NCBI RefSeq assembly: GCF_900104705.1
Contig: NZ_LT629734.1
Coordinates: 1,674,001 to 1,738,000, forward strand
Length of the DNA: 64,000 nt
From: Agrococcus carbonis
GTDB lineage: Bacteria; Actinomycetota; Actinomycetes; Actinomycetales; Microbacteriaceae
Direction of reading: 5' to 3'
Part shown: positions 1 through 64,000 of the stretch, piece after piece
Position numbering within the stretch: the first letter of the stretch is position 1
Layout of the letters: the number at the start of each line of letters is the position of its first letter
The notes under the pieces: generated by a model
The model's database searches: none
Seen by the model: the letters and a program-made list of their open reading frames with translations, nothing else
What the model was told of the DNA's origin: nothing
Position numbers and translations under genes: made by a program

Positions 1-678
1 CGCATCCGCGACCCCCTCGCCCGGGGCGAGGGTCGAGACGCCGAGCGACTCGGCGAACTCGCGGCGGAATGCGTTCGGCTCGACGACGACGACCTTGGCG
101 GCCCCGCCGATGCGGGAGAGCTCGGCAGCGAAGAGGCCGACCGGACCACCGCCGACCACGAGCACGCGCTTGCCGAGCACCGAGCGCCCGAGTTCCTGCA
201 ACCCGTGCATCGCGACGCCCGCGGGCTCGAGCAGCGCCGCCTCGTCGAGGGGGAAGTCGCCTGGCAGCTTGAAGGTCGCCGAGACCGGCACGATCGCCTC
301 CTCGGCGAACAGGCCGTCGACGTGGAGCCCGAGCAGCAGCATGTTCTCGCAGATGTGCGGGCTGCCGATGCTGCACTGGTAGCACTGAAGGCACGGGATG
401 TGCGAGTCCATCGCGACCCGGTCGCCCACCGCGAGCGCATTGACGCCCGGCCCGACCTCGACCACGGTGCCCGAGCCCTCGTGGCCGACGATCACCGGCA
501 GGCGCAGGTTGAACGCCTGGGCTGCGGGCGAGAACTTGTGGATCGCGTTGTCGGTGCCGCACACCGAAGCCGCAGCGACCGCGATGCGCACGTGCCCGGC
601 TGGCACCGGGCCGCGCGCGGGGGCATCGTCGCGGTAGTCGAAGCCCTCGACAGGACCGGACTTGTACACAGCACGCAC
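1..678 (-). CDS. Zinc-dependent alcohol/polyol dehydrogenase (MDR family), 3' part outside window
   Basis: The C-terminal part lies beyond the left edge; 226 codons are visible. It reads as a zinc-dependent medium-chain dehydrogenase of the threonine/sorbitol dehydrogenase type, which oxidises a secondary alcohol with NAD(P). Visible are Cys40 in VCGTD, GHE at 65-67 (catalytic zinc side), the four structural-zinc cysteines C96, C99, C102 and C110, and the nucleotide-binding GGGPVG at 176-181. I chose the GTG start because GGAGG lies 5 bases upstream and the family usually begins with such an M-R-A-x-x segment. It sits 37 bases downstream of the CoA-transferase pair on the same strand, so it is probably in that operon. 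The substrate cannot be read from the sequence. Confidence 0.88.
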   Translation of the reverse strand, partial: MRAVYKSGPVEGFDYRDDAPARGPVPAGHVRIAVAAASVCGTDNAIHKFSPAAQAFNLRLPVIVGHEGSGTVVEVGPGVNALAVGDRVAMDSHIPCLQCYQCSIGSPHICENMLLLGLHVDGLFAEEAIVPVSATFKLPGDFPLDEAALLEPAGVAMHGLQELGRSVLGKRVLVVGGGPVGLFAAELSRIGGAAKVVVVEPNAFRREFAESLGVSTLAPGEGVADA

Positions 679-715
679 GCGTGCCTCCTCTCTCGGCGCA
701 GCGCTGCGCCGACGC

Positions 716-1495
716 TCAGCGCAGGTAGACGCGCTTGGGGTCGATCTCGTCGCGCAGCAGCCGCAGCTCCTCGGCCGATGGCTGCTCGATGGTATGCACG
801 TCGTCGGCGACCTCGAGCTCCCAACCGGTCGCGGCGACGACCTCGTCGATCGTCACCCCGCGATGGATCTCGACGAGCCGCAGCGGCTCGCCCGGCCCGG
901 AGCGAGCGAGTGTGCCGAGGCCGGTGAAGACGCGCGTCACGCCTAGGCCGATGGGGCGTCCGCCCGCCTCGGCGGCGCGATCCGGGCTCGCCGAAGTGAT
1001 GAAGTCGGGCCGCTCCACGAACGCCTGGGGCGTGTGGCGACGCATCACGACGAACACCTCGCGGGAGTTCGCGAGCACTTCGTGAGCGCCGCCGCTGCCG
1101 GGCAGGCGCTTGTGCGGCCGGTGCCAGTCGCCGATCACCGACGAGTTCAGGTTGCCGAACCGATCGATCTGCGCCGCGCCGAGGAAGCCGACGTCGATGC
1201 GGCCGGCCTGCAGCACGTAGCCGAACAGCGCTGGCATCGTGAGGACGGCCTCGGATCCCGTGATGAGCACGGAGTCGGCGATCGTCGCAGGCAGCTCGGT
1301 CGGATGCGCGCCGCAGACCCCCGACTCGTAGACGACCTCGATGCCGGGAGCGGTCGTCTCCTGCGCGAGCGAGGCGGCGAGCGTCGGCAGGCCGATGCCC
1401 GCGAACACGCGGTGCTTGCCGGCGAGCGCGCGCGCGGCGGTGACGGTCATGACCTCCTCGACGGATGCCGTGGGCGCGGTGGTCTGCAGGCTCAT
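716..1495 (-). CDS. CoA-transferase family I, beta subunit
   Basis: This is a 259-residue beta subunit of a two-subunit CoA-transferase of the glutaconate/3-oxoadipate/IpdB type, moving CoA between an acyl-CoA and a carboxylic acid. The likely catalytic glutamate is E57 in VYESG, followed by the glycine-rich segments typical of this subunit (GYVLQAGRIDVGFLGAAQID). The start overlaps the alpha-subunit stop as ATGA, so the two subunits are translationally coupled and very probably form one enzyme. Family members act in aromatic, steroid and dicarboxylic acid breakdown, which fits the surrounding catabolic genes. The exact acid is unknown. Confidence 0.9.
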   Translation of the reverse strand: MSLQTTAPTASVEEVMTVTAARALAGKHRVFAGIGLPTLAASLAQETTAPGIEVVYESGVCGAHPTELPATIADSVLITGSEAVLTMPALFGYVLQAGRIDVGFLGAAQIDRFGNLNSSVIGDWHRPHKRLPGSGGAHEVLANSREVFVVMRRHTPQAFVERPDFITSASPDRAAEAGGRPIGLGVTRVFTGLGTLARSGPGEPLRLVEIHRGVTIDEVVAATGWELEVADDVHTIEQPSAEELRLLRDEIDPKRVYLR

Positions 1496-2454
1496 CGCAG
1501 GATCCTCGTTCCGTAGTCGACGGGCTGGCTGAGCGCCGGGGCGACGCGCAGGCGCTCGCGGGTGTCCGCGCCGAGCCGCTCGACATAGGCCGCGTGGTCG
1601 GGCAGCGCGTGCACCCATTCGTCGAGCCACGCAGCGAGGCGCTCGCGATCGGCGCTGATCGCCGACCACGCGCGGTAGAACTCGTTGTCGCGGTCGTAGT
1701 AGCCCTGGGCGAACGAGGGGTGCGCGCCCATGGGCACTTGCACCACGGCGCTCACGGCGTGCGCGGGGATGATCGTGCGGTTCGGGTCCGAGCGGACGAC
1801 GTCGTCGTCGACGATCTCCTCGACCGTCACGATGGCGTGCTCCGCGGCGAAGACCGCCTCGGCCTGCACGCCCGTGAGGCCCCACATCTGCACGTTCCCC
1901 GAGCGATCGGCGCGTTGCGCGTGGACGATCGTGACGTCGGGGTTGATGGGCGGCACGACGTAGATCTCCTGCGAGCTGCCGTCGGGCAGCGGATACGGGG
2001 ACGTCACGGTGCGCAGCTCGTCGTTGATCGCGGGCAGGTCGCTGCCGAAGTAGGACTGCACAGGGTAGAAGGGGAGGCGCTGGGCGCCGGCGAGGTAGCG
2101 GCACACCATCCCGTAGTGTGAGTACTCGACGTACTCGAGCGGCTTGGGCTCGCCGCGCTCGATGCGACGCCGCACCTCCCCGAGTGAGCCGGCGGACGAG
2201 TTGCCGACGAACGATGACACGAGGGTGTCGATGCAGCCGGCGGCGAGCATCTGGTCGACGATGATGTCGGCGGTGATCCGCACGAGCGTGAGGCCCTTGA
2301 TGCCCTGCCGGATGATCTCGTGGCCTGCGGCGACCGGGATCGCATGCGTGAAGCCCTCGATGCACAGCGTCGATCCTGGCCGCACGAACCGGGCGATGGC
2401 ATCGTGCAACGACATCGTCTTGTCCACGCTGTGGGTGCTGAGGGGCGCGTTCAT
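1492..2454 (-). CDS. CoA-transferase family I, alpha subunit
   Basis: This is a 320-residue alpha subunit of the same CoA-transferase. The N-terminal segment CIEGFTHAIPVAAGHEIIRQ and the central SGNVQMWGLTG are characteristic of the GctA/IpdA-like alpha chain. The start is the ATG at 2454, preceded by a weak GGACGA. It is the first gene of the leftward operon (alpha, beta, dehydrogenase) and is divergent from the LysR gene. A copy of the shared AGTATTGGAC element lies 66 bases upstream on the coding strand, so control by the neighbouring LysR regulator is likely. Confidence 0.9.
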   Translation of the reverse strand: MNAPLSTHSVDKTMSLHDAIARFVRPGSTLCIEGFTHAIPVAAGHEIIRQGIKGLTLVRITADIIVDQMLAAGCIDTLVSSFVGNSSAGSLGEVRRRIERGEPKPLEYVEYSHYGMVCRYLAGAQRLPFYPVQSYFGSDLPAINDELRTVTSPYPLPDGSSQEIYVVPPINPDVTIVHAQRADRSGNVQMWGLTGVQAEAVFAAEHAIVTVEEIVDDDVVRSDPNRTIIPAHAVSAVVQVPMGAHPSFAQGYYDRDNEFYRAWSAISADRERLAAWLDEWVHALPDHAAYVERLGADTRERLRVAPALSQPVDYGTRILR

Positions 2455-2519
2455 GGATCGTCCTGCTCTCTCCGCGTCGAGGGCCGCTGCTGTGAGCATG
2501 GCCGTTCGGATTGGTGAAC

Positions 2520-2533
2520 GTCCAATACTGAAT
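2520..2533 (-). promoter_or_regulatory. Putative LysR box 1 (ATTcAGTATTGGAC)
   Basis: Read on the minus strand this is ATTCAGTATTGGAC. It differs at one base from the element found at 3535 and 5905. It points toward the CoA-transferase operon, 66 bases before its ATG, inside the intergenic region shared with the LysR gene. TTGGAC inside it could also act as a -35 hexamer. Binding by the adjacent LysR protein is inferred. Confidence 0.6.
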
Positions 2534-2577
2534 CCGAGATGGATTATGATCCTTACGAGATCGATAGAGGGGGAGCG

Positions 2578-3510
2578 ATGGAGCTTCGACACATCCGGGC
2601 GTTCATCGCGGTCGCCGAGGAGCTGCACTTCGGCCGGGCCGCCGAGCGTCTGCACATCGCGCAGCCGCCGCTCAGCCAGCAGATCCGGCAGCTCGAGACG
2701 CACCTGGGCGTGCGGCTCTTCGAGCGCAACACGCGATCGGTGAGCCTGACGTCGGCGGGCGAGGCGTTCCTCGAGCCGGCGCGCGCCGTGCTCAGCGGCG
2801 TCGAGGACGCCGAGCGCGCAGCCCGCGCCGGTGGCCGCGGCGAGTACGGCCGGGTCACGATCGGGTTCGCAGGAGCCTCGAGCGAGGCGGCGCTGCCCGT
2901 GCTCGCGCGCGCCGTGCGCCGCGCGCATCCGAACCTCGAGCTCGACATGCGGGGCCAGCTGTACGCGAACGCGGCGCTCGCGAAGATCGCCGATGGATCG
3001 CTCGACCTCGGCTTCGTGCGCCTGCCGATCGGGGCTCCGGGCATCGAGCACCAGGTCGTCGAGGAGGAGGAGCTCATCGTCGCGATGCCCCTCGGCCACC
3101 CGCTCGCAGCGCAGGAGACGGTGGCGCTGCGCGACCTCGCGCAGGAGCCGTTCATCACCTTCCCCGCTGACTCCGGCTCGTCGTTGCACGCCATCACGCA
3201 GCAGGTCTGCCTCAACGAGGGCTTCGCGCCGACGGTCGTGCAGTCGGCTCCGGACTCCTACACGATCCTCGCGCTCGTCGCCGCGGGCGTCGGGGTAACG
3301 CTGACGCTGACCTCCTGCATGCACGCACGGCAGGAGGACATCGTGTACCGCCGGCTCTCCGACGCCCTGCCGACGCTGGACGCCGCGATCGCGTGGCGCT
3401 CGATGAACTCGTCCGCAGCGCTGCGCGCGGTGCTCGACGTCGTGCGCGAGGTCTACGCGACGCCGCGCCGCGTCGACTTCGATCGGTTCGCGACGCCCGC
3501 CCAGTCATAG
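2578..3510 (+). CDS. LysR-family transcriptional regulator
   Basis: This 310-residue regulator has a LysR winged helix-turn-helix at about residues 1-60 (MELRHIRAFIAVAEELHFG, then RLHIAQPPLSQQIRQLE) and a substrate-binding-like effector domain from about 90 to 300. I chose the ATG at 2578, not an upstream in-frame ATG, because GGGGGAG lies just before it and LysR proteins normally begin M-E-L-R-x-L/I. It is divergent from the CoA-transferase operon and upstream of the VOC/cyclase/SDR/TRAP genes. Three copies of a shared element flank these units, so this gene is the natural candidate for pathway-specific activator. The effector is unknown. Confidence 0.93.
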   Translation: MELRHIRAFIAVAEELHFGRAAERLHIAQPPLSQQIRQLETHLGVRLFERNTRSVSLTSAGEAFLEPARAVLSGVEDAERAARAGGRGEYGRVTIGFAGASSEAALPVLARAVRRAHPNLELDMRGQLYANAALAKIADGSLDLGFVRLPIGAPGIEHQVVEEEELIVAMPLGHPLAAQETVALRDLAQEPFITFPADSGSSLHAITQQVCLNEGFAPTVVQSAPDSYTILALVAAGVGVTLTLTSCMHARQEDIVYRRLSDALPTLDAAIAWRSMNSSAALRAVLDVVREVYATPRRVDFDRFATPAQS

Positions 3511-3520
3511 CGAAACCTAA

Positions 3521-3551
3521 TCAATCGGCGAGTGATTGAGTATTGGACTCG
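3521..3551 (+). promoter_or_regulatory. Putative LysR box 2: inverted repeat plus ATTGAGTATTGGACTCG
   Basis: Bases 3535-3551 read ATTGAGTATTGGACTCG, identical to 5905-5921. Inside it GAGT-ATTGG-ACTC is an interrupted palindrome. Just upstream and overlapping is a second inverted repeat, TCAATC (3521-3526) and GATTGA (3534-3539). The element ends about 50 bases before the VOC gene start. Activator binding is inferred from the recurrence of the sequence. Confidence 0.65.
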
Positions 3552-3599
3552 ATGCGAGGCCGTCCGCAACACTCGAGGCGACGAAGGGACAGATCCACC

Positions 3600-4049
3600 A
3601 TGGCTCAGATCCGACTCCACCACGTGAACGTCACGTCGGAGGACATGCACGCACTCAACGAGTTCTACTCGAAGGCCCTCGGCCTCGAGCAGATCCCCTC
3701 ACCGGCGATGATCGCGACGACGTCGTCGGGTGAGTCGGACGGGGACGCGGAGTGGGAGGACGGCGCGACGTTCTTCTCCGCCGGCGACCCTGAGAACCTC
3801 CAGATCCACGCGACGCGGCGCCAGCCCTACCTCGCGCTCAAGGAGGGCCACACGGTCAACCCGCTCATCGGCGGGCACTTCGCCTTCCGCACCGACAACA
3901 TCCAGGAGGTCATGGAGCAACTGCGCGCCAATGACATCCCGTTCGACGACTGGGGCATCTGGTCGGTCAAGGGCTGGTACCAGATCTTCTTCACCGACCC
4001 CGCCGGCAACATGATCGAGATCCACCAGGTCATGGACGACCAGGCCTGA
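3600..4049 (+). CDS. VOC-fold (glyoxalase/extradiol dioxygenase-like) protein
   Basis: This 149-residue vicinal-oxygen-chelate protein has two beta-alpha-beta-beta-beta halves. The expected metal ligands are visible as H8 in LHHVNV, H93 in GGHFAF and E140 in MIEIH. The family includes glyoxalases, epimerases and ring-cleaving dioxygenases; the H/H/E set fits a metal-dependent enzyme but does not decide which. The start at 3600 follows a GAAGGGA ribosome site and gives the usual short N-terminus. It is the first gene of a rightward unit and is followed after a strong hairpin by the cyclase and SDR genes. A step in catabolism of a cyclic or diketone intermediate is an inference. Confidence 0.85.
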   Translation: MAQIRLHHVNVTSEDMHALNEFYSKALGLEQIPSPAMIATTSSGESDGDAEWEDGATFFSAGDPENLQIHATRRQPYLALKEGHTVNPLIGGHFAFRTDNIQEVMEQLRANDIPFDDWGIWSVKGWYQIFFTDPAGNMIEIHQVMDDQA

Positions 4050-4061
4050 TCCCGACCATCA

Positions 4062-4096
4062 CGGCGCCGCGTCCGCACCGCGCGGACGCGGCGCCG
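4062..4096 (+). terminator. 15-bp perfect hairpin between VOC and cyclase genes
   Basis: The arms CGGCGCCGCGTCCGC (4062-4076) and its exact complement (4082-4096) enclose a 5-base loop. There is no U-tract. It may be a partial terminator or an mRNA-stability hairpin that lets the VOC gene be expressed above the downstream genes. Confidence 0.55.
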
Positions 4097-4116
4097 CTGC
4101 TTGAGGAGGAGCCACG

Positions 4117-5109
4117 ATGGCGACCGACCCGCTGCCGGACTACGCGGCGCTGCAGGAGCGTCCCGAGCCCGTGCGCGGCACGGCGTGGGGGCTCTTCGGC
4201 GAGCATGACGAGCTCGGCACGCTCAATCACCTGACACCCGAGCGGGCGGCGGCCGCGGCGGCGCTCGTGCGCTCGGGGCGATCGTTCAGCCTCAATCTGC
4301 CGCTCGACGCCTTCTCGCCGCCGCTCATCGCGCATCGCGGCGCCGTCCGGCACGAGGTCTTCGGCCTCAACGAGTTCCACCGAGACGACCGGCTCGACGC
4401 GTTCTTCCCGCAGGCGTCGTCGCAGATCGACGGGCTGCGCCACTTCGGCCACCCCGATCGCGGCTTCTACAACGGGGTGCCCGGCGAGCGGCTCGTGGCC
4501 GGCACGCCCGACCTCGGGGTGCAGCGCTTCGCCGAGCACGGCGTCGTCGGGCGCGGTGTGCTGCTCGACCTCGCGGCGTTCCGCGCCGCGCGCGGCGCGG
4601 CGTTCGACCTCGAGGAGCCGGCGCGGGTGGACGTCGACGAGCTCGACCGCGCGCTGCGCTGGCAGGGCACGGAGCTCGAGCCCGGCGACATCCTGCTCAT
4701 CAACTTCGGGTGGCTCGAGCGCTTCCTCGCGCTGCCTGCCGAGCAGCGGCCCGCCCGCGTCACCTCGCCCGGCCTCCTCGCCGAGGAGCGCACCGCGGCG
4801 TGGCTGTGGGATCACCGCATCGCGCTCGTCGCGTCCGACAACCTCGCGCTCGAGGCGTGGCCGGCGGATCCGATGGCGCTGCCCGTCGAGGCCGAGCGGC
4901 TGGGCGCCCTCGAGCGCTCGAGCCACACCGGGATGCTGCACCGCATCCTCATCCCGTTGCTGGGTCTCGCGATCGGCGAGCTGTGGCGGCTGGACGAGCT
5001 CGTGGCTGCGTGCCGCGACTCGCGGCGCGACAGCTTCCTGCTCGTCGCCCAGCCCATGCACGTAACCGGCGGCGTCGCCTCGCTCGCCAACGCCCGCGCG
5101 ATCCTCTGA
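4117..5109 (+). CDS. Cyclase-family metal-dependent hydrolase
   Basis: This 330-residue member of the cyclase/kynurenine-formamidase-like family has the longer form of the fold. The metal-site region is SQIDGLRHFGH at 102-112, this subfamily's version of the H-x-G-T-H-x-D motif. A second conserved block, GDILLINFGWLERF, lies near residue 190. These enzymes hydrolyse amide, ester or cyclic C-C substrates. GAGGAGGA precedes the ATG. It lies 27 bases before the SDR gene, so the pair is co-transcribed. A role in opening a cyclic or lactone-like intermediate before CoA transfer is inferred from context. Confidence 0.88.
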   Translation: MATDPLPDYAALQERPEPVRGTAWGLFGEHDELGTLNHLTPERAAAAAALVRSGRSFSLNLPLDAFSPPLIAHRGAVRHEVFGLNEFHRDDRLDAFFPQASSQIDGLRHFGHPDRGFYNGVPGERLVAGTPDLGVQRFAEHGVVGRGVLLDLAAFRAARGAAFDLEEPARVDVDELDRALRWQGTELEPGDILLINFGWLERFLALPAEQRPARVTSPGLLAEERTAAWLWDHRIALVASDNLALEAWPADPMALPVEAERLGALERSSHTGMLHRILIPLLGLAIGELWRLDELVAACRDSRRDSFLLVAQPMHVTGGVASLANARAIL

Positions 5110-5136
5110 TCGCGCTCGACCCCCAAGGAGCACCTC

Positions 5137-5877
5137 ATGCCACTCGTCGATCGGAAGACCGCCGTCATCACGGGCGGAGCCGGTGGACTCGGGCTCGCGA
5201 TGGCTCGTCGCCTGCTCGACGAAGGCGCGAACGTCGTGCTCACCGACGTCTCCCCTGAGGCCCTCGAGCGGGCGACCGCAGCACTCGGCGCGGGCGAGCG
5301 TGTGACGACCGTGCGCGCGGGTGCCTCCGATCCGGATGACGTCGCCGCGGCGGCGCGCTCGGCCGTCGACGTGTACGGCGCCCTCGACGTGTGGGTCAAC
5401 AACGCCGGCTTCACCCGCGACGCCACGATGCGGAAGATGGCGATCGAGGACTTCGACGCCGTCATCGACGTCCACTTGCGCGGCGCGTGGCTGGGCACCA
5501 GGACGGCCGCCGGCATCATGCGCGAGTCGGGCGGCGGCTCGATCATCAACGTCTCGTCCATCTCCGGCAAGGTCGGCAACATCGGCCAGACGAACTATTC
5601 CGCGGCGAAGGCCGGCGTGGTCGGGCTCACCAAGGCCGCGGCCAAGGAGGTCGGACACGCCGGGGTGCGTGTCAACGCCATCCAGCCGGGCATCATCGCG
5701 ACACCCATGACCGAAGCCATGCCCGATCGCATCCGCGAGCAGCGACTCTCGGAGGTGCCGCTCGGCCGCTTCGGCGAGCCGTCCGAGGTCGCGGGCGTCG
5801 TGCTCTTCCTTGCGAGCGAGCTCTCGAGCTACGTGACCGGCGCCGTGATCGAGATCGGCGGGGGCCGCCACATCTGA
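5137..5877 (+). CDS. Short-chain dehydrogenase/reductase
   Basis: This 246-residue classical SDR shows the cofactor motif TGGAGGLG at 12-19, NNAG at 88-91 and the catalytic Ser140/141, Tyr154 and Lys158 (YSAAK). The C-terminal GG-x-G-x-x-I ending is typical of the 3-oxoacyl-ACP-reductase-like group. AAGGAG precedes the start. It probably oxidises or reduces a hydroxy/keto intermediate of the same pathway as the VOC and cyclase proteins. The substrate is not evident. Confidence 0.92.
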
Positions 5878-5904
5878 TTCTTCTGCGCTATCGATGCGAC
5901 ATGC

Positions 5905-5921
5905 ATTGAGTATTGGACTCG
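5905..5921 (+). promoter_or_regulatory. Putative LysR box 3 (ATTGAGTATTGGACTCG)
   Basis: This is an exact 17-base copy of the element at 3535-3551, here about 85 bases upstream of the TRAP binding-protein gene. It is followed by CATCAATCAG, which resembles the TCAATC arm next to box 2. It marks the start of a second rightward unit likely controlled by the same regulator. Confidence 0.65.
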
Positions 5922-6005
5922 CATCAATCAGCCTGGAAGCATGAAGCATCCCCAAGCACAACGGGGGCCCGCGATCGGCGGGCAGAACGACGCAAAGGAG
6001 CGATC

Positions 6006-7112
6006 GTGAAGAACTTCAAGAGGGCGGCGGCCGTGGCCGCGGCCGGCATGCTCGCGATCTCGATGGCGGCGTGCTCGAGCGGCGGCCCCGGCGGCTCGTC
6101 CGCCGCGCCGCAGGGCGACGGCGAGGCTCGCCAGCTGCAGCTCGCGACCTACCTCGGTCCGGAGACCCCCTACGGTGCGGCGCTCCAGTGGGCCGTCGAT
6201 GAGCTCGAGCAGCGTAGCGAGGGCGACCTCACGATCGAGGTCTACTGGGAGGGCGCGCTGCTCGGCGGGCCCGACGTGCTCTCCGGCGTCGCGCAGGGGC
6301 GCGCCGACATGGGGCTCACGACGCCGAACTACAGCCCGGCCGAGCTCCCGCTCACGCAGATCATGACGCTCCCGTTCGTCACGAGCGACGTCGCCGGTGT
6401 GCAGGATGCGTTCATGGAGCTGTACAGCTCCAACGAGGCCTACCAGGCCGAGTGGAACGACCTCGGTCTCCACATGCTCAACGTGCAGGCGGTCACGCCC
6501 GTCATCATGCTCGGTCGCGACGCGCCCTCCGGCTACGACTGGATCGCCGGCAAGTCGCTGCGCGCGACGAGCCTCATGGGGAACGCGGTGCAGGCGGCGG
6601 GGGGCAATCCCGTCGCGCTCGCGCTGCCCGAGGTCTACGAGTCGGCGCAGCGCGGTCTCATCGACGGCGTCACGTCCCTCAACCTCGGCACGGTGCCCTC
6701 GACGAGCCTGCAGGAGCTCGTGCCCCACGTCGCCGACCCGGGCGCAGGCATCTACTCGCTCACCAACGTTTTCATCAACCAGTCGACCTACGACTCGCTC
6801 TCGGCCGACCAGCAATCTGTGCTCGACGAGGTCATGCTCGACATGAACGACGAGTACCTGTCGGTGCTGCAGGAGTTCGACACCGAGGCGTGCGACCTCA
6901 TCCTCGAGGCCGGCGGCTCGGTGACGATCTGGGACGAGAGCGAAACGCAGGAGTGGGCCGACGCGGTCGGCGAGACCGCGTTCGACTCGTGGCTCCAGGC
7001 GGCGGGCCCCGACGGCCAGGCCTTCTACGACGAGTACCTCTCGCTCGTGGAGTCGTCCGAGGGCAGTGCCGACTACGTCGATGGCATGGCGGCATGCGCC
7101 GACCGAGACTGA
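6006..7112 (+). CDS. TRAP transporter solute-binding lipoprotein (DctP family)
   Basis: This 368-residue extracytoplasmic binding protein belongs to a tripartite ATP-independent periplasmic (TRAP) transporter. It has a lipoprotein signal peptide with the lipobox S-M-A-A-C (Cys23), as expected for a monoderm where the protein is tethered to the membrane. DctP-type segments such as LSGVAQGRADMGL follow. GTG was chosen as start because AAAGGAG lies 5 bases upstream and the signal peptide begins there. The membrane genes follow at once. It delivers an organic acid, probably the pathway substrate, to the DctQM subunits. Confidence 0.93.
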   Translation: MKNFKRAAAVAAAGMLAISMAACSSGGPGGSSAAPQGDGEARQLQLATYLGPETPYGAALQWAVDELEQRSEGDLTIEVYWEGALLGGPDVLSGVAQGRADMGLTTPNYSPAELPLTQIMTLPFVTSDVAGVQDAFMELYSSNEAYQAEWNDLGLHMLNVQAVTPVIMLGRDAPSGYDWIAGKSLRATSLMGNAVQAAGGNPVALALPEVYESAQRGLIDGVTSLNLGTVPSTSLQELVPHVADPGAGIYSLTNVFINQSTYDSLSADQQSVLDEVMLDMNDEYLSVLQEFDTEACDLILEAGGSVTIWDESETQEWADAVGETAFDSWLQAAGPDGQAFYDEYLSLVESSEGSADYVDGMAACADRD

Positions 7113-7129
7113 GCTGAGAGGTGAACGCG

Positions 7130-7660
7130 ATGCGAGCAGCGCTCGAGCGCTTCACCCGATGGGTGACGCTGCCACTGGGAACGGTGGCCGGCGGGATCGT
7201 GATCCTGCTGATGCTCCTGACCGTCGCCGATGTGGCGATGCGCAAGCTGTCAGGGCGGGGCGTGCCCGGCACGCTGGAGTACAGCGAAGTCCTGCTCGTC
7301 ATCGCGGTCTTCCTGGCGATCGCCGCGGCACAGGCGCGCGGCTACCACGTCAACACCATGGTGCTCACGCAAGCGCTGCCCCTGCGGGTGCGCCGTTGGG
7401 TCGAGCTCGTGGGCGCGATCGTGGGCGCGGTCGTGGTGGCCACGATGGCGATCGTCTCGGTCGAGGCGGCGCTCGTGTCGTTCCAGACCGGTGAGTATCG
7501 CTTCGGACTGGCGCACGTGCCGATCTGGCCCGCGCGCGTCGCGCTCGCCATCGGCCTCGTCCTCTTCGTCTTCGAGTACATCCGCAGCTCCTTGGAGCGG
7601 TTCCTCGACAAGGAAGACCACACGCTCGCCGAAGAGCTTGCTGAAGGGCACCAAGCATGA
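7130..7660 (+). CDS. TRAP transporter small permease (DctQ family)
   Basis: This is a 176-residue small membrane subunit with four predicted membrane helices (about residues 13-34, 47-66, 86-108 and 128-150). I preferred ATG 7130 over the in-frame GTG at 7121 because AGAGGTGA, close to the ideal ribosome site, sits directly before it. It lies between the binding protein and the large permease, and its stop overlaps the next start as ATGA. Confidence 0.9.
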   Translation: MRAALERFTRWVTLPLGTVAGGIVILLMLLTVADVAMRKLSGRGVPGTLEYSEVLLVIAVFLAIAAAQARGYHVNTMVLTQALPLRVRRWVELVGAIVGAVVVATMAIVSVEAALVSFQTGEYRFGLAHVPIWPARVALAIGLVLFVFEYIRSSLERFLDKEDHTLAEELAEGHQA

Positions 7661-9069
7661 ACGCCGACGTCATCCCCATCACGGTCGGAGCGCTGACCGT
7701 CCTCGTCGCGCTGATCCTCATGGCGCAGCCCATCTGGGTCGCGCTCGCGGCGGCGGGCGGCATCGGTCTGCTGCTGCTCGACGGCATGGATGTCGCGGCG
7801 AGCGCGGTCGGAGCCGACGCGTTCAACGCGACGGCGAGCTACGCGCTCGTGATCATCCCGATGTTCGTGCTCATGGGCGTGCTCGCCGGCAAAGCCGGGC
7901 TCGCCGAGGACCTGTTCACGATCTCCGAGCGGCTCACGCATCGCCTCCCGGGCGGCCTCGGCATCGCCACGATCGTCGCGTGCGGTGGCTTCGCCGCCGT
8001 GACGGGCTCGAGCTCGGCGACCGTCGCGACCGTAGGCCGCATCGCGGTCGACCAGATGACCTCCCGCGGCTACAAGCCCAACTCCGCGGCCGCACTCGTC
8101 GCGCTCGGCGGCACGCTCGGCGTGCTCATCCCGCCGAGCATCATCATCGTCGTGTTCGCGTCGATGACCGGCCTGTCCGTGGGCAAGCTCCTCATCGCGT
8201 GCGTCATCCCCGCGATCATCACGATCATCGTCTACTCGGTCACGGTCATGATCATGTACAAGCGCGGCAAGCTGACCGTCCCGGGATTCGCGACCGAGTC
8301 GATCCCCGCGCGCCTCGTCGAGCGGCAGCTCGCGGCGTCGCGCTCGACGGCGCTCCTGACGAAGCCCGCGAAGCTCGAGGCGCCCGCCGTCTCGCGCAAG
8401 CACGTCGTCGGCTCGCTCTACGTCGCCGTCATCTTCCTGGTCGCCATCGGCGGCATGTACGCGGGCCTGTTCACGGCGACGGAGTCTGGCGCGGTCGCGG
8501 CGTTCGTGGCGCTCGCCATCCTCTTCATCCGCGTCGTCCCGAAGGGCTGGCGGCGCACGTGGACCGATGTGAAGGACGCGGTGATCGACGCGGGCGGGCT
8601 CAGCGCGATGATCTTCGCGCTGCTCGCCGGCGGCGCCATCTTCGCCTACTTCCTCGTGAAGACCGGGCTGCCGAACCAGCTGGTGCGCACGATCACGTCC
8701 TCAGACCTCTCGCCGATGGTCGTCGTGATCATCTCGCTCGTCATGATGCTCATCCTGGGGTGCTTCCTCGACTCGATCTCGATCATGGTCATCGTCATCC
8801 CGCTGCTCTGGCCCATCCTCGACACCATGGGCGTCGACGGCGTCTGGTACTGCATCCTCGTGGTGAAGGCGATCGAGATCGGCCTCGTGACGCCCCCCTT
8901 CGGCATCAACGTGTTCGTCGCCTCGGGGCTGCGCAAGGACATCACGCCCGAGGGCGTGTTCCGCGCCGTGCTGCCGATGGTGCTCGCCGAGTTCGTGGTG
9001 ATCGCGATCCTGCTGCTCTTCCCGGACCTCGTCACCTTCCTGCCGAACCTGTCGGCCGTCACCGAGTAG
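7657..9069 (+). CDS. TRAP transporter large permease (DctM family)
   Basis: This 470-residue large permease with about 12 membrane helices is the sodium-coupled transport subunit. Typical DctM stretches include FAAVTGSSSATVATVG near the first re-entrant hairpin and VTPPFGINVFVASG near the second. It is translationally coupled to DctQ by the ATGA overlap. The loop around residues 210-245 is longer than in many relatives. With the two preceding genes it forms a complete TRAP system. Confidence 0.93.
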   Translation: MNADVIPITVGALTVLVALILMAQPIWVALAAAGGIGLLLLDGMDVAASAVGADAFNATASYALVIIPMFVLMGVLAGKAGLAEDLFTISERLTHRLPGGLGIATIVACGGFAAVTGSSSATVATVGRIAVDQMTSRGYKPNSAAALVALGGTLGVLIPPSIIIVVFASMTGLSVGKLLIACVIPAIITIIVYSVTVMIMYKRGKLTVPGFATESIPARLVERQLAASRSTALLTKPAKLEAPAVSRKHVVGSLYVAVIFLVAIGGMYAGLFTATESGAVAAFVALAILFIRVVPKGWRRTWTDVKDAVIDAGGLSAMIFALLAGGAIFAYFLVKTGLPNQLVRTITSSDLSPMVVVIISLVMMLILGCFLDSISIMVIVIPLLWPILDTMGVDGVWYCILVVKAIEIGLVTPPFGINVFVASGLRKDITPEGVFRAVLPMVLAEFVVIAILLLFPDLVTFLPNLSAVTE

Positions 9070-9073
9070 TCGC

Positions 9074-10000
9074 GTGCGCGTCTTCCTCACCGGCGCCTCC
9101 GGTTACATCGGCGGCAGCGTCGCCAGGAGGCTGCTCGACGACGGGCTCGTCGTCCGCGGCCTGACCCGCGACGCCGGCAACGCGCGAGCGCTGCGCGAGA
9201 TGGGCATCGAACCCGTGGTGGGGGAGCTCGACGACCTCGAGCTGCTGCGCGTCGAGGCGATCCGCGCCGACGCGGTCGTGCACTGCGCGCACGCCGATCA
9301 TCGGGCGTCCGCGGATGCGCTGGTGTCAGCGCTGGAGGGAACGGGCAAGCCGCTCGTCCACACGAGCGGGTCGAGCGTCGTCGGCGACGACGTCAAGGGC
9401 GCCCGGTTGTCGGAGGCGATCTACGACGAGGCGTCGCAGTTCCCGGTCGACGAACGGAAGCGCGCTCGGCAGGAGCTGAACGACGCCGTACTCTCGGCAG
9501 CATCGCGCGGCGTCCGCAGCTCGATCGTCTGCCCGTCGCTCATCTACGGGACAGGCCGCGGCATCCGCAGGGACAGCATCCAAGTGCCCTTCCTCGTCGA
9601 GCAGGCAATGCGCAGCGGCGTCGTGCGCGTCGTCGGCCGCGGCGTCAACCGCTGGTCCACCGTCCACATCGATGACCTCGCGGATCTCTACTCGCGCGTC
9701 CTCGCGCACGCCCCCGCCGGCGCCTTCTACTTCGCCGAGCACGGAGAGAGCTCCTTCGCCGAGATCGGCGTGGCGATCGCCGACCGGCTCGGCCTCGGCG
9801 AAGTGCAGTCGTGGGACGCGGACGAGGCGGCCGAGCGGTGGGGCGCCGCGCGCGCGTACTTCACGTTCGGCAGCAACAGCCGCGTGCGCGCAGTGCGCGC
9901 GCGCGACGAGCTGGGCTGGGCGCCGCGGCACGGATCGGTGCTGCGCTGGATCCGGGAAGACCTGGAGATCGATGAGGAAGGAGCGCCGCATGGTGCTTGA
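9074..10000 (+). CDS. NAD-dependent epimerase/dehydratase-like extended SDR
   Basis: This 308-residue extended SDR has the N-terminal cofactor motif GASGYIG at 7-13. The second half carries the epimerase-type segments CPSLIYG and WSTVHIDDLADLY. The canonical Tyr-x-x-x-Lys pair is not obvious (the region reads PVDERKRARQE), so catalysis may be altered or it may act as a reductase. It starts with GTG 4 bases after the DctM stop and overlaps the next gene by 11 bases, so it belongs to the TRAP operon. Confidence 0.82.
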   Translation: MRVFLTGASGYIGGSVARRLLDDGLVVRGLTRDAGNARALREMGIEPVVGELDDLELLRVEAIRADAVVHCAHADHRASADALVSALEGTGKPLVHTSGSSVVGDDVKGARLSEAIYDEASQFPVDERKRARQELNDAVLSAASRGVRSSIVCPSLIYGTGRGIRRDSIQVPFLVEQAMRSGVVRVVGRGVNRWSTVHIDDLADLYSRVLAHAPAGAFYFAEHGESSFAEIGVAIADRLGLGEVQSWDADEAAERWGAARAYFTFGSNSRVRAVRARDELGWAPRHGSVLRWIREDLEIDEEGAPHGA

Positions 10001-10301
10001 GGTGGCAGACCTGCGAGCGGCGGACGGCGGGGGCGAGGCATTCGAGTCGACCATCCGCCACGGGCTGGATGCGGTCCTGTCGACGTCCAGAGGGTTCGTC
10101 GGCTACCAACTGCGCCGTTCCGTCGAGAGCCCCGACCGATACCTGCTGATGATCGAATGGGCCTCGGTCGAGGACCACACGGTGGGCTTCCGTGAATCGG
10201 CGGCGTACGAGCAGTGGAGCGCGATCGTGCGGCCCGTCTTCCGCGGCGCGCCGAACGTCGAGCACTTCGCGCTCCGCGCCTCCTCGACCAGCGAGCGCTG
10301 A
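9990..10301 (+). CDS. ABM-fold small protein (antibiotic biosynthesis monooxygenase-like)
   Basis: This 103-residue protein has the ferredoxin-like ABM/YgiN fold. The hallmark segments are GFVGYQLRRSVESPDRYLLM and a following W-x-S-x-E-x-H (WASVEDH), with the F-R-E-S-x-A-Y pattern. AAGGAG lies before the start. It ends the operon that begins at the TRAP binding protein. Such proteins often act on quinols or unstable ring intermediates, or are simply companions of catabolic operons; the reaction here is unknown. Confidence 0.8.
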   Translation: MVLEVADLRAADGGGEAFESTIRHGLDAVLSTSRGFVGYQLRRSVESPDRYLLMIEWASVEDHTVGFRESAAYEQWSAIVRPVFRGAPNVEHFALRASSTSER

Positions 10302-10343
10302 CGCGAGCGCGCAGCTCGACTGCGCATCGACGGGACTCGGCCC

Positions 10344-11255
10344 TCAGGGACTCGGCTCCGAAGCCGGGCCGCCCGCGAGTCGTCCCTGCGCGACGGGCGG
10401 GTCGGCGATGCACGCGTCGTCCTCCTTCGCCCAGCCTTGCTCCACGGCGCGCCGGTAGACGTCCCAGGTCTCGTCCAGCAGCGGGATGACGGCGCCTGCC
10501 TCCCGAGCGGCCTCTCGGATGAGGGTCGAGTCCTTCGCGATGATGGCCGTGACCGTGTCGGTCGCGCGCTCGTCGCGAGGCTGCGCCATGCGCAGGAAGC
10601 GGCTCTCGAGCATCCACGACTGCGCCGCTCCTGAGCGGAGGATCTCGAAGACGCGGTCGAGCGGCAGCTCCAGCGCCCGGGCGAAGTTGATGGTCTCGGC
10701 GACAGCGGTCGCGTTCACGCACGCCAGGTGATTGTTCACGAGCTTCATCGATTGCCCGTCGCCGACGGCGCCGACGTGCTCGATGCGGCCGAGCCGCTCG
10801 AGCAGCGGTCGCACGGCCTCGAGGGCGGCGCGGTCGGCGCCGACGAGCTGCACGAGGGTTCCGGCCTCGGCCCCGGCGATGCCGCCGGTGACCGGGCAGT
10901 CGATCACCGCGATGCCGCAGGACTGCAGCGCTCCCGCGGTCGCGCGCACCGCATCCGGACCGATCGTGCTCATCACGATCACGTGCGACGGCGCGCGGTC
11001 GCCGCGCATGTAGGCGCTCGCGACCACCTCGTCGACCTGCTCCGCGCTGACCACCATGAGGACCGCGACGTCGCGCTCGGGCAGTTCGTCGACGTGGCTC
11101 GCGGCGACCATGCCGAGGGCCGCGATCCGCTCGCGCTGCGGCTCGAACGGATCGACGGCGATGACGTCGTGCCCGGCCTCGTGCAGGCGGCGGGCGATGG
11201 GTAGCCCCATCGCTCCTGCCCCTATGACGGCGATGCGCTGTGCAGCTCGTGACAT
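10344..11255 (-). CDS. 3-Hydroxyisobutyrate dehydrogenase-like NAD(P) oxidoreductase (copy 1)
   Basis: This 303-residue beta-hydroxyacid dehydrogenase has GAGAMG at 12-17, the substrate-site block CPVTGG at 120-125 and catalytic Lys171 in GQSMKLVNNHL. It converges on the TRAP operon. It has its own upstream region with an 8-bp inverted repeat, and AAGGAGCGCG before the ATG. It is one of three family members in the window and resembles the copy at 36598-37458 more than the one at 29201. The substrate may be a hydroxyacid from the adjacent pathway, which is an inference. Confidence 0.9.
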   Translation of the reverse strand: MSRAAQRIAVIGAGAMGLPIARRLHEAGHDVIAVDPFEPQRERIAALGMVAASHVDELPERDVAVLMVVSAEQVDEVVASAYMRGDRAPSHVIVMSTIGPDAVRATAGALQSCGIAVIDCPVTGGIAGAEAGTLVQLVGADRAALEAVRPLLERLGRIEHVGAVGDGQSMKLVNNHLACVNATAVAETINFARALELPLDRVFEILRSGAAQSWMLESRFLRMAQPRDERATDTVTAIIAKDSTLIREAAREAGAVIPLLDETWDVYRRAVEQGWAKEDDACIADPPVAQGRLAGGPASEPSP

Positions 11256-11289
11256 GCGCGCTCCTTCTGTCTTGTTGTGACCGTAGGCG

Positions 11290-11312
11290 CGTCTTGGTCA
11301 CTGGCCAAGACG
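11290..11312 (-). promoter_or_regulatory. 8-bp inverted repeat upstream of HIBADH-like gene
   Basis: CGTCTTGG (11290-11297) and CCAAGACG (11305-11312) are separated by 7 bases. It is the only clear dyad between the HIBADH-like gene (start 11255) and the ATP-grasp gene (start 11389). Its position 35-57 bases before the leftward start suggests an operator. The protein that binds it is not identified. Confidence 0.45.
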
Positions 11313-11388
11313 GAGTGACTCACGCATTGAGACGACCGGCGTGCCCGCGATCGGGTTGCCCGGAGCGCGCACCGTTAGGCTCGCCGAC

Positions 11389-13152
11389 ATGGGCGACCTC
11401 TTCGACGACTACGACAAGCCCTTCGCGAATCCGCGGAAGCGCGAGGGCCGGCCGTGGGATGAGATGTTCGAGGAATCGGGCGCGCCGCGCGCTCCCTACA
11501 AGCCCCTCCACGACGCGCTGAGCGAGATGACGAAGGACGACCTGCGCGAGCGCGCCGACGCGCTCGCGAGCTCCTACCTCGCGCAGGGCGTCACCTTCGA
11601 CTTCGCCGGCGAGGAGCGGCCGTTCCCGCTCGACGCGATCCCGCGCATCATCACCGCGAGCGACTGGAAGCACGTCGAGTCGGGGGTGCAGCAGCGCGTG
11701 CGGGCGCTCGAGGCGTTCCTCGCCGACATGTACGGGCCGCAGCGGGCCGTCGAGGACGGCATCATCCCCGCGAAGCTCATCTCGACCTCGACGCACTTCC
11801 ACCGCCAGGCCGCGGGCGTCGTCGGCGCGAACGGCGTGCGCATCCACGTCTCGGGCATCGACCTGATCCGCGACCAGCTCGGCGAGTGGCGCGTGCTCGA
11901 GGACAACGTGCGCGTGCCCTCGGGCGTCTCGTACGTCATGTCGAACCGCCGCGTGATCGCCCAGACCCTGCCCGAGATGTTCTCGTCGATGCGCGTGCGG
12001 CCCGTGGGCGACTACTGCGACAAGCTACTGCACGCGCTGCGGAACGCGGCGCCCGCCGGCGTCGACGACCCGCGCGTCGTGGTGCTCACCCCCGGCGTCT
12101 ACAACTCGGCCTACTTCGAGCACACCCTCATCGCGCGCCTGATGGGCGTCGAGCTCGTCGAGGGCCGCGACTTGTTCACCTCGGGCGGCCGCGTCTACAT
12201 GCGCACGACCGAGGGCCCCGCGCGCGTCGACGTCATCTACCGCCGCGTCGACGACGACTACCTCGACCCGCTGCAGTTCCGCGCCGACTCGATGCTCGGC
12301 AGCCCCGGCCTCATGCTCGCCGCCCGCCTCGGCAACGTGACGATCGCGAACGCGGTCGGCAACGGCATCGCCGATGACAAGCTCGTCTACACCTACGTGC
12401 CCGAGCTCATCCGCTACTACCTGTCGGAGGAGCCCATCCTCAAGAACGTCGACACCTGGCGGCTCGAGGAGCCGGGCGTGCTCGACGAGGTGCTCCCGCG
12501 CCTCCACGAGCTCGTCGTCAAGCCCGTCGACGGCTCCGGCGGCAAGGGCCTCGTCGTCGGCCCCGACGCCACGCCTGAGGAGCTCGAGGCGCTCAAGCAG
12601 CGGTTGCTCGACGACCCGCGCGGCTGGATCGCGCAGCCGGTCGTGCAGCTCTCGACCATCCCGACCCTCGTCGAGGACGGCGTGCGCCCCCGCCACGTCG
12701 ACCTCCGCCCCTTCGCCGTCAACGACGGCAAGGATGTGTGGGTGCTGCCGGGCGGCCTCACCCGCGTCGCGCTCCCCGAGGGCCAGCTGGTCGTCAACTC
12801 GTCGCAGGGCGGCGGCTCGAAAGACACGTGGGTGCTCGCCGGCGCCCGCGAGCAGATCCCGGTCGTCGACCACGACGCGGAGTTCGGCGCATCGGGCGAG
12901 CCCATGACGCGGCCCGTGCCGGTCGTGACGGCCGGCCACGAGCATCCGCAGGACCAGTCGCCGCAGGACGCGCCGAAGCGCACCGGCCAGGCCGAGGAGC
13001 AGCAGCAGCAGCGCGCGACCTACCCCGCCGGTCGAGGAGCGCACGCCGGAGGCGCGCGCGTCACGAGACCAACCGCCGCACCAGGTCTCGATACGCGGCC
13101 TTCGGCCGCTACTCGACCAGCGCTCGCCCCGACGGAAGGCGCCCAGCAATGA
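11389..13152 (+). CDS. Circularly permuted ATP-grasp family protein
   Basis: This 587-residue protein belongs to the circularly permuted ATP-grasp family (old DUF404/DUF407). Typical stretches are WRVLEDNVRVPSGVSYV, then LTPGVYNSAYFEH, the phosphate-binding-like KPVDGSGGKGLVVGP and the closing LPGGLTRVA. It probably ligates amino groups to carboxylates in a small peptide modification; the product is unknown. I chose ATG 11389. A TAGGCT hexamer 8 bases upstream suggests a leaderless transcript. The last 60 or so residues are low-complexity and encoded by two inverted copies of an intergenic repeat, so the C-terminus looks recently extended. It overlaps the alpha-E gene by a base or so. Confidence 0.88.
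   Translation: MGDLFDDYDKPFANPRKREGRPWDEMFEESGAPRAPYKPLHDALSEMTKDDLRERADALASSYLAQGVTFDFAGEERPFPLDAIPRIITASDWKHVESGVQQRVRALEAFLADMYGPQRAVEDGIIPAKLISTSTHFHRQAAGVVGANGVRIHVSGIDLIRDQLGEWRVLEDNVRVPSGVSYVMSNRRVIAQTLPEMFSSMRVRPVGDYCDKLLHALRNAAPAGVDDPRVVVLTPGVYNSAYFEHTLIARLMGVELVEGRDLFTSGGRVYMRTTEGPARVDVIYRRVDDDYLDPLQFRADSMLGSPGLMLAARLGNVTIANAVGNGIADDKLVYTYVPELIRYYLSEEPILKNVDTWRLEEPGVLDEVLPRLHELVVKPVDGSGGKGLVVGPDATPEELEALKQRLLDDPRGWIAQPVVQLSTIPTLVEDGVRPRHVDLRPFAVNDGKDVWVLPGGLTRVALPEGQLVVNSSQGGGSKDTWVLAGAREQIPVVDHDAEFGASGEPMTRPVPVVTAGHEHPQDQSPQDAPKRTGQAEEQQQQRATYPAGRGAHAGGARVTRPTAAPGLDTRPSAATRPALAPTEGAQQ
13030..13070 (+). repeat. Dispersed 'ggtcgaggagc...cacgagacc' repeat inside ATP-grasp 3' end
   Basis: It begins GGTCGAGGAGCGC and ends CGTCACGAGACC, the same ends as the unit at 14963-15005. 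It lies in the coding frame for the ATP-grasp tail and faces the inverted copy at 13084. Confidence 0.75.
13084..13118 (-). repeat. Inverted copy of the dispersed repeat (ggtctcgatacg...ctactcgacc)
   Basis: It begins GGTCTCGATACGC and ends GCTACTCGACC, with a small internal palindrome (GCGGCC-TTC-GGCCGC). It is inverted relative to 13030-13070 and is translated as part of the ATP-grasp C-terminus (LDTRPSAATRPA). Confidence 0.8.
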
Positions 13153-14081
13153 TGCTCAGCCGCATCGCCGAGAGCCTGTTCTGGATCGGCCGCTACATCG
13201 AGCGCGCCGACGGCACCGCCCGCATCCTCGACGTCTACCTGCAGCTGCTGCTCGAGGACGTCGCGGTCGACGAGGACACCGCGTGCCGCGCCCTGCTCGG
13301 CGTCATGGGCCACGAGGCGCCGCCCGAGCGGAAGCTCACCCGCACCGACGTGGTGAACTTCCTCGCGATCGACCGCACGCAGACCGCATCCATCGCCTAC
13401 TCGGTCAACGCCGCGCGAGAGAACGCCCGCCGCGCGCGCGAGACCATCTCGACCGAGCTGTGGGAGGTGCTGAACGCGACCTACGCGGGCATGCCCCGCC
13501 GCGTCAACACCGAGCAGGTGCACGCGATGTTCGGATGGGTGCGCGAGCGGATGGCGCTCGCGAGCGGCATGGCCGACGCCACCTCGAGCCGCGACGACGC
13601 GTGGAGCTTCTTCACGCTCGGCCGCTACATCGAGCGCGCCGACATGGTCGCGCGCCTCCTCGCGACGCGGGCGCTGACCGAGGCGAGCGGGCCGTCCTGG
13701 ACGACGATCCTCCGCTCCGTCGGCGCGTACGAGGCGTACCTGCGCACCTACCGCGGCGTGCCCTCGAGCACCAACGCGGCCGAGTTCCTGCTGCTCGACC
13801 GGCTCTTCCCGCGCTCGATCCTCTTCTCGGTGCGCGGCGCCGAGCAGTGCCTCGAGGACATCGAGCCGCGGCGCGAGCGCGTCGGCTACGTCGGGGCGGC
13901 CGAGCGGATGCTGGGGCAGATCCGCGCGGAGCTCGAGTTCCGGCCCATCCAGGAGATCATCGACGACCTGCCGACGGTCATGGACAAGGTGCAGACCACC
14001 ACGACGGCGGTCTCGAACGCCGTGCGGGAGCGCTACTTCCCGACCCACAACATGCCCGCCTGGACGAGGGAGGCATCGTGA
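13152..14081 (+). CDS. Alpha-E domain protein (DUF403)
   Basis: This all-helical alpha-E protein of about 309 residues begins MLSRIAESLFWIGRYIERAD, and a related R-Y-I-E-R-A-D segment recurs near residue 160. An ATGATG gives two possible starts (13149 or 13152), both overlapping the ATP-grasp stop; I list the second because the family usually begins M-L-S-R. It always travels with the ATP-grasp and transglutaminase genes on either side. It probably assists or completes their peptide-ligation chemistry. Its biochemical function is not established. Confidence 0.9.
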   Translation: MLSRIAESLFWIGRYIERADGTARILDVYLQLLLEDVAVDEDTACRALLGVMGHEAPPERKLTRTDVVNFLAIDRTQTASIAYSVNAARENARRARETISTELWEVLNATYAGMPRRVNTEQVHAMFGWVRERMALASGMADATSSRDDAWSFFTLGRYIERADMVARLLATRALTEASGPSWTTILRSVGAYEAYLRTYRGVPSSTNAAEFLLLDRLFPRSILFSVRGAEQCLEDIEPRRERVGYVGAAERMLGQIRAELEFRPIQEIIDDLPTVMDKVQTTTTAVSNAVRERYFPTHNMPAWTREAS

Positions 14082-14923
14082 GCCGCATCCGCATCCGCCA
14101 CACCACCGGCTACCGCTACGAGCAGCCGGCGGTCGCGAGCTACAACGAGTCGCGCATGCTGCCGTCGACGAGCGACGGCCAGTTCGTCATCTACTCCAAC
14201 CTCGACATCCGGCCGAACACGTCGGTCAACAGCTACGAGGACTACTGGGGCACGACGGTCGTCTCGTTCGACGTGCTCGCCCCGCACACCGAGCTGCAGC
14301 TCACCGCGACCTCGCTCGTCGAGGTGCGCCCGCGCCTGACGGGCGGCCGCGACCTCTCGTGGGAGCAGCTCGAGAAGGTCGCCCAGCGCGCGACGCAGTA
14401 CGTCGAGCAGCTCGGCCAGACGCCGCGCACCCGCCCCACCGACGACCTGATGCGCACCGCCCGAGAGATCGCGGATGCTTCGGAGACGCCGGGCGCCGCC
14501 GCCGCGGCCATCGCACGGATGGTCGGCGACGAGATGGAGTACATGTCGGGCGTCACGCACGTCCACACGCTCGCCTCCGAGGCATGGCCGACCCGCAAGG
14601 GCGTCTGCCAGGACATCGCGCACATCACGATCGGCGCCCTGCGGGGTGTCGGCATCCCCGCGCGCTACGTCTCGGGCTACCTGCATCCGCGCCCGAACGC
14701 GCAGATCGGCGAGACGATCCGCGGCGAGTCGCACGCGTGGGTCGAGTGGTTCACGGGCGAGTGGAACGCGTGGGACCCGACGAACCTCATCGACATCGGC
14801 GAGCGCCATGTGAAGGTGGGCCTCGGCCGCGACTACAACGACGTGCCGCCGCTGCGCGGCGTCTACGCGGGCGCCGGCAAGAGCCAGCTCTTCGTCTCGG
14901 TCGAGATCACGAAGGAGTCCTGA
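14078..14923 (+). CDS. Transglutaminase-like cysteine protease family protein
   Basis: This 281-residue protein has a bacterial transglutaminase N-terminal beta domain (about 1-85) and a transglutaminase-like core. The triad is clear: Cys177 in KGVCQDIAH, His219 in SHAWVEW and Asp233 in WDPTN. The GTG start overlaps the alpha-E stop as GTGA. As third gene of the trio it may cleave or transfer the peptide made by the ATP-grasp partner. The protein has no signal peptide and should be cytoplasmic. Confidence 0.92.
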   Translation: MSRIRIRHTTGYRYEQPAVASYNESRMLPSTSDGQFVIYSNLDIRPNTSVNSYEDYWGTTVVSFDVLAPHTELQLTATSLVEVRPRLTGGRDLSWEQLEKVAQRATQYVEQLGQTPRTRPTDDLMRTAREIADASETPGAAAAAIARMVGDEMEYMSGVTHVHTLASEAWPTRKGVCQDIAHITIGALRGVGIPARYVSGYLHPRPNAQIGETIRGESHAWVEWFTGEWNAWDPTNLIDIGERHVKVGLGRDYNDVPPLRGVYAGAGKSQLFVSVEITKES

Positions 14924-14938
14924 CCGGGCCACTCCGCA

Positions 14939-15164
14939 GGTCGAGGAGCGCCCCTCCCCGCTGGTCGAGGAGCGCCCGGGCTTCGCCCGGACGCGTCACG
15001 AGACCGCCAGCCCCCTCGCTGGTCGACTAGCCGCCCGCAGGGCGGCGTATCGAGACCAACCGCCCCACCCCGCCGGTCGAGTAGCCGCCCGCAGGGCGGC
15101 GTATCGAGACCCACCGCCGCCCCTCGCCGGTCGACCAGCCGCCCGCACGACGGCGCATCAGACC
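14939..15164 (+). repeat. Cluster of five dispersed palindromic repeats
   Basis: Units lie at 14939-14960 (truncated), 14963-15005, 15021-15057, 15075-15111 and 15129-15164, all in one orientation. Each begins GGTCGA and ends near CGAGACC. Units at 15021 and 15075 share the core CCGCCCGCAGGGCGG, a 6-bp stem with a short loop. Separation is 15-18 bases and the units diverge, so this is a REP-like cluster and not a CRISPR. It fills most of the gap between the transglutaminase and DUF2277 genes. Confidence 0.85.
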
Positions 15165-15211
15165 CACCACCCCTCTGGCGCGCCCACCCCACCCCGCCTA
15201 CCGTGACTGCC

Positions 15212-15496
15212 ATGTGCAGGAACATCACCGAGCTCCGCGGCCTCGAGCCCGCCGCGAACGACGAGGAGGTCGAGGCGGCCGCCCGGCAGTACGTGCGGAA
15301 GGTGTCGGGCATCACGCATCCGACCGACCGCACGCGAGACGCCTTCGAGCGCGCCGTGCACGAGATCGCGCACATCACCCAGCACCTGCTCGACGACCTG
15401 CCCGAGCGGCGGCAACCGCCGAAGACGGTGCCGCCGCTCCGCAGGCCCGAGGTGCGCGCCCGCATCGCGGCCCGCGAGGCGGCCGCCGCGCGCTGA
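15212..15496 (+). CDS. DUF2277 protein
   Basis: This 94-residue protein matches the DUF2277 family: it begins MCRNITELRGLEP and carries QYVRKVSGITHPT and HEIAHITQHLLDDL. Function is unknown in the literature I know. I chose the ATG at 15212 because the family starts M-C-R-N-I. A TACCGT hexamer lies about 10 bases upstream with no ribosome site, suggesting a leaderless transcript. The C-terminal 30 residues are basic and alanine-rich. Confidence 0.85.
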   Translation: MCRNITELRGLEPAANDEEVEAAARQYVRKVSGITHPTDRTRDAFERAVHEIAHITQHLLDDLPERRQPPKTVPPLRRPEVRARIAAREAAAAR

Positions 15497-15517
15497 CGAG
15501 AACCGGGGAGGTGCGGC

Positions 15518-15745
15518 TCAGTCCTCCAGCACCAGCAGGTCGCCGATCTCGCAGTCGAGGGCTCGGCAGATCGCGGTGAGCGTCGAGAACCGGATCGCCC
15601 GGCCGCGGTCGTTCTTGAGCGCCGACAGGTTGGCGAACGTGATGTCGACCGCGCGGCTCAGCTCGGTCAGGGTCATCCCGCGCTCGTCGAGCAGCTCATC
15701 GAGCCGGCAGTGCACGCCGGTGGGCTCGTCGGCCTTGCGGGCCAT
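15518..15745 (-). CDS. YozG-like helix-turn-helix regulator
   Basis: This 75-residue Cro/C1-type HTH protein has the helix pair MTLTELSRAVDITFANLSALKN and ends RALDCEIGDLLVLED, the pattern of the YozG-like regulators paired with DUF2975 membrane proteins. Its ATG overlaps the DUF2975 stop (TGATG), so both are made from one message. It probably represses its own operon; the TATCGATA dyad upstream of the operon is a candidate site. Confidence 0.88.
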   Translation of the reverse strand: MARKADEPTGVHCRLDELLDERGMTLTELSRAVDITFANLSALKNDRGRAIRFSTLTAICRALDCEIGDLLVLED

Positions 15746-16407
15746 CAGATGAGCCCCCGGGTGTCCTCCTGCAGACGCGCGGCACGCCCGAGCAGCAGGG
15801 CGGCGAGCCCGGTGACGGCGCCGAGGGCGAGCAGCGAGAAGTCGATGCTCTGCCAGTGCGGGGCCGGTGCGATGACGATCGTCTCGTCGGATTCGCCGAA
15901 GACCGGCGTCGTGTACTCCGTCGGCATGCCGGCCGCCTCGATCGCGACCACGGTCGCCTGCGCCTCGAGCATCGGTGCCGCGACCGACACCGCGAGCATC
16001 CCGATCGCGAGCACGCCGAGCGACACGGCAGTGCCGACGCCGAGGCTCCGGCGGCGCAGCAGCTGCACCGCGAGCCAGATGACGACGAGTCCGGCGAGCA
16101 CCCCGATGGCGTAGCGCGACCCCACCCCGATCGACTCGAGCAGCATCGCAGTGGCGTCGGGGGTCTGCGGGACGAAGAACACGGTCGCGTACTGCACCTC
16201 GGCATCCGCGACGATGTCGGGCCGCACGTCGACCGGGCTGGCGACGAGCACCTCGTAGGACGGAGTGCGGTTGATCGAGTGCGTGATGTGCAGCGCGGCG
16301 AGCGCGAACGTCCACAGCAGGCCGATGGCGGCGGCGACGATGACGGCGATGAGGCCGCCGCGGCCGAGTGCGCGACCGACCGCCCGGTCGAGGTCCACCT
16401 TGCTCAT
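15745..16407 (-). CDS. DUF2975 membrane protein
   Basis: This 220-residue membrane protein has about four hydrophobic helices: one at the N-terminus after MSKVDLDRAVGRALGRGG, two in the middle (around IGVLAGLVVIWLAVQLL and VSLGVLAIGMLAVSVAA) and one near the end. The pairing with a YozG-like HTH is the hallmark of this family. I chose ATG 16407 because AGGAGCC lies 6 bases before it; in-frame upstream ATGs lack such a site. Function is unknown, possibly envelope stress or signalling. Confidence 0.82.
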   Translation of the reverse strand: MSKVDLDRAVGRALGRGGLIAVIVAAAIGLLWTFALAALHITHSINRTPSYEVLVASPVDVRPDIVADAEVQYATVFFVPQTPDATAMLLESIGVGSRYAIGVLAGLVVIWLAVQLLRRRSLGVGTAVSLGVLAIGMLAVSVAAPMLEAQATVVAIEAAGMPTEYTTPVFGESDETIVIAPAPHWQSIDFSLLALGAVTGLAALLLGRAARLQEDTRGLI

Positions 16408-16433
16408 GACGGCTCCTATCTCGTTCATCGGTA

Positions 16434-16441
16434 TATCGATA
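16434..16441. promoter_or_regulatory. TATCGATA palindrome upstream of HTH/DUF2975 operon
   Basis: This AT-rich 8-bp palindrome sits in an otherwise GC-rich leader 27 bases before the DUF2975 start. It is flanked by TCGTT (16421) and AACGA (16442), so the dyad can extend. It is a candidate autoregulatory operator; binding is inferred. Confidence 0.35.
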
Positions 16442-16569
16442 AACGAGACAGTACGGTCGCGTCGGCTCTCGCGCAAGGGTTGATCGCATCCGGATGATCA
16501 GGACCGACGACCCGTCGTCCGCCCGGTGTGCACCGATCCCTACGAGGCGTCCCGCGACTGCGGCGTCGG

Positions 16570-17547
16570 TCAGCCGCGCAGCTGCCGCCGGATCTCGTCC
16601 ATCACGCGCATGATCGCGACGCTCTCGTCGAGCGGCATGAGCTCGCTCTCGAGCCGGCCCGAGGCGATGCAGCGCTCGACCTCGGCGGCCTGGAACTGCA
16701 TGCCTCGCCCGTCGCGCTCGGGCTCGTAGCTCTCGACGAGCGCGCTGCGATCGCCGCTGCTGCGGCGCGAGTAGCGCACCCACTCGTAGAACGACGGCTG
16801 CAGCTCGATGACGCCGGCGGTGCCGACGACCGTCGCGCTGTTGGCGCCGAGCGCCTCCATCGAGAAGGTCACCGTCGAGATGCCGCCGCCCTCGTGGTCG
16901 AGGATCGCCGCGCCGCGGTGGTCGACGCCCGCGTCGTCGACCACGCCGGACGCCTGGATGCGCGTGACCGGCCCGAGCAGGTCGTGCGCGAGCGAGACGC
17001 AGTACACGCCGAGGTCGAGCAGCGCGCCGCCGCCGAGGCTCGGCTCGATCATCCTGCTGCCGGGGGAGAGGTCGAGCACCTGCGAGTGGTCTGCGGTGAC
17101 GCTCAGCAGCTCGCCCAGGTCGCCCGCTGCGATCCGCTCGCGCACCGCGACCATCGTCGGCAGGAACCGCGACCACATCGCCTCCATGACGAAGACGCCT
17201 CGCGCGCGGGCGGCATCCGCGAGCGTCTGCGCCTCGTCGCCCGTGATCGTGAACGCCTTCTCGACCAGCAGGTGCTTGCCCGCCTCGATCGCGAGCAGCG
17301 CGTGCTCGAGGTGGTGCGAGTGGGGCGTGGCGACGTAGATGACGTCGACGTCGGGGTCGTTGACGAGCGCTTGGTAGCCGTGGTGCGCGTGCGGGATGCC
17401 GTGCCGGTCGGCGAAGGCGCTGGCGCGGTCGGCGTCGCGGCTGCCGACCGCAACGACGCGATGGCCGCGTGGGATGAGATCGCGGGCGAAGGCGCCGGCG
17501 ATGCCGCCCGCGCCGAGCAGGCCCCAGCCGAGCGAGGTGGTGGGCAT
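16570..17547 (-). CDS. Gfo/Idh/MocA-family oxidoreductase
   Basis: This 325-residue NAD(P)-dependent oxidoreductase has the Rossmann motif GAGGIAG at 12-18, the E-K pair at 96-97 (LVEKAFT) and the substrate-side block GGGALLDLGVY. It resembles the dihydrodiol-dehydrogenase and sugar dehydrogenase group. It stands alone on the minus strand, and no neighbouring sugar genes fix its substrate. Confidence 0.9.
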   Translation of the reverse strand: MPTTSLGWGLLGAGGIAGAFARDLIPRGHRVVAVGSRDADRASAFADRHGIPHAHHGYQALVNDPDVDVIYVATPHSHHLEHALLAIEAGKHLLVEKAFTITGDEAQTLADAARARGVFVMEAMWSRFLPTMVAVRERIAAGDLGELLSVTADHSQVLDLSPGSRMIEPSLGGGALLDLGVYCVSLAHDLLGPVTRIQASGVVDDAGVDHRGAAILDHEGGGISTVTFSMEALGANSATVVGTAGVIELQPSFYEWVRYSRRSSGDRSALVESYEPERDGRGMQFQAAEVERCIASGRLESELMPLDESVAIMRVMDEIRRQLRG

Positions 17548-17619
17548 GCGGCGACTCTACGGCGCGATCTCCGTCGCCAGGCGGAGTCGGTGCACCGCGC
17601 GCCGCTCTACCGTGGAGCC

Positions 17620-17865
17620 ATGGCAGGGAAGCGCGACCGCACACCGATGGTCGGCGTCGGCATCGCCATGGGCATCGCGATCGGCGTCGCGATCGGTGTC
17701 GCGCAGGACAACCTCGCGCTCTGGATCGGCGTGGGCGCGAGCATCGGGATCGCCCTCGGAGCGGCCTTCAGCGCGTCGGGCGACGCCGGGCCCGGCGACG
17801 ATGCCGCAGGCGATCAGAGCCCGCTCGACCCCGCCCCCAACGGCGACGAGCCGCCGTCGCGCTAG
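17620..17865 (+). CDS. Small glycine-zipper membrane protein
   Basis: This 81-residue protein has two hydrophobic, glycine-spaced segments (about residues 11-29 and 32-50: GIAMGIAIGVAIGVA, then IGVGASIGIALGAAF) and an acidic, disordered tail. A TACCGT hexamer 9 bases upstream of the ATG suggests a leaderless message. The last four bases, CTAG, are shared with the stop of the convergent gene. I do not recognise a characterised family. Confidence 0.7.
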   Translation: MAGKRDRTPMVGVGIAMGIAIGVAIGVAQDNLALWIGVGASIGIALGAAFSASGDAGPGDDAAGDQSPLDPAPNGDEPPSR

Positions 17866-18701
17866 CCGCAACCCGGCGCGGACGGACTGGCCCGGCAGTC
17901 GCCGTCGGTGAGCACGGTGTCGACAGCGAACACCTTCACGGCGACCGCCGGTGCTTCCACCGGCAGCGTCCCGGGCACGGCGAACCACCCGCCGCCGGCA
18001 TCGACCTCCGCTGTGAAGATGACGGTGACGGATGCGGTGACGTCGTCGGTGCTCGAGTACGTGTGGCTCGTGGTCGTCTCCGTCCAGGACTCCTCGGTGC
18101 CGCGCCAAGGTGCGCCCGAGGCCTCGCTCTCGTGCACGGTGCCGTCGCCGTAGTCGAACCGGTACGACGTCGGCGTCCACCGCACCCGAATCGCCATGTC
18201 GAAGAGCTCGCCCTCCATGGTGTGCGACTCGGCCGTCGCGTAGAAGTTGGTCGGCGTGCCCACGACGCCCCAACCGTCTGGCTCGACCACGAGCTCTCCC
18301 GCGACCGGCGCGAACCGAGCGATGTCGGCCATCGTGATCGCGGGAGCGGCTTCTTCATCCACGGTTTCGGCAGGTTCCGCCGGTACTACGACGGGCGCGG
18401 TGTCGTAGTACCGCGCGCAGGCCGTCGGGTCGTCCCACGTGGGACAGGGGTCGTTGTAGTTGGGCGTCGAGCCGCCGGCCGCTGGGGGCCGGGGGCGGGC
18501 AACTCCTTCTACTTCCGCTGGAGGCGCGCCTTGTCCGGGAATGCGACCGCCGACGACGAGTTCGCCGGTTCCTGGATCGATGCTGCAGTTTCCTGTCGCG
18601 ACGAGCACCGGAGTGCAGCGGTCGTTAGCCGCGTGCCAGGGACCCGCGACCGGTCCCGTCACAACCGCCGCGGCAAGTGCCACAGCTGTTACGCCCCACA
18701 T
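17862..18701 (-). CDS. Secreted PKD-like domain protein
   Basis: This 279-residue exported protein has an N-terminal hydrophobic segment (MWGVTAVALAAAVVTG), a proline-rich linker, and a beta-rich C-terminal half with SYRFDYGDGT, the PKD/DYGDGT signature, and a long threonine/serine stretch. I chose ATG 18701, which overlaps the end of the upstream lipoprotein gene by 13 bases, because it starts directly at the signal segment. It is probably co-expressed with that lipoprotein. The role is unknown, likely at the cell surface. Confidence 0.72.
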   Translation of the reverse strand: MWGVTAVALAAAVVTGPVAGPWHAANDRCTPVLVATGNCSIDPGTGELVVGGRIPGQGAPPAEVEGVARPRPPAAGGSTPNYNDPCPTWDDPTACARYYDTAPVVVPAEPAETVDEEAAPAITMADIARFAPVAGELVVEPDGWGVVGTPTNFYATAESHTMEGELFDMAIRVRWTPTSYRFDYGDGTVHESEASGAPWRGTEESWTETTTSHTYSSTDDVTASVTVIFTAEVDAGGGWFAVPGTLPVEAPAVAVKVFAVDTVLTDGDCRASPSAPGCG

Positions 18702-19183
18702 ACCGAGTCGTCTGTCGTCGGCTGCAGATCGTCCAGCAACAGCGAGTGGCCTTCGACATCTCGAACGAAGGTGGCGCTCCACGGAACCAGTCCGCTGGGT
18801 TCAAGCGCTCGTCCATCAGCATCCGTGGACTCGATCTGGCGGCCATCAGTGCACAACGACGCCGAGACGGAGTCGGTGGAAACGTCAGTGAGCTCAATGT
18901 TGGTCAGCGCGAGAACGCCCCGGCTGACCTGCCCAGAATCGAGCACGGCTTGGATGTCGGCAGCCCATACGGTCGCCATCTCAGCCGTTGCGAAGGCCTC
19001 AAGCTCTCGAGCGGACGTCGTGCCAGACGCGAACTGGCGATCGACCGTCGCGTAGAAGCCCTCGAAGGTCGCGCGCACTTCCGCCGCCACTTCTTCGTCA
19101 GTCGGTTCCCCGGGCGAGCAGCCGACGAGCACCAGCGCCGCCATCGAAGCGAGCGCAACACCGGGAGCGAGCCGACCGAGCAT
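18689..19183 (-). CDS. Small lipoprotein
   Basis: This 164-residue lipoprotein has the signal MLGRLAPGVALASMAALVLV and lipobox cysteine C22 (LVGC). The mature part is acidic and probably helical (DEEVAAEVRATFEGFYATV), followed by a beta-like C-terminus, a pattern seen in NTF2-like lipoproteins of actinobacteria. No characterised family is recognised. It leads the two-gene unit with the PKD-like protein. Confidence 0.75.
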   Translation of the reverse strand: MLGRLAPGVALASMAALVLVGCSPGEPTDEEVAAEVRATFEGFYATVDRQFASGTTSARELEAFATAEMATVWAADIQAVLDSGQVSRGVLALTNIELTDVSTDSVSASLCTDGRQIESTDADGRALEPSGLVPWSATFVRDVEGHSLLLDDLQPTTDDSVCGA

Positions 19184-19304
19184 GCGGGCAGGTTACGCGA
19201 ACCGTCCGGCCCAGCCGGTGGGTTCTCCACAGGCCGAGCCGAGCGGCGCGGTCTCCTCGCCACGCTCGCCTCAGAAATTCATCCAAGAAATCTGTGACTT
19301 GGGC

Positions 19305-19332
19305 TTGCATTTCCTGCTCGCGTCGTTATACC
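19305..19332 (+). promoter_or_regulatory. Sigma-70-like promoter TTGCAT-N16-TATACC
   Basis: TTGCAT at 19305-19310 and TATACC at 19327-19332 are 16 bases apart in a locally AT-richer stretch. This is one of the better -35/-10 pairs in the window. It reads rightward toward the 18-codon ORF at 19378 and the 63-codon gene at 19716. Confidence 0.5.
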
Positions 19333-19377
19333 TTCGTCATCGCGATCTTCCGCCACCGAGAAAGAGAGGAGCTCGCC

Positions 19378-19434
19378 ATGTTTGACACGATCACCATGAC
19401 CGCTGGGCCCCTTCTTCCGGGCGGGGTCTCCTAG
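19378..19434 (+). CDS. 18-codon ORF, possible leader peptide
   Basis: ATG is preceded by AGAGAGGAG at a good distance and by the promoter at 19305. The product would be MFDTITMTAGPLLPGGVS. No homologue is recognised. Its position ahead of a hairpin and a small gene is what a leader peptide would show. The alternative is chance. Confidence 0.35.
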   Translation: MFDTITMTAGPLLPGGVS

Positions 19435-19659
19435 CGGCCGAGCGCAGCGGCTGAACGACGCGGTAGCCTCCGAGCACCGCTTCTGCCAGGCGACACAACG
19501 CCTGCTTCCCCTGCGTCCGCCCCCGCAACACCGCACTGCTGTGACGCGCGTCCGTCGCGACCTCTCGGTCGTCGCCTGACGCATCCGTCGCAATTCCACG
19601 CATCCGCAACTGCAATACGCGGTGCAATTCGATGCGCTCAAGAACGATCATCCATTCCT

Positions 19660-19692
19660 CGATATCGCGCGCCCAAAGAAGGCGCGATATCG
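19660..19692 (+). ncRNA. 11-bp hairpin directly before the 63-residue ORF region
   Basis: CGATATCGCGC (19660-19670) pairs perfectly with 19682-19692 around an 11-base loop that contains AAGAAG, a ribosome-site-like purine run. An in-frame ATG begins 3 bases after the stem and a second one at 19716. It could control translation; this is inferred from structure only. Confidence 0.45.
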
Positions 19693-19715
19693 CCATGCCA
19701 GAAAGCAGAACCACC

Positions 19716-19907
19716 ATGTCGTACGCAGCACGCAGACTGCCTGCAGCCCGCAAGGCAGCACTCAGCGCTTCGCAGCTGCTCGCACGCTGGGCCCTCACGG
19801 CCGAGATGAGCGAGCAGCGTCGTCGGGAGGACCTCGCCTACGAGCAGGCACTCGAGGCTCGTGAGCAGCGCCGGCTCGACTCCGTCGCACGCCAGCTGCT
19901 CGCGTGA
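19716..19907 (+). CDS. Small basic helical protein, unknown function
   Basis: This 63-residue arginine- and alanine-rich protein is predicted to be nearly all helix (SYAARRLPAARKAALSAS, then QRRREDLAYEQALEAREQRR). I preferred ATG 19716 over 19695 because the intervening codons (CCA, GAA, AGA) do not look like this genome's coding usage. It lies between an upstream hairpin and a clear terminator, so it is a self-contained transcription unit. I do not recognise the family. Confidence 0.6.
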   Translation: MSYAARRLPAARKAALSASQLLARWALTAEMSEQRRREDLAYEQALEAREQRRLDSVARQLLA

Positions 19908-19917
19908 GCGCCGCACG

Positions 19918-19948
19918 AGCGGGGCCGTCCCATCGGGGCGGCCCCGCT
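19918..19948 (+). terminator. Hairpin terminator after the 63-residue gene
   Basis: AGCGGGGCCG (19918-19927) pairs with CGGCCCCGCT (19939-19948) around an 11-base loop, followed by TCTCT. It lies 10 bases after the stop codon. Confidence 0.75.
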
Positions 19949-20054
19949 TCTCTGCGTGGGGGAACGATCGCGTCGGCTACCGCGGCCCCAGCAACCGCCA
20001 GTGACCGGATGCCATGCTCGGATCCCGAGCTCACCGCAATGGAAGGACGACTCC

Positions 20055-20504
20055 ATGGGCCTCAACATCGCCGATCTCGCGATCTCCAGCGACGACCTCA
20101 CCGCCGGCGGCCGCATCGACGACCGCTTCACCGCGGACTTCGACAACGCGCTGCCGAGCCTCACGGTGACCGGCGTGCCGGACGGCGCGGTCGAGCTCGC
20201 GATCGTCGTGCACGACCCGGATGCGCCGCTCCCGCACGGCTACACGCACTGGACCGCCTACGGCATCGCCCCGCACGACGGCGTCGTCGACCCAGCGGCC
20301 GTGCGCACGGGACCGAACGAGGAGGGCGAGCGCGCGTGGTTCGGCCCGCAGCCTCCGGTCGGCCACGGCGACCACCACTACTACTTCTGGGTGTACGCCC
20401 TGTCGCGCCGCGTCGAGGGTGAGCCGACCCGCGAGGAGTTCCTCGAGCGGTACGGGGACGCGATCCTCGAGCAGAACCGGCTCGTCGCGACCTACTCGCG
20501 CTAG
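20055..20504 (+). CDS. YbhB/YbcL family Raf-kinase-inhibitor-like (PEBP) protein
   Basis: This 149-residue PEBP-fold protein has the family pocket motifs VHDPDAP and the later HGDHHYYFWVYAL. GGAAGGA lies before the chosen ATG, which gives the usual cytoplasmic length. Bacterial members bind anions or phospholipid-like ligands; their roles are poorly known. It converges on the serine hydrolase gene and shares CTAG with its stop. Confidence 0.9.
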   Translation: MGLNIADLAISSDDLTAGGRIDDRFTADFDNALPSLTVTGVPDGAVELAIVVHDPDAPLPHGYTHWTAYGIAPHDGVVDPAAVRTGPNEEGERAWFGPQPPVGHGDHHYYFWVYALSRRVEGEPTREEFLERYGDAILEQNRLVATYSR

Positions 20505-21340
20505 CGCTCCGCGTCGAGCAGCGCGCGCATCGCCGCGCCGAGCCCCCGCATCGAGGCGAGCACCGCGTCGCGCGCGTCGACGCCCGGCTCCCACTCGGCG
20601 ATCGCCGCGTAGACGAGGCCGCGCCGAGCGCCGCGCACGATCCCGGCGTCGGCGCGCACCTGCGCATCCGTGCCCGTCTTGTTCAGGAGGCGCAGGCCCT
20701 CCTCGTGACCATGCGCGAGGGGGTCGGCGCCGAACGCCGACGCGACCATCGACAGGTCGAGCGAGTGCCTCAGCCACGCGAGCGCCCGTGCGCCGACCGC
20801 GGGCGTCCCCACCGTGCCGGCGTCGAGCCGAGCGAGCAGGTCGACCGCGCCTGCGGCCGAGACGCTGCTGAGCGGGGTCGGGTCGGATGCGTCGGGCGCA
20901 TCGCGCACCGGGCGGTGCAGGCGCACCCCGTGGATGCCGAGCCGTGCGCACTCGCGCGCCACCGCATCCGCCCCGGTGCCTGCGGCACGGCCCTCGCCCT
21001 CGCCGAGCCGGTGCAGCAGCACGTTCGTCGCGAGGTTGTCGCTCGCGGCGCCGACGAGCACTGCGGCGTCGGCGACCGAGAGGGTCGGCTGCGCGAGGTG
21101 CTGCCAGAGGCCTGAGTCGGCGACCGGCGGCACCGAGGCGCGATCGAGCCGCTCGTCGGGCGCGAGCTCGCCCCGTTCGATGCGGGCCGCGACCGCGACG
21201 AGCAGCGCGAGCTTGCCGAGCGAGGCCGCCGGAAGCGCCCGGTCGGGCTGGTGCGCGAGCAGCACCTCGCCGGTCGCGAGGTCGCGCACGAGCACCGACC
21301 ACCGGGCGAGGTCGGTCAGGGGCGCGGCGGCCAGGCGCAT
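20501..21340 (-). CDS. Class A beta-lactamase-related serine hydrolase, no signal peptide
   Basis: This 279-residue protein has the penicillin-recognising motifs S40-x-x-K43 (SLGK), S100-D-N and K221-T-G. The region that should hold the general base Glu of class A enzymes (E-x-x-L-N) reads HRPVRDAPDASDPTPLSS with no such glutamate. No signal peptide is visible, so it appears cytoplasmic. It is therefore more likely a beta-lactamase-like hydrolase of unknown substrate than a resistance enzyme. It lies 7 bases from the upstream cell-wall protein gene and may be co-transcribed with it. Confidence 0.82.
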   Translation of the reverse strand: MRLAAAPLTDLARWSVLVRDLATGEVLLAHQPDRALPAASLGKLALLVAVAARIERGELAPDERLDRASVPPVADSGLWQHLAQPTLSVADAAVLVGAASDNLATNVLLHRLGEGEGRAAGTGADAVARECARLGIHGVRLHRPVRDAPDASDPTPLSSVSAAGAVDLLARLDAGTVGTPAVGARALAWLRHSLDLSMVASAFGADPLAHGHEEGLRLLNKTGTDAQVRADAGIVRGARRGLVYAAIAEWEPGVDARDAVLASMRGLGAAMRALLDAER

Positions 21341-21347
21341 CGAGGCC

Positions 21348-23057
21348 TCAGCGCGCCGTCACCTGCAGGCGCCAGCTGTCGTCGCCGGTGCCGTCGGAGT
21401 CGATCACGATGAGCGAGGGGCCGGCGTCGATCGCGCCCGTCACGCTCTGGCCGCCGGAGCCCTGCAGCACCTCGTAGTCGCGCCAGTAGTAGAAGCTCAC
21501 CTGCTGGATGGAGAGCGAGTCGCCGAGCACCGTCGTGCGAGCCCACGCGTCGCGCCCGCCCCACAGGCCCACCGCATCCTCGGTGCCCGACCAGCGCAGC
21601 ATCGGCGTGTGGCGCAGGTCGCGCACCGTGAGCGACCACGCGCCGTCGGCCTCGACGCGCAGGTAGCGAGGGGCCGGATCGGTGCGGAACTCCGAGAGGA
21701 ACACGCCCGTCGCGCCGCGCGTGCGGTCGCCGTAGTCGAGCAGCGGCCAGTCGTGCGGGCCGAGCCCGGCGTCGAGCGACTCGACGCTCACATCGGTGCC
21801 CGCGTGGGTGAGCGTCACGACGCCGCTGCGCGCGCCCGCGGGCAGTGCGATCAGCGTGCTGCCCGCCTGGCCGGACGCGCGGATGCCGCGGAACGTGCCG
21901 TAGCGCTGGCCGGCCCACTGCTGCTCGCGCGTGAAGCTCGTCGCGTTGGCGAGGGGCTGGCCCATCACGGTGCCGGGTGCGAAGCGCGGCGTCGTGCCTG
22001 CGTAGCTGCCGCCGCCGCAGAGCCGGAAGCGCAGCGCGTCGCTCGTGATCCAGTGCTTCGTGCCGATGCCCGTGATGCGACGGACGTCGAGGCGGTCGAC
22101 CTGCTGCGCGATGGCGCCGTGAGCATGGCACGTCCGCCCCGACAGCATCATGATGCTGTCGAGCTCGGTCGCGAGCACGGATGCGCCGATGGTGTCACCG
22201 TGGCCGTTGCCGGCGATGAGGAACACCCGATCGGCGCCCACGCCGTAGACGAAGCGGTCGACCACGGCCGCGTTCGTGCGGTAGCGGTCGCTGCCGTAGA
22301 TGCGCTCCACGTCGCCGGGTATCAGCTGGTACAGCGCGTCCATGTAGGCCTCGGGCAGCACCGAGCGCGAGCCGATGAAGAAGACCTGGCCGGCTTCCTG
22401 CAGCACGGGCGCGACGCGCTGGGCCCACCGCGAGGGGGTGCCCATCGCCGGGATCAGCGGAGCGCCGAGGCGCGCGGCGACGTTTCCGGTGGCAAGGCCG
22501 TCGGAGTAGCCGTTCTGGCCGATGATGAACGCGACCGGCCCCATCTGGCCGTTGGCGCGCTGCAGGTCACGCGCGAGCGCCAGGGCGCTGTCGACGCGAT
22601 CGCCGCTGTTGGTGCCGACGCGCCGGATCGTCGCGCGGGGGAGGATCGCGCGGACGCCCGCCCATAGGCGGTCGCTCAGCACCGAGCGGCTGCCGACGAC
22701 GTTGACGGTGCGGGGGTTGAGGCGGCGCAGCTCGGCGGCGACGACCGACGGCACGGAGTCGCGTCGCACCATGAGCACGTGCGCGTCCGCGGCCGCCGCG
22801 GCAGGCGGCACGGCGAGCGCGTCGCCGCCGGACTCGCCGGAGGTGAGGTAGACGGTGCTCGCGCCACCGAGCTGCTGCGACATGAGGGCGCTCGTGGCGT
22901 AGAGGTCCTTGCCGCCGATCCAGTCGAGGCTGCGCGGCAGCGTCGCCTGCGCGGCGCCGACCGGCAGCAGCGTCGCGGCGATCGTGACGACCGTCAGGGC
23001 GGCGGCGAGCACCAGCAGGCGGAGGGGGCGCGCAGCAGCGCGGGGCGTCGGGGGCAT
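21348..23057 (-). CDS. Secreted protein with cell wall-binding type 2 repeats
   Basis: This 569-residue exported protein has a signal peptide (hydrophobic residues about 15-38) and then about three cell-wall-binding repeat 2 units (for example STVYLTSGESGGDALAVPPA, IIGQNGYSDGLATG and VFLIAGNGHGDTIGASVLA). The C-terminal 200 residues are a beta-rich module with VEADGAWSLTV and SGTEDAVGLWGG, which resembles the C-terminus of the TM2 protein at 49257-50426. GAGGTCAC precedes the start. It is a surface protein; its ligand is unknown. Confidence 0.85.
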   Translation of the reverse strand: MPPTPRAAARPLRLLVLAAALTVVTIAATLLPVGAAQATLPRSLDWIGGKDLYATSALMSQQLGGASTVYLTSGESGGDALAVPPAAAAADAHVLMVRRDSVPSVVAAELRRLNPRTVNVVGSRSVLSDRLWAGVRAILPRATIRRVGTNSGDRVDSALALARDLQRANGQMGPVAFIIGQNGYSDGLATGNVAARLGAPLIPAMGTPSRWAQRVAPVLQEAGQVFFIGSRSVLPEAYMDALYQLIPGDVERIYGSDRYRTNAAVVDRFVYGVGADRVFLIAGNGHGDTIGASVLATELDSIMMLSGRTCHAHGAIAQQVDRLDVRRITGIGTKHWITSDALRFRLCGGGSYAGTTPRFAPGTVMGQPLANATSFTREQQWAGQRYGTFRGIRASGQAGSTLIALPAGARSGVVTLTHAGTDVSVESLDAGLGPHDWPLLDYGDRTRGATGVFLSEFRTDPAPRYLRVEADGAWSLTVRDLRHTPMLRWSGTEDAVGLWGGRDAWARTTVLGDSLSIQQVSFYYWRDYEVLQGSGGQSVTGAIDAGPSLIVIDSDGTGDDSWRLQVTAR

Positions 23058-23223
23058 CGGTGACCTCGGGAGAACCCCGAGGACATGGGACGGCGCGCTC
23101 GGGAGCACTCGCTGGGGTGCCGTCACCCGGATGCTATGCGGGGTCCCGCGAGCGGAGCCGCGTCCGTTGCGGAAACGTTACGGAGCACCGACGCCGGGTG
23201 CCTCCGGCGATGCGGCGCGTCGT

Positions 23224-23260
23224 TTGACACACCCTCGGCAGCGTCCTACTGTTAACAATC
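23224..23260 (+). promoter_or_regulatory. Promoter TTGACA-N17-TACTGT with overlapping GntR-type operator
   Basis: TTGACA (23224-23229) and TACTGT (23247-23252) are 17 bases apart, a strong promoter for the SAF oxidoreductase gene. The -10 is embedded in TACTGTTAACAATC (23247-23260), which recurs upstream of three other units of this island. A repressor binding there would block the -10, most likely the GntR protein at 30108. Confidence 0.72.
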
Positions 23261-23299
23261 CAACAAGGATGTCGATCTACTACTGCAAAGGGGCAGTCC

Positions 23300-24661
23300 A
23301 TGAACCTGCACACGCTGCTGCAGCGTCGCGCTGCGGAGGCCGGACCCATTCGCGTCGGCGTGATCGGCGCGGGCAAGTTCGCCTCCATGTTCCTCACGCA
23401 GGCGTCGGTCACGCCCGAATTCCACGTCGTCGGCGTCGCCGACATCGACATCCCCAAGGCGAAGGAAGCACTCGCCCGCACCGGTTGGAGCGCTGAGCGC
23501 TTCGCTGCGACGAGCCTCGACGAGGCGGCGCGCACGGGGCTCACGGCCGTCATCGACGACTCGATGGCGCTCGTCGCGCATCCCGCCGTCGAGGTCATCC
23601 TCGAGATCACCGGCAACCCGATCGTCGGCACCGATCACGCGATCGCTGCGATCGACAACGGCAAGCACGTCATCATGGTCAACGTCGAGGCCGATTGCAT
23701 GGTGGGCCCGCTGCTGCAGCGGCGCGCGGCCGCCGCGGGCGTCGTCTACTCGATGGCCTACGGCGACCAGCCCGCCCTCATCTCCGAGCTCGTCGACTGG
23801 TGCCGCACCGTCGGCTTCGAGGTCGTCGGCGCGGGCAAGGGCACGAAGTACCTGCCGGAGTACCACTACTCCACGCCCGACACCGTCTGGGAGCACTACG
23901 GCTTCACCGACGAGCAGCTCGCCTCGGGCGACTTCAACCCCAAGATGTTCAACTCCTTCCTCGACGGCACGAAGTCGGCCATCGAGATGGCGGCGGTCGC
24001 GAACGGCACGGGCCTCACGCCCCAGCTCGACGGCCTCGCCTTCCCGCCCGCCGGCGTCGACGACCTCCCGCACATCTTCCGGCCGCAGTCGCTCGGCGGC
24101 GCGCTCGAGCACTCGGGCACCGTCGAGATCGCCTCGAGCCTCCACCGCGACGGCAGCGAGGTCGAGCGCGACCTGCGCTGGGGCGTGTGGGTCACCTTCG
24201 AGGCGAAGACCGATTACGCCGCGCAGTGCTTCGCCGAGTACGGCGTCAAGACCGATGCGACGGGGCGCTTCGGCTCCCTGTTCCGCCCGTACCACATGAT
24301 CGGGCTCGAGCTGGGGGTGTCGATCGCGAGCGCGGTGCTGCGCGGGGAGGCGACCGGCGCCCCCACCGGCTTCCGCGGCGACGTCGTGACGACCGCGAAG
24401 CGCGACCTCAAGGCGGGCGAGACGCTCGACGGGGAGGGCGGCTTCACGGTCTTCGGCAAGCTGCGCCCGGCGAGCTTCTCGCTCGAGCACGAAGCGCTGC
24501 CGCTCGGCCTCGCCCACGGTGCGAAGCTCATCCGCGACGTGCCGAAGGACCGGACCGTCTCGTGGTCGGACGTCGACGCGGATGCGTCGCTCGCCGCCGT
24601 CCGGGTCCGTCGCGAGCTCGAGGCGGAGTTCCGTGCGGAGCACGCCGTAACGATCGCGTAA
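23300..24661 (+). CDS. SAF-domain NAD(P)-dependent oxidoreductase, copy 1
   Basis: This 453-residue protein has an N-terminal Rossmann domain (GAGKFAS at 23-29, and NPIVGTDHAIAAIDNGKHV) of the homoserine dehydrogenase/Gfo type, a middle domain with SMAYGDQPALISELVDW, and a C-terminal SAF domain (from about residue 355, AKRDLKAGETLDGEG). Database entries of this architecture are often mislabelled as flagellar FlgA because of the SAF part. Function is not established. It begins the TRAP-linked island, and a paralogue lies at 27849-29192. Confidence 0.85.
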   Translation: MNLHTLLQRRAAEAGPIRVGVIGAGKFASMFLTQASVTPEFHVVGVADIDIPKAKEALARTGWSAERFAATSLDEAARTGLTAVIDDSMALVAHPAVEVILEITGNPIVGTDHAIAAIDNGKHVIMVNVEADCMVGPLLQRRAAAAGVVYSMAYGDQPALISELVDWCRTVGFEVVGAGKGTKYLPEYHYSTPDTVWEHYGFTDEQLASGDFNPKMFNSFLDGTKSAIEMAAVANGTGLTPQLDGLAFPPAGVDDLPHIFRPQSLGGALEHSGTVEIASSLHRDGSEVERDLRWGVWVTFEAKTDYAAQCFAEYGVKTDATGRFGSLFRPYHMIGLELGVSIASAVLRGEATGAPTGFRGDVVTTAKRDLKAGETLDGEGGFTVFGKLRPASFSLEHEALPLGLAHGAKLIRDVPKDRTVSWSDVDADASLAAVRVRRELEAEFRAEHAVTIA

Positions 24662-24674
24662 CTGGTGACAGTCC

Positions 24675-24689
24675 TACTGTTGACATCAA
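24675..24689 (+). promoter_or_regulatory. GntR-type operator copy upstream of second TRAP operon
   Basis: TACTGTTGACATCAA lies 13 bases after the first SAF gene and 82 bases before the DctQ gene. The preceding GTCC matches the context at 23243, so 14 of 15 bases of GTCCTACTGTTRACA agree. It suggests separate or additional control of the transporter by the same regulator. Confidence 0.62.
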
Positions 24690-24770
24690 GCGCGGCACCT
24701 TGCTTCACTCGGTGACGGCGCCGACGTCATGACCGCCGTCCCGGGCGCACATCTCGCAAAGGAGCGAACC

Positions 24771-25325
24771 ATGCCAGCACTGCTCGAGCGCATCCTCACG
24801 CTGCTCGACCGCGTCGTCCAATGGGTGTGCGTGATCGCGCTCGCGACGGTCACCATCGCGGTCAGCTGGCAGGTGCTCACGCGCTACGTCACGCGCGACT
24901 CCGCCACCTGGACGGTCGAGGTCGCGTCGCTCGCGTTCGTCTGGCTCTCGATGTTCGCGATCGCGCTCGGCGTGCGTCAGGGGCGCCACATGGTGCTCGA
25001 CATCTGGGAGTACGTGCCCGAGCGCCGCTGGCTGCGCATCACGATCACGACGGTGGCGAGCCTCCTCGTGCTCGCCACGCTCGTCGCGCTCACCGTCTTC
25101 GGCATGGAGGCGCTCCCGAGCGCCATGCGACGCAACATGCCGGGCACCGATCTGCCGTTCGGCCTCATCTCGCTCGCGGTGCCGGTCGGCAGCGCGATCG
25201 CGGCGATCTTCGCGGTCGAGGCGTGGTGGAAGCTCGTGCGCGAACCGGATCCCGAGGTCGATCCGCTGCCGTCGGCAGTGCTGTTCCAGTCCGAGGAGGA
25301 CACGATGGTGAAGGGCGAGATCTGA
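24771..25325 (+). CDS. TRAP transporter small permease (DctQ family), second system
   Basis: This 184-residue membrane subunit has four predicted helices (about 15-35, 49-68, 86-108 and 131-150) and the DctQ segment TWTVEVASLAFVWLSMFAIALG. AAAGGAG precedes the start. The stop overlaps the DctM start as TGATG. It is a distant paralogue of the subunit at 7130. Confidence 0.9.
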   Translation: MPALLERILTLLDRVVQWVCVIALATVTIAVSWQVLTRYVTRDSATWTVEVASLAFVWLSMFAIALGVRQGRHMVLDIWEYVPERRWLRITITTVASLLVLATLVALTVFGMEALPSAMRRNMPGTDLPFGLISLAVPVGSAIAAIFAVEAWWKLVREPDPEVDPLPSAVLFQSEEDTMVKGEI

Positions 25326-26653
25326 TGGGCCCCATGCTGCTGGGCAACTTCGCCGGAGCGATGCTCCTGCGCGTGCCGATCGGCTTCGCGCTCGCGCTGG
25401 CCTCCCTGATCACCATCTGGCTGATCACCGACACCCCGCTCGCGATCGGCGCACAGCGCATCGTCGCCGGCATCACGCCGTTCGCGCTCCTCGCGATCCC
25501 GCTGTTCATCCTCGCCGGCGGCATCATGAACGCGGGCGGCATCACGAAGCGACTGCTCGACCTCGCCGACTCGATCGTCGGCGGGATGCGCGGCGGGCTC
25601 GCGCAGACGAACGTGCTGTCGGCGCTGTTCTTCGGCGGCATCTCGGGCTCGGCCGTCGCCGACATCTCGAGCCTCGGCCGCATCCTCGTGCCCGCGATGA
25701 AGGCGCGCGACTACAAGGCCGCGTACACGGCTGCGGTGACCGCCGCGGCGCCGATCGTGGCGCCGATCATGCCGCCGTCGATCACGATGATCGTCTACGG
25801 CGTCGTCTCGGGCACCTCCATCGGGCAGCTCTTCTTCGCCGGCATCATCCCCGCGATCCTCTACATCGCGATGGTGATGGTCACCGTGCACCTGACGGTG
25901 CGCAAGCAGGGCTTCACCGACGAGCTCGTCGCCAACACGACGAACATCGACCTCATCGGCAAGACGCCGAAGGAGGAGCGCCCGCCGTTCTGGCCGTCGC
26001 TGCTGGGCGCCCTGCCTGCGCTGCTGCTGCCGCTGCTCATCCTGGGCGGCATCCGCTTCGGCTGGTTCACCGCCACCGAGGCCGCGGCCGTGGCCGTCGT
26101 GTACGCGCTCGTCGTCGGGATCTTCGTCTACCGCGAGCTGACGCTCAAGAAGCTCATCGCCTCGCTCGCCGAGTCGTCGCTCATGGTCGGGCTCATCATG
26201 CTCGTGCTCGCCGCGGCGCAGCTCTACTCGTGGGCGCTCACCTCGGGCCGGGTGCCGCAGGCGGCGGCCGGCGCGATCTTCGGCTTCACCGACAACCTCG
26301 TCGTGCTGCTCATCCTCGTCAACATCCTGTTGCTCATCGCGGGCATGTTCATCGAGGCGAACGCGGCGCTCATCATCATCACGCCGATCCTCTACCCGGT
26401 GCTCACCGAGATGGGCGTCGATCCGGTGCACCTCGGCATCATCATCGTCGTCAACCTCGGCATCGGCCTCATCACGCCCCCGGTCGGCATCGCGCTCATG
26501 CTCTCGGCCGAGATCGCCAAGGTGAAGTTCATCGCCGCGATCCGCGCCTCGTGGCCGTTCCTGCTGTGCGGGCTCGTCTACATGATCCTCATCACCTACA
26601 TCCCGCAGATCTCGCTGTGGCTGCCATCCGTGCTGATGGTCAGCGGCGAGTGA
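25325..26653 (+). CDS. TRAP transporter large permease (DctM family), second system
   Basis: This 442-residue large permease has about 12 helices. The DctM signatures include LFFGGISGSAVADISSLG in the first half and LITPPVGIALMLSAEIAKV near the end, with the intervening PIVAPIMPPSITMIVYGVVSGTS split by the membrane hairpin. It is coupled to DctQ. It imports the substrate of this second island using a sodium gradient, as known for the family. Confidence 0.93.
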   Translation: MGPMLLGNFAGAMLLRVPIGFALALASLITIWLITDTPLAIGAQRIVAGITPFALLAIPLFILAGGIMNAGGITKRLLDLADSIVGGMRGGLAQTNVLSALFFGGISGSAVADISSLGRILVPAMKARDYKAAYTAAVTAAAPIVAPIMPPSITMIVYGVVSGTSIGQLFFAGIIPAILYIAMVMVTVHLTVRKQGFTDELVANTTNIDLIGKTPKEERPPFWPSLLGALPALLLPLLILGGIRFGWFTATEAAAVAVVYALVVGIFVYRELTLKKLIASLAESSLMVGLIMLVLAAAQLYSWALTSGRVPQAAAGAIFGFTDNLVVLLILVNILLLIAGMFIEANAALIIITPILYPVLTEMGVDPVHLGIIIVVNLGIGLITPPVGIALMLSAEIAKVKFIAAIRASWPFLLCGLVYMILITYIPQISLWLPSVLMVSGE

Positions 26654-26685
26654 CGCACCGATCAAGCCCCTAGGAAGGAAACACC

Positions 26686-27702
26686 ATGCGCAACTCCATG
26701 AAGGCACTCGCGGGCGTGGGCATCGTCGCCCTGGCGCTCACCGGCTGCTCGGCGTCCGGAGGCGACCCCGGCTCGAGCGGCGACGCGAGCACGGGCGACG
26801 AGACCTACACCCTCGTCCTCGGCCATGCCGGCTCGACGACCGACCCCCGCCAGTGGGCCGCCGAGCAGTTCGCTGAGCGCATCGAGGCGGCGACCGACGG
26901 CCGCGTCACCGTCGAGGTGCACTCCGACTCGACCCTCGGCACGTGGGAGGAGATGATCGACGGCCTCCAGATCGGCAGCACCGACATCGTCATCGAGTCG
27001 CTGCTCTCGCTCGAGGCGTACACCGACCTCGCATCCGTCGAGACCGCTCCGTTCCTCTACTCGAGCGACGAGCAGTTCTTCGAGGTGTGGGACGGCGAGC
27101 TCGGCGACGAGATCCACTCGGCGGTCACGGAGGCCTCGGGCTACGCGACGCTCGGCAACATGTTCCGCGGGTCGCGCGAGCTCACGAGCAAGGAGCCCGT
27201 GACCTCGCTCGAGGACCTGGAGGGCATCACGATCCGCACGCCGAGCGCGCAGACGATGCTCGACACCTGGAACGCGCTCGGCGCCCGGGCTGAGGCGCTG
27301 CCGTTCAACGAGGTCTACTCGGCGCTCGAGTCGGGTGTGCTCGACGCGCAGGAGAACCCGCTCGACGCGATCCTGTTCAACTCGATCCACGAGGTCGCGC
27401 CGAACATCACGTGGACCGACCACATGTACGCCAACTACCACTTCATCATGTGGGACGAGGCGCTGCAGGGCTACCCGGAGGACATCCGCACGGCGATCCA
27501 GGACGTCGCCGCCGAGGTCGGCCAGGAGTACACCGAGAACACGGTGACGAACCTCGCCGACTACCAGTCGCAGCTCGAGGAGGGCGGCGCAACGTTCCAC
27601 GAGCTCGAGGACCGCGAGGCCTGGGTCGAGGCGACGCAGCCGGTCGTCGACGGCCTTCCCGACCAGGTGCAGACCTGGGTCGAGCAGATCCGCGCCATGT
27701 GA
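26686..27702 (+). CDS. TRAP transporter solute-binding lipoprotein (DctP family), second system
   Basis: This 338-residue binding protein has a short lipoprotein signal (lipobox LTGC, Cys20). DctP-type segments include GTWEEMIDGLQIGSTDIVI and GITIRTPSAQTMLDTWNALGA. AGGAAGGAA precedes the ATG. It completes the second TRAP system in Q-M-P order, unlike the P-Q-M order of the first. A strong hairpin follows the stop. Confidence 0.93.
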   Translation: MRNSMKALAGVGIVALALTGCSASGGDPGSSGDASTGDETYTLVLGHAGSTTDPRQWAAEQFAERIEAATDGRVTVEVHSDSTLGTWEEMIDGLQIGSTDIVIESLLSLEAYTDLASVETAPFLYSSDEQFFEVWDGELGDEIHSAVTEASGYATLGNMFRGSRELTSKEPVTSLEDLEGITIRTPSAQTMLDTWNALGARAEALPFNEVYSALESGVLDAQENPLDAILFNSIHEVAPNITWTDHMYANYHFIMWDEALQGYPEDIRTAIQDVAAEVGQEYTENTVTNLADYQSQLEEGGATFHELEDREAWVEATQPVVDGLPDQVQTWVEQIRAM

Positions 27703-27706
27703 GCCG

Positions 27707-27744
27707 CGACGGCGGGGGTGCGCGCACGCCCACCCCCGCCGTCG
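27707..27744 (+). terminator. 14-bp perfect hairpin after DctP, inside the operon
   Basis: CGACGGCGGGGGTG (27707-27720) pairs with 27731-27744 around a 10-base loop. There is no U-run. It lies 5 bases after the DctP stop and 105 bases before the second SAF gene, so it may reduce read-through or protect the TRAP message. Confidence 0.6.
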
Positions 27745-27848
27745 TCCCCGTCGCGCCGAGCACCCAGGTCGCGCGCGGCCCCGCACCCGCACCCCCACAG
27801 ACTCCACCCGACCCCGCGCATCCGCGCACCACGCCTGAGGAGCCCCCC

Positions 27849-29192
27849 ATGAACCTGCACGAGCTGCTGCGCGAGCGAGAAGCGGCCGGAGCGCCCATCC
27901 GCGTCGGCCTCATCGGCTCGGGCCGCTTCGGCACCATGTACCTGTCGCAGGCGCGCAGCATCCCCGGGGTGCGCGTCGCGGCGATCGCCGACATCAACAC
28001 CGCGCGCGCCCGCGAGTCGCTCGCGCGCGTGGGCTGGCCGGAGGACGCGATCGTCGACTCCGTCGACGACCTCACCGAGGGCACGACCGCCGTCATCGCC
28101 GACGCGATGGACCTCTTCCGCACCGACATCGACGTCATCGTCGAGGCCACGGGCAACCCGATCGTGGGCATCAAGCACGCGCTCGCCGCGATCGAGACCG
28201 GCAAGCACGTGATGATGGTGACGGTCGAGGCGGATGCGCTGGCCGGTCCCGCGCTCGCGAAGCGCGCGAAGGAGGCGGGCGTCGTCTACTCGATGGCCTT
28301 CGGCGACCAGCCGGCGCTCATCTGGGAGCTCATCGACTGGGCCCGCACCTCGGGCTTCGAGGTCGTCTGCGCCGGCAAGGGCGCGAAGTACCTGCCCGGC
28401 TACCACCAGATGAACCCCGACAACGTCTGGGATCACTGGGAGTTCTCCGACGAGCTGAAGCAGTCGGGGCAGCTGAACCCTTACATGCACACGTCCTTCC
28501 GCGACGGCACGAAGGCAGCCATCGAGATGGCGGCGGTCGCGAACGCGGCGGGCCTCGTGCCGGGCGACGCCGGGCTCACGTTCACGCCCGGCGACCTCGA
28601 GGAGATCGCGACGGTCTGCCGCCCCGAGTCGGTCGGCGGCGTGCTGCCGCACGAGGGCACCGTCGATGTGATGTCGAGCTACACGCGCGAGGGCGACTGG
28701 ATCCCGCACAACACGCAGGAGGGCGTCTTCGTCGTCGTCAAGGCCACGAACGCCTACGTCGCCGAGTGCTTCCAGGAGTACCCCTGGCACCCGGACCCCA
28801 CTGGGCAGTACGCCGCGCTCTACCGGCCGTACCACTACGTCGGGCTCGAGCTCAACGTCTCGATCGCCAACGCGGTGCTGCGCGGTGTCGCGACCGGCAC
28901 GGCCGTGGGCTTCACCGCGGATGTCGTGGCGACGGCCAAGAAGGACCTGGTCGCGGGCGACACGCTCGACGGCGAGGGCGGCTTCGCGGTCTACGGCAAG
29001 CTCGTCTCGGCCCGCACCTCGGTCGCCGAGGGCTACCTGCCCGTCGCGCTCGCCCACCACGTGCCGCTCAAGCGCGACATCGCGCAGGGCGAGAGCGTGC
29101 GCTGGGACGACGTCGAGGTCGACGAGTCGCTCGCCCAGGCCATCGCGCTGCGGCGCGAGACCGAGGTGCTCGCCGCCGCCGCGGTCGCCTAG
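27849..29192 (+). CDS. SAF-domain NAD(P)-dependent oxidoreductase, copy 2
   Basis: This 447-residue paralogue of the 23300 gene has the same order: Rossmann GSGRFGT at 23-29, NPIVGIKHALAAIETGKHV, SMAFGDQPALIWELIDW, then a C-terminal SAF domain (AKKDLVAGDTLDGEG). The two copies are alike over their whole length, so they arose by duplication around the transporter. They could act on two related substrates, form a heteromer, or act in sequence. GAGGAG precedes the start. Confidence 0.85.
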   Translation: MNLHELLREREAAGAPIRVGLIGSGRFGTMYLSQARSIPGVRVAAIADINTARARESLARVGWPEDAIVDSVDDLTEGTTAVIADAMDLFRTDIDVIVEATGNPIVGIKHALAAIETGKHVMMVTVEADALAGPALAKRAKEAGVVYSMAFGDQPALIWELIDWARTSGFEVVCAGKGAKYLPGYHQMNPDNVWDHWEFSDELKQSGQLNPYMHTSFRDGTKAAIEMAAVANAAGLVPGDAGLTFTPGDLEEIATVCRPESVGGVLPHEGTVDVMSSYTREGDWIPHNTQEGVFVVVKATNAYVAECFQEYPWHPDPTGQYAALYRPYHYVGLELNVSIANAVLRGVATGTAVGFTADVVATAKKDLVAGDTLDGEGGFAVYGKLVSARTSVAEGYLPVALAHHVPLKRDIAQGESVRWDDVEVDESLAQAIALRRETEVLAAAAVA

Positions 29193-29200
29193 GCGCGGCC

Positions 29201-30079
29201 ATGGGCCGCTCGATCAGCCTCATCGGGCTGGGGGCGATGGGCCTGCCGATGGCGCGCCTGCTCGCCGCCCGCGGGGCGCTCTCGGTGCACAACCGCAGCG
29301 CCGCGCGGGCGCACGCGCTCGCGGCCGAGGCGCCCTCGGTCGCCGTAGCCGAACGACCGGCGGATGCGGCGGCCGGGGTGGTGCTCACCGTGCTGCCCGA
29401 TCTCCCGGACGTCGAGGCCGTGGTGCACGGCACCGAAGGCCTCCTCGCCGGCTGGCGCGCCGCATCCGTCGACCGTCCGATGCTCGTCGTCATGGGCACG
29501 GTCTCGCCGGTCGCGCTGCGCGCGCTCGCCCAGGAGCTGGCCGAGCACGGCGTCGAGGTGGTCGACGCGCCCATGTCCGGCGGCGTGCTCGGGGCCGCCG
29601 AGGGGCGGCTGAGCGTCTTCGTCGGCGGTTCGGCGGAGGCGGCGGCGGAGCTCGCGGCGGTGCTCGAGCCGTGCGCGAGCCGCGTGACGCACATGGGGCC
29701 GACCGGCGCGGGCGCGACGACGAAGCTCTGCAACCAGCTCGTCGTCGCCGAGACGATCGCGGCCCTGTCGGAGGCGTTCGCTCTTGCGCGGGCGAGCGGG
29801 ATCGACCCGATGGCGCTCGCTGACGCGCTCGGCTCGGGGCTCGCCGGCAGCGAGGCGCTGCGCCAGAAGCGACAGCACTGGATCGCCGAAGAGTTCGCGC
29901 CCGGCGGCACGATCGATTACCAGGTGAAGGACCTGCGCTACGCGCAGCAGGCGGCGGATGCGGCAGGTCTGCGCCTGCGCGCCGCGCAGACCGCCCTCGC
30001 GCTCTTCGAGGATGCGTCGGCATCCGGCGACGGCGGCCTCGACCACACCGGCGTCTACCGCCAGGTGCTGCGCGACTGA
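29201..30079 (+). CDS. 3-Hydroxyisobutyrate dehydrogenase-like oxidoreductase (copy 2)
   Basis: This 292-residue beta-hydroxyacid dehydrogenase has GLGAMG at 9-14, the substrate block DAPMSGG at 122-128, and catalytic Lys175 with Asn178 (TTKLCNQ). It starts 8 bases after the second SAF gene and is the last gene of the rightward unit. Its sequence is closest in pattern to tartronate-semialdehyde/threonate dehydrogenase-like members; the true substrate is unknown. Confidence 0.9.
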   Translation: MGRSISLIGLGAMGLPMARLLAARGALSVHNRSAARAHALAAEAPSVAVAERPADAAAGVVLTVLPDLPDVEAVVHGTEGLLAGWRAASVDRPMLVVMGTVSPVALRALAQELAEHGVEVVDAPMSGGVLGAAEGRLSVFVGGSAEAAAELAAVLEPCASRVTHMGPTGAGATTKLCNQLVVAETIAALSEAFALARASGIDPMALADALGSGLAGSEALRQKRQHWIAEEFAPGGTIDYQVKDLRYAQQAADAAGLRLRAAQTALALFEDASASGDGGLDHTGVYRQVLRD

Positions 30080-30107
30080 GCGGTCGCCGATCGCCGCGCT
30101 GCGGGCG

Positions 30108-30800
30108 TCAGATCGTGGCCGCGGCGGCCTCGAGGCGCTCGACGATCGCCTCGCGCGCCGAGTCGTTGTGCTCGCGCAGCACGGCGCGCGCGCGCTCGGC
30201 GTCGCCACTCGCGATCGCCTCGACGATCGGGGCGTGGCGGTCGGCAGCCATGTTGGCGATCGCGGTGTCACGCCCGGCGGCGGTGATGACCGCGCGGGCG
30301 AGTCCGCTGACGCGGCGCCACGACTCGAGCAGGGTGCCGTTGCCGCTCGCGGCGCAGATCGCTTCGTGGAACGCGAGGTCGGCGGCGACCTGGTCGGCGA
30401 TCGAGCCGCGCTCGCTCTCGGCGAGCCGCTCGAGCGCGCGGCGCAGCTCGGCGACGACCGCTTCGAGATCATCGCGCGCGCAGACGGTCTCGCACGCGAG
30501 CGACTCGAGCGCGAAGCGCACGTCGAAGATGTCGCGCACCTCGGCGGCCGTCACGACGCGCACGGACAGTCGGCCCCGCGCATCCTTCGTCAGCAGTCCC
30601 TGCTGCTCGAGGTGGCGGAGCGCCTCCCGCAGGGTGCCGCGCGAGACGCCGAGCGACGCGCTCAGCTCGGTCTCGGCGAGATGGGTGCCCTGCGGCAGCT
30701 CCCCGGTCGTCACGGCCTCGCGGAGGCGATCGAGGATGAGCTCGCGTCGAGTCACTCGCTCGATGGCTCCGAGCGAGCTGAACTGGGCGTCGATGGCCAT
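30108..30800 (-). CDS. GntR-family regulator with FCD effector domain (first)
   Basis: This regulator of about 230 residues has an N-terminal winged HTH (ELILDRLREAVTTGELPQG, SLGVSRGTLREALRHLEQQG) and a C-terminal FCD domain with the metal-site pattern D-x-x-x-H (DLAFHEAI) and later histidines. The start could be ATG 30800 or GTG 30809; neither has a clear ribosome site. It is the last gene of a leftward operon with an SDR and an isomerase whose promoter carries the best copy of ACTGTTGACAATCAACAGT. It is thus the likely regulator of the four sites in this island. Confidence 0.9.
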   Translation of the reverse strand: MAIDAQFSSLGAIERVTRRELILDRLREAVTTGELPQGTHLAETELSASLGVSRGTLREALRHLEQQGLLTKDARGRLSVRVVTAAEVRDIFDVRFALESLACETVCARDDLEAVVAELRRALERLAESERGSIADQVAADLAFHEAICAASGNGTLLESWRRVSGLARAVITAAGRDTAIANMAADRHAPIVEAIASGDAERARAVLREHNDSAREAIVERLEAAAATI

Positions 30801-30840
30801 GGCTGTCACGCTACCTGAGTGTCGTCGCGGGTGATGGTCA

Positions 30841-31629
30841 TCAGTGGAGGTGGCTCGCGCCGTTGATGTCGATGTTCGTGCCCTGCAGGTAGGCGGCGTC
30901 CTCGCTCGAGAGGAACGTGAACACCGCGGCGATCTCGTCGGTCGTCGCGACGCGGCCGATCGGGATGTCGGCGGCGAGCCGCGCCTCCGACTCGGGGGTC
31001 GCGCCCACGCGGATGTTCGTGTCAGCGGCGCCGGGCGTGACGGAGTTGACCGTGACGCCAGAGTCGGCGATCTCGCGCGCGAGCGCCTTCGTGAAGCCGA
31101 GGATCGCCGCCTTCGCCGCCGAGTAGGGCACCTTGCCGAAGACGCCGCCGCCCCGCTGGGCGGAGACCGACGACATGTTGACGATGCGGCCCCAGCCGGT
31201 GTCGAGCATCCCTGGCAGGAACGCCTTCGTGACGAGGTAGGTGCCGGTCGCGTTGACCGCCATCACGGTGTTCCACAGCTCGAGCGTCGTCTCGAGGAAC
31301 GGCACGGGCGACGTGATGCCAGCGACGTTCGCGAGCGCGCCGACCGTCGGCAACCGGCCGGCGTCGACCTCTGCTTGCACCGCGGCGTGCGCGACCCCGA
31401 CCGCGCGCTCGTCGGCGACGTCGATCGCGGTGCCGAAGGCAGGCACGCCGTGGCGCGCACCGATCTCGCGCGCGACGTGCGCCGAACGCTCGGCGTCGAG
31501 GTCGAGGATCACCACGCCCCAGCCCTCGCGGGCGTAGCGGTCGGCGACGGCCATGCCGATGCCGCGGTCGCTCGCGGCGCCGGTGACGACCGCGGTGCGG
31601 TGCGCGGTGGCTTCGATGGGCTCGGTCAT
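30841..31629 (-). CDS. Short-chain dehydrogenase/reductase
   Basis: This 262-residue classical SDR has the cofactor motif TGAASDRGIG at 16-25, NVAG in place of NNAG, and a catalytic Ser with Tyr and Lys (YSAAK). GAGGAGCAGCC precedes the ATG. It sits 30 bases downstream of the isomerase and 40 bases upstream of the GntR gene. It likely oxidises a sugar-acid or polyol derivative in the island's pathway. Confidence 0.9.
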   Translation of the reverse strand: MTEPIEATAHRTAVVTGAASDRGIGMAVADRYAREGWGVVILDLDAERSAHVAREIGARHGVPAFGTAIDVADERAVGVAHAAVQAEVDAGRLPTVGALANVAGITSPVPFLETTLELWNTVMAVNATGTYLVTKAFLPGMLDTGWGRIVNMSSVSAQRGGGVFGKVPYSAAKAAILGFTKALAREIADSGVTVNSVTPGAADTNIRVGATPESEARLAADIPIGRVATTDEIAAVFTFLSSEDAAYLQGTNIDINGASHLH

Positions 31630-31659
31630 GGCTGCTCCTCGGGAAATCGGTCGGCTCGG

Positions 31660-32541
31660 TCAGCGTTCGGGTGCGGATGCGGTCATCGCGTGGCGCAGGC
31701 GGGTCAGGGATCGCTCGGCGACGGCGGCGAGCTCGGCGCGACGGTCGCCGCCCGCGACCGTCGTGGCATCGTCGACGTAGGCGCGGGAGGGCTGCTCGAG
31801 CGTGAAGCCGCCGTCGTAGCCGACGGCGTCGAGCGCGCGGAAGGCGCTGGCGAAGTCGACGTCGCCTTCGCCGATGCGACGGCTGAAGTCGCCGCGCACG
31901 GCGTCGCGCAGGTGCACGTGCGCGATGCGCTCGCCCCACGCGGCGATGGTGTCGTCGAGGTCGTCCCCGGCGGCGGTGACGTGCGCGACATCGAGCACCA
32001 CGCCGACGCGCGCGCCGAGGGCGTCGAGCCGCGCGTGCAGCGCGTCGGCGCGCTCGCGGCCCCAGCTGAAGCGCAGGAAGTGCAGCGACTCGACCCAGAG
32101 CTCGACCCCGTGGGCGCTCGCCGCGTCGCCGGCGGTGGAGAGCGCAGCGGCGATGCGTTCGAGGTCTGCCGATTCGCTCTCGATCGGCTCGTGCTCGAGC
32201 GCGCCCGCGGGCAGCACGAGCGCCTGGGCGCCGGCTGCGGCGGTGAGGCGCAGCAGTCGCTCGAGGTGCGCGGTGCGCGCAGCGGCGTCGGCGTGAGGGG
32301 CGTTGAGGTCGCCGATGTCGCCGTTGACGCTGCGCACCCGCAGCCCGGAGGCGGCGAGCGCTCCGACGACGCGTTCGATCGCGGTGTCGTCGAGGCCGAA
32401 GGGCACGTGGTCGCACACGCCCGGCAGCGCGCCGAGGTCGATCTCGGTCACGCCGAGCGCGGCGATGTCGACGAGCGCATCATCCAGCGGAAGGTGCTGG
32501 AACGTGATCGTCGAGCACCCCAGCCTGCTGGGCAGCGACAT
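31660..32541 (-). CDS. TIM-barrel sugar phosphate isomerase/epimerase family protein
   Basis: This 293-residue xylose-isomerase-like TIM barrel has probable metal ligands E151 (WVESLH), D184 (VVLDVAH), H210 (HVHLRD) and E249 (TLEQPS), the usual E-D-H-E set. GGAGGAGACG lies just before the chosen ATG. It is the first gene of the leftward operon under the full operator palindrome. Family members isomerise or decarboxylate sugars and oxo-sugar acids; the specific reaction is not readable. Confidence 0.87.
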   Translation of the reverse strand: MSLPSRLGCSTITFQHLPLDDALVDIAALGVTEIDLGALPGVCDHVPFGLDDTAIERVVGALAASGLRVRSVNGDIGDLNAPHADAAARTAHLERLLRLTAAAGAQALVLPAGALEHEPIESESADLERIAAALSTAGDAASAHGVELWVESLHFLRFSWGRERADALHARLDALGARVGVVLDVAHVTAAGDDLDDTIAAWGERIAHVHLRDAVRGDFSRRIGEGDVDFASAFRALDAVGYDGGFTLEQPSRAYVDDATTVAGGDRRAELAAVAERSLTRLRHAMTASAPER

Positions 32542-32584
32542 CGTCGTCTCCTCCCGCGCCGTCGACTCCCGACGGCGTCGGCTC

Positions 32585-32618
32585 AGTGTATGACGTTCTA
32601 CTGTTGACAATCAACAGT
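32585..32618 (-). promoter_or_regulatory. Promoter (TTGATT-N18-TACACT) with palindromic operator
   Basis: On the minus strand TTGATT (32614-32609) and TACACT (32590-32585) are 18 bases apart. The -35 overlaps ACTGTTGACAATCAACAGT (32600-32618), an 8-bp perfect inverted repeat with a 3-base centre. It is the most symmetrical of four related sites and precedes the operon that ends with the GntR gene, indicating autoregulation. Confidence 0.75.
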
Positions 32619-32673
32619 GCGTGCTCAGGCGCCTATCGAACGGGCCGCCCACAGCGCGATGACGCTTGGCGAT

Positions 32674-32710
32674 GGTCTCGATACGGCGGCCTTCGGCCCA
32701 CTACTCGGCC
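32674..32710 (-). repeat. Dispersed repeat unit (ggtctcgatacgg...ctactcggcc)
   Basis: It has the same ends as the unit at 13084-13118, with GCGGCCTTCGGCC in the centre. It lies between the isomerase promoter and the ABM gene. Confidence 0.75.
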
Positions 32711-32739
32711 AGCGGGCTTTCGCGATGGCGCTCGGTGTT

Positions 32740-32776
32740 GGTCTCGATACGCCGGCCTTCGGCCGGCCACTCGACC
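32740..32776 (-). repeat. Dispersed repeat unit (ggtctcgatacgc...cactcgacc)
   Basis: This is a second copy 29 bases after the one at 32674 and in the same orientation. Its core GCCGGCC-TTC-GGCCGGC is a 7-bp stem with a 3-base loop. Confidence 0.78.
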
Positions 32777-32797
32777 AGCGGGACGGCGAGCCGGCCG

Positions 32798-33136
32798 TCA
32801 GGCGATGAGGACGCCCTTGCGCGCATCGCCCATCGGCAGCGGCGTGTAACGCGTCACCGCGACCGGCTCGGTGAGCAGGCCCTCGAGCTCGGCGTTGAAG
32901 TCGGCGACCGGGGCGCCCTCGCCATGAGCGTCGAGCAGTGCCGCCGAGTCCCAGTGCTCGATCATGATGATCGCGCCGTCCTCGGCCTCCTGAATGGCGT
33001 AGAGGTTGCAGCCCGCCTCCTCGTGCACGCGCGGGATCACGCGCTCCATCGCCGCGAGCACGCGCTCGCGCGCCCCCTCGGCGGGCCGGAAGTACGCCGT
33101 GACGACGACGGGCTGGTCGGCGGTCTGCGATGCCAT
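32798..33136 (-). CDS. ABM-fold protein (YgiN-like)
   Basis: This 112-residue single ABM domain carries VVVTAYFRPAEGARERVL, then CNLYAIQEAEDGAIIMIEHW and the D-S-A-A-L-x-x-H motif, the pattern of YgiN-like quinol monooxygenases and LsrG-like isomerases. GAGGAGCATCAC precedes the ATG. A copy of the island's GntR-type operator lies 20 bases upstream of the ATG, so it is part of the regulon. The reaction is unknown. Confidence 0.85.
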   Translation of the reverse strand: MASQTADQPVVVTAYFRPAEGARERVLAAMERVIPRVHEEAGCNLYAIQEAEDGAIIMIEHWDSAALLDAHGEGAPVADFNAELEGLLTEPVAVTRYTPLPMGDARKGVLIA

Positions 33137-33155
33137 GTGATGCTCCTCGTGTTCG

Positions 33156-33166
33156 ACTGTCGACAG
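33156..33166 (-). promoter_or_regulatory. GntR-type operator copy (ACTGTCGACAG) upstream of ABM gene
   Basis: CTGTCGACAG (33157-33166) is a perfect 10-bp palindrome that fits the ACTGTYRACA consensus of the sites at 23248, 24676 and 32600. It lies 20 bases before the ABM gene start. Confidence 0.55.
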
Positions 33167-33203
33167 CACTCTAGCCCGGCGCCCGGAGTGCGGCCGCGCA
33201 TGC

Positions 33204-33240
33204 CGACGGCCCCCGCGCTCCAAGGAGGCGGGGGCCGTCG
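33204..33240 (-). terminator. Terminator hairpin after the transketolase operon
   Basis: CGACGGCCCCCG (33204-33215) pairs perfectly with 33229-33240; one more C-G pair closes the loop. It lies 14 bases beyond the stop of the leftward transketolase gene, the right place for its terminator. Confidence 0.72.
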
Positions 33241-33253
33241 CGCCGGTCGGAGC

Positions 33254-34264
33254 TCAGCCGAGCTCGGCGAGCACCTTCTCGACGATGCGATCCTTCGACA
33301 GGCCGTACCGGTCGTGCAGCGTGGGCAGCGCACCGGCGTCGATGAACGCATCCGGCAGCGCGATCGGCACGATGCGCCGGCCGAGGCCCCGCTGCGCCGC
33401 GGCGTCGGCGACGGCCGAGAAGAGTCCGCCGACGACGGTGTGGTTCTCGAGCGTGAACGCGAGTCGAGGGGTGTCGAGCTCGGCGAGCACGGTCGCCGCG
33501 TCGAACGGCTTGATCGTGGGGGAGTGCACGACCGCGACGTCGACCTTGTGGGCCGCGAGCGCATCCGCGGCCTGCAGCGCGCGCATCGTCATGAGGCCGG
33601 AGGAGACGAAGACCACGTCGTTCCCGCCGCGCAGCACCGATGCCTTGCCGAGCTCGAAGCGGTAGTCGTACTCGTCGAGCACCATCGGCACCTTGCCGCG
33701 CAGCAGCCGCAGGTAGCTCGGCCCCGGGGCTGCGGCGAGCTGGGGAACGGCCTGCGCGATGTCGAGCGCGTCGCACGGGTCGACGATCGTCAGGTTGGGG
33801 AGGCCGCGGAAGATCGCCATGTCCTCGGTCGCCTGGTGGCTCGGGCCGTAGCCCGTCGTGAGGCCGGGGAGGCCTCCGACGACGTTGACGTTGAGGTTCG
33901 GCTCGGCGCTGTCGAGCGCGATGAAGTCGTACGCGCGGCGGGCTGCGAAGACGGCGTAGGTCGAGGCGAACGGCACGAGACCCGTCTCGGCCATGCCGGC
34001 AGCAGCCCCGAAGAGCAGCTGCTCGCTCATGCCCATCTGGAAGAAGCGCTCAGGGTGCGCCTTCGCGAAGACGTGCATGTCGGTGTACTTGCCGAGGTCG
34101 GCGGTCAGGCCGACGATCCGCTCGTCCTGCTCGGCCGCAGCCACCAGGGCGTGCCCGAACGGCGCCGAGACGGTCTTCTGATCCGGGTCGGCGATCGAGG
34201 CGATCATCGCGCTCGTGCTGGGCCCCTTGCGCTCGAAGCGCTTCGCGGGTGCTGCGGTCGTCAT
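33254..34264 (-). CDS. Transketolase C-terminal subunit (split type)
   Basis: This 336-residue protein contains the pyrimidine-binding and C-terminal domains of transketolase (LTADLGKYTDMHVFAKAHPERFFQ, then GMSEQLLFGAAAGMAETG, including the catalytic-type Glu in M-S-E-Q). It starts inside an ATGA overlap with the N-terminal subunit. Split transketolases include the apulose-4-phosphate enzyme AptAB, as well as many of unknown sugar; which applies here is not decidable. Confidence 0.9.
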   Translation of the reverse strand: MTTAAPAKRFERKGPSTSAMIASIADPDQKTVSAPFGHALVAAAEQDERIVGLTADLGKYTDMHVFAKAHPERFFQMGMSEQLLFGAAAGMAETGLVPFASTYAVFAARRAYDFIALDSAEPNLNVNVVGGLPGLTTGYGPSHQATEDMAIFRGLPNLTIVDPCDALDIAQAVPQLAAAPGPSYLRLLRGKVPMVLDEYDYRFELGKASVLRGGNDVVFVSSGLMTMRALQAADALAAHKVDVAVVHSPTIKPFDAATVLAELDTPRLAFTLENHTVVGGLFSAVADAAAQRGLGRRIVPIALPDAFIDAGALPTLHDRYGLSKDRIVEKVLAELG

Positions 34265-35169
34265 CGCTCGGTCTCCTCGTAGCCGGCCGTGAGCTGGTCG
34301 CGGCAGATCTGCCACTCATGCTCGTCGATGCGCATGAAGTGCGCCTTCTCGCGCTGCTCGAGCAGCGGCACGCCCTTGCCGACCTTGGTGTCGCAGATGA
34401 TGACCTGCGGCTGGCCGTCGGCGGCGGCGATCCCGTTGCACTCGTCGAACGCGTCGAGGAGCGCGGCGGGGTCGTTGCCGTCGACCCGCACCGCGTGCCA
34501 GCCGAACGCGCGCCACTTCTCGTCGACGGGCTCGATGCGCAGCACTTCGGCGGTCGGGCCGTCGGCCTGCAGCCCGTTCATGTCGACGAGCGCGGTCAGG
34601 TTGCCGAGCCGGTGGGAGGCCGCGCCCATCGCGGCCTCCCACGTCGAGCCCTCGTCGAGCTCGCCGTCGGAGAGGAAGTTGATGACGCGCTGCTCGGTGC
34701 GGCCCTGGAGGCGCAGACCGAGGGCCATGCCGACGGCGATCGTGAGGCCGTGGCCGAGCGAGCCGCCCGAGATCTCCATGCCGGGGGTGTACGTCGCCAT
34801 GCCCGACATCGGGAGCCGAGAGTCGTCGGCGGCGTAGGTGACGAGCTCCTCCACCGGCACGATGCCCGCCTCGGCGATCGCGGCGTAGAAGCCGATCGCG
34901 TAGTGGCCGGTGGAGAGCAGGAAGCGGTCGCGCTCGGCCCACGTCGGGTCGGCCGGGTCGTAGCGCAGGTGGTCGGCGTAGACGGCCGCGAGCATGTCGG
35001 CTGCGCCGAGCGCCTGGCCGACGTAGCCCTGGCCCTGCACCTCGCCCATGTCGATCGCGTGGTGGCGCGCGCGGTAGGCGGCCTCCGAGACCGCGCGGAT
35101 GCGTGCGGCGCGGTCCCGGCCGCGGCCCGCGCGGTCGATCGGTCGGGTGTCGATGGGGGCGATGGTCAT
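34261..35169 (-). CDS. Transketolase N-terminal subunit (split type)
   Basis: This 302-residue thiamine-diphosphate-binding half has the ThDP motif beginning DGE at 168-170 and ending with N198 (LSDGELDEG ... DMNG), and His residues H89 and H140 (GGSLGHG) at the cofactor and substrate site. It overlaps the MFS stop (ATGA) and the C-terminal subunit start, forming a tight MFS-tktN-tktC operon. It transfers a two-carbon ketol unit in the island's sugar pathway; the donor is unknown. Confidence 0.92.
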   Translation of the reverse strand: MTIAPIDTRPIDRAGRGRDRAARIRAVSEAAYRARHHAIDMGEVQGQGYVGQALGAADMLAAVYADHLRYDPADPTWAERDRFLLSTGHYAIGFYAAIAEAGIVPVEELVTYAADDSRLPMSGMATYTPGMEISGGSLGHGLTIAVGMALGLRLQGRTEQRVINFLSDGELDEGSTWEAAMGAASHRLGNLTALVDMNGLQADGPTAEVLRIEPVDEKWRAFGWHAVRVDGNDPAALLDAFDECNGIAAADGQPQVIICDTKVGKGVPLLEQREKAHFMRIDEHEWQICRDQLTAGYEETER

Positions 35170-36506
35170 GCCCGCACCTCCGCGCGCTCGCTCACGGCCG
35201 CCGGCTCGGCGGGCGCGGTGCCGACGACGGCGGGCGCGGTCTCGCGCACGGTGAGCGCGACGACGGTGGAGATGACGCCGAGCGCCGAGAAGAGGACCGC
35301 CGCGCCGATCCAGCCGACCCAGCCGTAGACGGCCGTCGCGATGAACGGCAGGAAGCCGGCGACGATCGCTGCGCCGTTGTAGCCGAGCGAGATGCCCGAG
35401 GTGCGGCGGTTGGCGGGGAGCTCGGAGAACCAGCTCGACTCGACGGCGAAGATCGGGTCGTGGCTCAGCACGAGCGAGAGCGCGATCGCGACCACGATCA
35501 TCACGAGCGAGCCGGTGTTGATGAGCAGGAACATCGGGATGCCGAAGGCGATCGTGAAGATCGAGCCGATGAGGAAGACCTTCTTGCGGCCGATCCGGTC
35601 GCTGAGCGCCCCGAAGAAGAGGTGGCTCACGAGGCCGATCGCGCTGCCGACGAGCGTGCCGATGAGCACGTTCGAGCCCTCGGTGATGAGCGCGAGGCCG
35701 ACGTAGGAGACGGTGAACGCGGTCGTGACGTAGTAGCCGCCGGTCTCGGCGAGGCGCAGGCCGATGATGCGCAGGATGATGGGCCAGTCCTGCTTGAGCG
35801 TCTCGAGCGCGGGCTGCTTGAGCACCGCGTCCTGCTGCTGCACCGTCTCGAACTCGGGGCTCTCGGCCACGCGCAGGCGGATGAAGAGGCCGATGATGAC
35901 CATGACGCTCGCGAGCAGGAACGGCACGCGCCAGGCCCAGTCGCCGGGCAGGTTCGCGGTCGCGAGGATGACGCCGTTGGCGAGCAGCAGGCCGGCGGGG
36001 ATGCCGATCTGCGGCAGCGCGCCGAAGAAGCCGCGGCGTCGCACCGGCGCGTGCTCGACGGCCATCAGCACGGCCCCGCCCCACTCGGCGCCGTAGGCGA
36101 CGCCCTGGATGATCCGCAGCGCGATGAGCAGGATCGGCGCGATGATGCCGACAGCGGCGAAGGTGGGCAGGAGGCCGATCGCGGTCGTGACGACGCCCAT
36201 CACCACGAGCGACCAGATGAGGATGCGCTTGCGGCCGATGCGGTCGCCGAAGTGGCCGGCGAGGTAGCCGCCGAGCGGGCGGAAGAGGAAGCCGACTGCG
36301 AGCGTCGCGAACGACGCGAGCGCACCGACGAGCGCGTTGTCGGTCGCGAAGAAGACGGTGCCGAAGTAGGCGGCCGATGCCGTCGCGTAGATGAAGAAGT
36401 CGTACGACTCGACGGCGGTGCCGATCATCGACGCGAGCGACACCTTGACGGGGTTGTCCTTGCGCGGCGCGAGCTGGTCGGCGCCGGCGGGGCTGGTGGT
36501 GGACAT
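35166..36506 (-). CDS. MFS transporter, metabolite:H+ symporter (ShiA/ProP-like)
   Basis: This 446-residue carrier has 12 predicted helices. MHS-family features are the N-terminal GTAVESYDFFIYATASA and two copies of the cytoplasmic loop motif (GHFGDRIGRKRIL and GALSDRIGRKKVF). It heads the operon with the two transketolase subunits, so it probably imports a sugar or sugar acid that feeds them. It follows the third HIBADH-like gene by 91 bases. Confidence 0.92.
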   Translation of the reverse strand: MSTTSPAGADQLAPRKDNPVKVSLASMIGTAVESYDFFIYATASAAYFGTVFFATDNALVGALASFATLAVGFLFRPLGGYLAGHFGDRIGRKRILIWSLVVMGVVTTAIGLLPTFAAVGIIAPILLIALRIIQGVAYGAEWGGAVLMAVEHAPVRRRGFFGALPQIGIPAGLLLANGVILATANLPGDWAWRVPFLLASVMVIIGLFIRLRVAESPEFETVQQQDAVLKQPALETLKQDWPIILRIIGLRLAETGGYYVTTAFTVSYVGLALITEGSNVLIGTLVGSAIGLVSHLFFGALSDRIGRKKVFLIGSIFTIAFGIPMFLLINTGSLVMIVVAIALSLVLSHDPIFAVESSWFSELPANRRTSGISLGYNGAAIVAGFLPFIATAVYGWVGWIGAAVLFSALGVISTVVALTVRETAPAVVGTAPAEPAAVSERAEVRA

Positions 36507-36597
36507 GCTTCCTCCTCGAAGCCTGGGTGGATGGTCGCGGGCGCGACCGGGAGGCCGACGGCGCGGCGCGACGTCGGTGCTTGGGGATCGTTCGGGG

Positions 36598-37458
36598 CTA
36601 GGGCAGGTAGGTCTCGATCACGCGGCTGTCGTCGCGACGGTCGAGCCCCGCCTCGGCGGCGAGCAGGTACCGCTCGCGCGCCGCGGCGAGCACCGGCACA
36701 TCGGCGCCGACGGATGCGGCGGCCTCGGCGACGAGCCCGGAGTCCTTGACGAAGATGCCGACGGTGCTCGTGACGGGCGCGTCGGTGCCGAGCAGCATGC
36801 GGGGACCGCGGTCCGACAGCATCCAGCTGCCGGCGGCGCCGCCGGCGACGAGGTCGAGCACATCGGCCTTGTCGAGCCCGAGCGACTCGCCGAGCGCGAG
36901 CGCCTCGGCTGCGGCGACGATGTGCACCGAGCAGAGGTGCTGGTTGACGACCTTGATCGCCTGCCCCTGCCCGAGCTCGGCGCCGACCACGCGGACGGTG
37001 CCGAGCGGCGCGAGCAGGGGAGCGACGGCCTCGACGTCGGCCTGGGCGCCCGACGCGAAGATGATGAGCTCGCCCGTCGTCGCGCGCGCGACCCCGCCGG
37101 TGACGGGGGCGTCGACGACGCGGCCGCCCTCGGCCGTGAGGCGCTCGCCCGCGCGACGCGCCGCATCCGGCCCGACGGTCGACATGATGACCCACGTGCG
37201 GCCGGCGACGACCGATGCCTCGCTCGCCTCGGCCACGAGGCCGTCGAGCTGCTCGGGGGTCGCGACCATGACGACGACCGGGCCGTCGGCGGGCGCCTCG
37301 GCGATCGAGGCGACGGCGGGGACGCCGGCGGCAGCCGCGCGCTCACGGGCGGCCTCGAAGGGGTCGACGCCCTTGACGGCGAAGCCCGCGGCGGCGAGGC
37401 GCTGCGACATCGGCGTGCCGATGGCGCCGAGGCCGACGAAGACGGCGGGAGTGGTCAT
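36598..37458 (-). CDS. 3-Hydroxyisobutyrate dehydrogenase-like oxidoreductase (copy 3)
   Basis: This 286-residue enzyme has GLGAIG at 9-14, DAPVTGG at 117-123 and catalytic Lys169 (GQGQAIKVVNQHL). The start overlaps the upstream GntR stop as ATGA. It is closer in motif pattern to copy 1 than to copy 2. Being coupled to the regulator and upstream of the MFS/transketolase operon, it likely acts on the same substrate family. The hydroxyacid is unknown. Confidence 0.9.
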   Translation of the reverse strand: MTTPAVFVGLGAIGTPMSQRLAAAGFAVKGVDPFEAARERAAAAGVPAVASIAEAPADGPVVVMVATPEQLDGLVAEASEASVVAGRTWVIMSTVGPDAARRAGERLTAEGGRVVDAPVTGGVARATTGELIIFASGAQADVEAVAPLLAPLGTVRVVGAELGQGQAIKVVNQHLCSVHIVAAAEALALGESLGLDKADVLDLVAGGAAGSWMLSDRGPRMLLGTDAPVTSTVGIFVKDSGLVAEAAASVGADVPVLAAARERYLLAAEAGLDRRDDSRVIETYLP

Positions 37459-38168
37459 GCGGTGCCCTCCTTGGCGGTGTCGAGCGTGATGAGCGAGTGG
37501 ACCTCGAAGTGCCGGCGGATCGCCTCGCGCGCGGCGTCGGGGTCGTTCGCCGCGATCGCGTCGACGACGGGGTAGTGGATCGTGTCGGTGAGCATGCGGC
37601 CGTCGGCATCGGGCGTCTCGGCGGCGAGCGCGGCGGCGCGGCGGTCGTGCATCGCCTCCTGCAGCGCGTAGGCGAGGCCGTTGTGCACCATCGTGAACAC
37701 GGGGTTGTCGAGGATCGTGAACAGGCTCGCGTGGAAGGCGAGGTCGGCCTCGGTCGCGGCGTCGTGGTCGCCCGCGGCGGTGCACGCGACCATCTCGTCG
37801 ACGAGGGCCTGCAGGCGCTGCGCGTCGGCGGCGCTCGCGCGTCGCGCGACCTGCACGGCGACGACCGTCTCGAGCATCTCGCGGGCCTCGGCGATCTCGC
37901 TCGAGTCGAGGAAGCCGAGGGCGCGCATCGTGGTGAAGTACGTGCGGATGACATCGGGGCCGGGGGCCTGCAGGTAGCTGCCGTGGCCCTGGCGGCGGCT
38001 GAGGATGCCGATCGACTCGAGCTGCGAGAGGCGCTCGCGCAGCGCCCCGCGGCTCACGTCGAGGCGGGCGCAGAGCTCGCGCTCGGGGACGAGGCGGCGC
38101 GAGCCGTCGGGCTCGGCGCGGGAGAGGTCGATGAGCTGGATGGCGAACGCCTCGAGCGTCTCGTGCAT
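37455..38168 (-). CDS. GntR-family regulator with FCD effector domain (second)
   Basis: This 237-residue regulator has a winged HTH (ELCARLDVSRGALRERLSQL, then GILSRRQGHGSYL) and an all-helical FCD domain with E-x-D-L-x-F-H. I chose ATG 38168, just after a GGAGAGAGGG purine run, which leaves the upstream operators untranslated. It is the first gene of the leftward cluster that continues with the HIBADH-like, MFS and transketolase genes. Two ATTGGT-N3-ACCAAT palindromes and a weaker GGTCGGACC copy surround its promoter, so it almost certainly controls itself and the genes downstream. Confidence 0.92.
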   Translation of the reverse strand: MHETLEAFAIQLIDLSRAEPDGSRRLVPERELCARLDVSRGALRERLSQLESIGILSRRQGHGSYLQAPGPDVIRTYFTTMRALGFLDSSEIAEAREMLETVVAVQVARRASAADAQRLQALVDEMVACTAAGDHDAATEADLAFHASLFTILDNPVFTMVHNGLAYALQEAMHDRRAAALAAETPDADGRMLTDTIHYPVVDAIAANDPDAAREAIRRHFEVHSLITLDTAKEGTA

Positions 38169-38190
38169 TGCGGCCCTCTCTCCGTCGAGC

Positions 38191-38268
38191 GGTCGGACCA
38201 CATTGGTCTGACCAATAGGCGACGGTAGGGCATGGCATCCCGGCTTGTCAAGATTGGTCGAACCAATC
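38191..38268 (-). promoter_or_regulatory. Promoter with three FadR/GntR-type operators
   Basis: Palindromes are ATTGGTCTGACCAAT (38202-38216) and GATTGGTCGAACCAATC (38252-38268), with a partial GGTCGGACC (38191-38199). Between the first two lies a promoter on the minus strand, TTGACA (38251-38246), 18 bases, TACCGT (38227-38222). Operators on both sides of the promoter suggest repression by the GntR protein encoded just downstream. Confidence 0.82.
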
Positions 38269-38363
38269 ACCAGTCGGCGCGAGCGCGATGCCTGACCGCC
38301 CCCTGCAGCGGCGTTCAGCCTCCTCCCTGCCCGCTGTCCCCCGGTGCGGGCTACGGTGACCAC

Positions 38364-39548
38364 GTGGCAGACGATCGGCGAGGCAGCGGAGCCAGCACCG
38401 AGTCGGGCTCAGGCCTGGGCGGCGGGAAGAGCCCGAACACCGGCTCCGGCCGCGCCGTGCGCCTCGACACCCTGCGCCCCTCCAACCTCCACCCGTCGAA
38501 GCTGCGCGCCGCCCTGCTGCGCTGGTTCCCGCCGCATCGCATCGCCACGGCCCTGCGGGCGGCGCTCGCGGCGATGGCCGCATGGCTCGTCGGCAACCTG
38601 CTGCCCGGCGACGTCGCGCAGTACTCCTACGCCGCGCCGCTCGGCGCGTTCGTCGCGACCGGCACGAGCTTCTTCAGCATCGCCCGCGCCGCGCTGCAGC
38701 AGTCGGTCGCGCTCGCGATCGGCGCCGCGCTCGGTCTCGCGCTGTTCAGCGTCGAGATGCCGGGCCTGCTCAAGATCGGCATCATCGCGGCCGTCGCCGT
38801 GCTCCTGCCGGGCGCGGCCGCGCTCGGCACCAGCGCATCCGTCGTGCCGGTCGCGGCGCTGCTCGTGATCATGTTCGGCAGCGTCGACCCCGACGGCTAC
38901 GCGGCCGCCTACGTGGGCGAGTTCACGATCGGCCTGATCGTCGGCGTGCTCGTCAACGCGCTCGCGCGCCCGCCCATCTGGGATGCGCACGCGCGCAAGG
39001 CGCTGCTCGACCAGGTCGAGGGGCTCGCCGACCGCGTCGAGACGCTCGCCGAGCTGCTGCGCGGCGATTGGCCGCCCGAGCGCGAGGACTGGGCCGACTG
39101 GGGGCCGGTGCTCGAGGCGGGCGTCGAGCGGCTCGACCGCGACCTGCAGGATGCGCGGGAGAGCCGGCGCCTCAACCCGCGCACGCTGTGGCACCGCGAG
39201 GACGTCACGCCCGACGCGGAGGTCGCGGCGCTGCGGGCCATCGTGCACCGAACGATCGACGTGCTCGACACGGCCTCCGGCGCCGCGTGGGCGGTGCCGA
39301 TCGAGGTGCGGCTCGACGCCGAGGCCCGGCCGCTGGTGGCGGATGCGCTGCAGGGCCTGAGCGGGCACCTGCGGGCGTGGGCCTCGGGCAAGGACGTCGC
39401 CGACGCATCCGCCGCCTCGGAGGAGGCGATCCGCGCGCTCGCGGAGCACGTCGCGACGCACGACCGGCCCGACCCCGGGCTCGGCACGATCATCTTCGCG
39501 CTGCGGGCGATCCGCGAGCGGATCGGGCGGGTCACCGAGGAGGAGTAG
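38364..39548 (+). CDS. FUSC/aromatic-acid-exporter-like membrane protein
   Basis: This 394-residue protein has a disordered 40-residue N-terminus, about six clustered membrane helices (residues 65-195) and a soluble helical C-terminal half rich in E/R/A. This is the layout of FUSC or aromatic-acid-exporter-type proteins with one membrane unit. The GTG start is supported by a TACGGT hexamer 6 bases upstream, consistent with a leaderless message. It is divergent from the second GntR gene, but the promoter is distinct. The export substrate is unknown. Confidence 0.75.
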   Translation: MADDRRGSGASTESGSGLGGGKSPNTGSGRAVRLDTLRPSNLHPSKLRAALLRWFPPHRIATALRAALAAMAAWLVGNLLPGDVAQYSYAAPLGAFVATGTSFFSIARAALQQSVALAIGAALGLALFSVEMPGLLKIGIIAAVAVLLPGAAALGTSASVVPVAALLVIMFGSVDPDGYAAAYVGEFTIGLIVGVLVNALARPPIWDAHARKALLDQVEGLADRVETLAELLRGDWPPEREDWADWGPVLEAGVERLDRDLQDARESRRLNPRTLWHREDVTPDAEVAALRAIVHRTIDVLDTASGAAWAVPIEVRLDAEARPLVADALQGLSGHLRAWASGKDVADASAASEEAIRALAEHVATHDRPDPGLGTIIFALRAIRERIGRVTEEE

Positions 39549-39568
39549 CGCCCGCGGGCCGGCGCCGC

Positions 39569-41086
39569 TCAGCCGCGCAGCCGCATCGGCGCGACGAGCA
39601 GCCCGCGGTCCTCGCGCATCCACACCTGCCCCGTCGCGCGCCGCTCGTCCCGCGTCGCAAACCGGTAGCGGTAGATGCGCGCACGCACGCGGGCGGGCCG
39701 CTGCCCGTCGAACGGGTCGTGCCCGAGCAGCCGCAGCGTCGCCGGGTCGGCCTCGAGCAGCCGCTCGAGCAGCGCGTCGAACCAGCGGCCGTACGAGCCG
39801 AGCGCGAGGAACCACATGAGCCAGTCGAGCCGCAGGTGGTACGGCGCGAACCAGCCGGGTGTGCGGCGCACGTCGCCGGGCTTGCCCTTGAAGCCGTACT
39901 CGACCCATCCGTCGTCGCCCGACGCATCCGCCGTGCCCTCGATGACGATCTCGTCGCGGGCCTTCGTGACGGTGCCGAAGGCGCCGTAGGCGTTCGCGAG
40001 CCGCAGCCGGTTGAACGACGCGTTCATGAGCTGCCGGCGCGAGGCGAGGTTGCGCACCGCGGGGATGGACAGCCAGGCGTAGGCGAGGAAGACGGCGCCG
40101 ACGACGAGCTGCCACCAGAGCGGCGTCGGCTCGTAGGCGCGCGTCGCCGGCCAGGCGGGCACGAGCGCTGCGACCACGCGGTCGTCGACGGCGGCGAAGG
40201 CGAGCGCGATCGTGATCCAGTTGAGCCACGCGAAGTTGCCGGTGATCACGAGCCACAGCTGCGTGAGGATGACGACCGCGGCGGCGGCGCTCGCGACCCA
40301 GGCGAAGACGGCGGTGACGGATGCGGCGGTGACGGATGGGGCGCTGCCGTCGCCCGCGCCCGTCGCGCCGGTCGCCACGACGGCCCCGAGCACCAGCAGC
40401 CACGGTGCGACGAGCTGAGCGACGTGGTTGCCGAGCACCTCGCCCTTGTGGAACCAGCGCGGCAGCAGGTGCGCGGTGCGGCTGAAGGGCCCCGGCATCG
40501 GCTGGGTCTCGTGGTGGTAGGTGAGGGCGGTGAGGTCGCGCCACTCGCGGCCGCCGCGCAGCTTGATCATGCCGGCGCCGAACTCGAGCCGGAACACGAG
40601 CCAGACGATCAGCAGCAGCGCGAGGGTCGGCGGCGCGTGGCGGTCGGAGCCGAGGAACGCGACGAGGAAGCCCGCCTCGCACAGCAGCAGCTCCCAGCCG
40701 AAGCCGTAGAACACCTGCCCGAGCGGCAGGATCGAGAGGTAGCCGATCCAGAGCGCGAGGAACGCGAGCATCGGCACCCACGGCGGGCCCATCTGCGGGA
40801 GCCCCGTGACGAGCGCGAGCGCGATCGCGATGCCCGCGATGCAGAGGATGCGGAGCCTCCGGTCGGAGTAGCCCCACCGGAAGACGCTCGGCTGGCCGTC
40901 GAGACCGCCCGCTGCGATGACGCGCGGCGCGGGGATCAGGCCGCGCTCGCCGCAGAGGGCCGGGAACTGCAGCAGCGTCGACAGGAACGCGACCGCGAAC
41001 GCCGCGGCGGTACCGCGCTGCACCACCTGCCGGGCGAGCTCGGCGTGCGGGGCGTCGAGCCAGCCGACGATCGCTGTCCAGTCCAT
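39569..41086 (-). CDS. Lipase maturation factor family membrane protein
   Basis: This 505-residue polytopic protein matches the LMF1/DUF1222 family: it starts with a transmembrane region containing LLQFPALCGERGLIPA and SVFRWGYSD. The conserved block FRLEFGAGMIKLRGGREWRDLTALTYHHETQPMP is split by me into its key parts FGAGMIKLRG and YHHETQPMP. It ends in a soluble domain with DWLMWFLALGSY. GAGGAGGGCG precedes the start. Vertebrate members fold lipases in the ER; the bacterial role is unknown. Confidence 0.87.
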   Translation of the reverse strand: MDWTAIVGWLDAPHAELARQVVQRGTAAAFAVAFLSTLLQFPALCGERGLIPAPRVIAAGGLDGQPSVFRWGYSDRRLRILCIAGIAIALALVTGLPQMGPPWVPMLAFLALWIGYLSILPLGQVFYGFGWELLLCEAGFLVAFLGSDRHAPPTLALLLIVWLVFRLEFGAGMIKLRGGREWRDLTALTYHHETQPMPGPFSRTAHLLPRWFHKGEVLGNHVAQLVAPWLLVLGAVVATGATGAGDGSAPSVTAASVTAVFAWVASAAAAVVILTQLWLVITGNFAWLNWITIALAFAAVDDRVVAALVPAWPATRAYEPTPLWWQLVVGAVFLAYAWLSIPAVRNLASRRQLMNASFNRLRLANAYGAFGTVTKARDEIVIEGTADASGDDGWVEYGFKGKPGDVRRTPGWFAPYHLRLDWLMWFLALGSYGRWFDALLERLLEADPATLRLLGHDPFDGQRPARVRARIYRYRFATRDERRATGQVWMREDRGLLVAPMRLRG

Positions 41087-41394
41087 GCTCGCCCTCCTCG
41101 CTCGGGCCCTTCGCTTGTGCGAGGCCAGGGTGGCGCGCCGCGGGGGTCGGGGCAAGCCCGCGCCGCTCCTCACAGCAGGGAGTTCCGTTGCCCGCTCCGA
41201 GCGGCACGGGGTGCAGGCAAGACGTTCTTCTTGAACCCCAATGCGCGCTGAGCAGATACTGAGGCGGTCGCCGCCCGCTTCCGATTAGCCTCATGGGAGA
41301 CGGCGTCCCCAGCTCCGTCTACGCCGCCGATCCGTCGCGCGAAGGTCCCGCGCCTACGCGCGATCGCGGCATGCTCCTCAGCTACGGAGAGTCC
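41087..41394. other. 308-base non-coding stretch before the Excalibur gene
   Basis: It holds the ribosome site of the leftward LMF gene and, at 41286-41291, a TAGCCT hexamer that could be the -10 of the rightward Excalibur gene. An in-frame ATG at 41293 is too close to that hexamer to be a likely start. No repeat or hairpin was seen. Confidence 0.5.
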
Positions 41395-42159
41395 ATGCAG
41401 CGCCCAGTCACGAATCCGACGTCTTCGTTCCGGAGCAACCCATCGACGCAGGTCATGGAACCGGTCTACACGGGGGCTCCGTCTCGGCGCAGACGACCGG
41501 CTTGGCTGTGGGTGCTGCTGATTCTCGCGCTCTTCCTCGCCCTGCTCCTGAGCAACTGTGCTGGCTTCCTCGCGAGCTCCCTGATGAGGCCGGAAGTTAT
41601 CGCGCAGCAGCAGACGCAGCAGGAGCTGGACGAGGCTCTTGCGCTGGTCGACCAATCCGCGACGGAGCGGTCCGAGGCCGTAGCCGCCGCGGAGCAGCTC
41701 GACGTCCAGGTCGCGGAACTGCAGGACCGGATCGCTGAGCTCGAGCTCCAGGCGGAGGGGCACGGCTCCGAGGTCGAAGAAGCAGCGGCCGCTCTGCTCG
41801 CCGTGCAAGAGGAGCGAGACGCAGCACTTGGCGACGTCGATCGCCTCGAAGACCGAGTCGCTGCCCTTGAAGCTGAGCTGGAGGCAGCGCGTGCCGACGC
41901 GCCAGCGCCACGGCCCGCGCCCGCCGCCGCGCCAGCGCCACGGCCCGCGCCCGTCGCCGCGACCCCCTCCAGTCCTTCGGGTGGGTCGTCGACGAGCGGA
42001 TCTTCGACCAGTGGCACGGCATCCGGCACGTCGAGCGGATCCGTCTACTACGCCAACTGCTCCGCGGTTCGCGCGGCAGGACGAGCACCGCTGTACGCGA
42101 ACCAAGCCGGATACCGATCAGGCCTCGATCGGGATGGCGACGGCGTCGCCTGCGAGTAG
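41395..42159 (+). CDS. Membrane-anchored coiled-coil protein with C-terminal Excalibur domain
   Basis: This 254-residue protein has a basic cytoplasmic N-terminus, one membrane helix (about 38-60), an extracellular coiled coil (about 70-155, many E/A/L/Q heptads), a proline-alanine and serine-glycine linker, and an Excalibur calcium-binding domain at 215-254 ending with the D-x-D-x-D-G-x-x-C-E loop. GGAGA lies before ATG 41395; the in-frame upstream ATG lacks a ribosome site. The secreted HNH gene follows after 2 bases, so the two act together outside the cell. Confidence 0.85.
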   Translation: MQRPVTNPTSSFRSNPSTQVMEPVYTGAPSRRRRPAWLWVLLILALFLALLLSNCAGFLASSLMRPEVIAQQQTQQELDEALALVDQSATERSEAVAAAEQLDVQVAELQDRIAELELQAEGHGSEVEEAAAALLAVQEERDAALGDVDRLEDRVAALEAELEAARADAPAPRPAPAAAPAPRPAPVAATPSSPSGGSSTSGSSTSGTASGTSSGSVYYANCSAVRAAGRAPLYANQAGYRSGLDRDGDGVACE

Positions 42160-42161
42160 GG

Positions 42162-43022
42162 ATGCTGACTCGAGTGAGGCCGGCTCGGCTCCTCGTCGCA
42201 GCCTGCGTGCTGCTGGCGTTCGCGCTCGTGGGCGGGGCAGCGCTGTTCGCCGCGGTGCTGCTCGATCGCGGCGCTGGGCTGACGGCCCTGCTGGCCGACG
42301 ACGGGAAGAGCCCGCAGACCGAATCTCCGTCCCCCTCGCTGCCGCCCAATGCTCGCGGCGAGGGATCGCCTGCCATCGAACCGGACGCCGAAGATGAACG
42401 CGAGCCCGCGGTTGATGACGTTCTCGTCGATGAAGCAGACGTGCTCTACCAGCGCGCCCTCGACGCCACCGCCTCGCTCGGCGAGCTCGACGGCACGCAA
42501 ATGATCCCGCCGTATCGCCGCGACTCGTTCGGCGATGGATGGGTGGACGTCGACCGCAACGGCTGCAGCACGCGCAACGATGTGCTCGAGCGGGATCTCG
42601 ACGCGGTGACCTGGCTGCCGGACCGCCGCTGCGTCGTCGCGACCGGCACGCTGCAGGACCCGTACACCGGCGCGTCGATCCCGTTCTTCCACGACGCCGT
42701 CGCGCCCGAGGGGAGCCGCGGCAGCCAGGGGGTGCAGGTCGACCACATCATCAGTCTCTCTGCCGCGCACGACGGCGGCGCGTGGGCATGGACGGAGGCC
42801 GAGCGCATCGCGTTCGCCAACGACCCGGAGACGCTGCTGGCCGTCGACGGCGCTGCGAACGCGTCGAAGGGCGATCGCGGCCCGAGCGCCTGGTTGCCCG
42901 ACGATCCGGGCTTCTGGTGCGACTATTCCGCCCGCTACGTGGAGGTCGCGGTCGAGTACGGCCTCGCCGTCGAGCGGGCCGACCGGCTGATGCTGCAGGA
43001 CGTCCTGCAGGCCTGCGTCTGA
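42162..43022 (+). CDS. Secreted HNH endonuclease family protein
   Basis: This 286-residue exported protein has a signal anchor (about residues 8-36), an acidic linker, and an HNH-type nuclease domain with catalytic-type D194-H195 (VDHIISL), N233 and K236 (NASKGDRGPSAWLP), and paired cysteines such as C135 and C157. This is the widespread actinobacterial secreted DUF1524-like HNH. It begins 2 bases after the Excalibur gene. It may degrade extracellular DNA for nutrition or competition; there is no immunity gene beside it. Confidence 0.87.
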   Translation: MLTRVRPARLLVAACVLLAFALVGGAALFAAVLLDRGAGLTALLADDGKSPQTESPSPSLPPNARGEGSPAIEPDAEDEREPAVDDVLVDEADVLYQRALDATASLGELDGTQMIPPYRRDSFGDGWVDVDRNGCSTRNDVLERDLDAVTWLPDRRCVVATGTLQDPYTGASIPFFHDAVAPEGSRGSQGVQVDHIISLSAAHDGGAWAWTEAERIAFANDPETLLAVDGAANASKGDRGPSAWLPDDPGFWCDYSARYVEVAVEYGLAVERADRLMLQDVLQACV

Positions 43023-43032
43023 CGCGTCGCCG

Positions 43033-44463
43033 CTACTCGCCGAGCGCCCGCAGCGCCGCGTGCGCCGCGTGCCACCCGCTCATGCCGTGCACGCCGCCCC
43101 CCGGCGGCGCCGACGACGAGCACAGGAACACCCGCCCGGGCGTCGGCACCCGGTAGGGGTCGACCAGCCGCGGGCGCAGCAGCTGCTGCGTGCCGGCGAG
43201 GGATCCGCCGCCGATCGAGCCGCCGACGAGGTTGGGGTTCCACAGCTCGAGCGCCGCCGGCGGCGTCGAGATGCGCTCGAGCACGCGCTCGCCGAAGCCC
43301 GGTGCGAAGCGCTCGATCTGCGCCTCGATCGCGGCGGACGCGTCGCCCGGCCACGCGTGCGGCACATGCGCGTAGGCCCACACCAGGTGCTTCCCCGCGG
43401 GCGCGCGCGATGGGTCGGCAGCGGTCGGCTGCGTGAGCAGCACGAACGGCCGCTCGGGCATGCGGCCGCGCGCGACGTCGGCCTCGGCCTCGGCGATCTC
43501 GCGCAGCGTGCCGCCGACGTGCACGGTGCCGGCGCCGGCGACGCGCGGGTCGGCCCACGGGATCGGCCCGTCGAGCAGCAGGTCGAGCTTCGAGACCGCC
43601 GGCCCGTAGCGCCAGCCGCCGAGCCTGCGCGCGTAGCCGGTGGGCAGGTCGAGGCCGGCGAGCCGCAGCAGCTGGTGCGGGGTGAGGTCGAGCAGCACCA
43701 CGTCGCCGGTCACCTCGGCGAGGTCGCGCACCTCGACGCCCGTCTCGATGCGGGCGCCGGCGGACTCGGCGACGTGCCGCAGCGCATCCGCGATCGACTG
43801 CGTGCCGCCGCGCGCGAAGGGCCAGCCGACCGAGTGGCCGAGCCCCCCGAAGGCGACGCCGAAGCCGCTCGTGACGAGGCTGCCGAGCGGCAGCGTCGCG
43901 TGCGTCGAGCTGCCGGCGAAGAGCGCCTGCGCCGCGCCCGAGCGGAAGACGGTGCGCGCGAGCAGGCTCGCCGGCCACGCGCCCCGCACGCCGATGCTGG
44001 CGAGCAGCAGCGGGTCGTCGGGCCAGCGGGTCAGGGGGCCGAGGATGCTCGCGGCGGTCGCGTAGGGACGCTCGGTCGCGGGCGCGTGCAGCCGCAGCCA
44101 CGCGTCGCCGTCGACGCCGAGCTCGCGCGCGGTCGCCTCGGCGTCGCGGTGCAGGATCGCGGCGCGGCCGCCGGGCAGCGGGTGCGCCATCGGGTGCTCG
44201 GCATGCACCCACTCGAGCCGGTGCTCGCCGAGCTCGGGGCGGTCGAGGCCGAGCGCCCGGAAGGCGGGGCTCGCCGCGCCGAAGGGGTGGCCCGCGGCGC
44301 CGAGGTCGACGATCGCCTGGTCGCCGAAGGCGGGGGCGGATGCGGCGGCGCCGCCGACGTGGTCGAGCCGTTCCAGCACGGTCACCTCGAGCCCCGCGCG
44401 CGCGAGCACCGCGGCGGCGGTGAGGCCGTTGGGGCCGGCGCCCACGACGGTGGCGGTGGTCAC
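43033..44463 (-). CDS. Phytoene-desaturase-like FAD oxidoreductase
   Basis: This 476-residue FAD-dependent oxidoreductase has the N-terminal dinucleotide-binding GAGPNGLTAAAVLA and the C-terminal amine-oxidase/carotenoid-type block CSSSAPPGGGVHGMSGWHAA. The whole pattern is of the CrtI-like 'NAD(P)/FAD-dependent oxidoreductase' group outside true carotenoid clusters. The GTG start has GGGAGGAGG just upstream. No carotenoid genes are near, so the substrate is open. Confidence 0.88.
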   Translation of the reverse strand: MTTATVVGAGPNGLTAAAVLARAGLEVTVLERLDHVGGAAASAPAFGDQAIVDLGAAGHPFGAASPAFRALGLDRPELGEHRLEWVHAEHPMAHPLPGGRAAILHRDAEATARELGVDGDAWLRLHAPATERPYATAASILGPLTRWPDDPLLLASIGVRGAWPASLLARTVFRSGAAQALFAGSSTHATLPLGSLVTSGFGVAFGGLGHSVGWPFARGGTQSIADALRHVAESAGARIETGVEVRDLAEVTGDVVLLDLTPHQLLRLAGLDLPTGYARRLGGWRYGPAVSKLDLLLDGPIPWADPRVAGAGTVHVGGTLREIAEAEADVARGRMPERPFVLLTQPTAADPSRAPAGKHLVWAYAHVPHAWPGDASAAIEAQIERFAPGFGERVLERISTPPAALELWNPNLVGGSIGGGSLAGTQQLLRPRLVDPYRVPTPGRVFLCSSSAPPGGGVHGMSGWHAAHAALRALGE

Positions 44464-44591
44464 GCGGCCTCCTCCCGGTCGTGCGGTTGGCCTGCTGCCC
44501 GCAGGCTACACAACGCGCTCGTGCGGCGGGTCGGAGCCGCGGCTCGCGCGCGCCGCGGCGTCGGCGCTCGCGCGTGCGCGATGCTGTCCCC

Positions 44592-45134
44592 GTGCATCCG
44601 ACGCCGCCCGCCGCATCCGAACCCGCCGCATCCGAACCCCTCGCATCCGGCCCGCCGCTCACAGTGACCGCGTGGGTCGCGATCGTCGCGCCGCTCGTCG
44701 CACTCGTGCTCAAGGGGCTCGTGCCCGGCTGGCTCATCTTCTTCGCGGTGCTGTGGAGCCCGGTGCTGCTCATCGGCTACGCGCTGCTCGTGGTCGCCGC
44801 CGCTCGCGGGATGCTGCGCAGGCGCGGCGTGCTGCGCCGCCCCGAGCGCCGCGTGCGCGCGCGGATGTGGGCGTGGCTCACATCGGTCGGCGTCGTGCTG
44901 TTCGGCGCCACGATCGTCGACGGGGGCGATACGACCGAGTCGCTGCAGTCGCTGCTGACGGTGCTGCTGGGATCGCCGACGACCCCCTCGCCCGCGCACG
45001 ACGCCTCGGCCGCGATCGCGTGGGCCGCCGCGGCCGCGTGGCTCGTCGGCTGGCTCGCCCTCATGGTCGAGTGGGCCGTCGCGGTGATCGCCGTGCGCGC
45101 GCCGGTGCCGCGGGTCGCGCCGCCGCGCGTGTGA
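44592..45134 (+). CDS. Four-helix membrane protein, unknown function
   Basis: This protein of about 180 residues has a proline/alanine/serine N-terminus with three repeats of A-S-E-P, then about four membrane helices (VTAWVAIVAPLVALVL, LIFFAVLWSPVLLIGYALL, WAWLTSVGVVLFGATI and a C-terminal pair region). The GTG start is chosen where HPTPPAASEP begins, 7 bases after a GATGCT hexamer. The start is uncertain. I do not recognise the family. Confidence 0.6.
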   Translation: MHPTPPAASEPAASEPLASGPPLTVTAWVAIVAPLVALVLKGLVPGWLIFFAVLWSPVLLIGYALLVVAAARGMLRRRGVLRRPERRVRARMWAWLTSVGVVLFGATIVDGGDTTESLQSLLTVLLGSPTTPSPAHDASAAIAWAAAAAWLVGWLALMVEWAVAVIAVRAPVPRVAPPRV

Positions 45135-45219
45135 GCCGACGCCCCGGTCTCGTGCGGCAGATCGGTTCTTCCCCCGCGGCGGGCTCCGGCCTAGCCTGAC
45201 GCGAACCGAGGAGGCAGCG

Positions 45220-45726
45220 ATGCGCGCACTGGTGGTCTACGAGTCGCTCTGGGGCAACACCGAGCAGGTCGCGCGTGCGATCGCCGACCGGCTGCGGCGC
45301 ACGATGGGCTCCGAGGCGGTGACGACGGATGCGGCGCCCACCAACGTCGACGGGTTCGACCTCGTGCTCGCAGGCGGCCCCACCCACGCCTTCTCCATGT
45401 CGCGGCCGTCGACGCGGCAGAACGCCGTCGACCAGCACGGCGCGCCGCATGCGCCCGGACGTGGGGTCCGCGAATGGCTCGGGGCGCTCGAGCGCGCGCC
45501 GCGCGGCACCCTCGCGGCCACCTTCGACACCCGGGTCGACAAGCCGCGGCTGCCGGGCTCGGCCGCGCGCGCCGCGAAGCAGGAGCTGCGCAGCCTCGGC
45601 TTCGAGATCCTCGCGAAGCAGCAGACCTTCCGCGTGCACGACTACGCGGGCCCCCTCGTCGACGGCGAGCTCGCCCGGGCGGCCGACTGGGCCGATGAGC
45701 TCGCCCTCGCGGCACTCGCTCGCTGA
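45220..45726 (+). CDS. Flavodoxin family protein
   Basis: This 168-residue flavodoxin has the FMN phosphate loop YESLWGNTEQVA at 8-19 and the later GGPTHAFSMS loop. GAGGAGGCAGCG precedes the ATG, and TAGCCT at 45192-45197 is a probable -10. It is a stand-alone electron carrier or FMN sensor; no partner oxidoreductase lies next to it. Confidence 0.9.
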   Translation: MRALVVYESLWGNTEQVARAIADRLRRTMGSEAVTTDAAPTNVDGFDLVLAGGPTHAFSMSRPSTRQNAVDQHGAPHAPGRGVREWLGALERAPRGTLAATFDTRVDKPRLPGSAARAAKQELRSLGFEILAKQQTFRVHDYAGPLVDGELARAADWADELALAALAR

Positions 45727-45920
45727 CCGCCGAGCCTCTCCTCTGACCGGCCGCCCGCGCACTTCGCGGCCGAGCCCGCGCATCCGCCGTCGCTCTCGTC
45801 CGCGCCGCCAGGCGGCCGCTCAACACCGCCCGGTCGGTCAACACCGCGCGGTCGCTCGGCATGGCGGGGTCGCTCGGCTCGCTACCGTTGAGGCAGGCCG
45901 ATCCGAGGAGGACCCCCCAT

Positions 45921-46571
45921 ATGCCCGAGCTCGCGAACGGCAAGTACGTCTCGCAGTCCGACGCCGTGCGGCAGTGGTGGCCGGTCGCGCGCGAGGTGCT
46001 GCTCGAGGCGGCCCGCGAGTATGGCGCGTTCGTCACCTACGACGAGCTGAGCGCGCGCATCCAGGCGTCGATCGGCATCACGACGAGGCAGCCCGCCGAG
46101 GAGTGGATCGGCTACGTGCTCGGCAAGGTCGCAGCGGATGCGGAGCAGCGCCGGGAGCCGCGGCTCACGTCGCTGTGCGTCACGGCCGAGCACGGCATCG
46201 CGGAGGACTACGCCGGCGTCGAGCCGGGCACCGACGAGCGCACCCGCGAGCGGGTCGCCGCCGAGGACCGCCTCGCCTGCTACCGCGCGTTCGGCGCCGA
46301 GCTGCCGGAGGACGGCGGCAGCGCGACGATCCCGCCGCGCGTGCTCGAGCGGCTGCAGAGCGCGCCCCGCGCTCGTGCGTCGAGCGGGTCGAGTCGCACG
46401 CGGACGGCGACGAGCCGCTCGACGACGCCGCGCGCCTCCACCCCGCGCGCTTCGACCGCCCGAGCGACCCCCGCACCGGGCGGGATGCGCGAGGTCACCT
46501 GCCCGCACTGCTTCTTCGTCGTGCCGGCCGCCGCGACGTGCCGCGACTGCGGCGGGGCGCTGCCGGCCTGA
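45921..46571 (+). CDS. Uncharacterised protein with C-terminal zinc ribbon
   Basis: This 216-residue protein has an N-terminal helical domain (about 1-150, with EWIGYVLGKVAADAEQRREPRLTS-type pattern given here in part, and YDELSARIQASIGI), a low-complexity S/T/R/A stretch, and a C-terminal zinc ribbon with C-P-H-C and C-R-D-C. GAGGAGGACC precedes the ATG. The N-terminal part resembles proteins that sit near restriction or HNH genes, but I do not recognise it firmly. Confidence 0.65.
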   Translation: MPELANGKYVSQSDAVRQWWPVAREVLLEAAREYGAFVTYDELSARIQASIGITTRQPAEEWIGYVLGKVAADAEQRREPRLTSLCVTAEHGIAEDYAGVEPGTDERTRERVAAEDRLACYRAFGAELPEDGGSATIPPRVLERLQSAPRARASSGSSRTRTATSRSTTPRASTPRASTARATPAPGGMREVTCPHCFFVVPAAATCRDCGGALPA

Positions 46572-46613
46572 CCCGCGTCCGCTGGCGCCGGGACCGCCGC
46601 GTTCGATGGGACT

Positions 46614-46775
46614 GCCGCGTCGGCTCGCGCAGCCGCGTCCGCTTGCGCTGCCGCGTCGGCTCGCGCTGCCGCGCTTGCTTGCGCTGCCGCGTCCGCTCGC
46701 GCTGCCGCGTCCGCTCGCGCTGCCGCGTCCGCTCGCGCTGCCGCGTCCGCTCGCGCTGCCGCGTCCGCTCGCGTC
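46614..46775. repeat. Nine-copy 18-bp tandem array
   Basis: Units start at 46614, 46632, 46650, 46668, 46686, 46704, 46722, 46740 and 46758. The consensus is GCCGCGTCCGCTCGCGCT; the four units from 46686 are identical and the outer ones vary. It fills the gap between two convergent genes, 42 bases after one stop and 9 bases after the other. Every frame stays open, but no start or ribosome site supports translation. Confidence 0.9.
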
Positions 46776-46784
46776 GCCGGTCCG

Positions 46785-47276
46785 CTACCCGAATCGCTCG
46801 TGCGCGGTCTCGCGGGAGATGCGCTGCAGCTCGGCGATCTGCTGCTCCGCTCGCAGCTTGAGCGCTTCGAGCATGCGCACGTCGAAGCGCCGGTCGTGCT
46901 CGGCGACCTCGAGCAGCGCATCCCACATCGACAGCTTCGCTCGCACCATGCCGGTGAGCACATCGAGCTCGAGCTGGGCCATCGAGCTGCGCCGCAGCCG
47001 CAGCAGGTTCACGGGATTCGCGGCCCCGACGGCGCTCACCGCGAGCGTGAGCGCCCGCTTCCATCCCGCAGGCCGGAAGCCGAGCCGCTGGATCAGCTGC
47101 GCGAGGTCCTTGCGGTCGCGCGCGACCTCGTCGGCCAGCGCGTGCAGCGCCGCCTCATGCGGCGTCCCCGCCCACGTGCGCCCCGCCGCATGGAAGGCAC
47201 GGACGCCGCCCTCCGACCCGAGCAGGTGCTCGTTCAGGTAGGTGGCGAGGTTGTCGTCCGCCTCGCGTTCGGTCAT
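46785..47276 (-). CDS. Helical protein, possibly ferritin-like fold, unknown function
   Basis: This 163-residue protein is almost entirely predicted helix: ADDNLATYLNEHLLG at the start, then ALHALADEVARDRKDLAQLI, a central LLRLRRSSMAQLELDVL and a final DVRMLEALKLRAEQQIAEL. Four long helices with scattered His and Glu suggest a ferritin-like bundle of the kind found in actinobacterial stress genes. I do not recognise a named family. The stop lies against the tandem array. Confidence 0.65.
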   Translation of the reverse strand: MTEREADDNLATYLNEHLLGSEGGVRAFHAAGRTWAGTPHEAALHALADEVARDRKDLAQLIQRLGFRPAGWKRALTLAVSAVGAANPVNLLRLRRSSMAQLELDVLTGMVRAKLSMWDALLEVAEHDRRFDVRMLEALKLRAEQQIAELQRISRETAHERFG

Positions 47277-47478
47277 GGCTGCTCCCCTCGTCGCTCGACA
47301 GCGTCCCGCTGTCGCGGCGCGACGCCAGTGTGGCTCGCCCACCTCGATGACCGCTCAGAGTGCGGACGTCGTGCACCGCCGCTCCCGCACGTCACTCGCA
47401 CCTGAGCCCTCCGGCGCGACGGCTCGCGCACGTCCGCTCCCGCACGACCGCTCGCACATGCCGCACAGAGGGGCGGGA

Positions 47479-48972
47479 TCAGAAGGGAATCGGCTCCCTC
47501 GAGGCGCCGCTATCGAGTGCTCGAGGAGCGACGTCCTTGAACACCGGTCCGGCCGGTTCCACCCGATCGTCGATCACCTGGCCGATGGGTGAGGTCCAGC
47601 GGAGCACCCCGCCCGGCAGCTGTTCGAGCCGCCATCGGGTGTCGTGCTTGAGCCCGTGGTCGGCTCGGCAGAGGTGCCCGAGGTTGCCGATGCTGGTCGT
47701 GCCGCCCTTGGCGAAGTCGGTGGTGTGGTCGAGGTCGGTGCGGTACACCGGCTTGGCGCAGCCCGGCCCGCGACATCGGCCGTCGCGGGCTCGGAGCCAG
47801 CGGCGCTGCGCCTCGAGCGGCCGGTACGTGTCGGCGGTCACCGGCACGCCGGTCGTGGGGTCGGTGAAGAGGCGCTCCCAGGTGGCAGTGTCGCCGGCGA
47901 TGCGGCGTGCCGTGTCACGGTCGACGAGCACCTTGCCGTCGAGCACCGCGGGGAAGCGGAGATCGTGCAGGGCCGGCTCCTGGTGGTCGCCGTGCAGCAG
48001 CTCGGTCGCCGGGATCGTGATCGCGACATGCGCGGTGATGGGGGAGACGCCGTGGTGGTCGTCGGGGATGAGGCCCGCCAGCATGAGCTCGAGGAGCGCA
48101 TCCGCTCGGAACTGGTCGTAGGTGCGCGGGTCGTCCTTGGCCTTCTTGCGTGCGGCCTGCGTGAGGCGGTCGTGCGCGGCGTGGATCTCGAGCGCGGGGC
48201 CGTGCAGCACGAGGTCGGCCATACCGTCGCCCGCGTCGAAGACCTCGACGCGTCGCTTCGCCCGAGCGGCGTCGTGGCGCTGCTGCAGCGGCTCGGTGAG
48301 CACCTCGTCGATGAGCTGCTTGGCACCGGCCCGCAGGCGCGAGGTAGAGACCCGCTCGGCGAGCTCGACGAGCTCATCGATGACGCGCCCCTTCTCCTCG
48401 TCGTCGACTCGCGCATCGAGGCGTAGCGCTCGCGTCTGCTGCTCGATGATGCGCAGGTGGGCGATCGTGATGCGGCCGGATTCGGCGGCCTCGTGTGCCG
48501 CCGGCAGCTCGGTGACGATGTTCCACGCATCCGTCATGCGCCCCATCACGCCGCCCTGGGTCAGCCGCAGCTCGACCGCGGCCATCGTCGCGAGCTCCTT
48601 GACCGCCGGGCCGGCGTCGCCGGGCAGCTCGACGACGCGCTGCACGTGCTCGGCCATGAGCGCACGACGCTCGCCCTCGATGCGCGCCGACTGCGCCTCG
48701 AGCGCCTGCATGCGGCGCACGAACTGCTCGTCGGCGCGCAGTCGCGCGGCGTTAGGATGCTCTGGCTCCTCGGGCAGGGTCGGCAGCTCGATGCGGCCCG
48801 CGATGAGGTCGTCGAGCTGCTCGTCGGGCACGAGCGCGAGGCGTTCGGACCACTCGCGCTCGCAATCGTCGAGCTGCGCCTGCAGCTCGGCTGCGGAGTA
48901 GCCATGGGGATCGATCGCACCTGCGCGCACGGCGGCGATGTATGCCTCGCCGTCGATGCCCCAGGTGTCCAT
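47479..48972 (-). CDS. DUF222-HNH endonuclease family protein
   Basis: This 497-residue protein has the DUF222 helical region (about 100-330) and a C-terminal HNH domain with C-R-G-P-G-C, LDHTTDFAKGG and N-L-G-H-L-C-R-A-D-H (about 415-465). This is the multi-copy actinobacterial '13E12-like' family; some members lie in mobile elements, but none is visible here. No ribosome site precedes the ATG. Function is uncharacterised, possibly a DNA nuclease. Confidence 0.9.
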   Translation of the reverse strand: MDTWGIDGEAYIAAVRAGAIDPHGYSAAELQAQLDDCEREWSERLALVPDEQLDDLIAGRIELPTLPEEPEHPNAARLRADEQFVRRMQALEAQSARIEGERRALMAEHVQRVVELPGDAGPAVKELATMAAVELRLTQGGVMGRMTDAWNIVTELPAAHEAAESGRITIAHLRIIEQQTRALRLDARVDDEEKGRVIDELVELAERVSTSRLRAGAKQLIDEVLTEPLQQRHDAARAKRRVEVFDAGDGMADLVLHGPALEIHAAHDRLTQAARKKAKDDPRTYDQFRADALLELMLAGLIPDDHHGVSPITAHVAITIPATELLHGDHQEPALHDLRFPAVLDGKVLVDRDTARRIAGDTATWERLFTDPTTGVPVTADTYRPLEAQRRWLRARDGRCRGPGCAKPVYRTDLDHTTDFAKGGTTSIGNLGHLCRADHGLKHDTRWRLEQLPGGVLRWTSPIGQVIDDRVEPAGPVFKDVAPRALDSGASREPIPF

Positions 48973-49135
48973 GGCTGCACTCAACCACGGGCCACCCACA
49001 CGGTCTGCCGCTGCACTCGCACCCCGCTGCATTGGCGTTGCTCCGCCGACCTGCCGGAGGCGGCGAAGGCTGCCGTCCGCTCCTGGAGGGGCCTGCCCTG
49101 GCCGAAGCGCTGATCGGGCACGTCGTTACCCCGCC

Positions 49136-49169
49136 CGTCGAGGAGGCCGCGCAGCGACCGCATCGAGAC
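49136..49169 (+). repeat. Degenerate dispersed repeat unit
   Basis: It begins CGTCGAGGAGG and ends CATCGAGAC, like the units at 14939-15164, with an eroded centre. It lies in the gap between the DUF222 and TM2 genes. Confidence 0.5.
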
Positions 49170-49213
49170 TAGCCAACTGCGGTGGAGGCTCGATCTGCAC
49201 TTTCCCAAAGCCA

Positions 49214-49247
49214 AGGGCGGGGCGCGAACCACTGCGCACCCCGCCCT
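49214..49247 (-). terminator. Terminator hairpin after the TM2 gene
   Basis: AGGGCGGGG (49214-49222) pairs with CCCCGCCCT (49239-49247). On the minus strand it is followed by a T-containing stretch (TGGCTTTGGG), 10 bases past the TM2 stop. Confidence 0.68.
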
Positions 49248-49256
49248 CGTTCGTGC

Positions 49257-50426
49257 TTACTGCACCGAGATCGTCCACCCCCCGTCAGCCGTGACGGTGA
49301 TCACCGACGGCCCAGCCCCGAGCGGCACCGTGCCCGAGTAGGTCCCGATCTCGTTGACGAGCAGCCCCATCGAGAACAGGTCGTCGTTGTGCTCGATCAC
49401 GGCGAAGTTCGACCCGCCATCGTGCGTCATCGCTGCGGCACCCGCGTCACCGCCGTAGAGGAACACGGCGTCGCCAGTCCCGTTCGCCGCCAGCTCGGGG
49501 GCGCTCGCGATCGGCGCGATCGTCAGCTCCCACGCGCCATCAGCGGTCACCTGCAGGCGCACTCCCTCGCCGAACGAGTTGAGGCCATACGCCGCGGTGC
49601 CGCCGTAGCCGCCGATCGTGTTTACGAGCAGGTCGCCGGTCGGCTCGTTCGCCGAGTCGAGCACGATCACCGCGAAGTTCGACGATCCGTTGTGCGACGC
49701 GGTGACCATCGCGGTCGCGGCGGGGAGCTCGATGACGGAGTCGCCCGACCCCTGGTGCGTCACGGCCTCGAACGTGCCGAAGGTGTCGGCAGCCCACGAG
49801 GCGGCGTCGTCTGCGGGCTCCTCGACCGGAGCGGCAGGTTCCGCCGCGGGCTCCTCTGCCGGCGCCTCCTCGGCGGGCTCGTCCTCGACCTCCGCGGCAG
49901 GCTCGGGGGCCGGCTGCGACACCGCCGGCACCGCGAGCGGCACGCGGCTTCCCGCGGCTGCACCGTTCACAGCGCCGAGGATGATGCCGAGCACCACCCA
50001 GACGGCGGTCACGATCCAGGCGACCTTTTTGTGCCTGTCGTAGCCCTCGAGCGGCCGCCCGAGCTTGTCGGTCTGCTTGCCCACGAGCGTGATGATCAGG
50101 TCGACGAGCGCCCAGATCCCGAGCCCGCCGAAGGTCAGCAGCTTCGCGATGCCCGTGCCGACCTTCCCGAGGTAGAAGCGGTCGACGCCGAGCGCGCCGA
50201 GCAGCATGGCGAACAGCCACGTCGCGACGAAGCTCTTCAGCGGCGCCTGCGGCCCGCCGAAGGCGTTGGGGGCGGATGCGTACCCGGGCGCAGCCGGGTA
50301 GGTCGCGGTCGGTGCGTGCGCGGCGGGCGCGTAGCCCGGCGCGGCGTACTGCGGAGCAGGCTGCTGCGGCATGGCGCCGCCGGCCTGCGCAGGGTCGGAG
50401 CCCTGCGAGGGGTTGGTGTAGGACAT
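49257..50426 (-). CDS. TM2-domain membrane protein with beta-rich C-terminal repeats
   Basis: This 389-residue protein has a P/A/Y/G-rich N-terminus (about 1-60), a TM2 domain at about 65-135 (ATWLFAMLLGALGVDRFYLG and FGGLGIWALVDLIITLVG), a further helix near 140-160, an acidic E/P/A linker (about 170-215), and a beta-rich tail with two similar units built around SNFAVI and TADG-W. The tail resembles the C-terminus of the cell-wall protein at 21348-23057. The family role is unknown; here it looks like a surface display protein. Confidence 0.85.
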   Translation of the reverse strand: MSYTNPSQGSDPAQAGGAMPQQPAPQYAAPGYAPAAHAPTATYPAAPGYASAPNAFGGPQAPLKSFVATWLFAMLLGALGVDRFYLGKVGTGIAKLLTFGGLGIWALVDLIITLVGKQTDKLGRPLEGYDRHKKVAWIVTAVWVVLGIILGAVNGAAAGSRVPLAVPAVSQPAPEPAAEVEDEPAEEAPAEEPAAEPAAPVEEPADDAASWAADTFGTFEAVTHQGSGDSVIELPAATAMVTASHNGSSNFAVIVLDSANEPTGDLLVNTIGGYGGTAAYGLNSFGEGVRLQVTADGAWELTIAPIASAPELAANGTGDAVFLYGGDAGAAAMTHDGGSNFAVIEHNDDLFSMGLLVNEIGTYSGTVPLGAGPSVITVTADGGWTISVQ

Positions 50427-50723
50427 CGATGTCTCTCTCGTGACAGGTGAACCCACCGGCCTGGGGTCGGGGGAGGGGTGGCCGATCGGCTGGGGGCGTT
50501 GTGGCCTGTGGTGAAGCTATGCAGACCCACTGACACGGTGCCTGCGGTGAGCTCGCATGACGCGCTCACCGCAGACTTCATTGGGGTGGCTGGCGACACA
50601 CGCGCTCTTGGGCTCCGGCGTCACTTCGAAGACGGCAGCCTTCTGGCCGTCAAACCCGCGGTCAGCGCACCGGTCTCGGCGGAGGACTACAGCGGCGCGT
50701 TGCACGGCAGCATGCCGGTTGGG
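50427..50723. other. 297-base gap between TM2 gene and defence island
   Basis: I see no gene here. A rightward open frame from 50478 runs antisense into the 122-residue gene and lacks a ribosome site. Base composition becomes less GC-rich from about 50520 onward, which may mark the left border of the defence island. No direct repeat or tRNA edge was found. Confidence 0.5.
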
Positions 50724-51092
50724 CTATTCCGTCGGATGTGCGCTAAGCGGCTTGAGGGCTGGGGACTCGCGATCGGCAGCCCAAAGCGACTCGTAACGGC
50801 GAGCGACGAACGGCCACAGTTCGCGCTCCGCGTCGTCAACCGACGCGATCCTCCTGACGACGGGCCCGTCGACAACAAACTCATGCAGAATCCTGCGGCC
50901 ACTGCGGTCGAGGCGCCCTTCGGGATCCAGCAGCCGGATCGACGCCATCGAGTCGATATGCGAGATCACGACTCCCCGCGGGTGATCCGAGAACGCGCGC
51001 TCATACAGCGCGAGCGGGTCGATTCCGTGTGAGGGACGGATCAGGAAGCGGAACCCCCAATCGCGTCCGCGGGTCGCCCAGAGCGTGATCAT
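50724..51092 (-). CDS. Unrecognised 122-residue partner of the GTPase
   Basis: This 122-residue protein of no family I know begins MITLWATRGRDWGFRFLI and contains DPLALYERAFSDHP, then VVISHIDSMASIRLLDPEG and a terminal RRYESLWAADRE. It is charged, mixed alpha/beta, with no signal or membrane segment. Its ATG overlaps the GTPase stop as ATGA, so the two are translationally coupled and probably interact. As the last gene of the leftward defence operon it may be the effector or the sensor of a GTPase module. Confidence 0.72.
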   Translation of the reverse strand: MITLWATRGRDWGFRFLIRPSHGIDPLALYERAFSDHPRGVVISHIDSMASIRLLDPEGRLDRSGRRILHEFVVDGPVVRRIASVDDAERELWPFVARRYESLWAADRESPALKPLSAHPTE

Positions 51093-52243
51093 CGCGTGCT
51101 CCTAGCGAGCACCTTCTCCTCTTCGGCCTTCTTGATCTGCAGGAGGAATTGCGTCGCGGCTGCCCGAGCCCCCTCGTTGCGCGCTACGGCTCGATTGTGG
51201 GCTTCAACGAGTTCGTCGTGGCCGAGCTGTGCAAGGCGCTCCACGGCTTCGAGGTCTATCAGTGTCGCGAGCAATGCGAGCTTGCCCGGGAGTCGCCCTG
51301 CAATGCGAGCACCCCAAGCGGCGAATCGAGCGACGTGCGCGGCGTTTCGCAACAGGCGGCGAGCGACTTCGTTCGGCAGCAGACGGAGCTGCGCCCAGCG
51401 GTTGCCGCGCTCGATCGGCAGTAGAGAAGCGATGGGGAGGAGCAGGTCGACACCGACCTGATCCTCGAACACGATGCGCCCCGGCTCAAACCTCGCAGAT
51501 GAGAGGAGCACGAAGTCCTCGCCTACCGACAGCGCATCGTCGGCCACTACTAGCGTTGCGATCGACTGTCGAAGCACGCTGAGCTCGTATCCGGCCTTCC
51601 GCACCACAAGGTCGGCGAAACTATCCACATCGAGATGGGGCAGGAGGTCGGCCTTCGACAGCGCGATCATCCAGATCCGTGGGAACTGCTCCAGACCTGC
51701 CGACCCGTCGAGCAGCTCGTCCTTCACGGACTCCAGGACATCCCGCATGCTCCCGAGCACCGACCGCAGGTACCGCTCCTCTTCGCCCGCGTGGTCCACC
51801 AGACGTTGCCCATCGATCAGCAGGATCGCGACATCGGAGTTGAGAAGCGCTCTGAAGTTGCTGACTCGCCGTTTCGCTTCCTCCTCGCTGCTGGCATCCT
51901 GCTCGAACCACTCGCCGGGGTAGTCGTGCCACACCAGGTGGAGAAGCGGATCTGCGCGGTGCGCGCTTGCTGCCTCCGGGCGGCGCAGCTGCACTGCGAA
52001 ATCGTAGGTGGTCGACGAGAACCTGTTGGGCTCGGGAACGTCCGCCGAGTCCTTCATGCCCAGGTAATTCTGTCGCAGCAGCGTGGCTTGGTTCGCGCGG
52101 ACGGCTCTCACGTCCAACACTCCTCTCCGTGCTCTTGCCGCTTCTAGGTAGGAGCCGAAGAAGGATGAGATGAGGACGGTCTTGCCGCTGCCGCTTTCGC
52201 CGAAGACCGCGATGTGCTGCTCGCGTGTTCTGCGCCTCGCCAT
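51089..52243 (-). CDS. TRAFAC-like P-loop GTPase, defence-island associated
   Basis: This protein of about 384 residues has an N-terminal G domain: Walker A GESGSGKT at 15-22, a G3-like D-Y-P-G at 107-110 (LVWHDYPGEWFE), a hydrophobic strand ending in D (VAILLIDGQR) and a G4-like SKAD at 196-199. This pattern resembles the prokaryotic TRAFAC GTPases predicted in conflict systems. The C-terminal 150 residues are helical, including a basic stretch near AAWGARIAGRLPGKLA. I chose ATG 52243; an upstream TTG at 52291 is less likely. It lies 112 bases after the DUF262 gene and is coupled to the 122-residue gene. Confidence 0.8.
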   Translation of the reverse strand: MARRRTREQHIAVFGESGSGKTVLISSFFGSYLEAARARRGVLDVRAVRANQATLLRQNYLGMKDSADVPEPNRFSSTTYDFAVQLRRPEAASAHRADPLLHLVWHDYPGEWFEQDASSEEEAKRRVSNFRALLNSDVAILLIDGQRLVDHAGEEERYLRSVLGSMRDVLESVKDELLDGSAGLEQFPRIWMIALSKADLLPHLDVDSFADLVVRKAGYELSVLRQSIATLVVADDALSVGEDFVLLSSARFEPGRIVFEDQVGVDLLLPIASLLPIERGNRWAQLRLLPNEVARRLLRNAAHVARFAAWGARIAGRLPGKLALLATLIDLEAVERLAQLGHDELVEAHNRAVARNEGARAAATQFLLQIKKAEEEKVLARSTR

Positions 52244-52355
52244 CGTCAGTGCCCAGCCCGTGCGGCGGCTCGCCGAGACGTTCGACTCCAAGAAGTGGCG
52301 ACGACTTCACCGCTGGGGACGTGCGTGCTGTTGACGTGCATCAACTTGTCCTTTG

Positions 52356-54206
52356 TCAGTCTTCGGTGTCGGCGATCGCCAGATCGGCGTCGATGTCTTC
52401 GATCCGATCTTCGGACTGGACGTCGGTCGCTTCGACTGGCGCCGCCCCGAGCTTGGCGCGGATGCGCTGCTCGAGCAAGGCCCGGCGCGATTCGAAGAAG
52501 GCGGGAAAGTCCTCGACCGCCGCGGGCAATGTTGCGGGGAGAGCGTTCCGATCGATGTAGGCGCCCATCTCGTCGTTGGACGCGTAGATGGCCGGCGCCC
52601 ACGCCGCCGGCGGCACGTCCGACTTGCCGACGTTCTCGGCGCCCGGAAGCAGCTGGAGATTGGGCAGGAGGTCTCGAGCGGCGATCACCTCGTCGATCTC
52701 GCTCCTGTCGATGTCCAGGGATCCCGACACGACTGCCTTCTCGACGTTCTTCTTCGTCACCAGCGACGCCGGGTAGATGTGGTCTACATGATGGACATGG
52801 CGAGTATCGACGTGGTCGAACAGGATCGCCAGCGTCGGGAACGTGCGGGGCGAGCCGAAGCGGAGCGAGAGGATGTCGTCGACGAGCGAGTCGGTGACCT
52901 CAAGCGACTTGCCTTGCTTGGAGAGTGCTGCCTCGAGTGCGGAAGTGGGGAAGCCCGATGCGCCATGCGTCCGAATCGCCTCGCGCAGATCGCGCAGGAG
53001 CGTGTCGAGGCCCGAGCCCCACACCCCTCGCACGATCAGCGAGCGCAGCACCCACGAGCGCAGCGCGGCTCGATCCTCGCGATGCTTCTCGGCGTGGCGG
53101 TAGTCATTGCCGAGGTTCCTGCGCCGCAGGTAATACGCGACCGGAATCAGGACGCTGTCTGCCGAGAGGCTGCCCTCCGACAAGCCGAAGTCGGCCAGGA
53201 GGCCCGCGGCGACTCGCAGTGACTCGCTGATCTCGTCCCACTGGGTATCCAGCAGCTCCATGTTCTCCGAGCGGAAGTTCTTGACCTTGAATCCGAAGTC
53301 GCCGATGTCGGTGAGGACGAGGCCGGCCTTGAGGATGGTGTCCTTCGAGAAGGTGAAGCCGTTTCCGGTCGAGTTGAGCTGATCCACCAGTCCATGCACG
53401 GCGGCTCTAGCATCGCGCGACTTCCATTGCGCCGTCGCGATGGAAAGCAGCAGGTCGCTGTAGGACAGCACCGTGCCGCCAGAGTTCACGCGAATGAAGA
53501 TGTCGAGCACCCTCTCGATGTCCTGATCGACCTCTTCGTAGAACTGGAGGCTCGCCTTGTTGTGGACCGCGTGCCACAGGTCGCTCAAGATGTCGGTGGC
53601 GATCTCGTCGTTGCCCACGCCGTACCGCTGGGGCAGCTTCATCAGTTGGCTCGCCTCGGCCGCCTCAAGGATGTCGCCCACCGGGAACCAACGATGCGTC
53701 GGATCGTCGGCCGCGCTCTGCAGTTGCTCGCGGGTCAGGAACGCGAGGTGGTACCGCAGGCCGGCTTCGTTCTCGGGCGCGTAGCCGAGGAGATTGATGT
53801 GCAGGGTCCGCGTCGGATACGACCACTCCTTCGTCGCCCATCCGCCCTTGTTCCGGTAGGCGTACGTTCCGCGTAGTCCGATGTTGAGGGACGTGAGGCG
53901 CTGCTGCCCATCGAGCACCGCCGTCACTGCCTGTGTGGGGTCGACATCAAGCAGTTGATTGTGGCGCTTGTCGAAGGCGCTGTAGTCCTTCATGAAGCCG
54001 TAGAACTTGAACTTCTTGACGGTTTCGGGCTCCACCCTCCACGAAAGGAAAGTGCCGACCGGGTAGCCGCGCATCATCGAGTCGAACAACTTGATCACCT
54101 GAGACGGCTTCCAGACATACTCGCGCTGGATCGCGGGAAGGATGAGTTCTCCGCGCTGGATGCGTCGCAGAGTCTCGGCCACGGTGACGGCGTCCTTGTG
54201 TGCCAT
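52356..54206 (-). CDS. DUF262-HNH single-chain GmrSD-like protein
   Basis: This 616-residue protein has an N-terminal DUF262 domain with IQREYVWK at 26-33 and the nucleotide-handling motif DGQQR at 99-103, a long helical middle, and a C-terminal HNH-type nuclease (VDHIYPAS near 474-481 followed by NLQLLPGAEN). GmrSD, BrxU and SspE share the DGQQR motif and use NTP-linked nicking or cleavage of modified DNA. GAGGA precedes the ATG. It is divergent from the cytosine methyltransferase and probably co-transcribed with the GTPase pair. A modification-dependent role is inferred, not shown. Confidence 0.87.
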   Translation of the reverse strand: MAHKDAVTVAETLRRIQRGELILPAIQREYVWKPSQVIKLFDSMMRGYPVGTFLSWRVEPETVKKFKFYGFMKDYSAFDKRHNQLLDVDPTQAVTAVLDGQQRLTSLNIGLRGTYAYRNKGGWATKEWSYPTRTLHINLLGYAPENEAGLRYHLAFLTREQLQSAADDPTHRWFPVGDILEAAEASQLMKLPQRYGVGNDEIATDILSDLWHAVHNKASLQFYEEVDQDIERVLDIFIRVNSGGTVLSYSDLLLSIATAQWKSRDARAAVHGLVDQLNSTGNGFTFSKDTILKAGLVLTDIGDFGFKVKNFRSENMELLDTQWDEISESLRVAAGLLADFGLSEGSLSADSVLIPVAYYLRRRNLGNDYRHAEKHREDRAALRSWVLRSLIVRGVWGSGLDTLLRDLREAIRTHGASGFPTSALEAALSKQGKSLEVTDSLVDDILSLRFGSPRTFPTLAILFDHVDTRHVHHVDHIYPASLVTKKNVEKAVVSGSLDIDRSEIDEVIAARDLLPNLQLLPGAENVGKSDVPPAAWAPAIYASNDEMGAYIDRNALPATLPAAVEDFPAFFESRRALLEQRIRAKLGAAPVEATDVQSEDRIEDIDADLAIADTED

Positions 54207-54346
54207 TGCGGTCCTCTTCCTCAAGGGGTCTCGGCCGACGTTACGCCATACATGTGACACAACCTCGATTCCGTCACTCTGCCTGCACTCTCGCTGCGCC
54301 GTCGGCGCAGTGTCCCGACCGCGCCTTGGTTGACACCGGGCGCGGG

Positions 54347-54352
54347 TAGCGT
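54347..54352 (+). promoter_or_regulatory. Probable -10 (TAGCGT) of a leaderless C5-methyltransferase message
   Basis: TAGCGT lies 6 bases before the GTG start, the spacing seen in several other genes of this window. A TTGACA at 54330 is only 11 bases upstream of it, too near to be its -35. Confidence 0.5.
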
Positions 54353-54358
54353 TGAAGC

Positions 54359-55543
54359 GTGGAGACGGGAGATCAACCTGAGCGGCATCCGCTGCGTTCG
54401 AGCGTCCGCCCGGGCTTCGAGTTTGGCGTCGACCCCGCCGTTCGCATCGTCGATCTCTTCGCCGGGTGCGGTGGGCTGACTCTCGGCCTCTCACAGGCCG
54501 CGGCAACGGCCGGCCGACGAGTCGAGATCGCGCTCGCCGTGGACTTCGAACCAGTCGCGACGCGGGTGTATCGCGACAACTATCCGTTCGCCGAGCGCAT
54601 CGCAACCGACTCTGTCGAGTCGTTCTTCGATGGCGAACTCGGTGCGAAACCGACGTTCACAGAACACAAGACCATGGCGGACATCGGAGCCGTCACGGTG
54701 CTGACTGGCGGCCCGCCCTGCCAGGGCCACAGCAATCTCAACAACCACACGCGGCGCGTGGATCCGAAGAACGGGCTCTATCTGCGGATGGTGCGTGCCG
54801 CTGAGATCCTCTCGCCCGAACTGATCCTCATCGAGAACGTGCCGGCCGTACTGAGGGATCGCCACGATGGCGAGGGCGTGGTGGTGCGCGCCGAACGGCA
54901 CCTCCAGGACATCGGCTACCAGGTCGGCCAAGCGGTGGTCGCTCTGGACACGATCGGAGTCGCGCAGACGCGTCGTCGCCACGTGTTGCTCGCGACCCGA
55001 GATGGCGACATCGCCCCGCGCCTTGTTCTGGAGGCGCTCGCGAAATCGGCGGATCGTCGCGACCTTCGGTGGGCGATCCACGACTTGATGGGCGCAGACG
55101 ATGGAAGCTTGCGTGACCGGGCTCCGCGTGCAAAGGCCGACAACCAGGCGCGGATGCGGTGGATGCTTGAGAACGACGCTTACGACCTGCCCAATCACCT
55201 GCGACCGAAGTGCCACCAGGACGATCACTCGTACAAGTCGATGTACGGTCGCCTCCGTTGGGAAGATCCTGCTCAGACGATCACGAGCGGCTTCGGCAGC
55301 ATCGGGCAGGGGCGCTTCATGCATCCGGAGCTGCCTCGAGCACTGACGGCGCACGAAGCCGCGCGCATTCAAGGGTTCCCCGATTACTTCGACTTCTCAG
55401 GATGCTCGACCGGCTCGGCGTTGGCGACGATGATCGGTAATGCGGTGCCCCCGCCGTTGGGTGCGGCCATTCTGCAGAGCGTGTTCTCGTTGCGGGCCCA
55501 GGCCAAGGCCGAGGCCGCATTCCTGACGCGGCGCTCGGCATAG
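54359..55543 (+). CDS. C5-cytosine DNA methyltransferase
   Basis: This 394-residue 5-methylcytosine methyltransferase has all main motifs: I DLFAGCGGL at 32-40, IV GGPPCQGHS with nucleophile Cys121, VI ENV at 159-161, VIII QTRRR at 203-207 and X GNAVPPP at 360-366. The region between VIII and IX, which chooses the target, is about 100 residues, so the recognition site is probably short. It lies 56 bases before DrmD on the same strand. It may serve the DISARM system or be paired with the divergent DUF262 nuclease. Confidence 0.94.
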   Translation: METGDQPERHPLRSSVRPGFEFGVDPAVRIVDLFAGCGGLTLGLSQAAATAGRRVEIALAVDFEPVATRVYRDNYPFAERIATDSVESFFDGELGAKPTFTEHKTMADIGAVTVLTGGPPCQGHSNLNNHTRRVDPKNGLYLRMVRAAEILSPELILIENVPAVLRDRHDGEGVVVRAERHLQDIGYQVGQAVVALDTIGVAQTRRRHVLLATRDGDIAPRLVLEALAKSADRRDLRWAIHDLMGADDGSLRDRAPRAKADNQARMRWMLENDAYDLPNHLRPKCHQDDHSYKSMYGRLRWEDPAQTITSGFGSIGQGRFMHPELPRALTAHEAARIQGFPDYFDFSGCSTGSALATMIGNAVPPPLGAAILQSVFSLRAQAKAEAAFLTRRSA

Positions 55544-55599
55544 CGCGCTCAGCGCTCCTTCATCTGGAAGACTGCTGAGAGGCTAGGAGAGGATTGCTC

Positions 55600-58500
55600 G
55601 TGAATCGCGTCGCTGCAGACGTCAACACAAAGGAGCGCGGGGCACTTGAGGTGCCGGAACCCGGCCTCCTGGTGAACGTGCGAGGCGACCGCTGGATCGT
55701 CACCGACGTCGCGGCGCAGTCACTTCCTCGCTCCAGCGCCGATGACGGCACCGCCGAACTCCAGCACGCCGTCACCCTGCAGTCGGTCGAGGAGGAGCGA
55801 TACGGGCGAGAGCTGACGGTGATCTGGGAGCTTGAGCCCGGCCGCAGCGTCGTGCGCGAGCAGGGCCTGCCCGACAGCATCCGCGCTGATCAGTTCGACG
55901 ATCCCAAGACCTTTGCCGCGTACGTGGACGCGCTCCGATGGGGGGCGCTCACGAGTGCGGATCCAAGGACGCTGCAGGCACCGTTCCGCAGCTCCGCGTC
56001 AGTCGAGGCCTACCAGCTGGAGCCGCTACGGCGAGCGATCGAGTCCCCTCGCGCGAACATGCTGCTCGCCGACGATGTCGGGCTCGGCAAGACGATCGAA
56101 GCGGGGCTGGTGATCCAGGAGCTCCTGCTGCGGCACCGCGCTCGCTCGGTGATCGTCGTCTGCCCGGCCGGGCTCGTCATCAAGTGGCAGGAGGAGTTGC
56201 GCGACAAGTTCGGCCTCCACTTCGAGATCATCAACTCCGAGACGATGAAGCAGTTCCGCCGCACCTTCGGCGTGCATGCGAACCCGTTCCGCGTCTACCC
56301 CCGCGTAATCGTCTCGATGTCCTGGCTGCCTCAGCCCCGCGCCGAGCGGATGCTGGAGGAGGTCTACGCGAGCGTGAAGGATTCCGGCACGGCTGCGCAG
56401 CGAGCGTTCGACATCCTGGTCGTCGATGAGGCGCACCACGTCGCCCCTGCGACGCCGAGTCGATCGAGCTCGACCCAGCCGCGATACGCCGTCGACAGCC
56501 AGCGCACGATCGCGGTGCGGCGTTTGGCCGAGCTGTGCGAGCATCGCCTGTTCCTCAGCGCGACGCCGCACAACGGATACACCGAGTCGTTCACGGCGCT
56601 GCTGGAGATGGTCGACCCTCAGCGCTTCGCTCGGGGCGCGGATCTCGACGAGCGTGCCCTCCGACAGGTCGCCGTCCGTCGACTCAAGCGCGACCTTCCG
56701 GAGTCCGACTTCATGCTCCGCGAGGTGCGGCAGCTCGTCTTCGACCCGAGCGACGACGAGGCCGCCGCCTATGACCGCCTGATCGCCTTCACGCGGCGCC
56801 GCAGTGCCGCCGTCAAGCAGGAGCGCGGCAAGCGCGCAGCCGAGCTGGCCACGTTGCTCCTCAAGAAGCGGTTCCTCTCGTCGCCCGTTGCGTTCGCCTC
56901 GACCGCGCAGGCGTTCCTAGATGCGCGCGGCGACGAGGACGTGGAACTGCCCGACTACGACGACGTACTCGGCGAGGAGGCGTCCGACGAGGAGGAGGGC
57001 CGCCTCGAGCAGCCTGAGTTGGAGTCTCTGCGCTCGGCGAGGCGCGCGCAGGTGGCGCTTACCGCGGAGGATCGCGAAGACCTCCAGGCCCTGATTGCAT
57101 GGGGAGAGCGTTACGAGGGCCGACCCGACTCGAAGCTGGCCGCGCTGCTCACGCTGATCAAGGGCGAGCTCCTCATCCCCGGTCTCGGTTGGGGCGACGA
57201 GCGCATCGTGATCTTCACCGAGTACGTCAGCACGCTCGAGTGGTTGCGCGAGGTGCTCGAGGCTCACGGCCTTGGTGGCGAACGGCTCGAAGTCATCGAC
57301 GGCTCGACCGACGCTGAGACCCGCGAGGAGATCCGCGCGCGGTTCACGGCCCCGCCGCGCGAGCAGCCCGTGCGCATCCTGCTCGCGACCGATGCCGCCG
57401 GCGAAGGCATCGATCTGCAGGCCCACTGCCACCGGCTCGTGAGCTTCGACATCCCCTTCAACCCCAACCGCCTTGAGCAGCGCATCGGTCGCATCGACCG
57501 TTTCGGCCAGCGGCACACCCCGCTCATCTGGCACTTGCGCGCCGACAAGCAGAACGCGTCGCCATATGCCCAGGACACCGACCTGCTCGCCCGCCTCGCG
57601 AGCAAGATCGCGAACTCCGAGCACGATGGCGTCTCGGCGAATGAGATCATCGCCCCCGACCTGCAACGTGAACTCGGCTTTGGCGGCGGCCCGGCCCGCA
57701 AGCGGAAAACGGATGCCGGTGAGCAGACGATCAACAAGGTGCTGCAGGCCGAGCACACCCTTGGGCGCGATCTGACCCGTCTTGCCGAGCGCCTCGAGAA
57801 CTCGCGCGATCGTATGCACTTGCACGAGGGCAACCTGTTGCGCGTGTTCGAGGAGGGACTTCGCATCTCCGGCCAGCCGCAGCTCACGGAGGTCGGGGAT
57901 CCTCGGGAGGAGGCACGCCTCTTCGAAGTGCCGTCAGGCCTCAGCCGAACGTGGGTCCCGGCTCTCGCCGGGCTCGACACACGGCTGGCGCGCGACGTGC
58001 TGCGGCCGATTACGTTCGATGAGCAGCGCGCACGGCAGCAGTCGGACGTCGTCTATGCGCACCTCGGGCACCCGCTCATCCAGCGCGCGGCCCGTGAGCT
58101 CCGCGGGCAGGTCTGGACCCGCACCGATCAGGTGCGAGGCATCAGTGCGGTCGTGGTCGACGGCCTCGATCAGTCGTTCGCAGCCGGCGTCGCCCGGCTC
58201 GTGCTCGTCGGCGAGGGCGGTATGCGCCTGCACGAGGAGATCTTCCTCGCGGGCACGCGCCTGCACCAGCGCCGTGAGCTCGGCATCGAGCGGTCCGAGG
58301 ATCTGCTGGTCTCCGCGCTCGACGGCTCGCGCATCTCTCAGCCCAGCAGCGAGGCGCTATCCCAGATCGCCGCGCAGTGGAATTCGGATGCGGGCGAAGC
58401 GGCGGGCCTGCGATCCCGCGTCGCTGAGGCGGTCGACCGCCGTGCCGAGAAGCTGCGCCGCGACGTCGAGACGAGCCTCGACACTCGTCGCGACGCTGAT

Positions 58501-58809
58501 CTGGCCGCAATCGACCAGATCTTCGACCGCTTCCGCGGCACGCTCCGCAGCACGATCGACAGCGCCGACGCGTCGCGTCGCGCCGGCGAGGACATGCTGT
58601 TCCAGTTGCCGGAGGAGCGCCGCCAACGCGACGAGGACCTCAGGCGAGTGCGGCGGCGCCTCGACGCGCTCGACGAGGAGCAGCAGCGCGAGCGAGGCTC
58701 GGTCGAACGCCGCTACCGCGACGTGCAAGCGCACGTCTTCGTGGCGGCACTCGTGTTCGCCCTGACCCCCGAGGACGTCGAGGAGCTGGAGGCCGCCGAT
58801 GGCCGGTAG
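55600..58809 (+). CDS. drmD: DISARM SNF2-like helicase DrmD
   Basis: This 1069-residue SNF2-family protein has Walker A GLGKT at about 161-165 (LADDVGLGKTIEAGL), the DEAH box at 276-279, a SATPHNG motif III and a second RecA domain with ATDAAGEGIDLQ and QRIGRIDRFGQ. The C-terminal third is a charged, mostly helical region. The order DrmD, DrmMI, DrmA is the class 1 DISARM order. I chose GTG 55600 because AGGAGAGG lies 7 bases upstream. It probably translocates on DNA and acts with DrmMI. Overlap with the next gene is 11 bases. Confidence 0.87.
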   Translation: MNRVAADVNTKERGALEVPEPGLLVNVRGDRWIVTDVAAQSLPRSSADDGTAELQHAVTLQSVEEERYGRELTVIWELEPGRSVVREQGLPDSIRADQFDDPKTFAAYVDALRWGALTSADPRTLQAPFRSSASVEAYQLEPLRRAIESPRANMLLADDVGLGKTIEAGLVIQELLLRHRARSVIVVCPAGLVIKWQEELRDKFGLHFEIINSETMKQFRRTFGVHANPFRVYPRVIVSMSWLPQPRAERMLEEVYASVKDSGTAAQRAFDILVVDEAHHVAPATPSRSSSTQPRYAVDSQRTIAVRRLAELCEHRLFLSATPHNGYTESFTALLEMVDPQRFARGADLDERALRQVAVRRLKRDLPESDFMLREVRQLVFDPSDDEAAAYDRLIAFTRRRSAAVKQERGKRAAELATLLLKKRFLSSPVAFASTAQAFLDARGDEDVELPDYDDVLGEEASDEEEGRLEQPELESLRSARRAQVALTAEDREDLQALIAWGERYEGRPDSKLAALLTLIKGELLIPGLGWGDERIVIFTEYVSTLEWLREVLEAHGLGGERLEVIDGSTDAETREEIRARFTAPPREQPVRILLATDAAGEGIDLQAHCHRLVSFDIPFNPNRLEQRIGRIDRFGQRHTPLIWHLRADKQNASPYAQDTDLLARLASKIANSEHDGVSANEIIAPDLQRELGFGGGPARKRKTDAGEQTINKVLQAEHTLGRDLTRLAERLENSRDRMHLHEGNLLRVFEEGLRISGQPQLTEVGDPREEARLFEVPSGLSRTWVPALAGLDTRLARDVLRPITFDEQRARQQSDVVYAHLGHPLIQRAARELRGQVWTRTDQVRGISAVVVDGLDQSFAAGVARLVLVGEGGMRLHEEIFLAGTRLHQRRELGIERSEDLLVSALDGSRISQPSSEALSQIAAQWNSDAGEAAGLRSRVAEAVDRRAEKLRRDVETSLDTRRDADLAAIDQIFDRFRGTLRSTIDSADASRRAGEDMLFQLPEERRQRDEDLRRVRRRLDALDEEQQRERGSVERRYRDVQAHVFVAALVFALTPEDVEELEAADGR

Positions 58810-61800
58810 GAGGCGCAAGCCCCAAGTCGACGCGTGGGAGTGGCTGTCCCTGATCGATGCGGACGGGCCGTTCCTCTCACGCGCTGCGTTGCAGTCGTTC
58901 TTCCCGAGCGGCCTGCCGAAGGCGCATGCCTCCGTGGACGATGTCAACGAGACGTTCGTCGACGAGTTCAGCCGCTGGTCGTCGATGTGGACGGCCGAGT
59001 CGGCGACCTACGCCAAAGCACGCGATCGGTGGGTCGAGGTCGTGCTGCGAACCCTGCTCGACTGGTCCGACGAGCTCGAACTCGCCCCCGCTGGCTTCTC
59101 GGCGAACTCGCCGAGCGGTGCGGTCACGATCGAACCGTTCGCGGCGCTCGCTGGCGAGGGGGACGCCCCGGCCGCGCTCGTCACGCTGGTCGATCGCATC
59201 GCGGACCTTCGTGCGGTGGGGACTGACGGCTGGTCGGCGAGCGCGATTGATCGGATGTCCGTGCTCCTGCGCGAGACGGGGGTGCCGATCGGCATCGTCA
59301 CCGACGGACGCTGGTGGGGCCTTGTGTCCGCATCCAAGGACGTCACTACCGCGAGCGGCGTGTGGGACGCCCTGCTGTGGCGCGAGGAGCGCCCCAGTCG
59401 TGACGCGTTCCTGGCGCTCGCGAGCTTCACATCGCTCGCCGGTGGCAAGGCCGAGCAGCGCCTTCCCGCTCTGTTCGCCGAGTCGGTCGCAAGCGCCGAA
59501 CAGATCACGGAGGCTCTGGGAGACCAGGTGCGTCGCGCGGTGGAGCTCGTGCTGCAATCGATGTCCGACACGCACCTGCGCGCCGTAGCCCGGGGAGAGG
59601 CTTCGCCGTTGCCCGATGATCCTCGGGCGGTCTACGAGGGCGCGGTCACGACACTCATGCGCATCGTGTTCATCCTGTTCGCTGAGGAGCGGGGGCTGCT
59701 GCCCGAGCACGATCTCTATCGCTCGTCATACGCGATCGCGGGACTCCGCGGGCAACTGCAGCGCGAGGCGACCGCGACCTCTGCCGAGGCACTCGACCAC
59801 TCTTGGGAAGCCTGGCATCGGCTGCTCGCCGCGAGCAACGCCGTCTTCGGTGGTGCAAGCTTCGAGGACATGCGGATGCCGGCCTACGGCGGCTCGTTGT
59901 TCGATCCCGAGCGCTTTCCTTGGCTGCAGGCTACGGATGCGCAGGGCCGCCTCCGGGTCCGACTCACCGACAGGGCCATGCTCGCTGTGCTCCGCGCCGT
60001 CCAGACCATCGAGGACGGAGCGATGCAGCTGTCGTTCCGCGATCTGGACGTCGAGCAGATTGGCTACGTGTACGAGGGGCTGCTCGGCTACTCGGCCGAG
60101 TACGCCAGCGAGCTCGTGGTCGGCCTGCAGGGCAAGCCAGGCTTCGAGCCGGAAGTCCCGCTGGTCGAGCTTGAGCAGCTTGCGTCGGCCGCGGCTTCCT
60201 CCAAGCAGTTCGGGGACGCGCTCGTCGCGCACCTGAAGAAGACCCAGGAGCACGCGAAGCCCCGAACCGCTGGGCAAATCGCGAAGGTCTACGGCGCGGC
60301 GGACCTCGACGCCGCCGCCGACGCTCGGACTCGACTGCGCCACGCCCTGCTCGGCGATGACGAGCTCGCTGGCAGACTCGAGCGATTCCACGCGCTCATC
60401 CGCGACGACCTGCGCGGTTTTCCCTACGTCGTGCCCGCGGGCGGCCTCGTGATGACCGAGTCGGCGCAGCGCGCCAACACCGGCACCCACTACACGCCTC
60501 GCTCGCTCGCCGAAGAGGTGGTGCTGCAGGCTCTGGAGCCGCTCGTCTACTCGCCCGGCCCGCTCGACGTCGAGGACAGCACGCAGTGGAAGCTGAAGTC
60601 GTCGGCCGAGATTCTCGATCTCAGGGTGGCCGACATCGCCGCCGGCTCGGGCGCCTTCCTCGTCGCTGCGGCTCGCTATCTGGCCGACCGCGTGATCGAG
60701 GCGCGTAGCGCCGAGGGCGTGCCCATCCGCGGGGAGAATCCGAAGCGCTTTGCGATCCGCGAAGTCGTCGCTCGCTGCCTCTACGGCGCCGACATCAACG
60801 GCATGGCCGTCGAGATGTGCAAGCTCTCCCTCTGGCTCATCTCGATGGATCCGGGCAAGCCGTTCTCGTTCGTCGACGATCGCGTCTTCCACGGTAACTC
60901 CCTGCTTGGCGTCACCACCGAGGCGCAGCTCAAAGCTCAGCACATCTCCCCAACAGTCTCGGTAAAGCGGCAACTAGACGGCTTCGATGTCGACAAGGAC
61001 CTCAAGGACGCTGCTCGGCTCCGGCGTGAACTTTCGTCCGGCCAGGCTGACGACGCAGATCGCATGCGCTCGACCCGCGCCAAGCGCGCCCTGCTCGCGC
61101 AGGCGAAGCAGGTCACCGCGAAGCTTCGCGATATCGGAGACGGCGTCATCGCCGCGGCACTACGTGAGGGGGGAAAGCCCGGTCGTAAGCTCGATGATCG
61201 GTACGACGATCTCGCACAAGCCCTCCGCGATGCTTACCCGGCGGACGGCTCGAAGGGCGACCGCAGTCAGCTCGTAGCATCTATCGAAGCGGGTCTCACC
61301 GCGACGGTCGACTCAATGGAAGCCCGCTGGAAGCCGCTGCATTGGATTATCGAGGCACCCGATGTCATCGTCGGCAACGGCGGTTTCGACGCCGTAGTGG
61401 GGAATCCACCCTTCTTGGGAGGGCAGAAGATCACCGGTGCCGTCGGCAAGAACGTTCGCGACATGATAATCAATGTTGTCGCAGGAGGGACTCCTGGAAG
61501 CGCTGATCTGGTCGCGTACTTCCTCTTGCGCGCAGCACAGTTGATGCGCACCGACGGCCGACTCGGAATCATTGCTACGAACACGCTCGCTCAGGGCGCA
61601 ACGCGGCAAGTCGGCTTGGTTCGTCTAATCAACGATGGCTTTGAGATCGACGCCGCAGTGCAGAGTCGCCCGTGGCCAGCGCGATCAGCGGGTGTGTCGT
61701 TCGCGGCTGTTTGGGGGTCATTCGGCAGGGCGACTCTAGTTCGCGTCGCAGACGGCACCGCCTGCGAGAGAATCAACTCATTGCTTGAGCCGGAGGGGCG

Positions 61801-62812
61801 GGTCGAGGGCGACCCGGCTCGTCTGCAGGAGAATGCTGCGCTCGGATTCCAGGGGTTCAATATCCTCGGCAAAGGCTTCATTTTGCGTCCCGCCGAAGCG
61901 CAGATCTTACTCTTCGAGGATCCCTGCAACGAAGAGGTAGTCAAGCCGTACGTGGGAGGCGGCGCGCTGAATGAGTCCATGCTGTGGTTGGGCAAGGAAT
62001 ACGCAATCAACTTTGGAACTATGAGTCGCTCGGAGGCGGAGAGGTACCGCGGGCCTTTCCGAATCGTCGAAGAGCGCGTTCTGCCTCAGCGGTTGCAAGT
62101 GACATATAGCCGTCATGCGTACGACAACTGGTGGCAATACGAGAAGACGCGGCCAGCCATGGTGAGGGCGATTACTCAGCTGCAGACTGTGTTCGTACTC
62201 GCGCTAACTAGCAACACCGCGATGCCGACAATCGGGCCGTCCAGCGTGGTGTACGATCACAGCGTAGCGGTGTTCGCCTCAGAGGACTGGGCTATTCACG
62301 GTGTGCTGTCTTCCAATATCCACAACGTTTGGGTGACGCGCTATAGCTCCACCCTGGGCACTGGATTGCGATATCTGTTGCGGGAGGGTTTCGAAACTTT
62401 CCCGAGACCCGAGCCCACCGCACGATTGCGGGAGGCGGCTGTGGCTTTGGAGCAAGAGCGTGCGACCCGGCTCCTGAAGAGGGGCGTCGGTCTTACCGAG
62501 GGCTACGGTCTCGTGCACGATTCGAGCCATGATGACGCAGATGTCCGGGAGATCCGGCAGCTGCATACGCGATTGGACGAGGAGGTCATGGCGGCGTACG
62601 GCTGGACCGACATTTCGCTTGACCATGGCTTCCACACGTATCGCCAGTTGCAGCGGTGGACAGTAAGCCCTGCCGCACGCATCGAGATCCTCGACCGTCT
62701 GCTTGAGGAGAACCACCGGCGCGCGGCGATCGAGACGCAGTCCGCTCCGAAGAGAGCGAAGCGCGGCAAGACCTTTGAGGAGTCCGAGAAGCCCGAAGGA
62801 GCTATGTTCTGA
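58799..62812 (+). CDS. drmMI: DISARM N6-adenine methyltransferase DrmMI
   Basis: This 1337-residue adenine methyltransferase has the SAM-binding motif I VADIAAGSGAFL at 610-621 and the catalytic NPPF at 869-872. A long insertion (about 250 residues, basic and helical) separates the motifs, and a large C-terminal target-recognition part follows. Length and neighbours match DrmMI, not PglX. From about 61,430 to 62,650 the GC content falls to near 53 percent in lines I counted, against about 68 percent before, suggesting that the recognition domain was exchanged. The stop overlaps the DrmA start as TGATG. Confidence 0.86.
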   Translation: MAGRRRKPQVDAWEWLSLIDADGPFLSRAALQSFFPSGLPKAHASVDDVNETFVDEFSRWSSMWTAESATYAKARDRWVEVVLRTLLDWSDELELAPAGFSANSPSGAVTIEPFAALAGEGDAPAALVTLVDRIADLRAVGTDGWSASAIDRMSVLLRETGVPIGIVTDGRWWGLVSASKDVTTASGVWDALLWREERPSRDAFLALASFTSLAGGKAEQRLPALFAESVASAEQITEALGDQVRRAVELVLQSMSDTHLRAVARGEASPLPDDPRAVYEGAVTTLMRIVFILFAEERGLLPEHDLYRSSYAIAGLRGQLQREATATSAEALDHSWEAWHRLLAASNAVFGGASFEDMRMPAYGGSLFDPERFPWLQATDAQGRLRVRLTDRAMLAVLRAVQTIEDGAMQLSFRDLDVEQIGYVYEGLLGYSAEYASELVVGLQGKPGFEPEVPLVELEQLASAAASSKQFGDALVAHLKKTQEHAKPRTAGQIAKVYGAADLDAAADARTRLRHALLGDDELAGRLERFHALIRDDLRGFPYVVPAGGLVMTESAQRANTGTHYTPRSLAEEVVLQALEPLVYSPGPLDVEDSTQWKLKSSAEILDLRVADIAAGSGAFLVAAARYLADRVIEARSAEGVPIRGENPKRFAIREVVARCLYGADINGMAVEMCKLSLWLISMDPGKPFSFVDDRVFHGNSLLGVTTEAQLKAQHISPTVSVKRQLDGFDVDKDLKDAARLRRELSSGQADDADRMRSTRAKRALLAQAKQVTAKLRDIGDGVIAAALREGGKPGRKLDDRYDDLAQALRDAYPADGSKGDRSQLVASIEAGLTATVDSMEARWKPLHWIIEAPDVIVGNGGFDAVVGNPPFLGGQKITGAVGKNVRDMIINVVAGGTPGSADLVAYFLLRAAQLMRTDGRLGIIATNTLAQGATRQVGLVRLINDGFEIDAAVQSRPWPARSAGVSFAAVWGSFGRATLVRVADGTACERINSLLEPEGRVEGDPARLQENAALGFQGFNILGKGFILRPAEAQILLFEDPCNEEVVKPYVGGGALNESMLWLGKEYAINFGTMSRSEAERYRGPFRIVEERVLPQRLQVTYSRHAYDNWWQYEKTRPAMVRAITQLQTVFVLALTSNTAMPTIGPSSVVYDHSVAVFASEDWAIHGVLSSNIHNVWVTRYSSTLGTGLRYLLREGFETFPRPEPTARLREAAVALEQERATRLLKRGVGLTEGYGLVHDSSHDDADVREIRQLHTRLDEEVMAAYGWTDISLDHGFHTYRQLQRWTVSPAARIEILDRLLEENHRRAAIETQSAPKRAKRGKTFEESEKPEGAMF

Positions 62813-64000
62813 TGACCGACGCATCCGTCGTCTCGTCCGCGCAGGTGCGCGGAGAGCTGCTCGATCTGCTCCGTCGTGATCTTGTCGGGCCGTGGGACGG
62901 ACCGACCGAGGAGATCATCGGCACGCCCCGTGCACGCTATCTGGCAGGCGCGCTAGCGCCGATCTCGCTGCTCGACGGGCAAGCGTCTTCGCCGGTGTCG
63001 TCGGGTGAACCGGCGAAGACGCTCGATGCGGTGCGAGGAGACGATGAGACGGCCGTCGTCGATCTGTCGAATGCGCACGAAACCGCGGGCGTGCCGGTCG
63101 ACGAAGACGAGTCGATCGGTGAGGCGTCGCCCTCTGAGCCCGACGAGGACCGCGGCCCCGAGTCGAAGATCATCGCTCCGTCGTCGATGGGGCTCCGATT
63201 TCAGGTCGCAGCAAACACAAGGGTGTTGCGTTTCACCGGCCGATGGGGACGGTACGCCGGCCGTCGCGAGGTCGACCCCGACTCGGGCCGCACGAGGACG
63301 ATCTACGACCGAACGCCATTCGAGAAGCCCGTCAACATCGATCTCACGAGCATCCCGGGTGGTGGATCGCACCGAACCGATCTTGGCGACGACGTGGCGA
63401 TCTCGGTCGAGGTCTTCGACTACGAGGGCTGTCGCGTGGTCGAAGCGGCGCTGCTCAACACGGCGGTCACGGGTCGCGAATTGCCGCCGAAGCTCTGGCT
63501 GTTTCAGGCCGAGCTCGAAGTCACGGCTCCAGATGGGGCAGCTGTCTTCCTGCCCGCGCGAGACGCGCTCGCGGATGACCGCGGCTCACGCGACGGGGAA
63601 GTCCGGCGGCTCGACCTCCTTTACCGGGACAAGCTCGAGTTCGCGATCGGTCGCACTGCCTCTGTCGCGTGGGACGAAGCGACTGATGACTCGCGACGCG
63701 CGACTGCAGTGCGTACGACTTGGTTGCCGACCGCGGAGGTGCCGCAGACTCGTGCTCCCGAGGTACCGGGCGCGGTGCTCAGCATGCGCGCGCTCATGGA
63801 GTCCAAGCCGGCCGAGCTGCGGGCTGGGCTGCAGCCGCTCGTCGATGCCTACGGTGACTGGATCGAGAAGCAGGCCGTCAAGAACGCGAAGCTCCCGGAT
63901 CACCTCCAGGGCGAGGGAAGCCTGGGGCTAGAGGATGCCAATCGAGCGCTCAAGCGGCTGAAGCTCGGACTCGACCTTCTCGCGTCGGACGAACAGGCGC
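62812..64000 (+). CDS. drmA: DISARM helicase DrmA, N-terminal part
   Basis: An open frame runs from ATG 62812 off the right edge (396 codons). It begins MTDASVVSSAQVRGELLDLL and has the DrmA-like N-terminal block DLVGPWDG, PRARYLAGALAPI, then SSMGLRFQV, LWLFQAELEVTA and TWLPTAEVPQTRAPEVPGA. The first 120 residues include an acidic, disordered part. The helicase motifs should lie beyond the edge. It is coupled to DrmMI by a TGATG overlap. DrmB and DrmC are expected next but cannot be seen. Confidence 0.8.
   Translation, partial: MTDASVVSSAQVRGELLDLLRRDLVGPWDGPTEEIIGTPRARYLAGALAPISLLDGQASSPVSSGEPAKTLDAVRGDDETAVVDLSNAHETAGVPVDEDESIGEASPSEPDEDRGPESKIIAPSSMGLRFQVAANTRVLRFTGRWGRYAGRREVDPDSGRTRTIYDRTPFEKPVNIDLTSIPGGGSHRTDLGDDVAISVEVFDYEGCRVVEAALLNTAVTGRELPPKLWLFQAELEVTAPDGAAVFLPARDALADDRGSRDGEVRRLDLLYRDKLEFAIGRTASVAWDEATDDSRRATAVRTTWLPTAEVPQTRAPEVPGAVLSMRALMESKPAELRAGLQPLVDAYGDWIEKQAVKNAKLPDHLQGEGSLGLEDANRALKRLKLGLDLLASDEQA

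Follow-up and report, generated by a model that had tools for sequence, protein, structure and literature searches.

Class 1 DISARM with both a 6mA and a 5mC methyltransferase is already known from Serratia: the class 1 operon of Serratia sp. SCBI encodes one methyltransferase for N6-adenine and another for C5-cytosine (Bravo et al., 2022; PMC9142583). In that work unmethylated DNA stimulates the ATPase of DrmAB and DNA with 5mC lowers it, and V1296 of DrmA is proposed as a sensor. An N-terminal EVE-like reader of modified bases was predicted in class 1 DrmA by a later study (Bell et al., 2025; PMC12458937). Other sources include the account of a 'DISARM-RM hybrid cluster' on megaplasmids of Fervidacidithiobacillus caldus (PMC12375680), of a DISARM-like system with an odd methylation motif in Cutibacterium acnes (PMC7365801) and a review covering DISARM (PMC12926258). 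For the Druantia II system, DruM and DruG are required in the PADLOC account (PMC8565338). The original prediction for the DNA studied here had taken class 1 loci to use an adenine enzyme only, a premise that the Serratia locus makes outdated.

The window analysed here is a stretch of 64,000 nucleotides from Agrococcus carbonis (G000:C1:1674001-1738000). The genome, 2.77 Mb, is a single contig, so that the rest of the operon could be read to the right of the window. We put at roughly 0.7 the probability that the locus is a complete class 1 DISARM with a dedicated C5-cytosine methyltransferase (here MT5) belonging to the system, and that in this lineage an ancestral enzyme family (B) was displaced by the one to which MT5 belongs (A).

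In an ORF check all genes of the original prediction were found where it had placed them. MT5 (54359..55543, plus strand) encodes a C5-cytosine DNA methyltransferase of 394 aa, of the DruM2-like family A, and is the first gene of the conserved block. It is followed on the same strand by drmD (55600..58809), encoding a SNF2-like helicase. The drmD ORF can be read from TTG 55594; GTG 55600, preceded by the Shine-Dalgarno-like AGGAGAGG, is the likelier start, and between it and the MT5 stop there are 56 bp. Next comes drmMI (58799..62812, plus strand), overlapping drmD by 11 bp and encoding a PglX/MmeI-like N6-adenine methyltransferase of 1337 aa with an NPPF motif. The ATG of drmA at 62812 overlaps the final base of drmMI, and the first 396 codons of this helicase gene reach the end of the window (62812..64000, plus strand), the whole gene (1231 aa) lying at L003:812-4507. 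Past the window end are drmB (L003:4504-6588), whose likely GTG start overlaps drmA, and drmC (L003:6590-7297).

By gene content the locus is a complete class 1 DISARM, with drmD, drmMI, drmA, drmB and drmC in this order. DrmD matches NCBIfam NF038317 with 1186 bits (cut-off 610) and the PADLOC DrmD model with 1211 bits, and its motifs GLGKT, DEAH and QRIGR are intact. DrmMI is without an NCBIfam model above cut-off; it scores 1513 bits over residues 8-1324 in PADLOC and has Pfam matches to Eco57I, MmeI_Mtase and MmeI_TRD, the last just below its cut-off. All motifs searched for in DrmD, DrmMI and DrmC are present. The ORFs and the NCBIfam and PADLOC matches thus bear out the predicted contiguous and overlapping DrmD, DrmMI and DrmA in class 1 order, and the gene at 62812 is DrmA as proposed (NCBIfam DrmAS, 1295 bits, cut-off 950). 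The two genes expected downstream were also recovered above cut-off by a profile search beyond the window: DrmB with 646 bits (NCBIfam, cut-off 240) and DrmC with 141.5 bits (NCBIfam DrmC_I, cut-off 133).

MT5 matches the Pfam family DNA_methylase (1.7e-46), and motifs I, IV (PCQ), VI (ENV), VIII, IX and X are intact, in keeping with the prediction of an intact 5mC methyltransferase gene 56 bases upstream of drmD on the same strand. Its GTG start is supported by the relatives at loci L005 and L018, which align from the first residue; a public 334-residue version of the protein (P0002) would be without motif I. The closest solved structures are the catalytic domains of DNMT1 (117 bits). The best PADLOC model is DruM2 (PDLC00033), with 349 bits over residues 17-377 of 394; the highest-scoring DrmMII model reaches 112 bits. 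Judged by these profiles, MT5 is not an enzyme of the DrmMII type, and annotation pipelines that take DrmMII as the sole cytosine enzyme of DISARM would miss it. The defining gene of class 2 DISARM is drmE, for which there was no NCBIfam match among the six operon genes and their two left neighbours, nor a match among the PADLOC hits listed. A hybrid of the two classes, in which a DrmMII would have been captured by a class 1 locus, is therefore not supported. The one point in its favour is genome G229: there a divergent class 2-like DISARM opens with a relative from family A (49% identity) that is fused to Vsr, and the DISARM models all score below the NCBIfam cut-offs (DrmE-family 23, DrmA 337, DrmB 50 and DrmC 65 bits). 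An equally close relative, however, sits in a Druantia II-like operon, and we regard the hybrid as very unlikely.

That operon belongs to Rubrobacter marinus and is the one plasmid record with family A at E <= 1e-40, its enzyme being 50% identical to MT5. Beside the enzyme stand DruE2 (1917 bits), DruK (92 bits) and a partial DruF2 (60 bits); no DruG was recognised, hence "Druantia II-like". The window resembles Druantia type II in that MT5 fits the DruM2 model, and differs in having DISARM helicases and, at the threshold given below, no DruE2 match. At E <= 1e-60 family A was found in four of 394 genomes of the class and in two of 398 genomes of the family. The latter two, the window's own and one matching locus L006 by coordinates, are both DISARM-linked. 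The four class genomes are the window's own, G229 (above), G446 and G132. In G446 the called ORFs of a family A gene and a family B-like gene overlap, with a DrmD-like helicase below cut-off about 30 kb off, and in G132 the family A gene lies beside a gene with weak DGQHR/DndB matches. When 18 further family A proteins, taken without gene context, were added to a tree, 14 of them fell among the eight DISARM-linked rows, which did not form one clade. The idea of Druantia as a direct donor within Actinomycetes was not supported, as none of the 16 genomes with DruE2 was among the four with family A (both searches covered 394 class genomes, apparently the same set by their handles). In the window's own genome there was no DruE2 match at E <= 1e-150.

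Phages are another conceivable source, from which MT5 could have been acquired as a counter-defence or regulatory enzyme that protects the locus or the island instead of marking self for DISARM. Phages do have C5 methyltransferases of about 27-32% identity to MT5 (15 rows of 19 records), but they are much less similar to it than the top database matches, and a scan of viral contigs, made with exact-peptide patterns and so confined to close relatives, gave no relative. A viral origin was rejected on these two results, and we give the phage explanation hardly any credence.

That MT5 belongs to the DISARM system is argued by its conserved position. Scanning genome contigs for DrmD gave 23 loci, including the weak partial match L026, and 22 were used. 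All seven loci with a DrmD of 76-80% identity (three from Demequina, two from Microbacterium and one each from Homoserinibacter and Agromyces) carry MT5, at 63-67% identity, in the slot before drmD, as the original prediction would have it for close relatives. The distance from the MT5 stop to the drmD start expected from the alignments is 35-59 bp in these relatives, compared with 56 bp in the window. In the stretch upstream of MT5 (up to 8.9 kb; 3.8 kb in L007 and about 8.7 kb in the others), a common protein at E <= 1e-8 was found for only 5 of the 28 pairs that the eight loci make, and for no pair of the window with one of its seven relatives. Since the upstream neighbours are not conserved, the conserved block begins at MT5. 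A coupling of MT5 with the HEC-05/GmrSD-type gene on its left (52356-54605, minus strand) was rejected, as 0/7 relatives share an upstream protein with the window.

Chance linkage of the C5 gene and drmD is unlikely. The estimate uses the other 29 genomes with DrmD in the class sample, which add up to about 192 Mb by rounded sizes and have 56 PF00145 match rows, several of which are pieces of one gene; at that density a drmD would have a C5 match no further than 15 kb away in less than 1% of cases. A rival explanation is that MT5 works independently of DISARM, as an orphan or type II modification gene that only shares a defence island with it. HEC-05, DO-GTPase-like, retron RT and PRTase genes flank the locus, family A genes are also found without a nearby DISARM and there is a further C5 gene in the host genome (C1:1322008). 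Against this, the strand, the slot and a spacing of 35-59 bp recur in 7/7 relatives while the upstream neighbours differ, the loci with family A fall into a single DrmD clade and the left neighbours scanned include no recognisable cognate endonuclease. We regard an independent gene as unlikely.

A dedicated enzyme is also suggested by the history of the slot. It was considered whether the C5 gene is confined to the clade with family A; this was rejected, because PF00145 (Pfam), used instead of the MT5 query, reveals a second C5 family (B) in the sister loci. The search covered 25 genomes, those behind the 22 loci together with G000, G029 and G077. A family B gene lies 5' of drmD on the operon strand in L009, L010, L024, L019 and G029 and 3' of drmB/drmC, also on the operon strand, in L012, L013, L015, L017, L020 and L022. 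In L014 and L016 it is on a different contig, L025 has PF00145 matches on other contigs only, and in the genomes of L021, L023 and G077 no PF00145 match was found. Altogether, a C5 gene of either family is linked at 17 of the 22 loci. The best PADLOC model for family B is MTase_II (PDLC03324; 301-471 bits in all five proteins scanned), not DrmMII or DruM2. Families A and B are 25-32% identical in partial matches of the core only, and the family B motif reads PCT, or PCQ in other surroundings. The loci of the 5' arrangement (Arthrobacter, Subtercola, G029 and a Pseudonocardiaceae MAG) have the DrmD clade and the slot in common with the window, and those of the 3' arrangement (Nocardioides, Dietzia, Saccharomonospora and a Propionibacteriales MAG) the DrmD clade, but in both the C5 family is unrelated.

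In a DrmD tree of 65 rows, a quick tree under one simple model, all eight loci with family A group in a single clade (SH-aLRT 100), and its sister group (100) consists of four loci that have family B in this 5' slot. Branching next are L019 and the 3' group of eight loci, of which six are linked and L014 and L016 are not shown to be so. The support for this wider clade of 21 loci is 91, below the starred level. All 21 members have a C5 methyltransferase, linked on the same contig in 19 and on another contig in two; 13 have family B (5' or 3') and eight have family A (all 5'). Omitted from the tree were L112 and L113, which duplicate L015 and L013, as well as L026 (a weak match), L028 (the window itself) and a second DrmD of G296, given without a locus. 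In the tree of family B, one branch (95/96) separates the five 5' rows from the rest, and the DrmD tree agrees for four of the five. Family B is probably ancestral in the lineage and appears to have given way to family A in the slot next to drmD; B to A is the simplest history, its direction resting on parsimony. Two members of the wider clade deserve a comment. The C5 gene of L016, on a separate contig of 6.2 kb and divergent in the family B tree, may for these reasons not belong to its DISARM, and L019 is a broken locus, where DrmD was matched over 18-738 only and neither drmMI nor drmB gave a match over 60 bits.

The linkage does not extend to class 1 DISARM at large. Of 394 genomes that sample the class evenly, 30 have a DrmD above cut-off, counting that of the window. 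Nine of the other 29 are without any PF00145 match, eight have one on the drmD contig at more than 15 kb (the nearest, G228, at about 24 kb) and ten have matches on other contigs only. The remaining two have a match within 15 kb and both are already in the 21-row clade (by coordinates, G397 is L015 and G459 is L013). Some links could be hidden by fragmented assemblies. Among plasmids, 13 of the 26 records with DrmD coverage >= 80% were examined, with flanks of 15 kb where the record was long enough. Three of them (Nocardioides JS614, Deinococcus AJ005 and Microvirga terrae) have an annotated C5 gene near DISARM, and the other ten have none annotated. Deinococcus sp. AJ005 p96k and Microvirga terrae pR24_2 have the class 1 core likewise, the C5 gene standing after drmC in the former and before drmD in the latter, but their C5 enzymes are of the DrmMII type (294 and 288 bits, respectively), are accompanied by vsr and are about 29-32% identical to MT5; no vsr was found among the window neighbours scanned. 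Since most class 1 loci are without a linked C5 gene, it is optional for DISARM in general; it is regular in one lineage and is supplied by at least three enzyme types.

The original prediction offered "a hybrid or a doubly protected system". Only its second half finds support, double protection being plausible, backed by the conserved adjacency and already published for Serratia (PMC9142583). On what we take to be the likeliest reading, DrmMI would mark the host chromosome with N6-methyladenine and MT5 with 5-methylcytosine, each at its own sites, and both marks would be read as 'self'. DrmAB, aided by DrmD, would load on incoming DNA without the marks and block or destroy it, with DrmC as a putative accessory nuclease. 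The 5mC function would be kept in the DrmD lineage, the enzyme itself being exchangeable. Serratia DrmA is homologous over residues 15-1203 of the window DrmA, and the base-contacting valine is kept (V1195 in the window, V1296 in Serratia). The first 137 residues of Serratia DrmA, however, have no counterpart in the window, so that the sensing mechanism proposed for Serratia may apply here only in part. The missing stretch could, we infer, be the EVE-like domain.

How the two methyltransferases vary among the eight family A loci may also bear on the marks. DrmMI is 66% identical over the whole protein and 71-97% in residues 551-800, and mean pairwise identity falls to 31-46% in residues 951-1250, the region that holds the MmeI_TRD match. 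This hypervariability points to a 6mA specificity that probably differs between family A relatives. For MT5, identity is 46-82% in residues 221-300, taken as its recognition region, as compared with 64% overall. The 5mC specificity may therefore be more constant than that of 6mA, a contrast that is no more than suggestive. A broader and more tentative proposal, to which we assign less than even odds, is that 5mC serves as an obligatory second self-signal in one actinobacterial DISARM lineage. There the C5 enzyme would always be kept, nearly always adjacent to the operon, although drawn from unrelated families, with 6mA as a fast-changing and 5mC as a steadier password, and the A-type enzyme would be traded among defences with YprA helicases (DISARM, Druantia).

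What looks new here is the probable swap of C5 family in the slot of one DrmD clade, and the family A (DruM2-type) enzyme in DISARM. In the open-licence PMC literature, as far as its available text goes, no description was found of a C5-family exchange at a DISARM slot or of a DruM2-type enzyme in DISARM. A C5 methyltransferase that persists in a lineage through a change of family suggests that it is 5mC activity, not a particular protein, that matters. The loci with family A, those with family B and the relatives without a C5 gene offer a natural comparison for which mark protects the host. The comparison bears on how DISARM separates host from phage DNA with little sequence specificity and on the purpose of the second methyltransferase.

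The surroundings of the operon are those of a defence island. To the left of MT5 there are a DUF262/GmrSD-type HEC-05 gene (52356-54605, minus strand) and a DO-GTPase-like gene, and to the right of the operon a type III-A-like retron RT and a PRTase. The other C5 gene of the host (C1:1322008) is about 406 kb off. Between 54 kb and the end of the window the G+C content is 64-70%, compared with 67-76% in the first 50 kb. A promoter scan of 54100-55800, of a kind that covers actinobacterial promoters poorly, gave no sigma-70-like site; two terminator-like sites were found in the same interval, both on the minus strand. A TAGCGT placed 6 bp before the GTG of MT5 would fit a leaderless start.

The public protein record P0002 (334 aa) matches MT5, the family A C5-cytosine methyltransferase gene (54359-55543) directly upstream of the class 1 DISARM operon, with 100% identity over just 85% of the MT5 length. 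This annotation of MT5 is probably wrong, because the start used in P0002 would remove motif I from the protein. The start of MT5 is also overlapped, as called, by the ORF of a HEC-05/GmrSD_N (DUF262-type) protein (52356-54605, minus strand; 685 bits in PADLOC). The profile match of this ORF has residue 129 as its first residue, and therefore the real HEC-05 start probably lies further in. Adjoining the HEC-05 gene is the gene of a DO-GTPase2-domain protein (51089-52291, minus strand), and the two are additional defence genes on the left side of the locus. Beyond the window end, to the right of drmC, the stretch L003 carries genes for a type III-A retron-like reverse transcriptase (L003:8849-10042; 399 bits) and PRTase_III-A (L003:10258-11604; 229 bits), both on the minus strand.

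In the PADLOC library, the profile PDLC02572, which bears the label DrmA, gave an 881-bit match to DrmD over almost its full length. A second profile, PDLC02626, is named for DrmD and matched the C-terminus of DrmMI (78 bits). Both are probably cases of mixed-up labels.

In Microvirga terrae pR24_2, the genes for a C5 methyltransferase of the DrmMII type, vsr and drmD overlap one another in a single class 1 DISARM operon (L148:13460-18072). Genome G229 contains a divergent class 2-like DISARM (L164:8983-18662) headed by a family A methyltransferase-Vsr fusion; the Vsr endonuclease part scored above the TIGR00632 cut-off, and the DrmE, DrmA, DrmB and DrmC matches are each under their NCBIfam cut-offs. 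In the stretch of genome G446, where the scan covered two ORFs only, families A and B, which elsewhere occupy alternative DISARM slots, are adjacent: the family A and family B-like C5 methyltransferase ORFs form an overlapping tandem (L165:7996-10391, minus strand). A sub-cut-off DrmD-like helicase is located approximately 30 kb from this pair.
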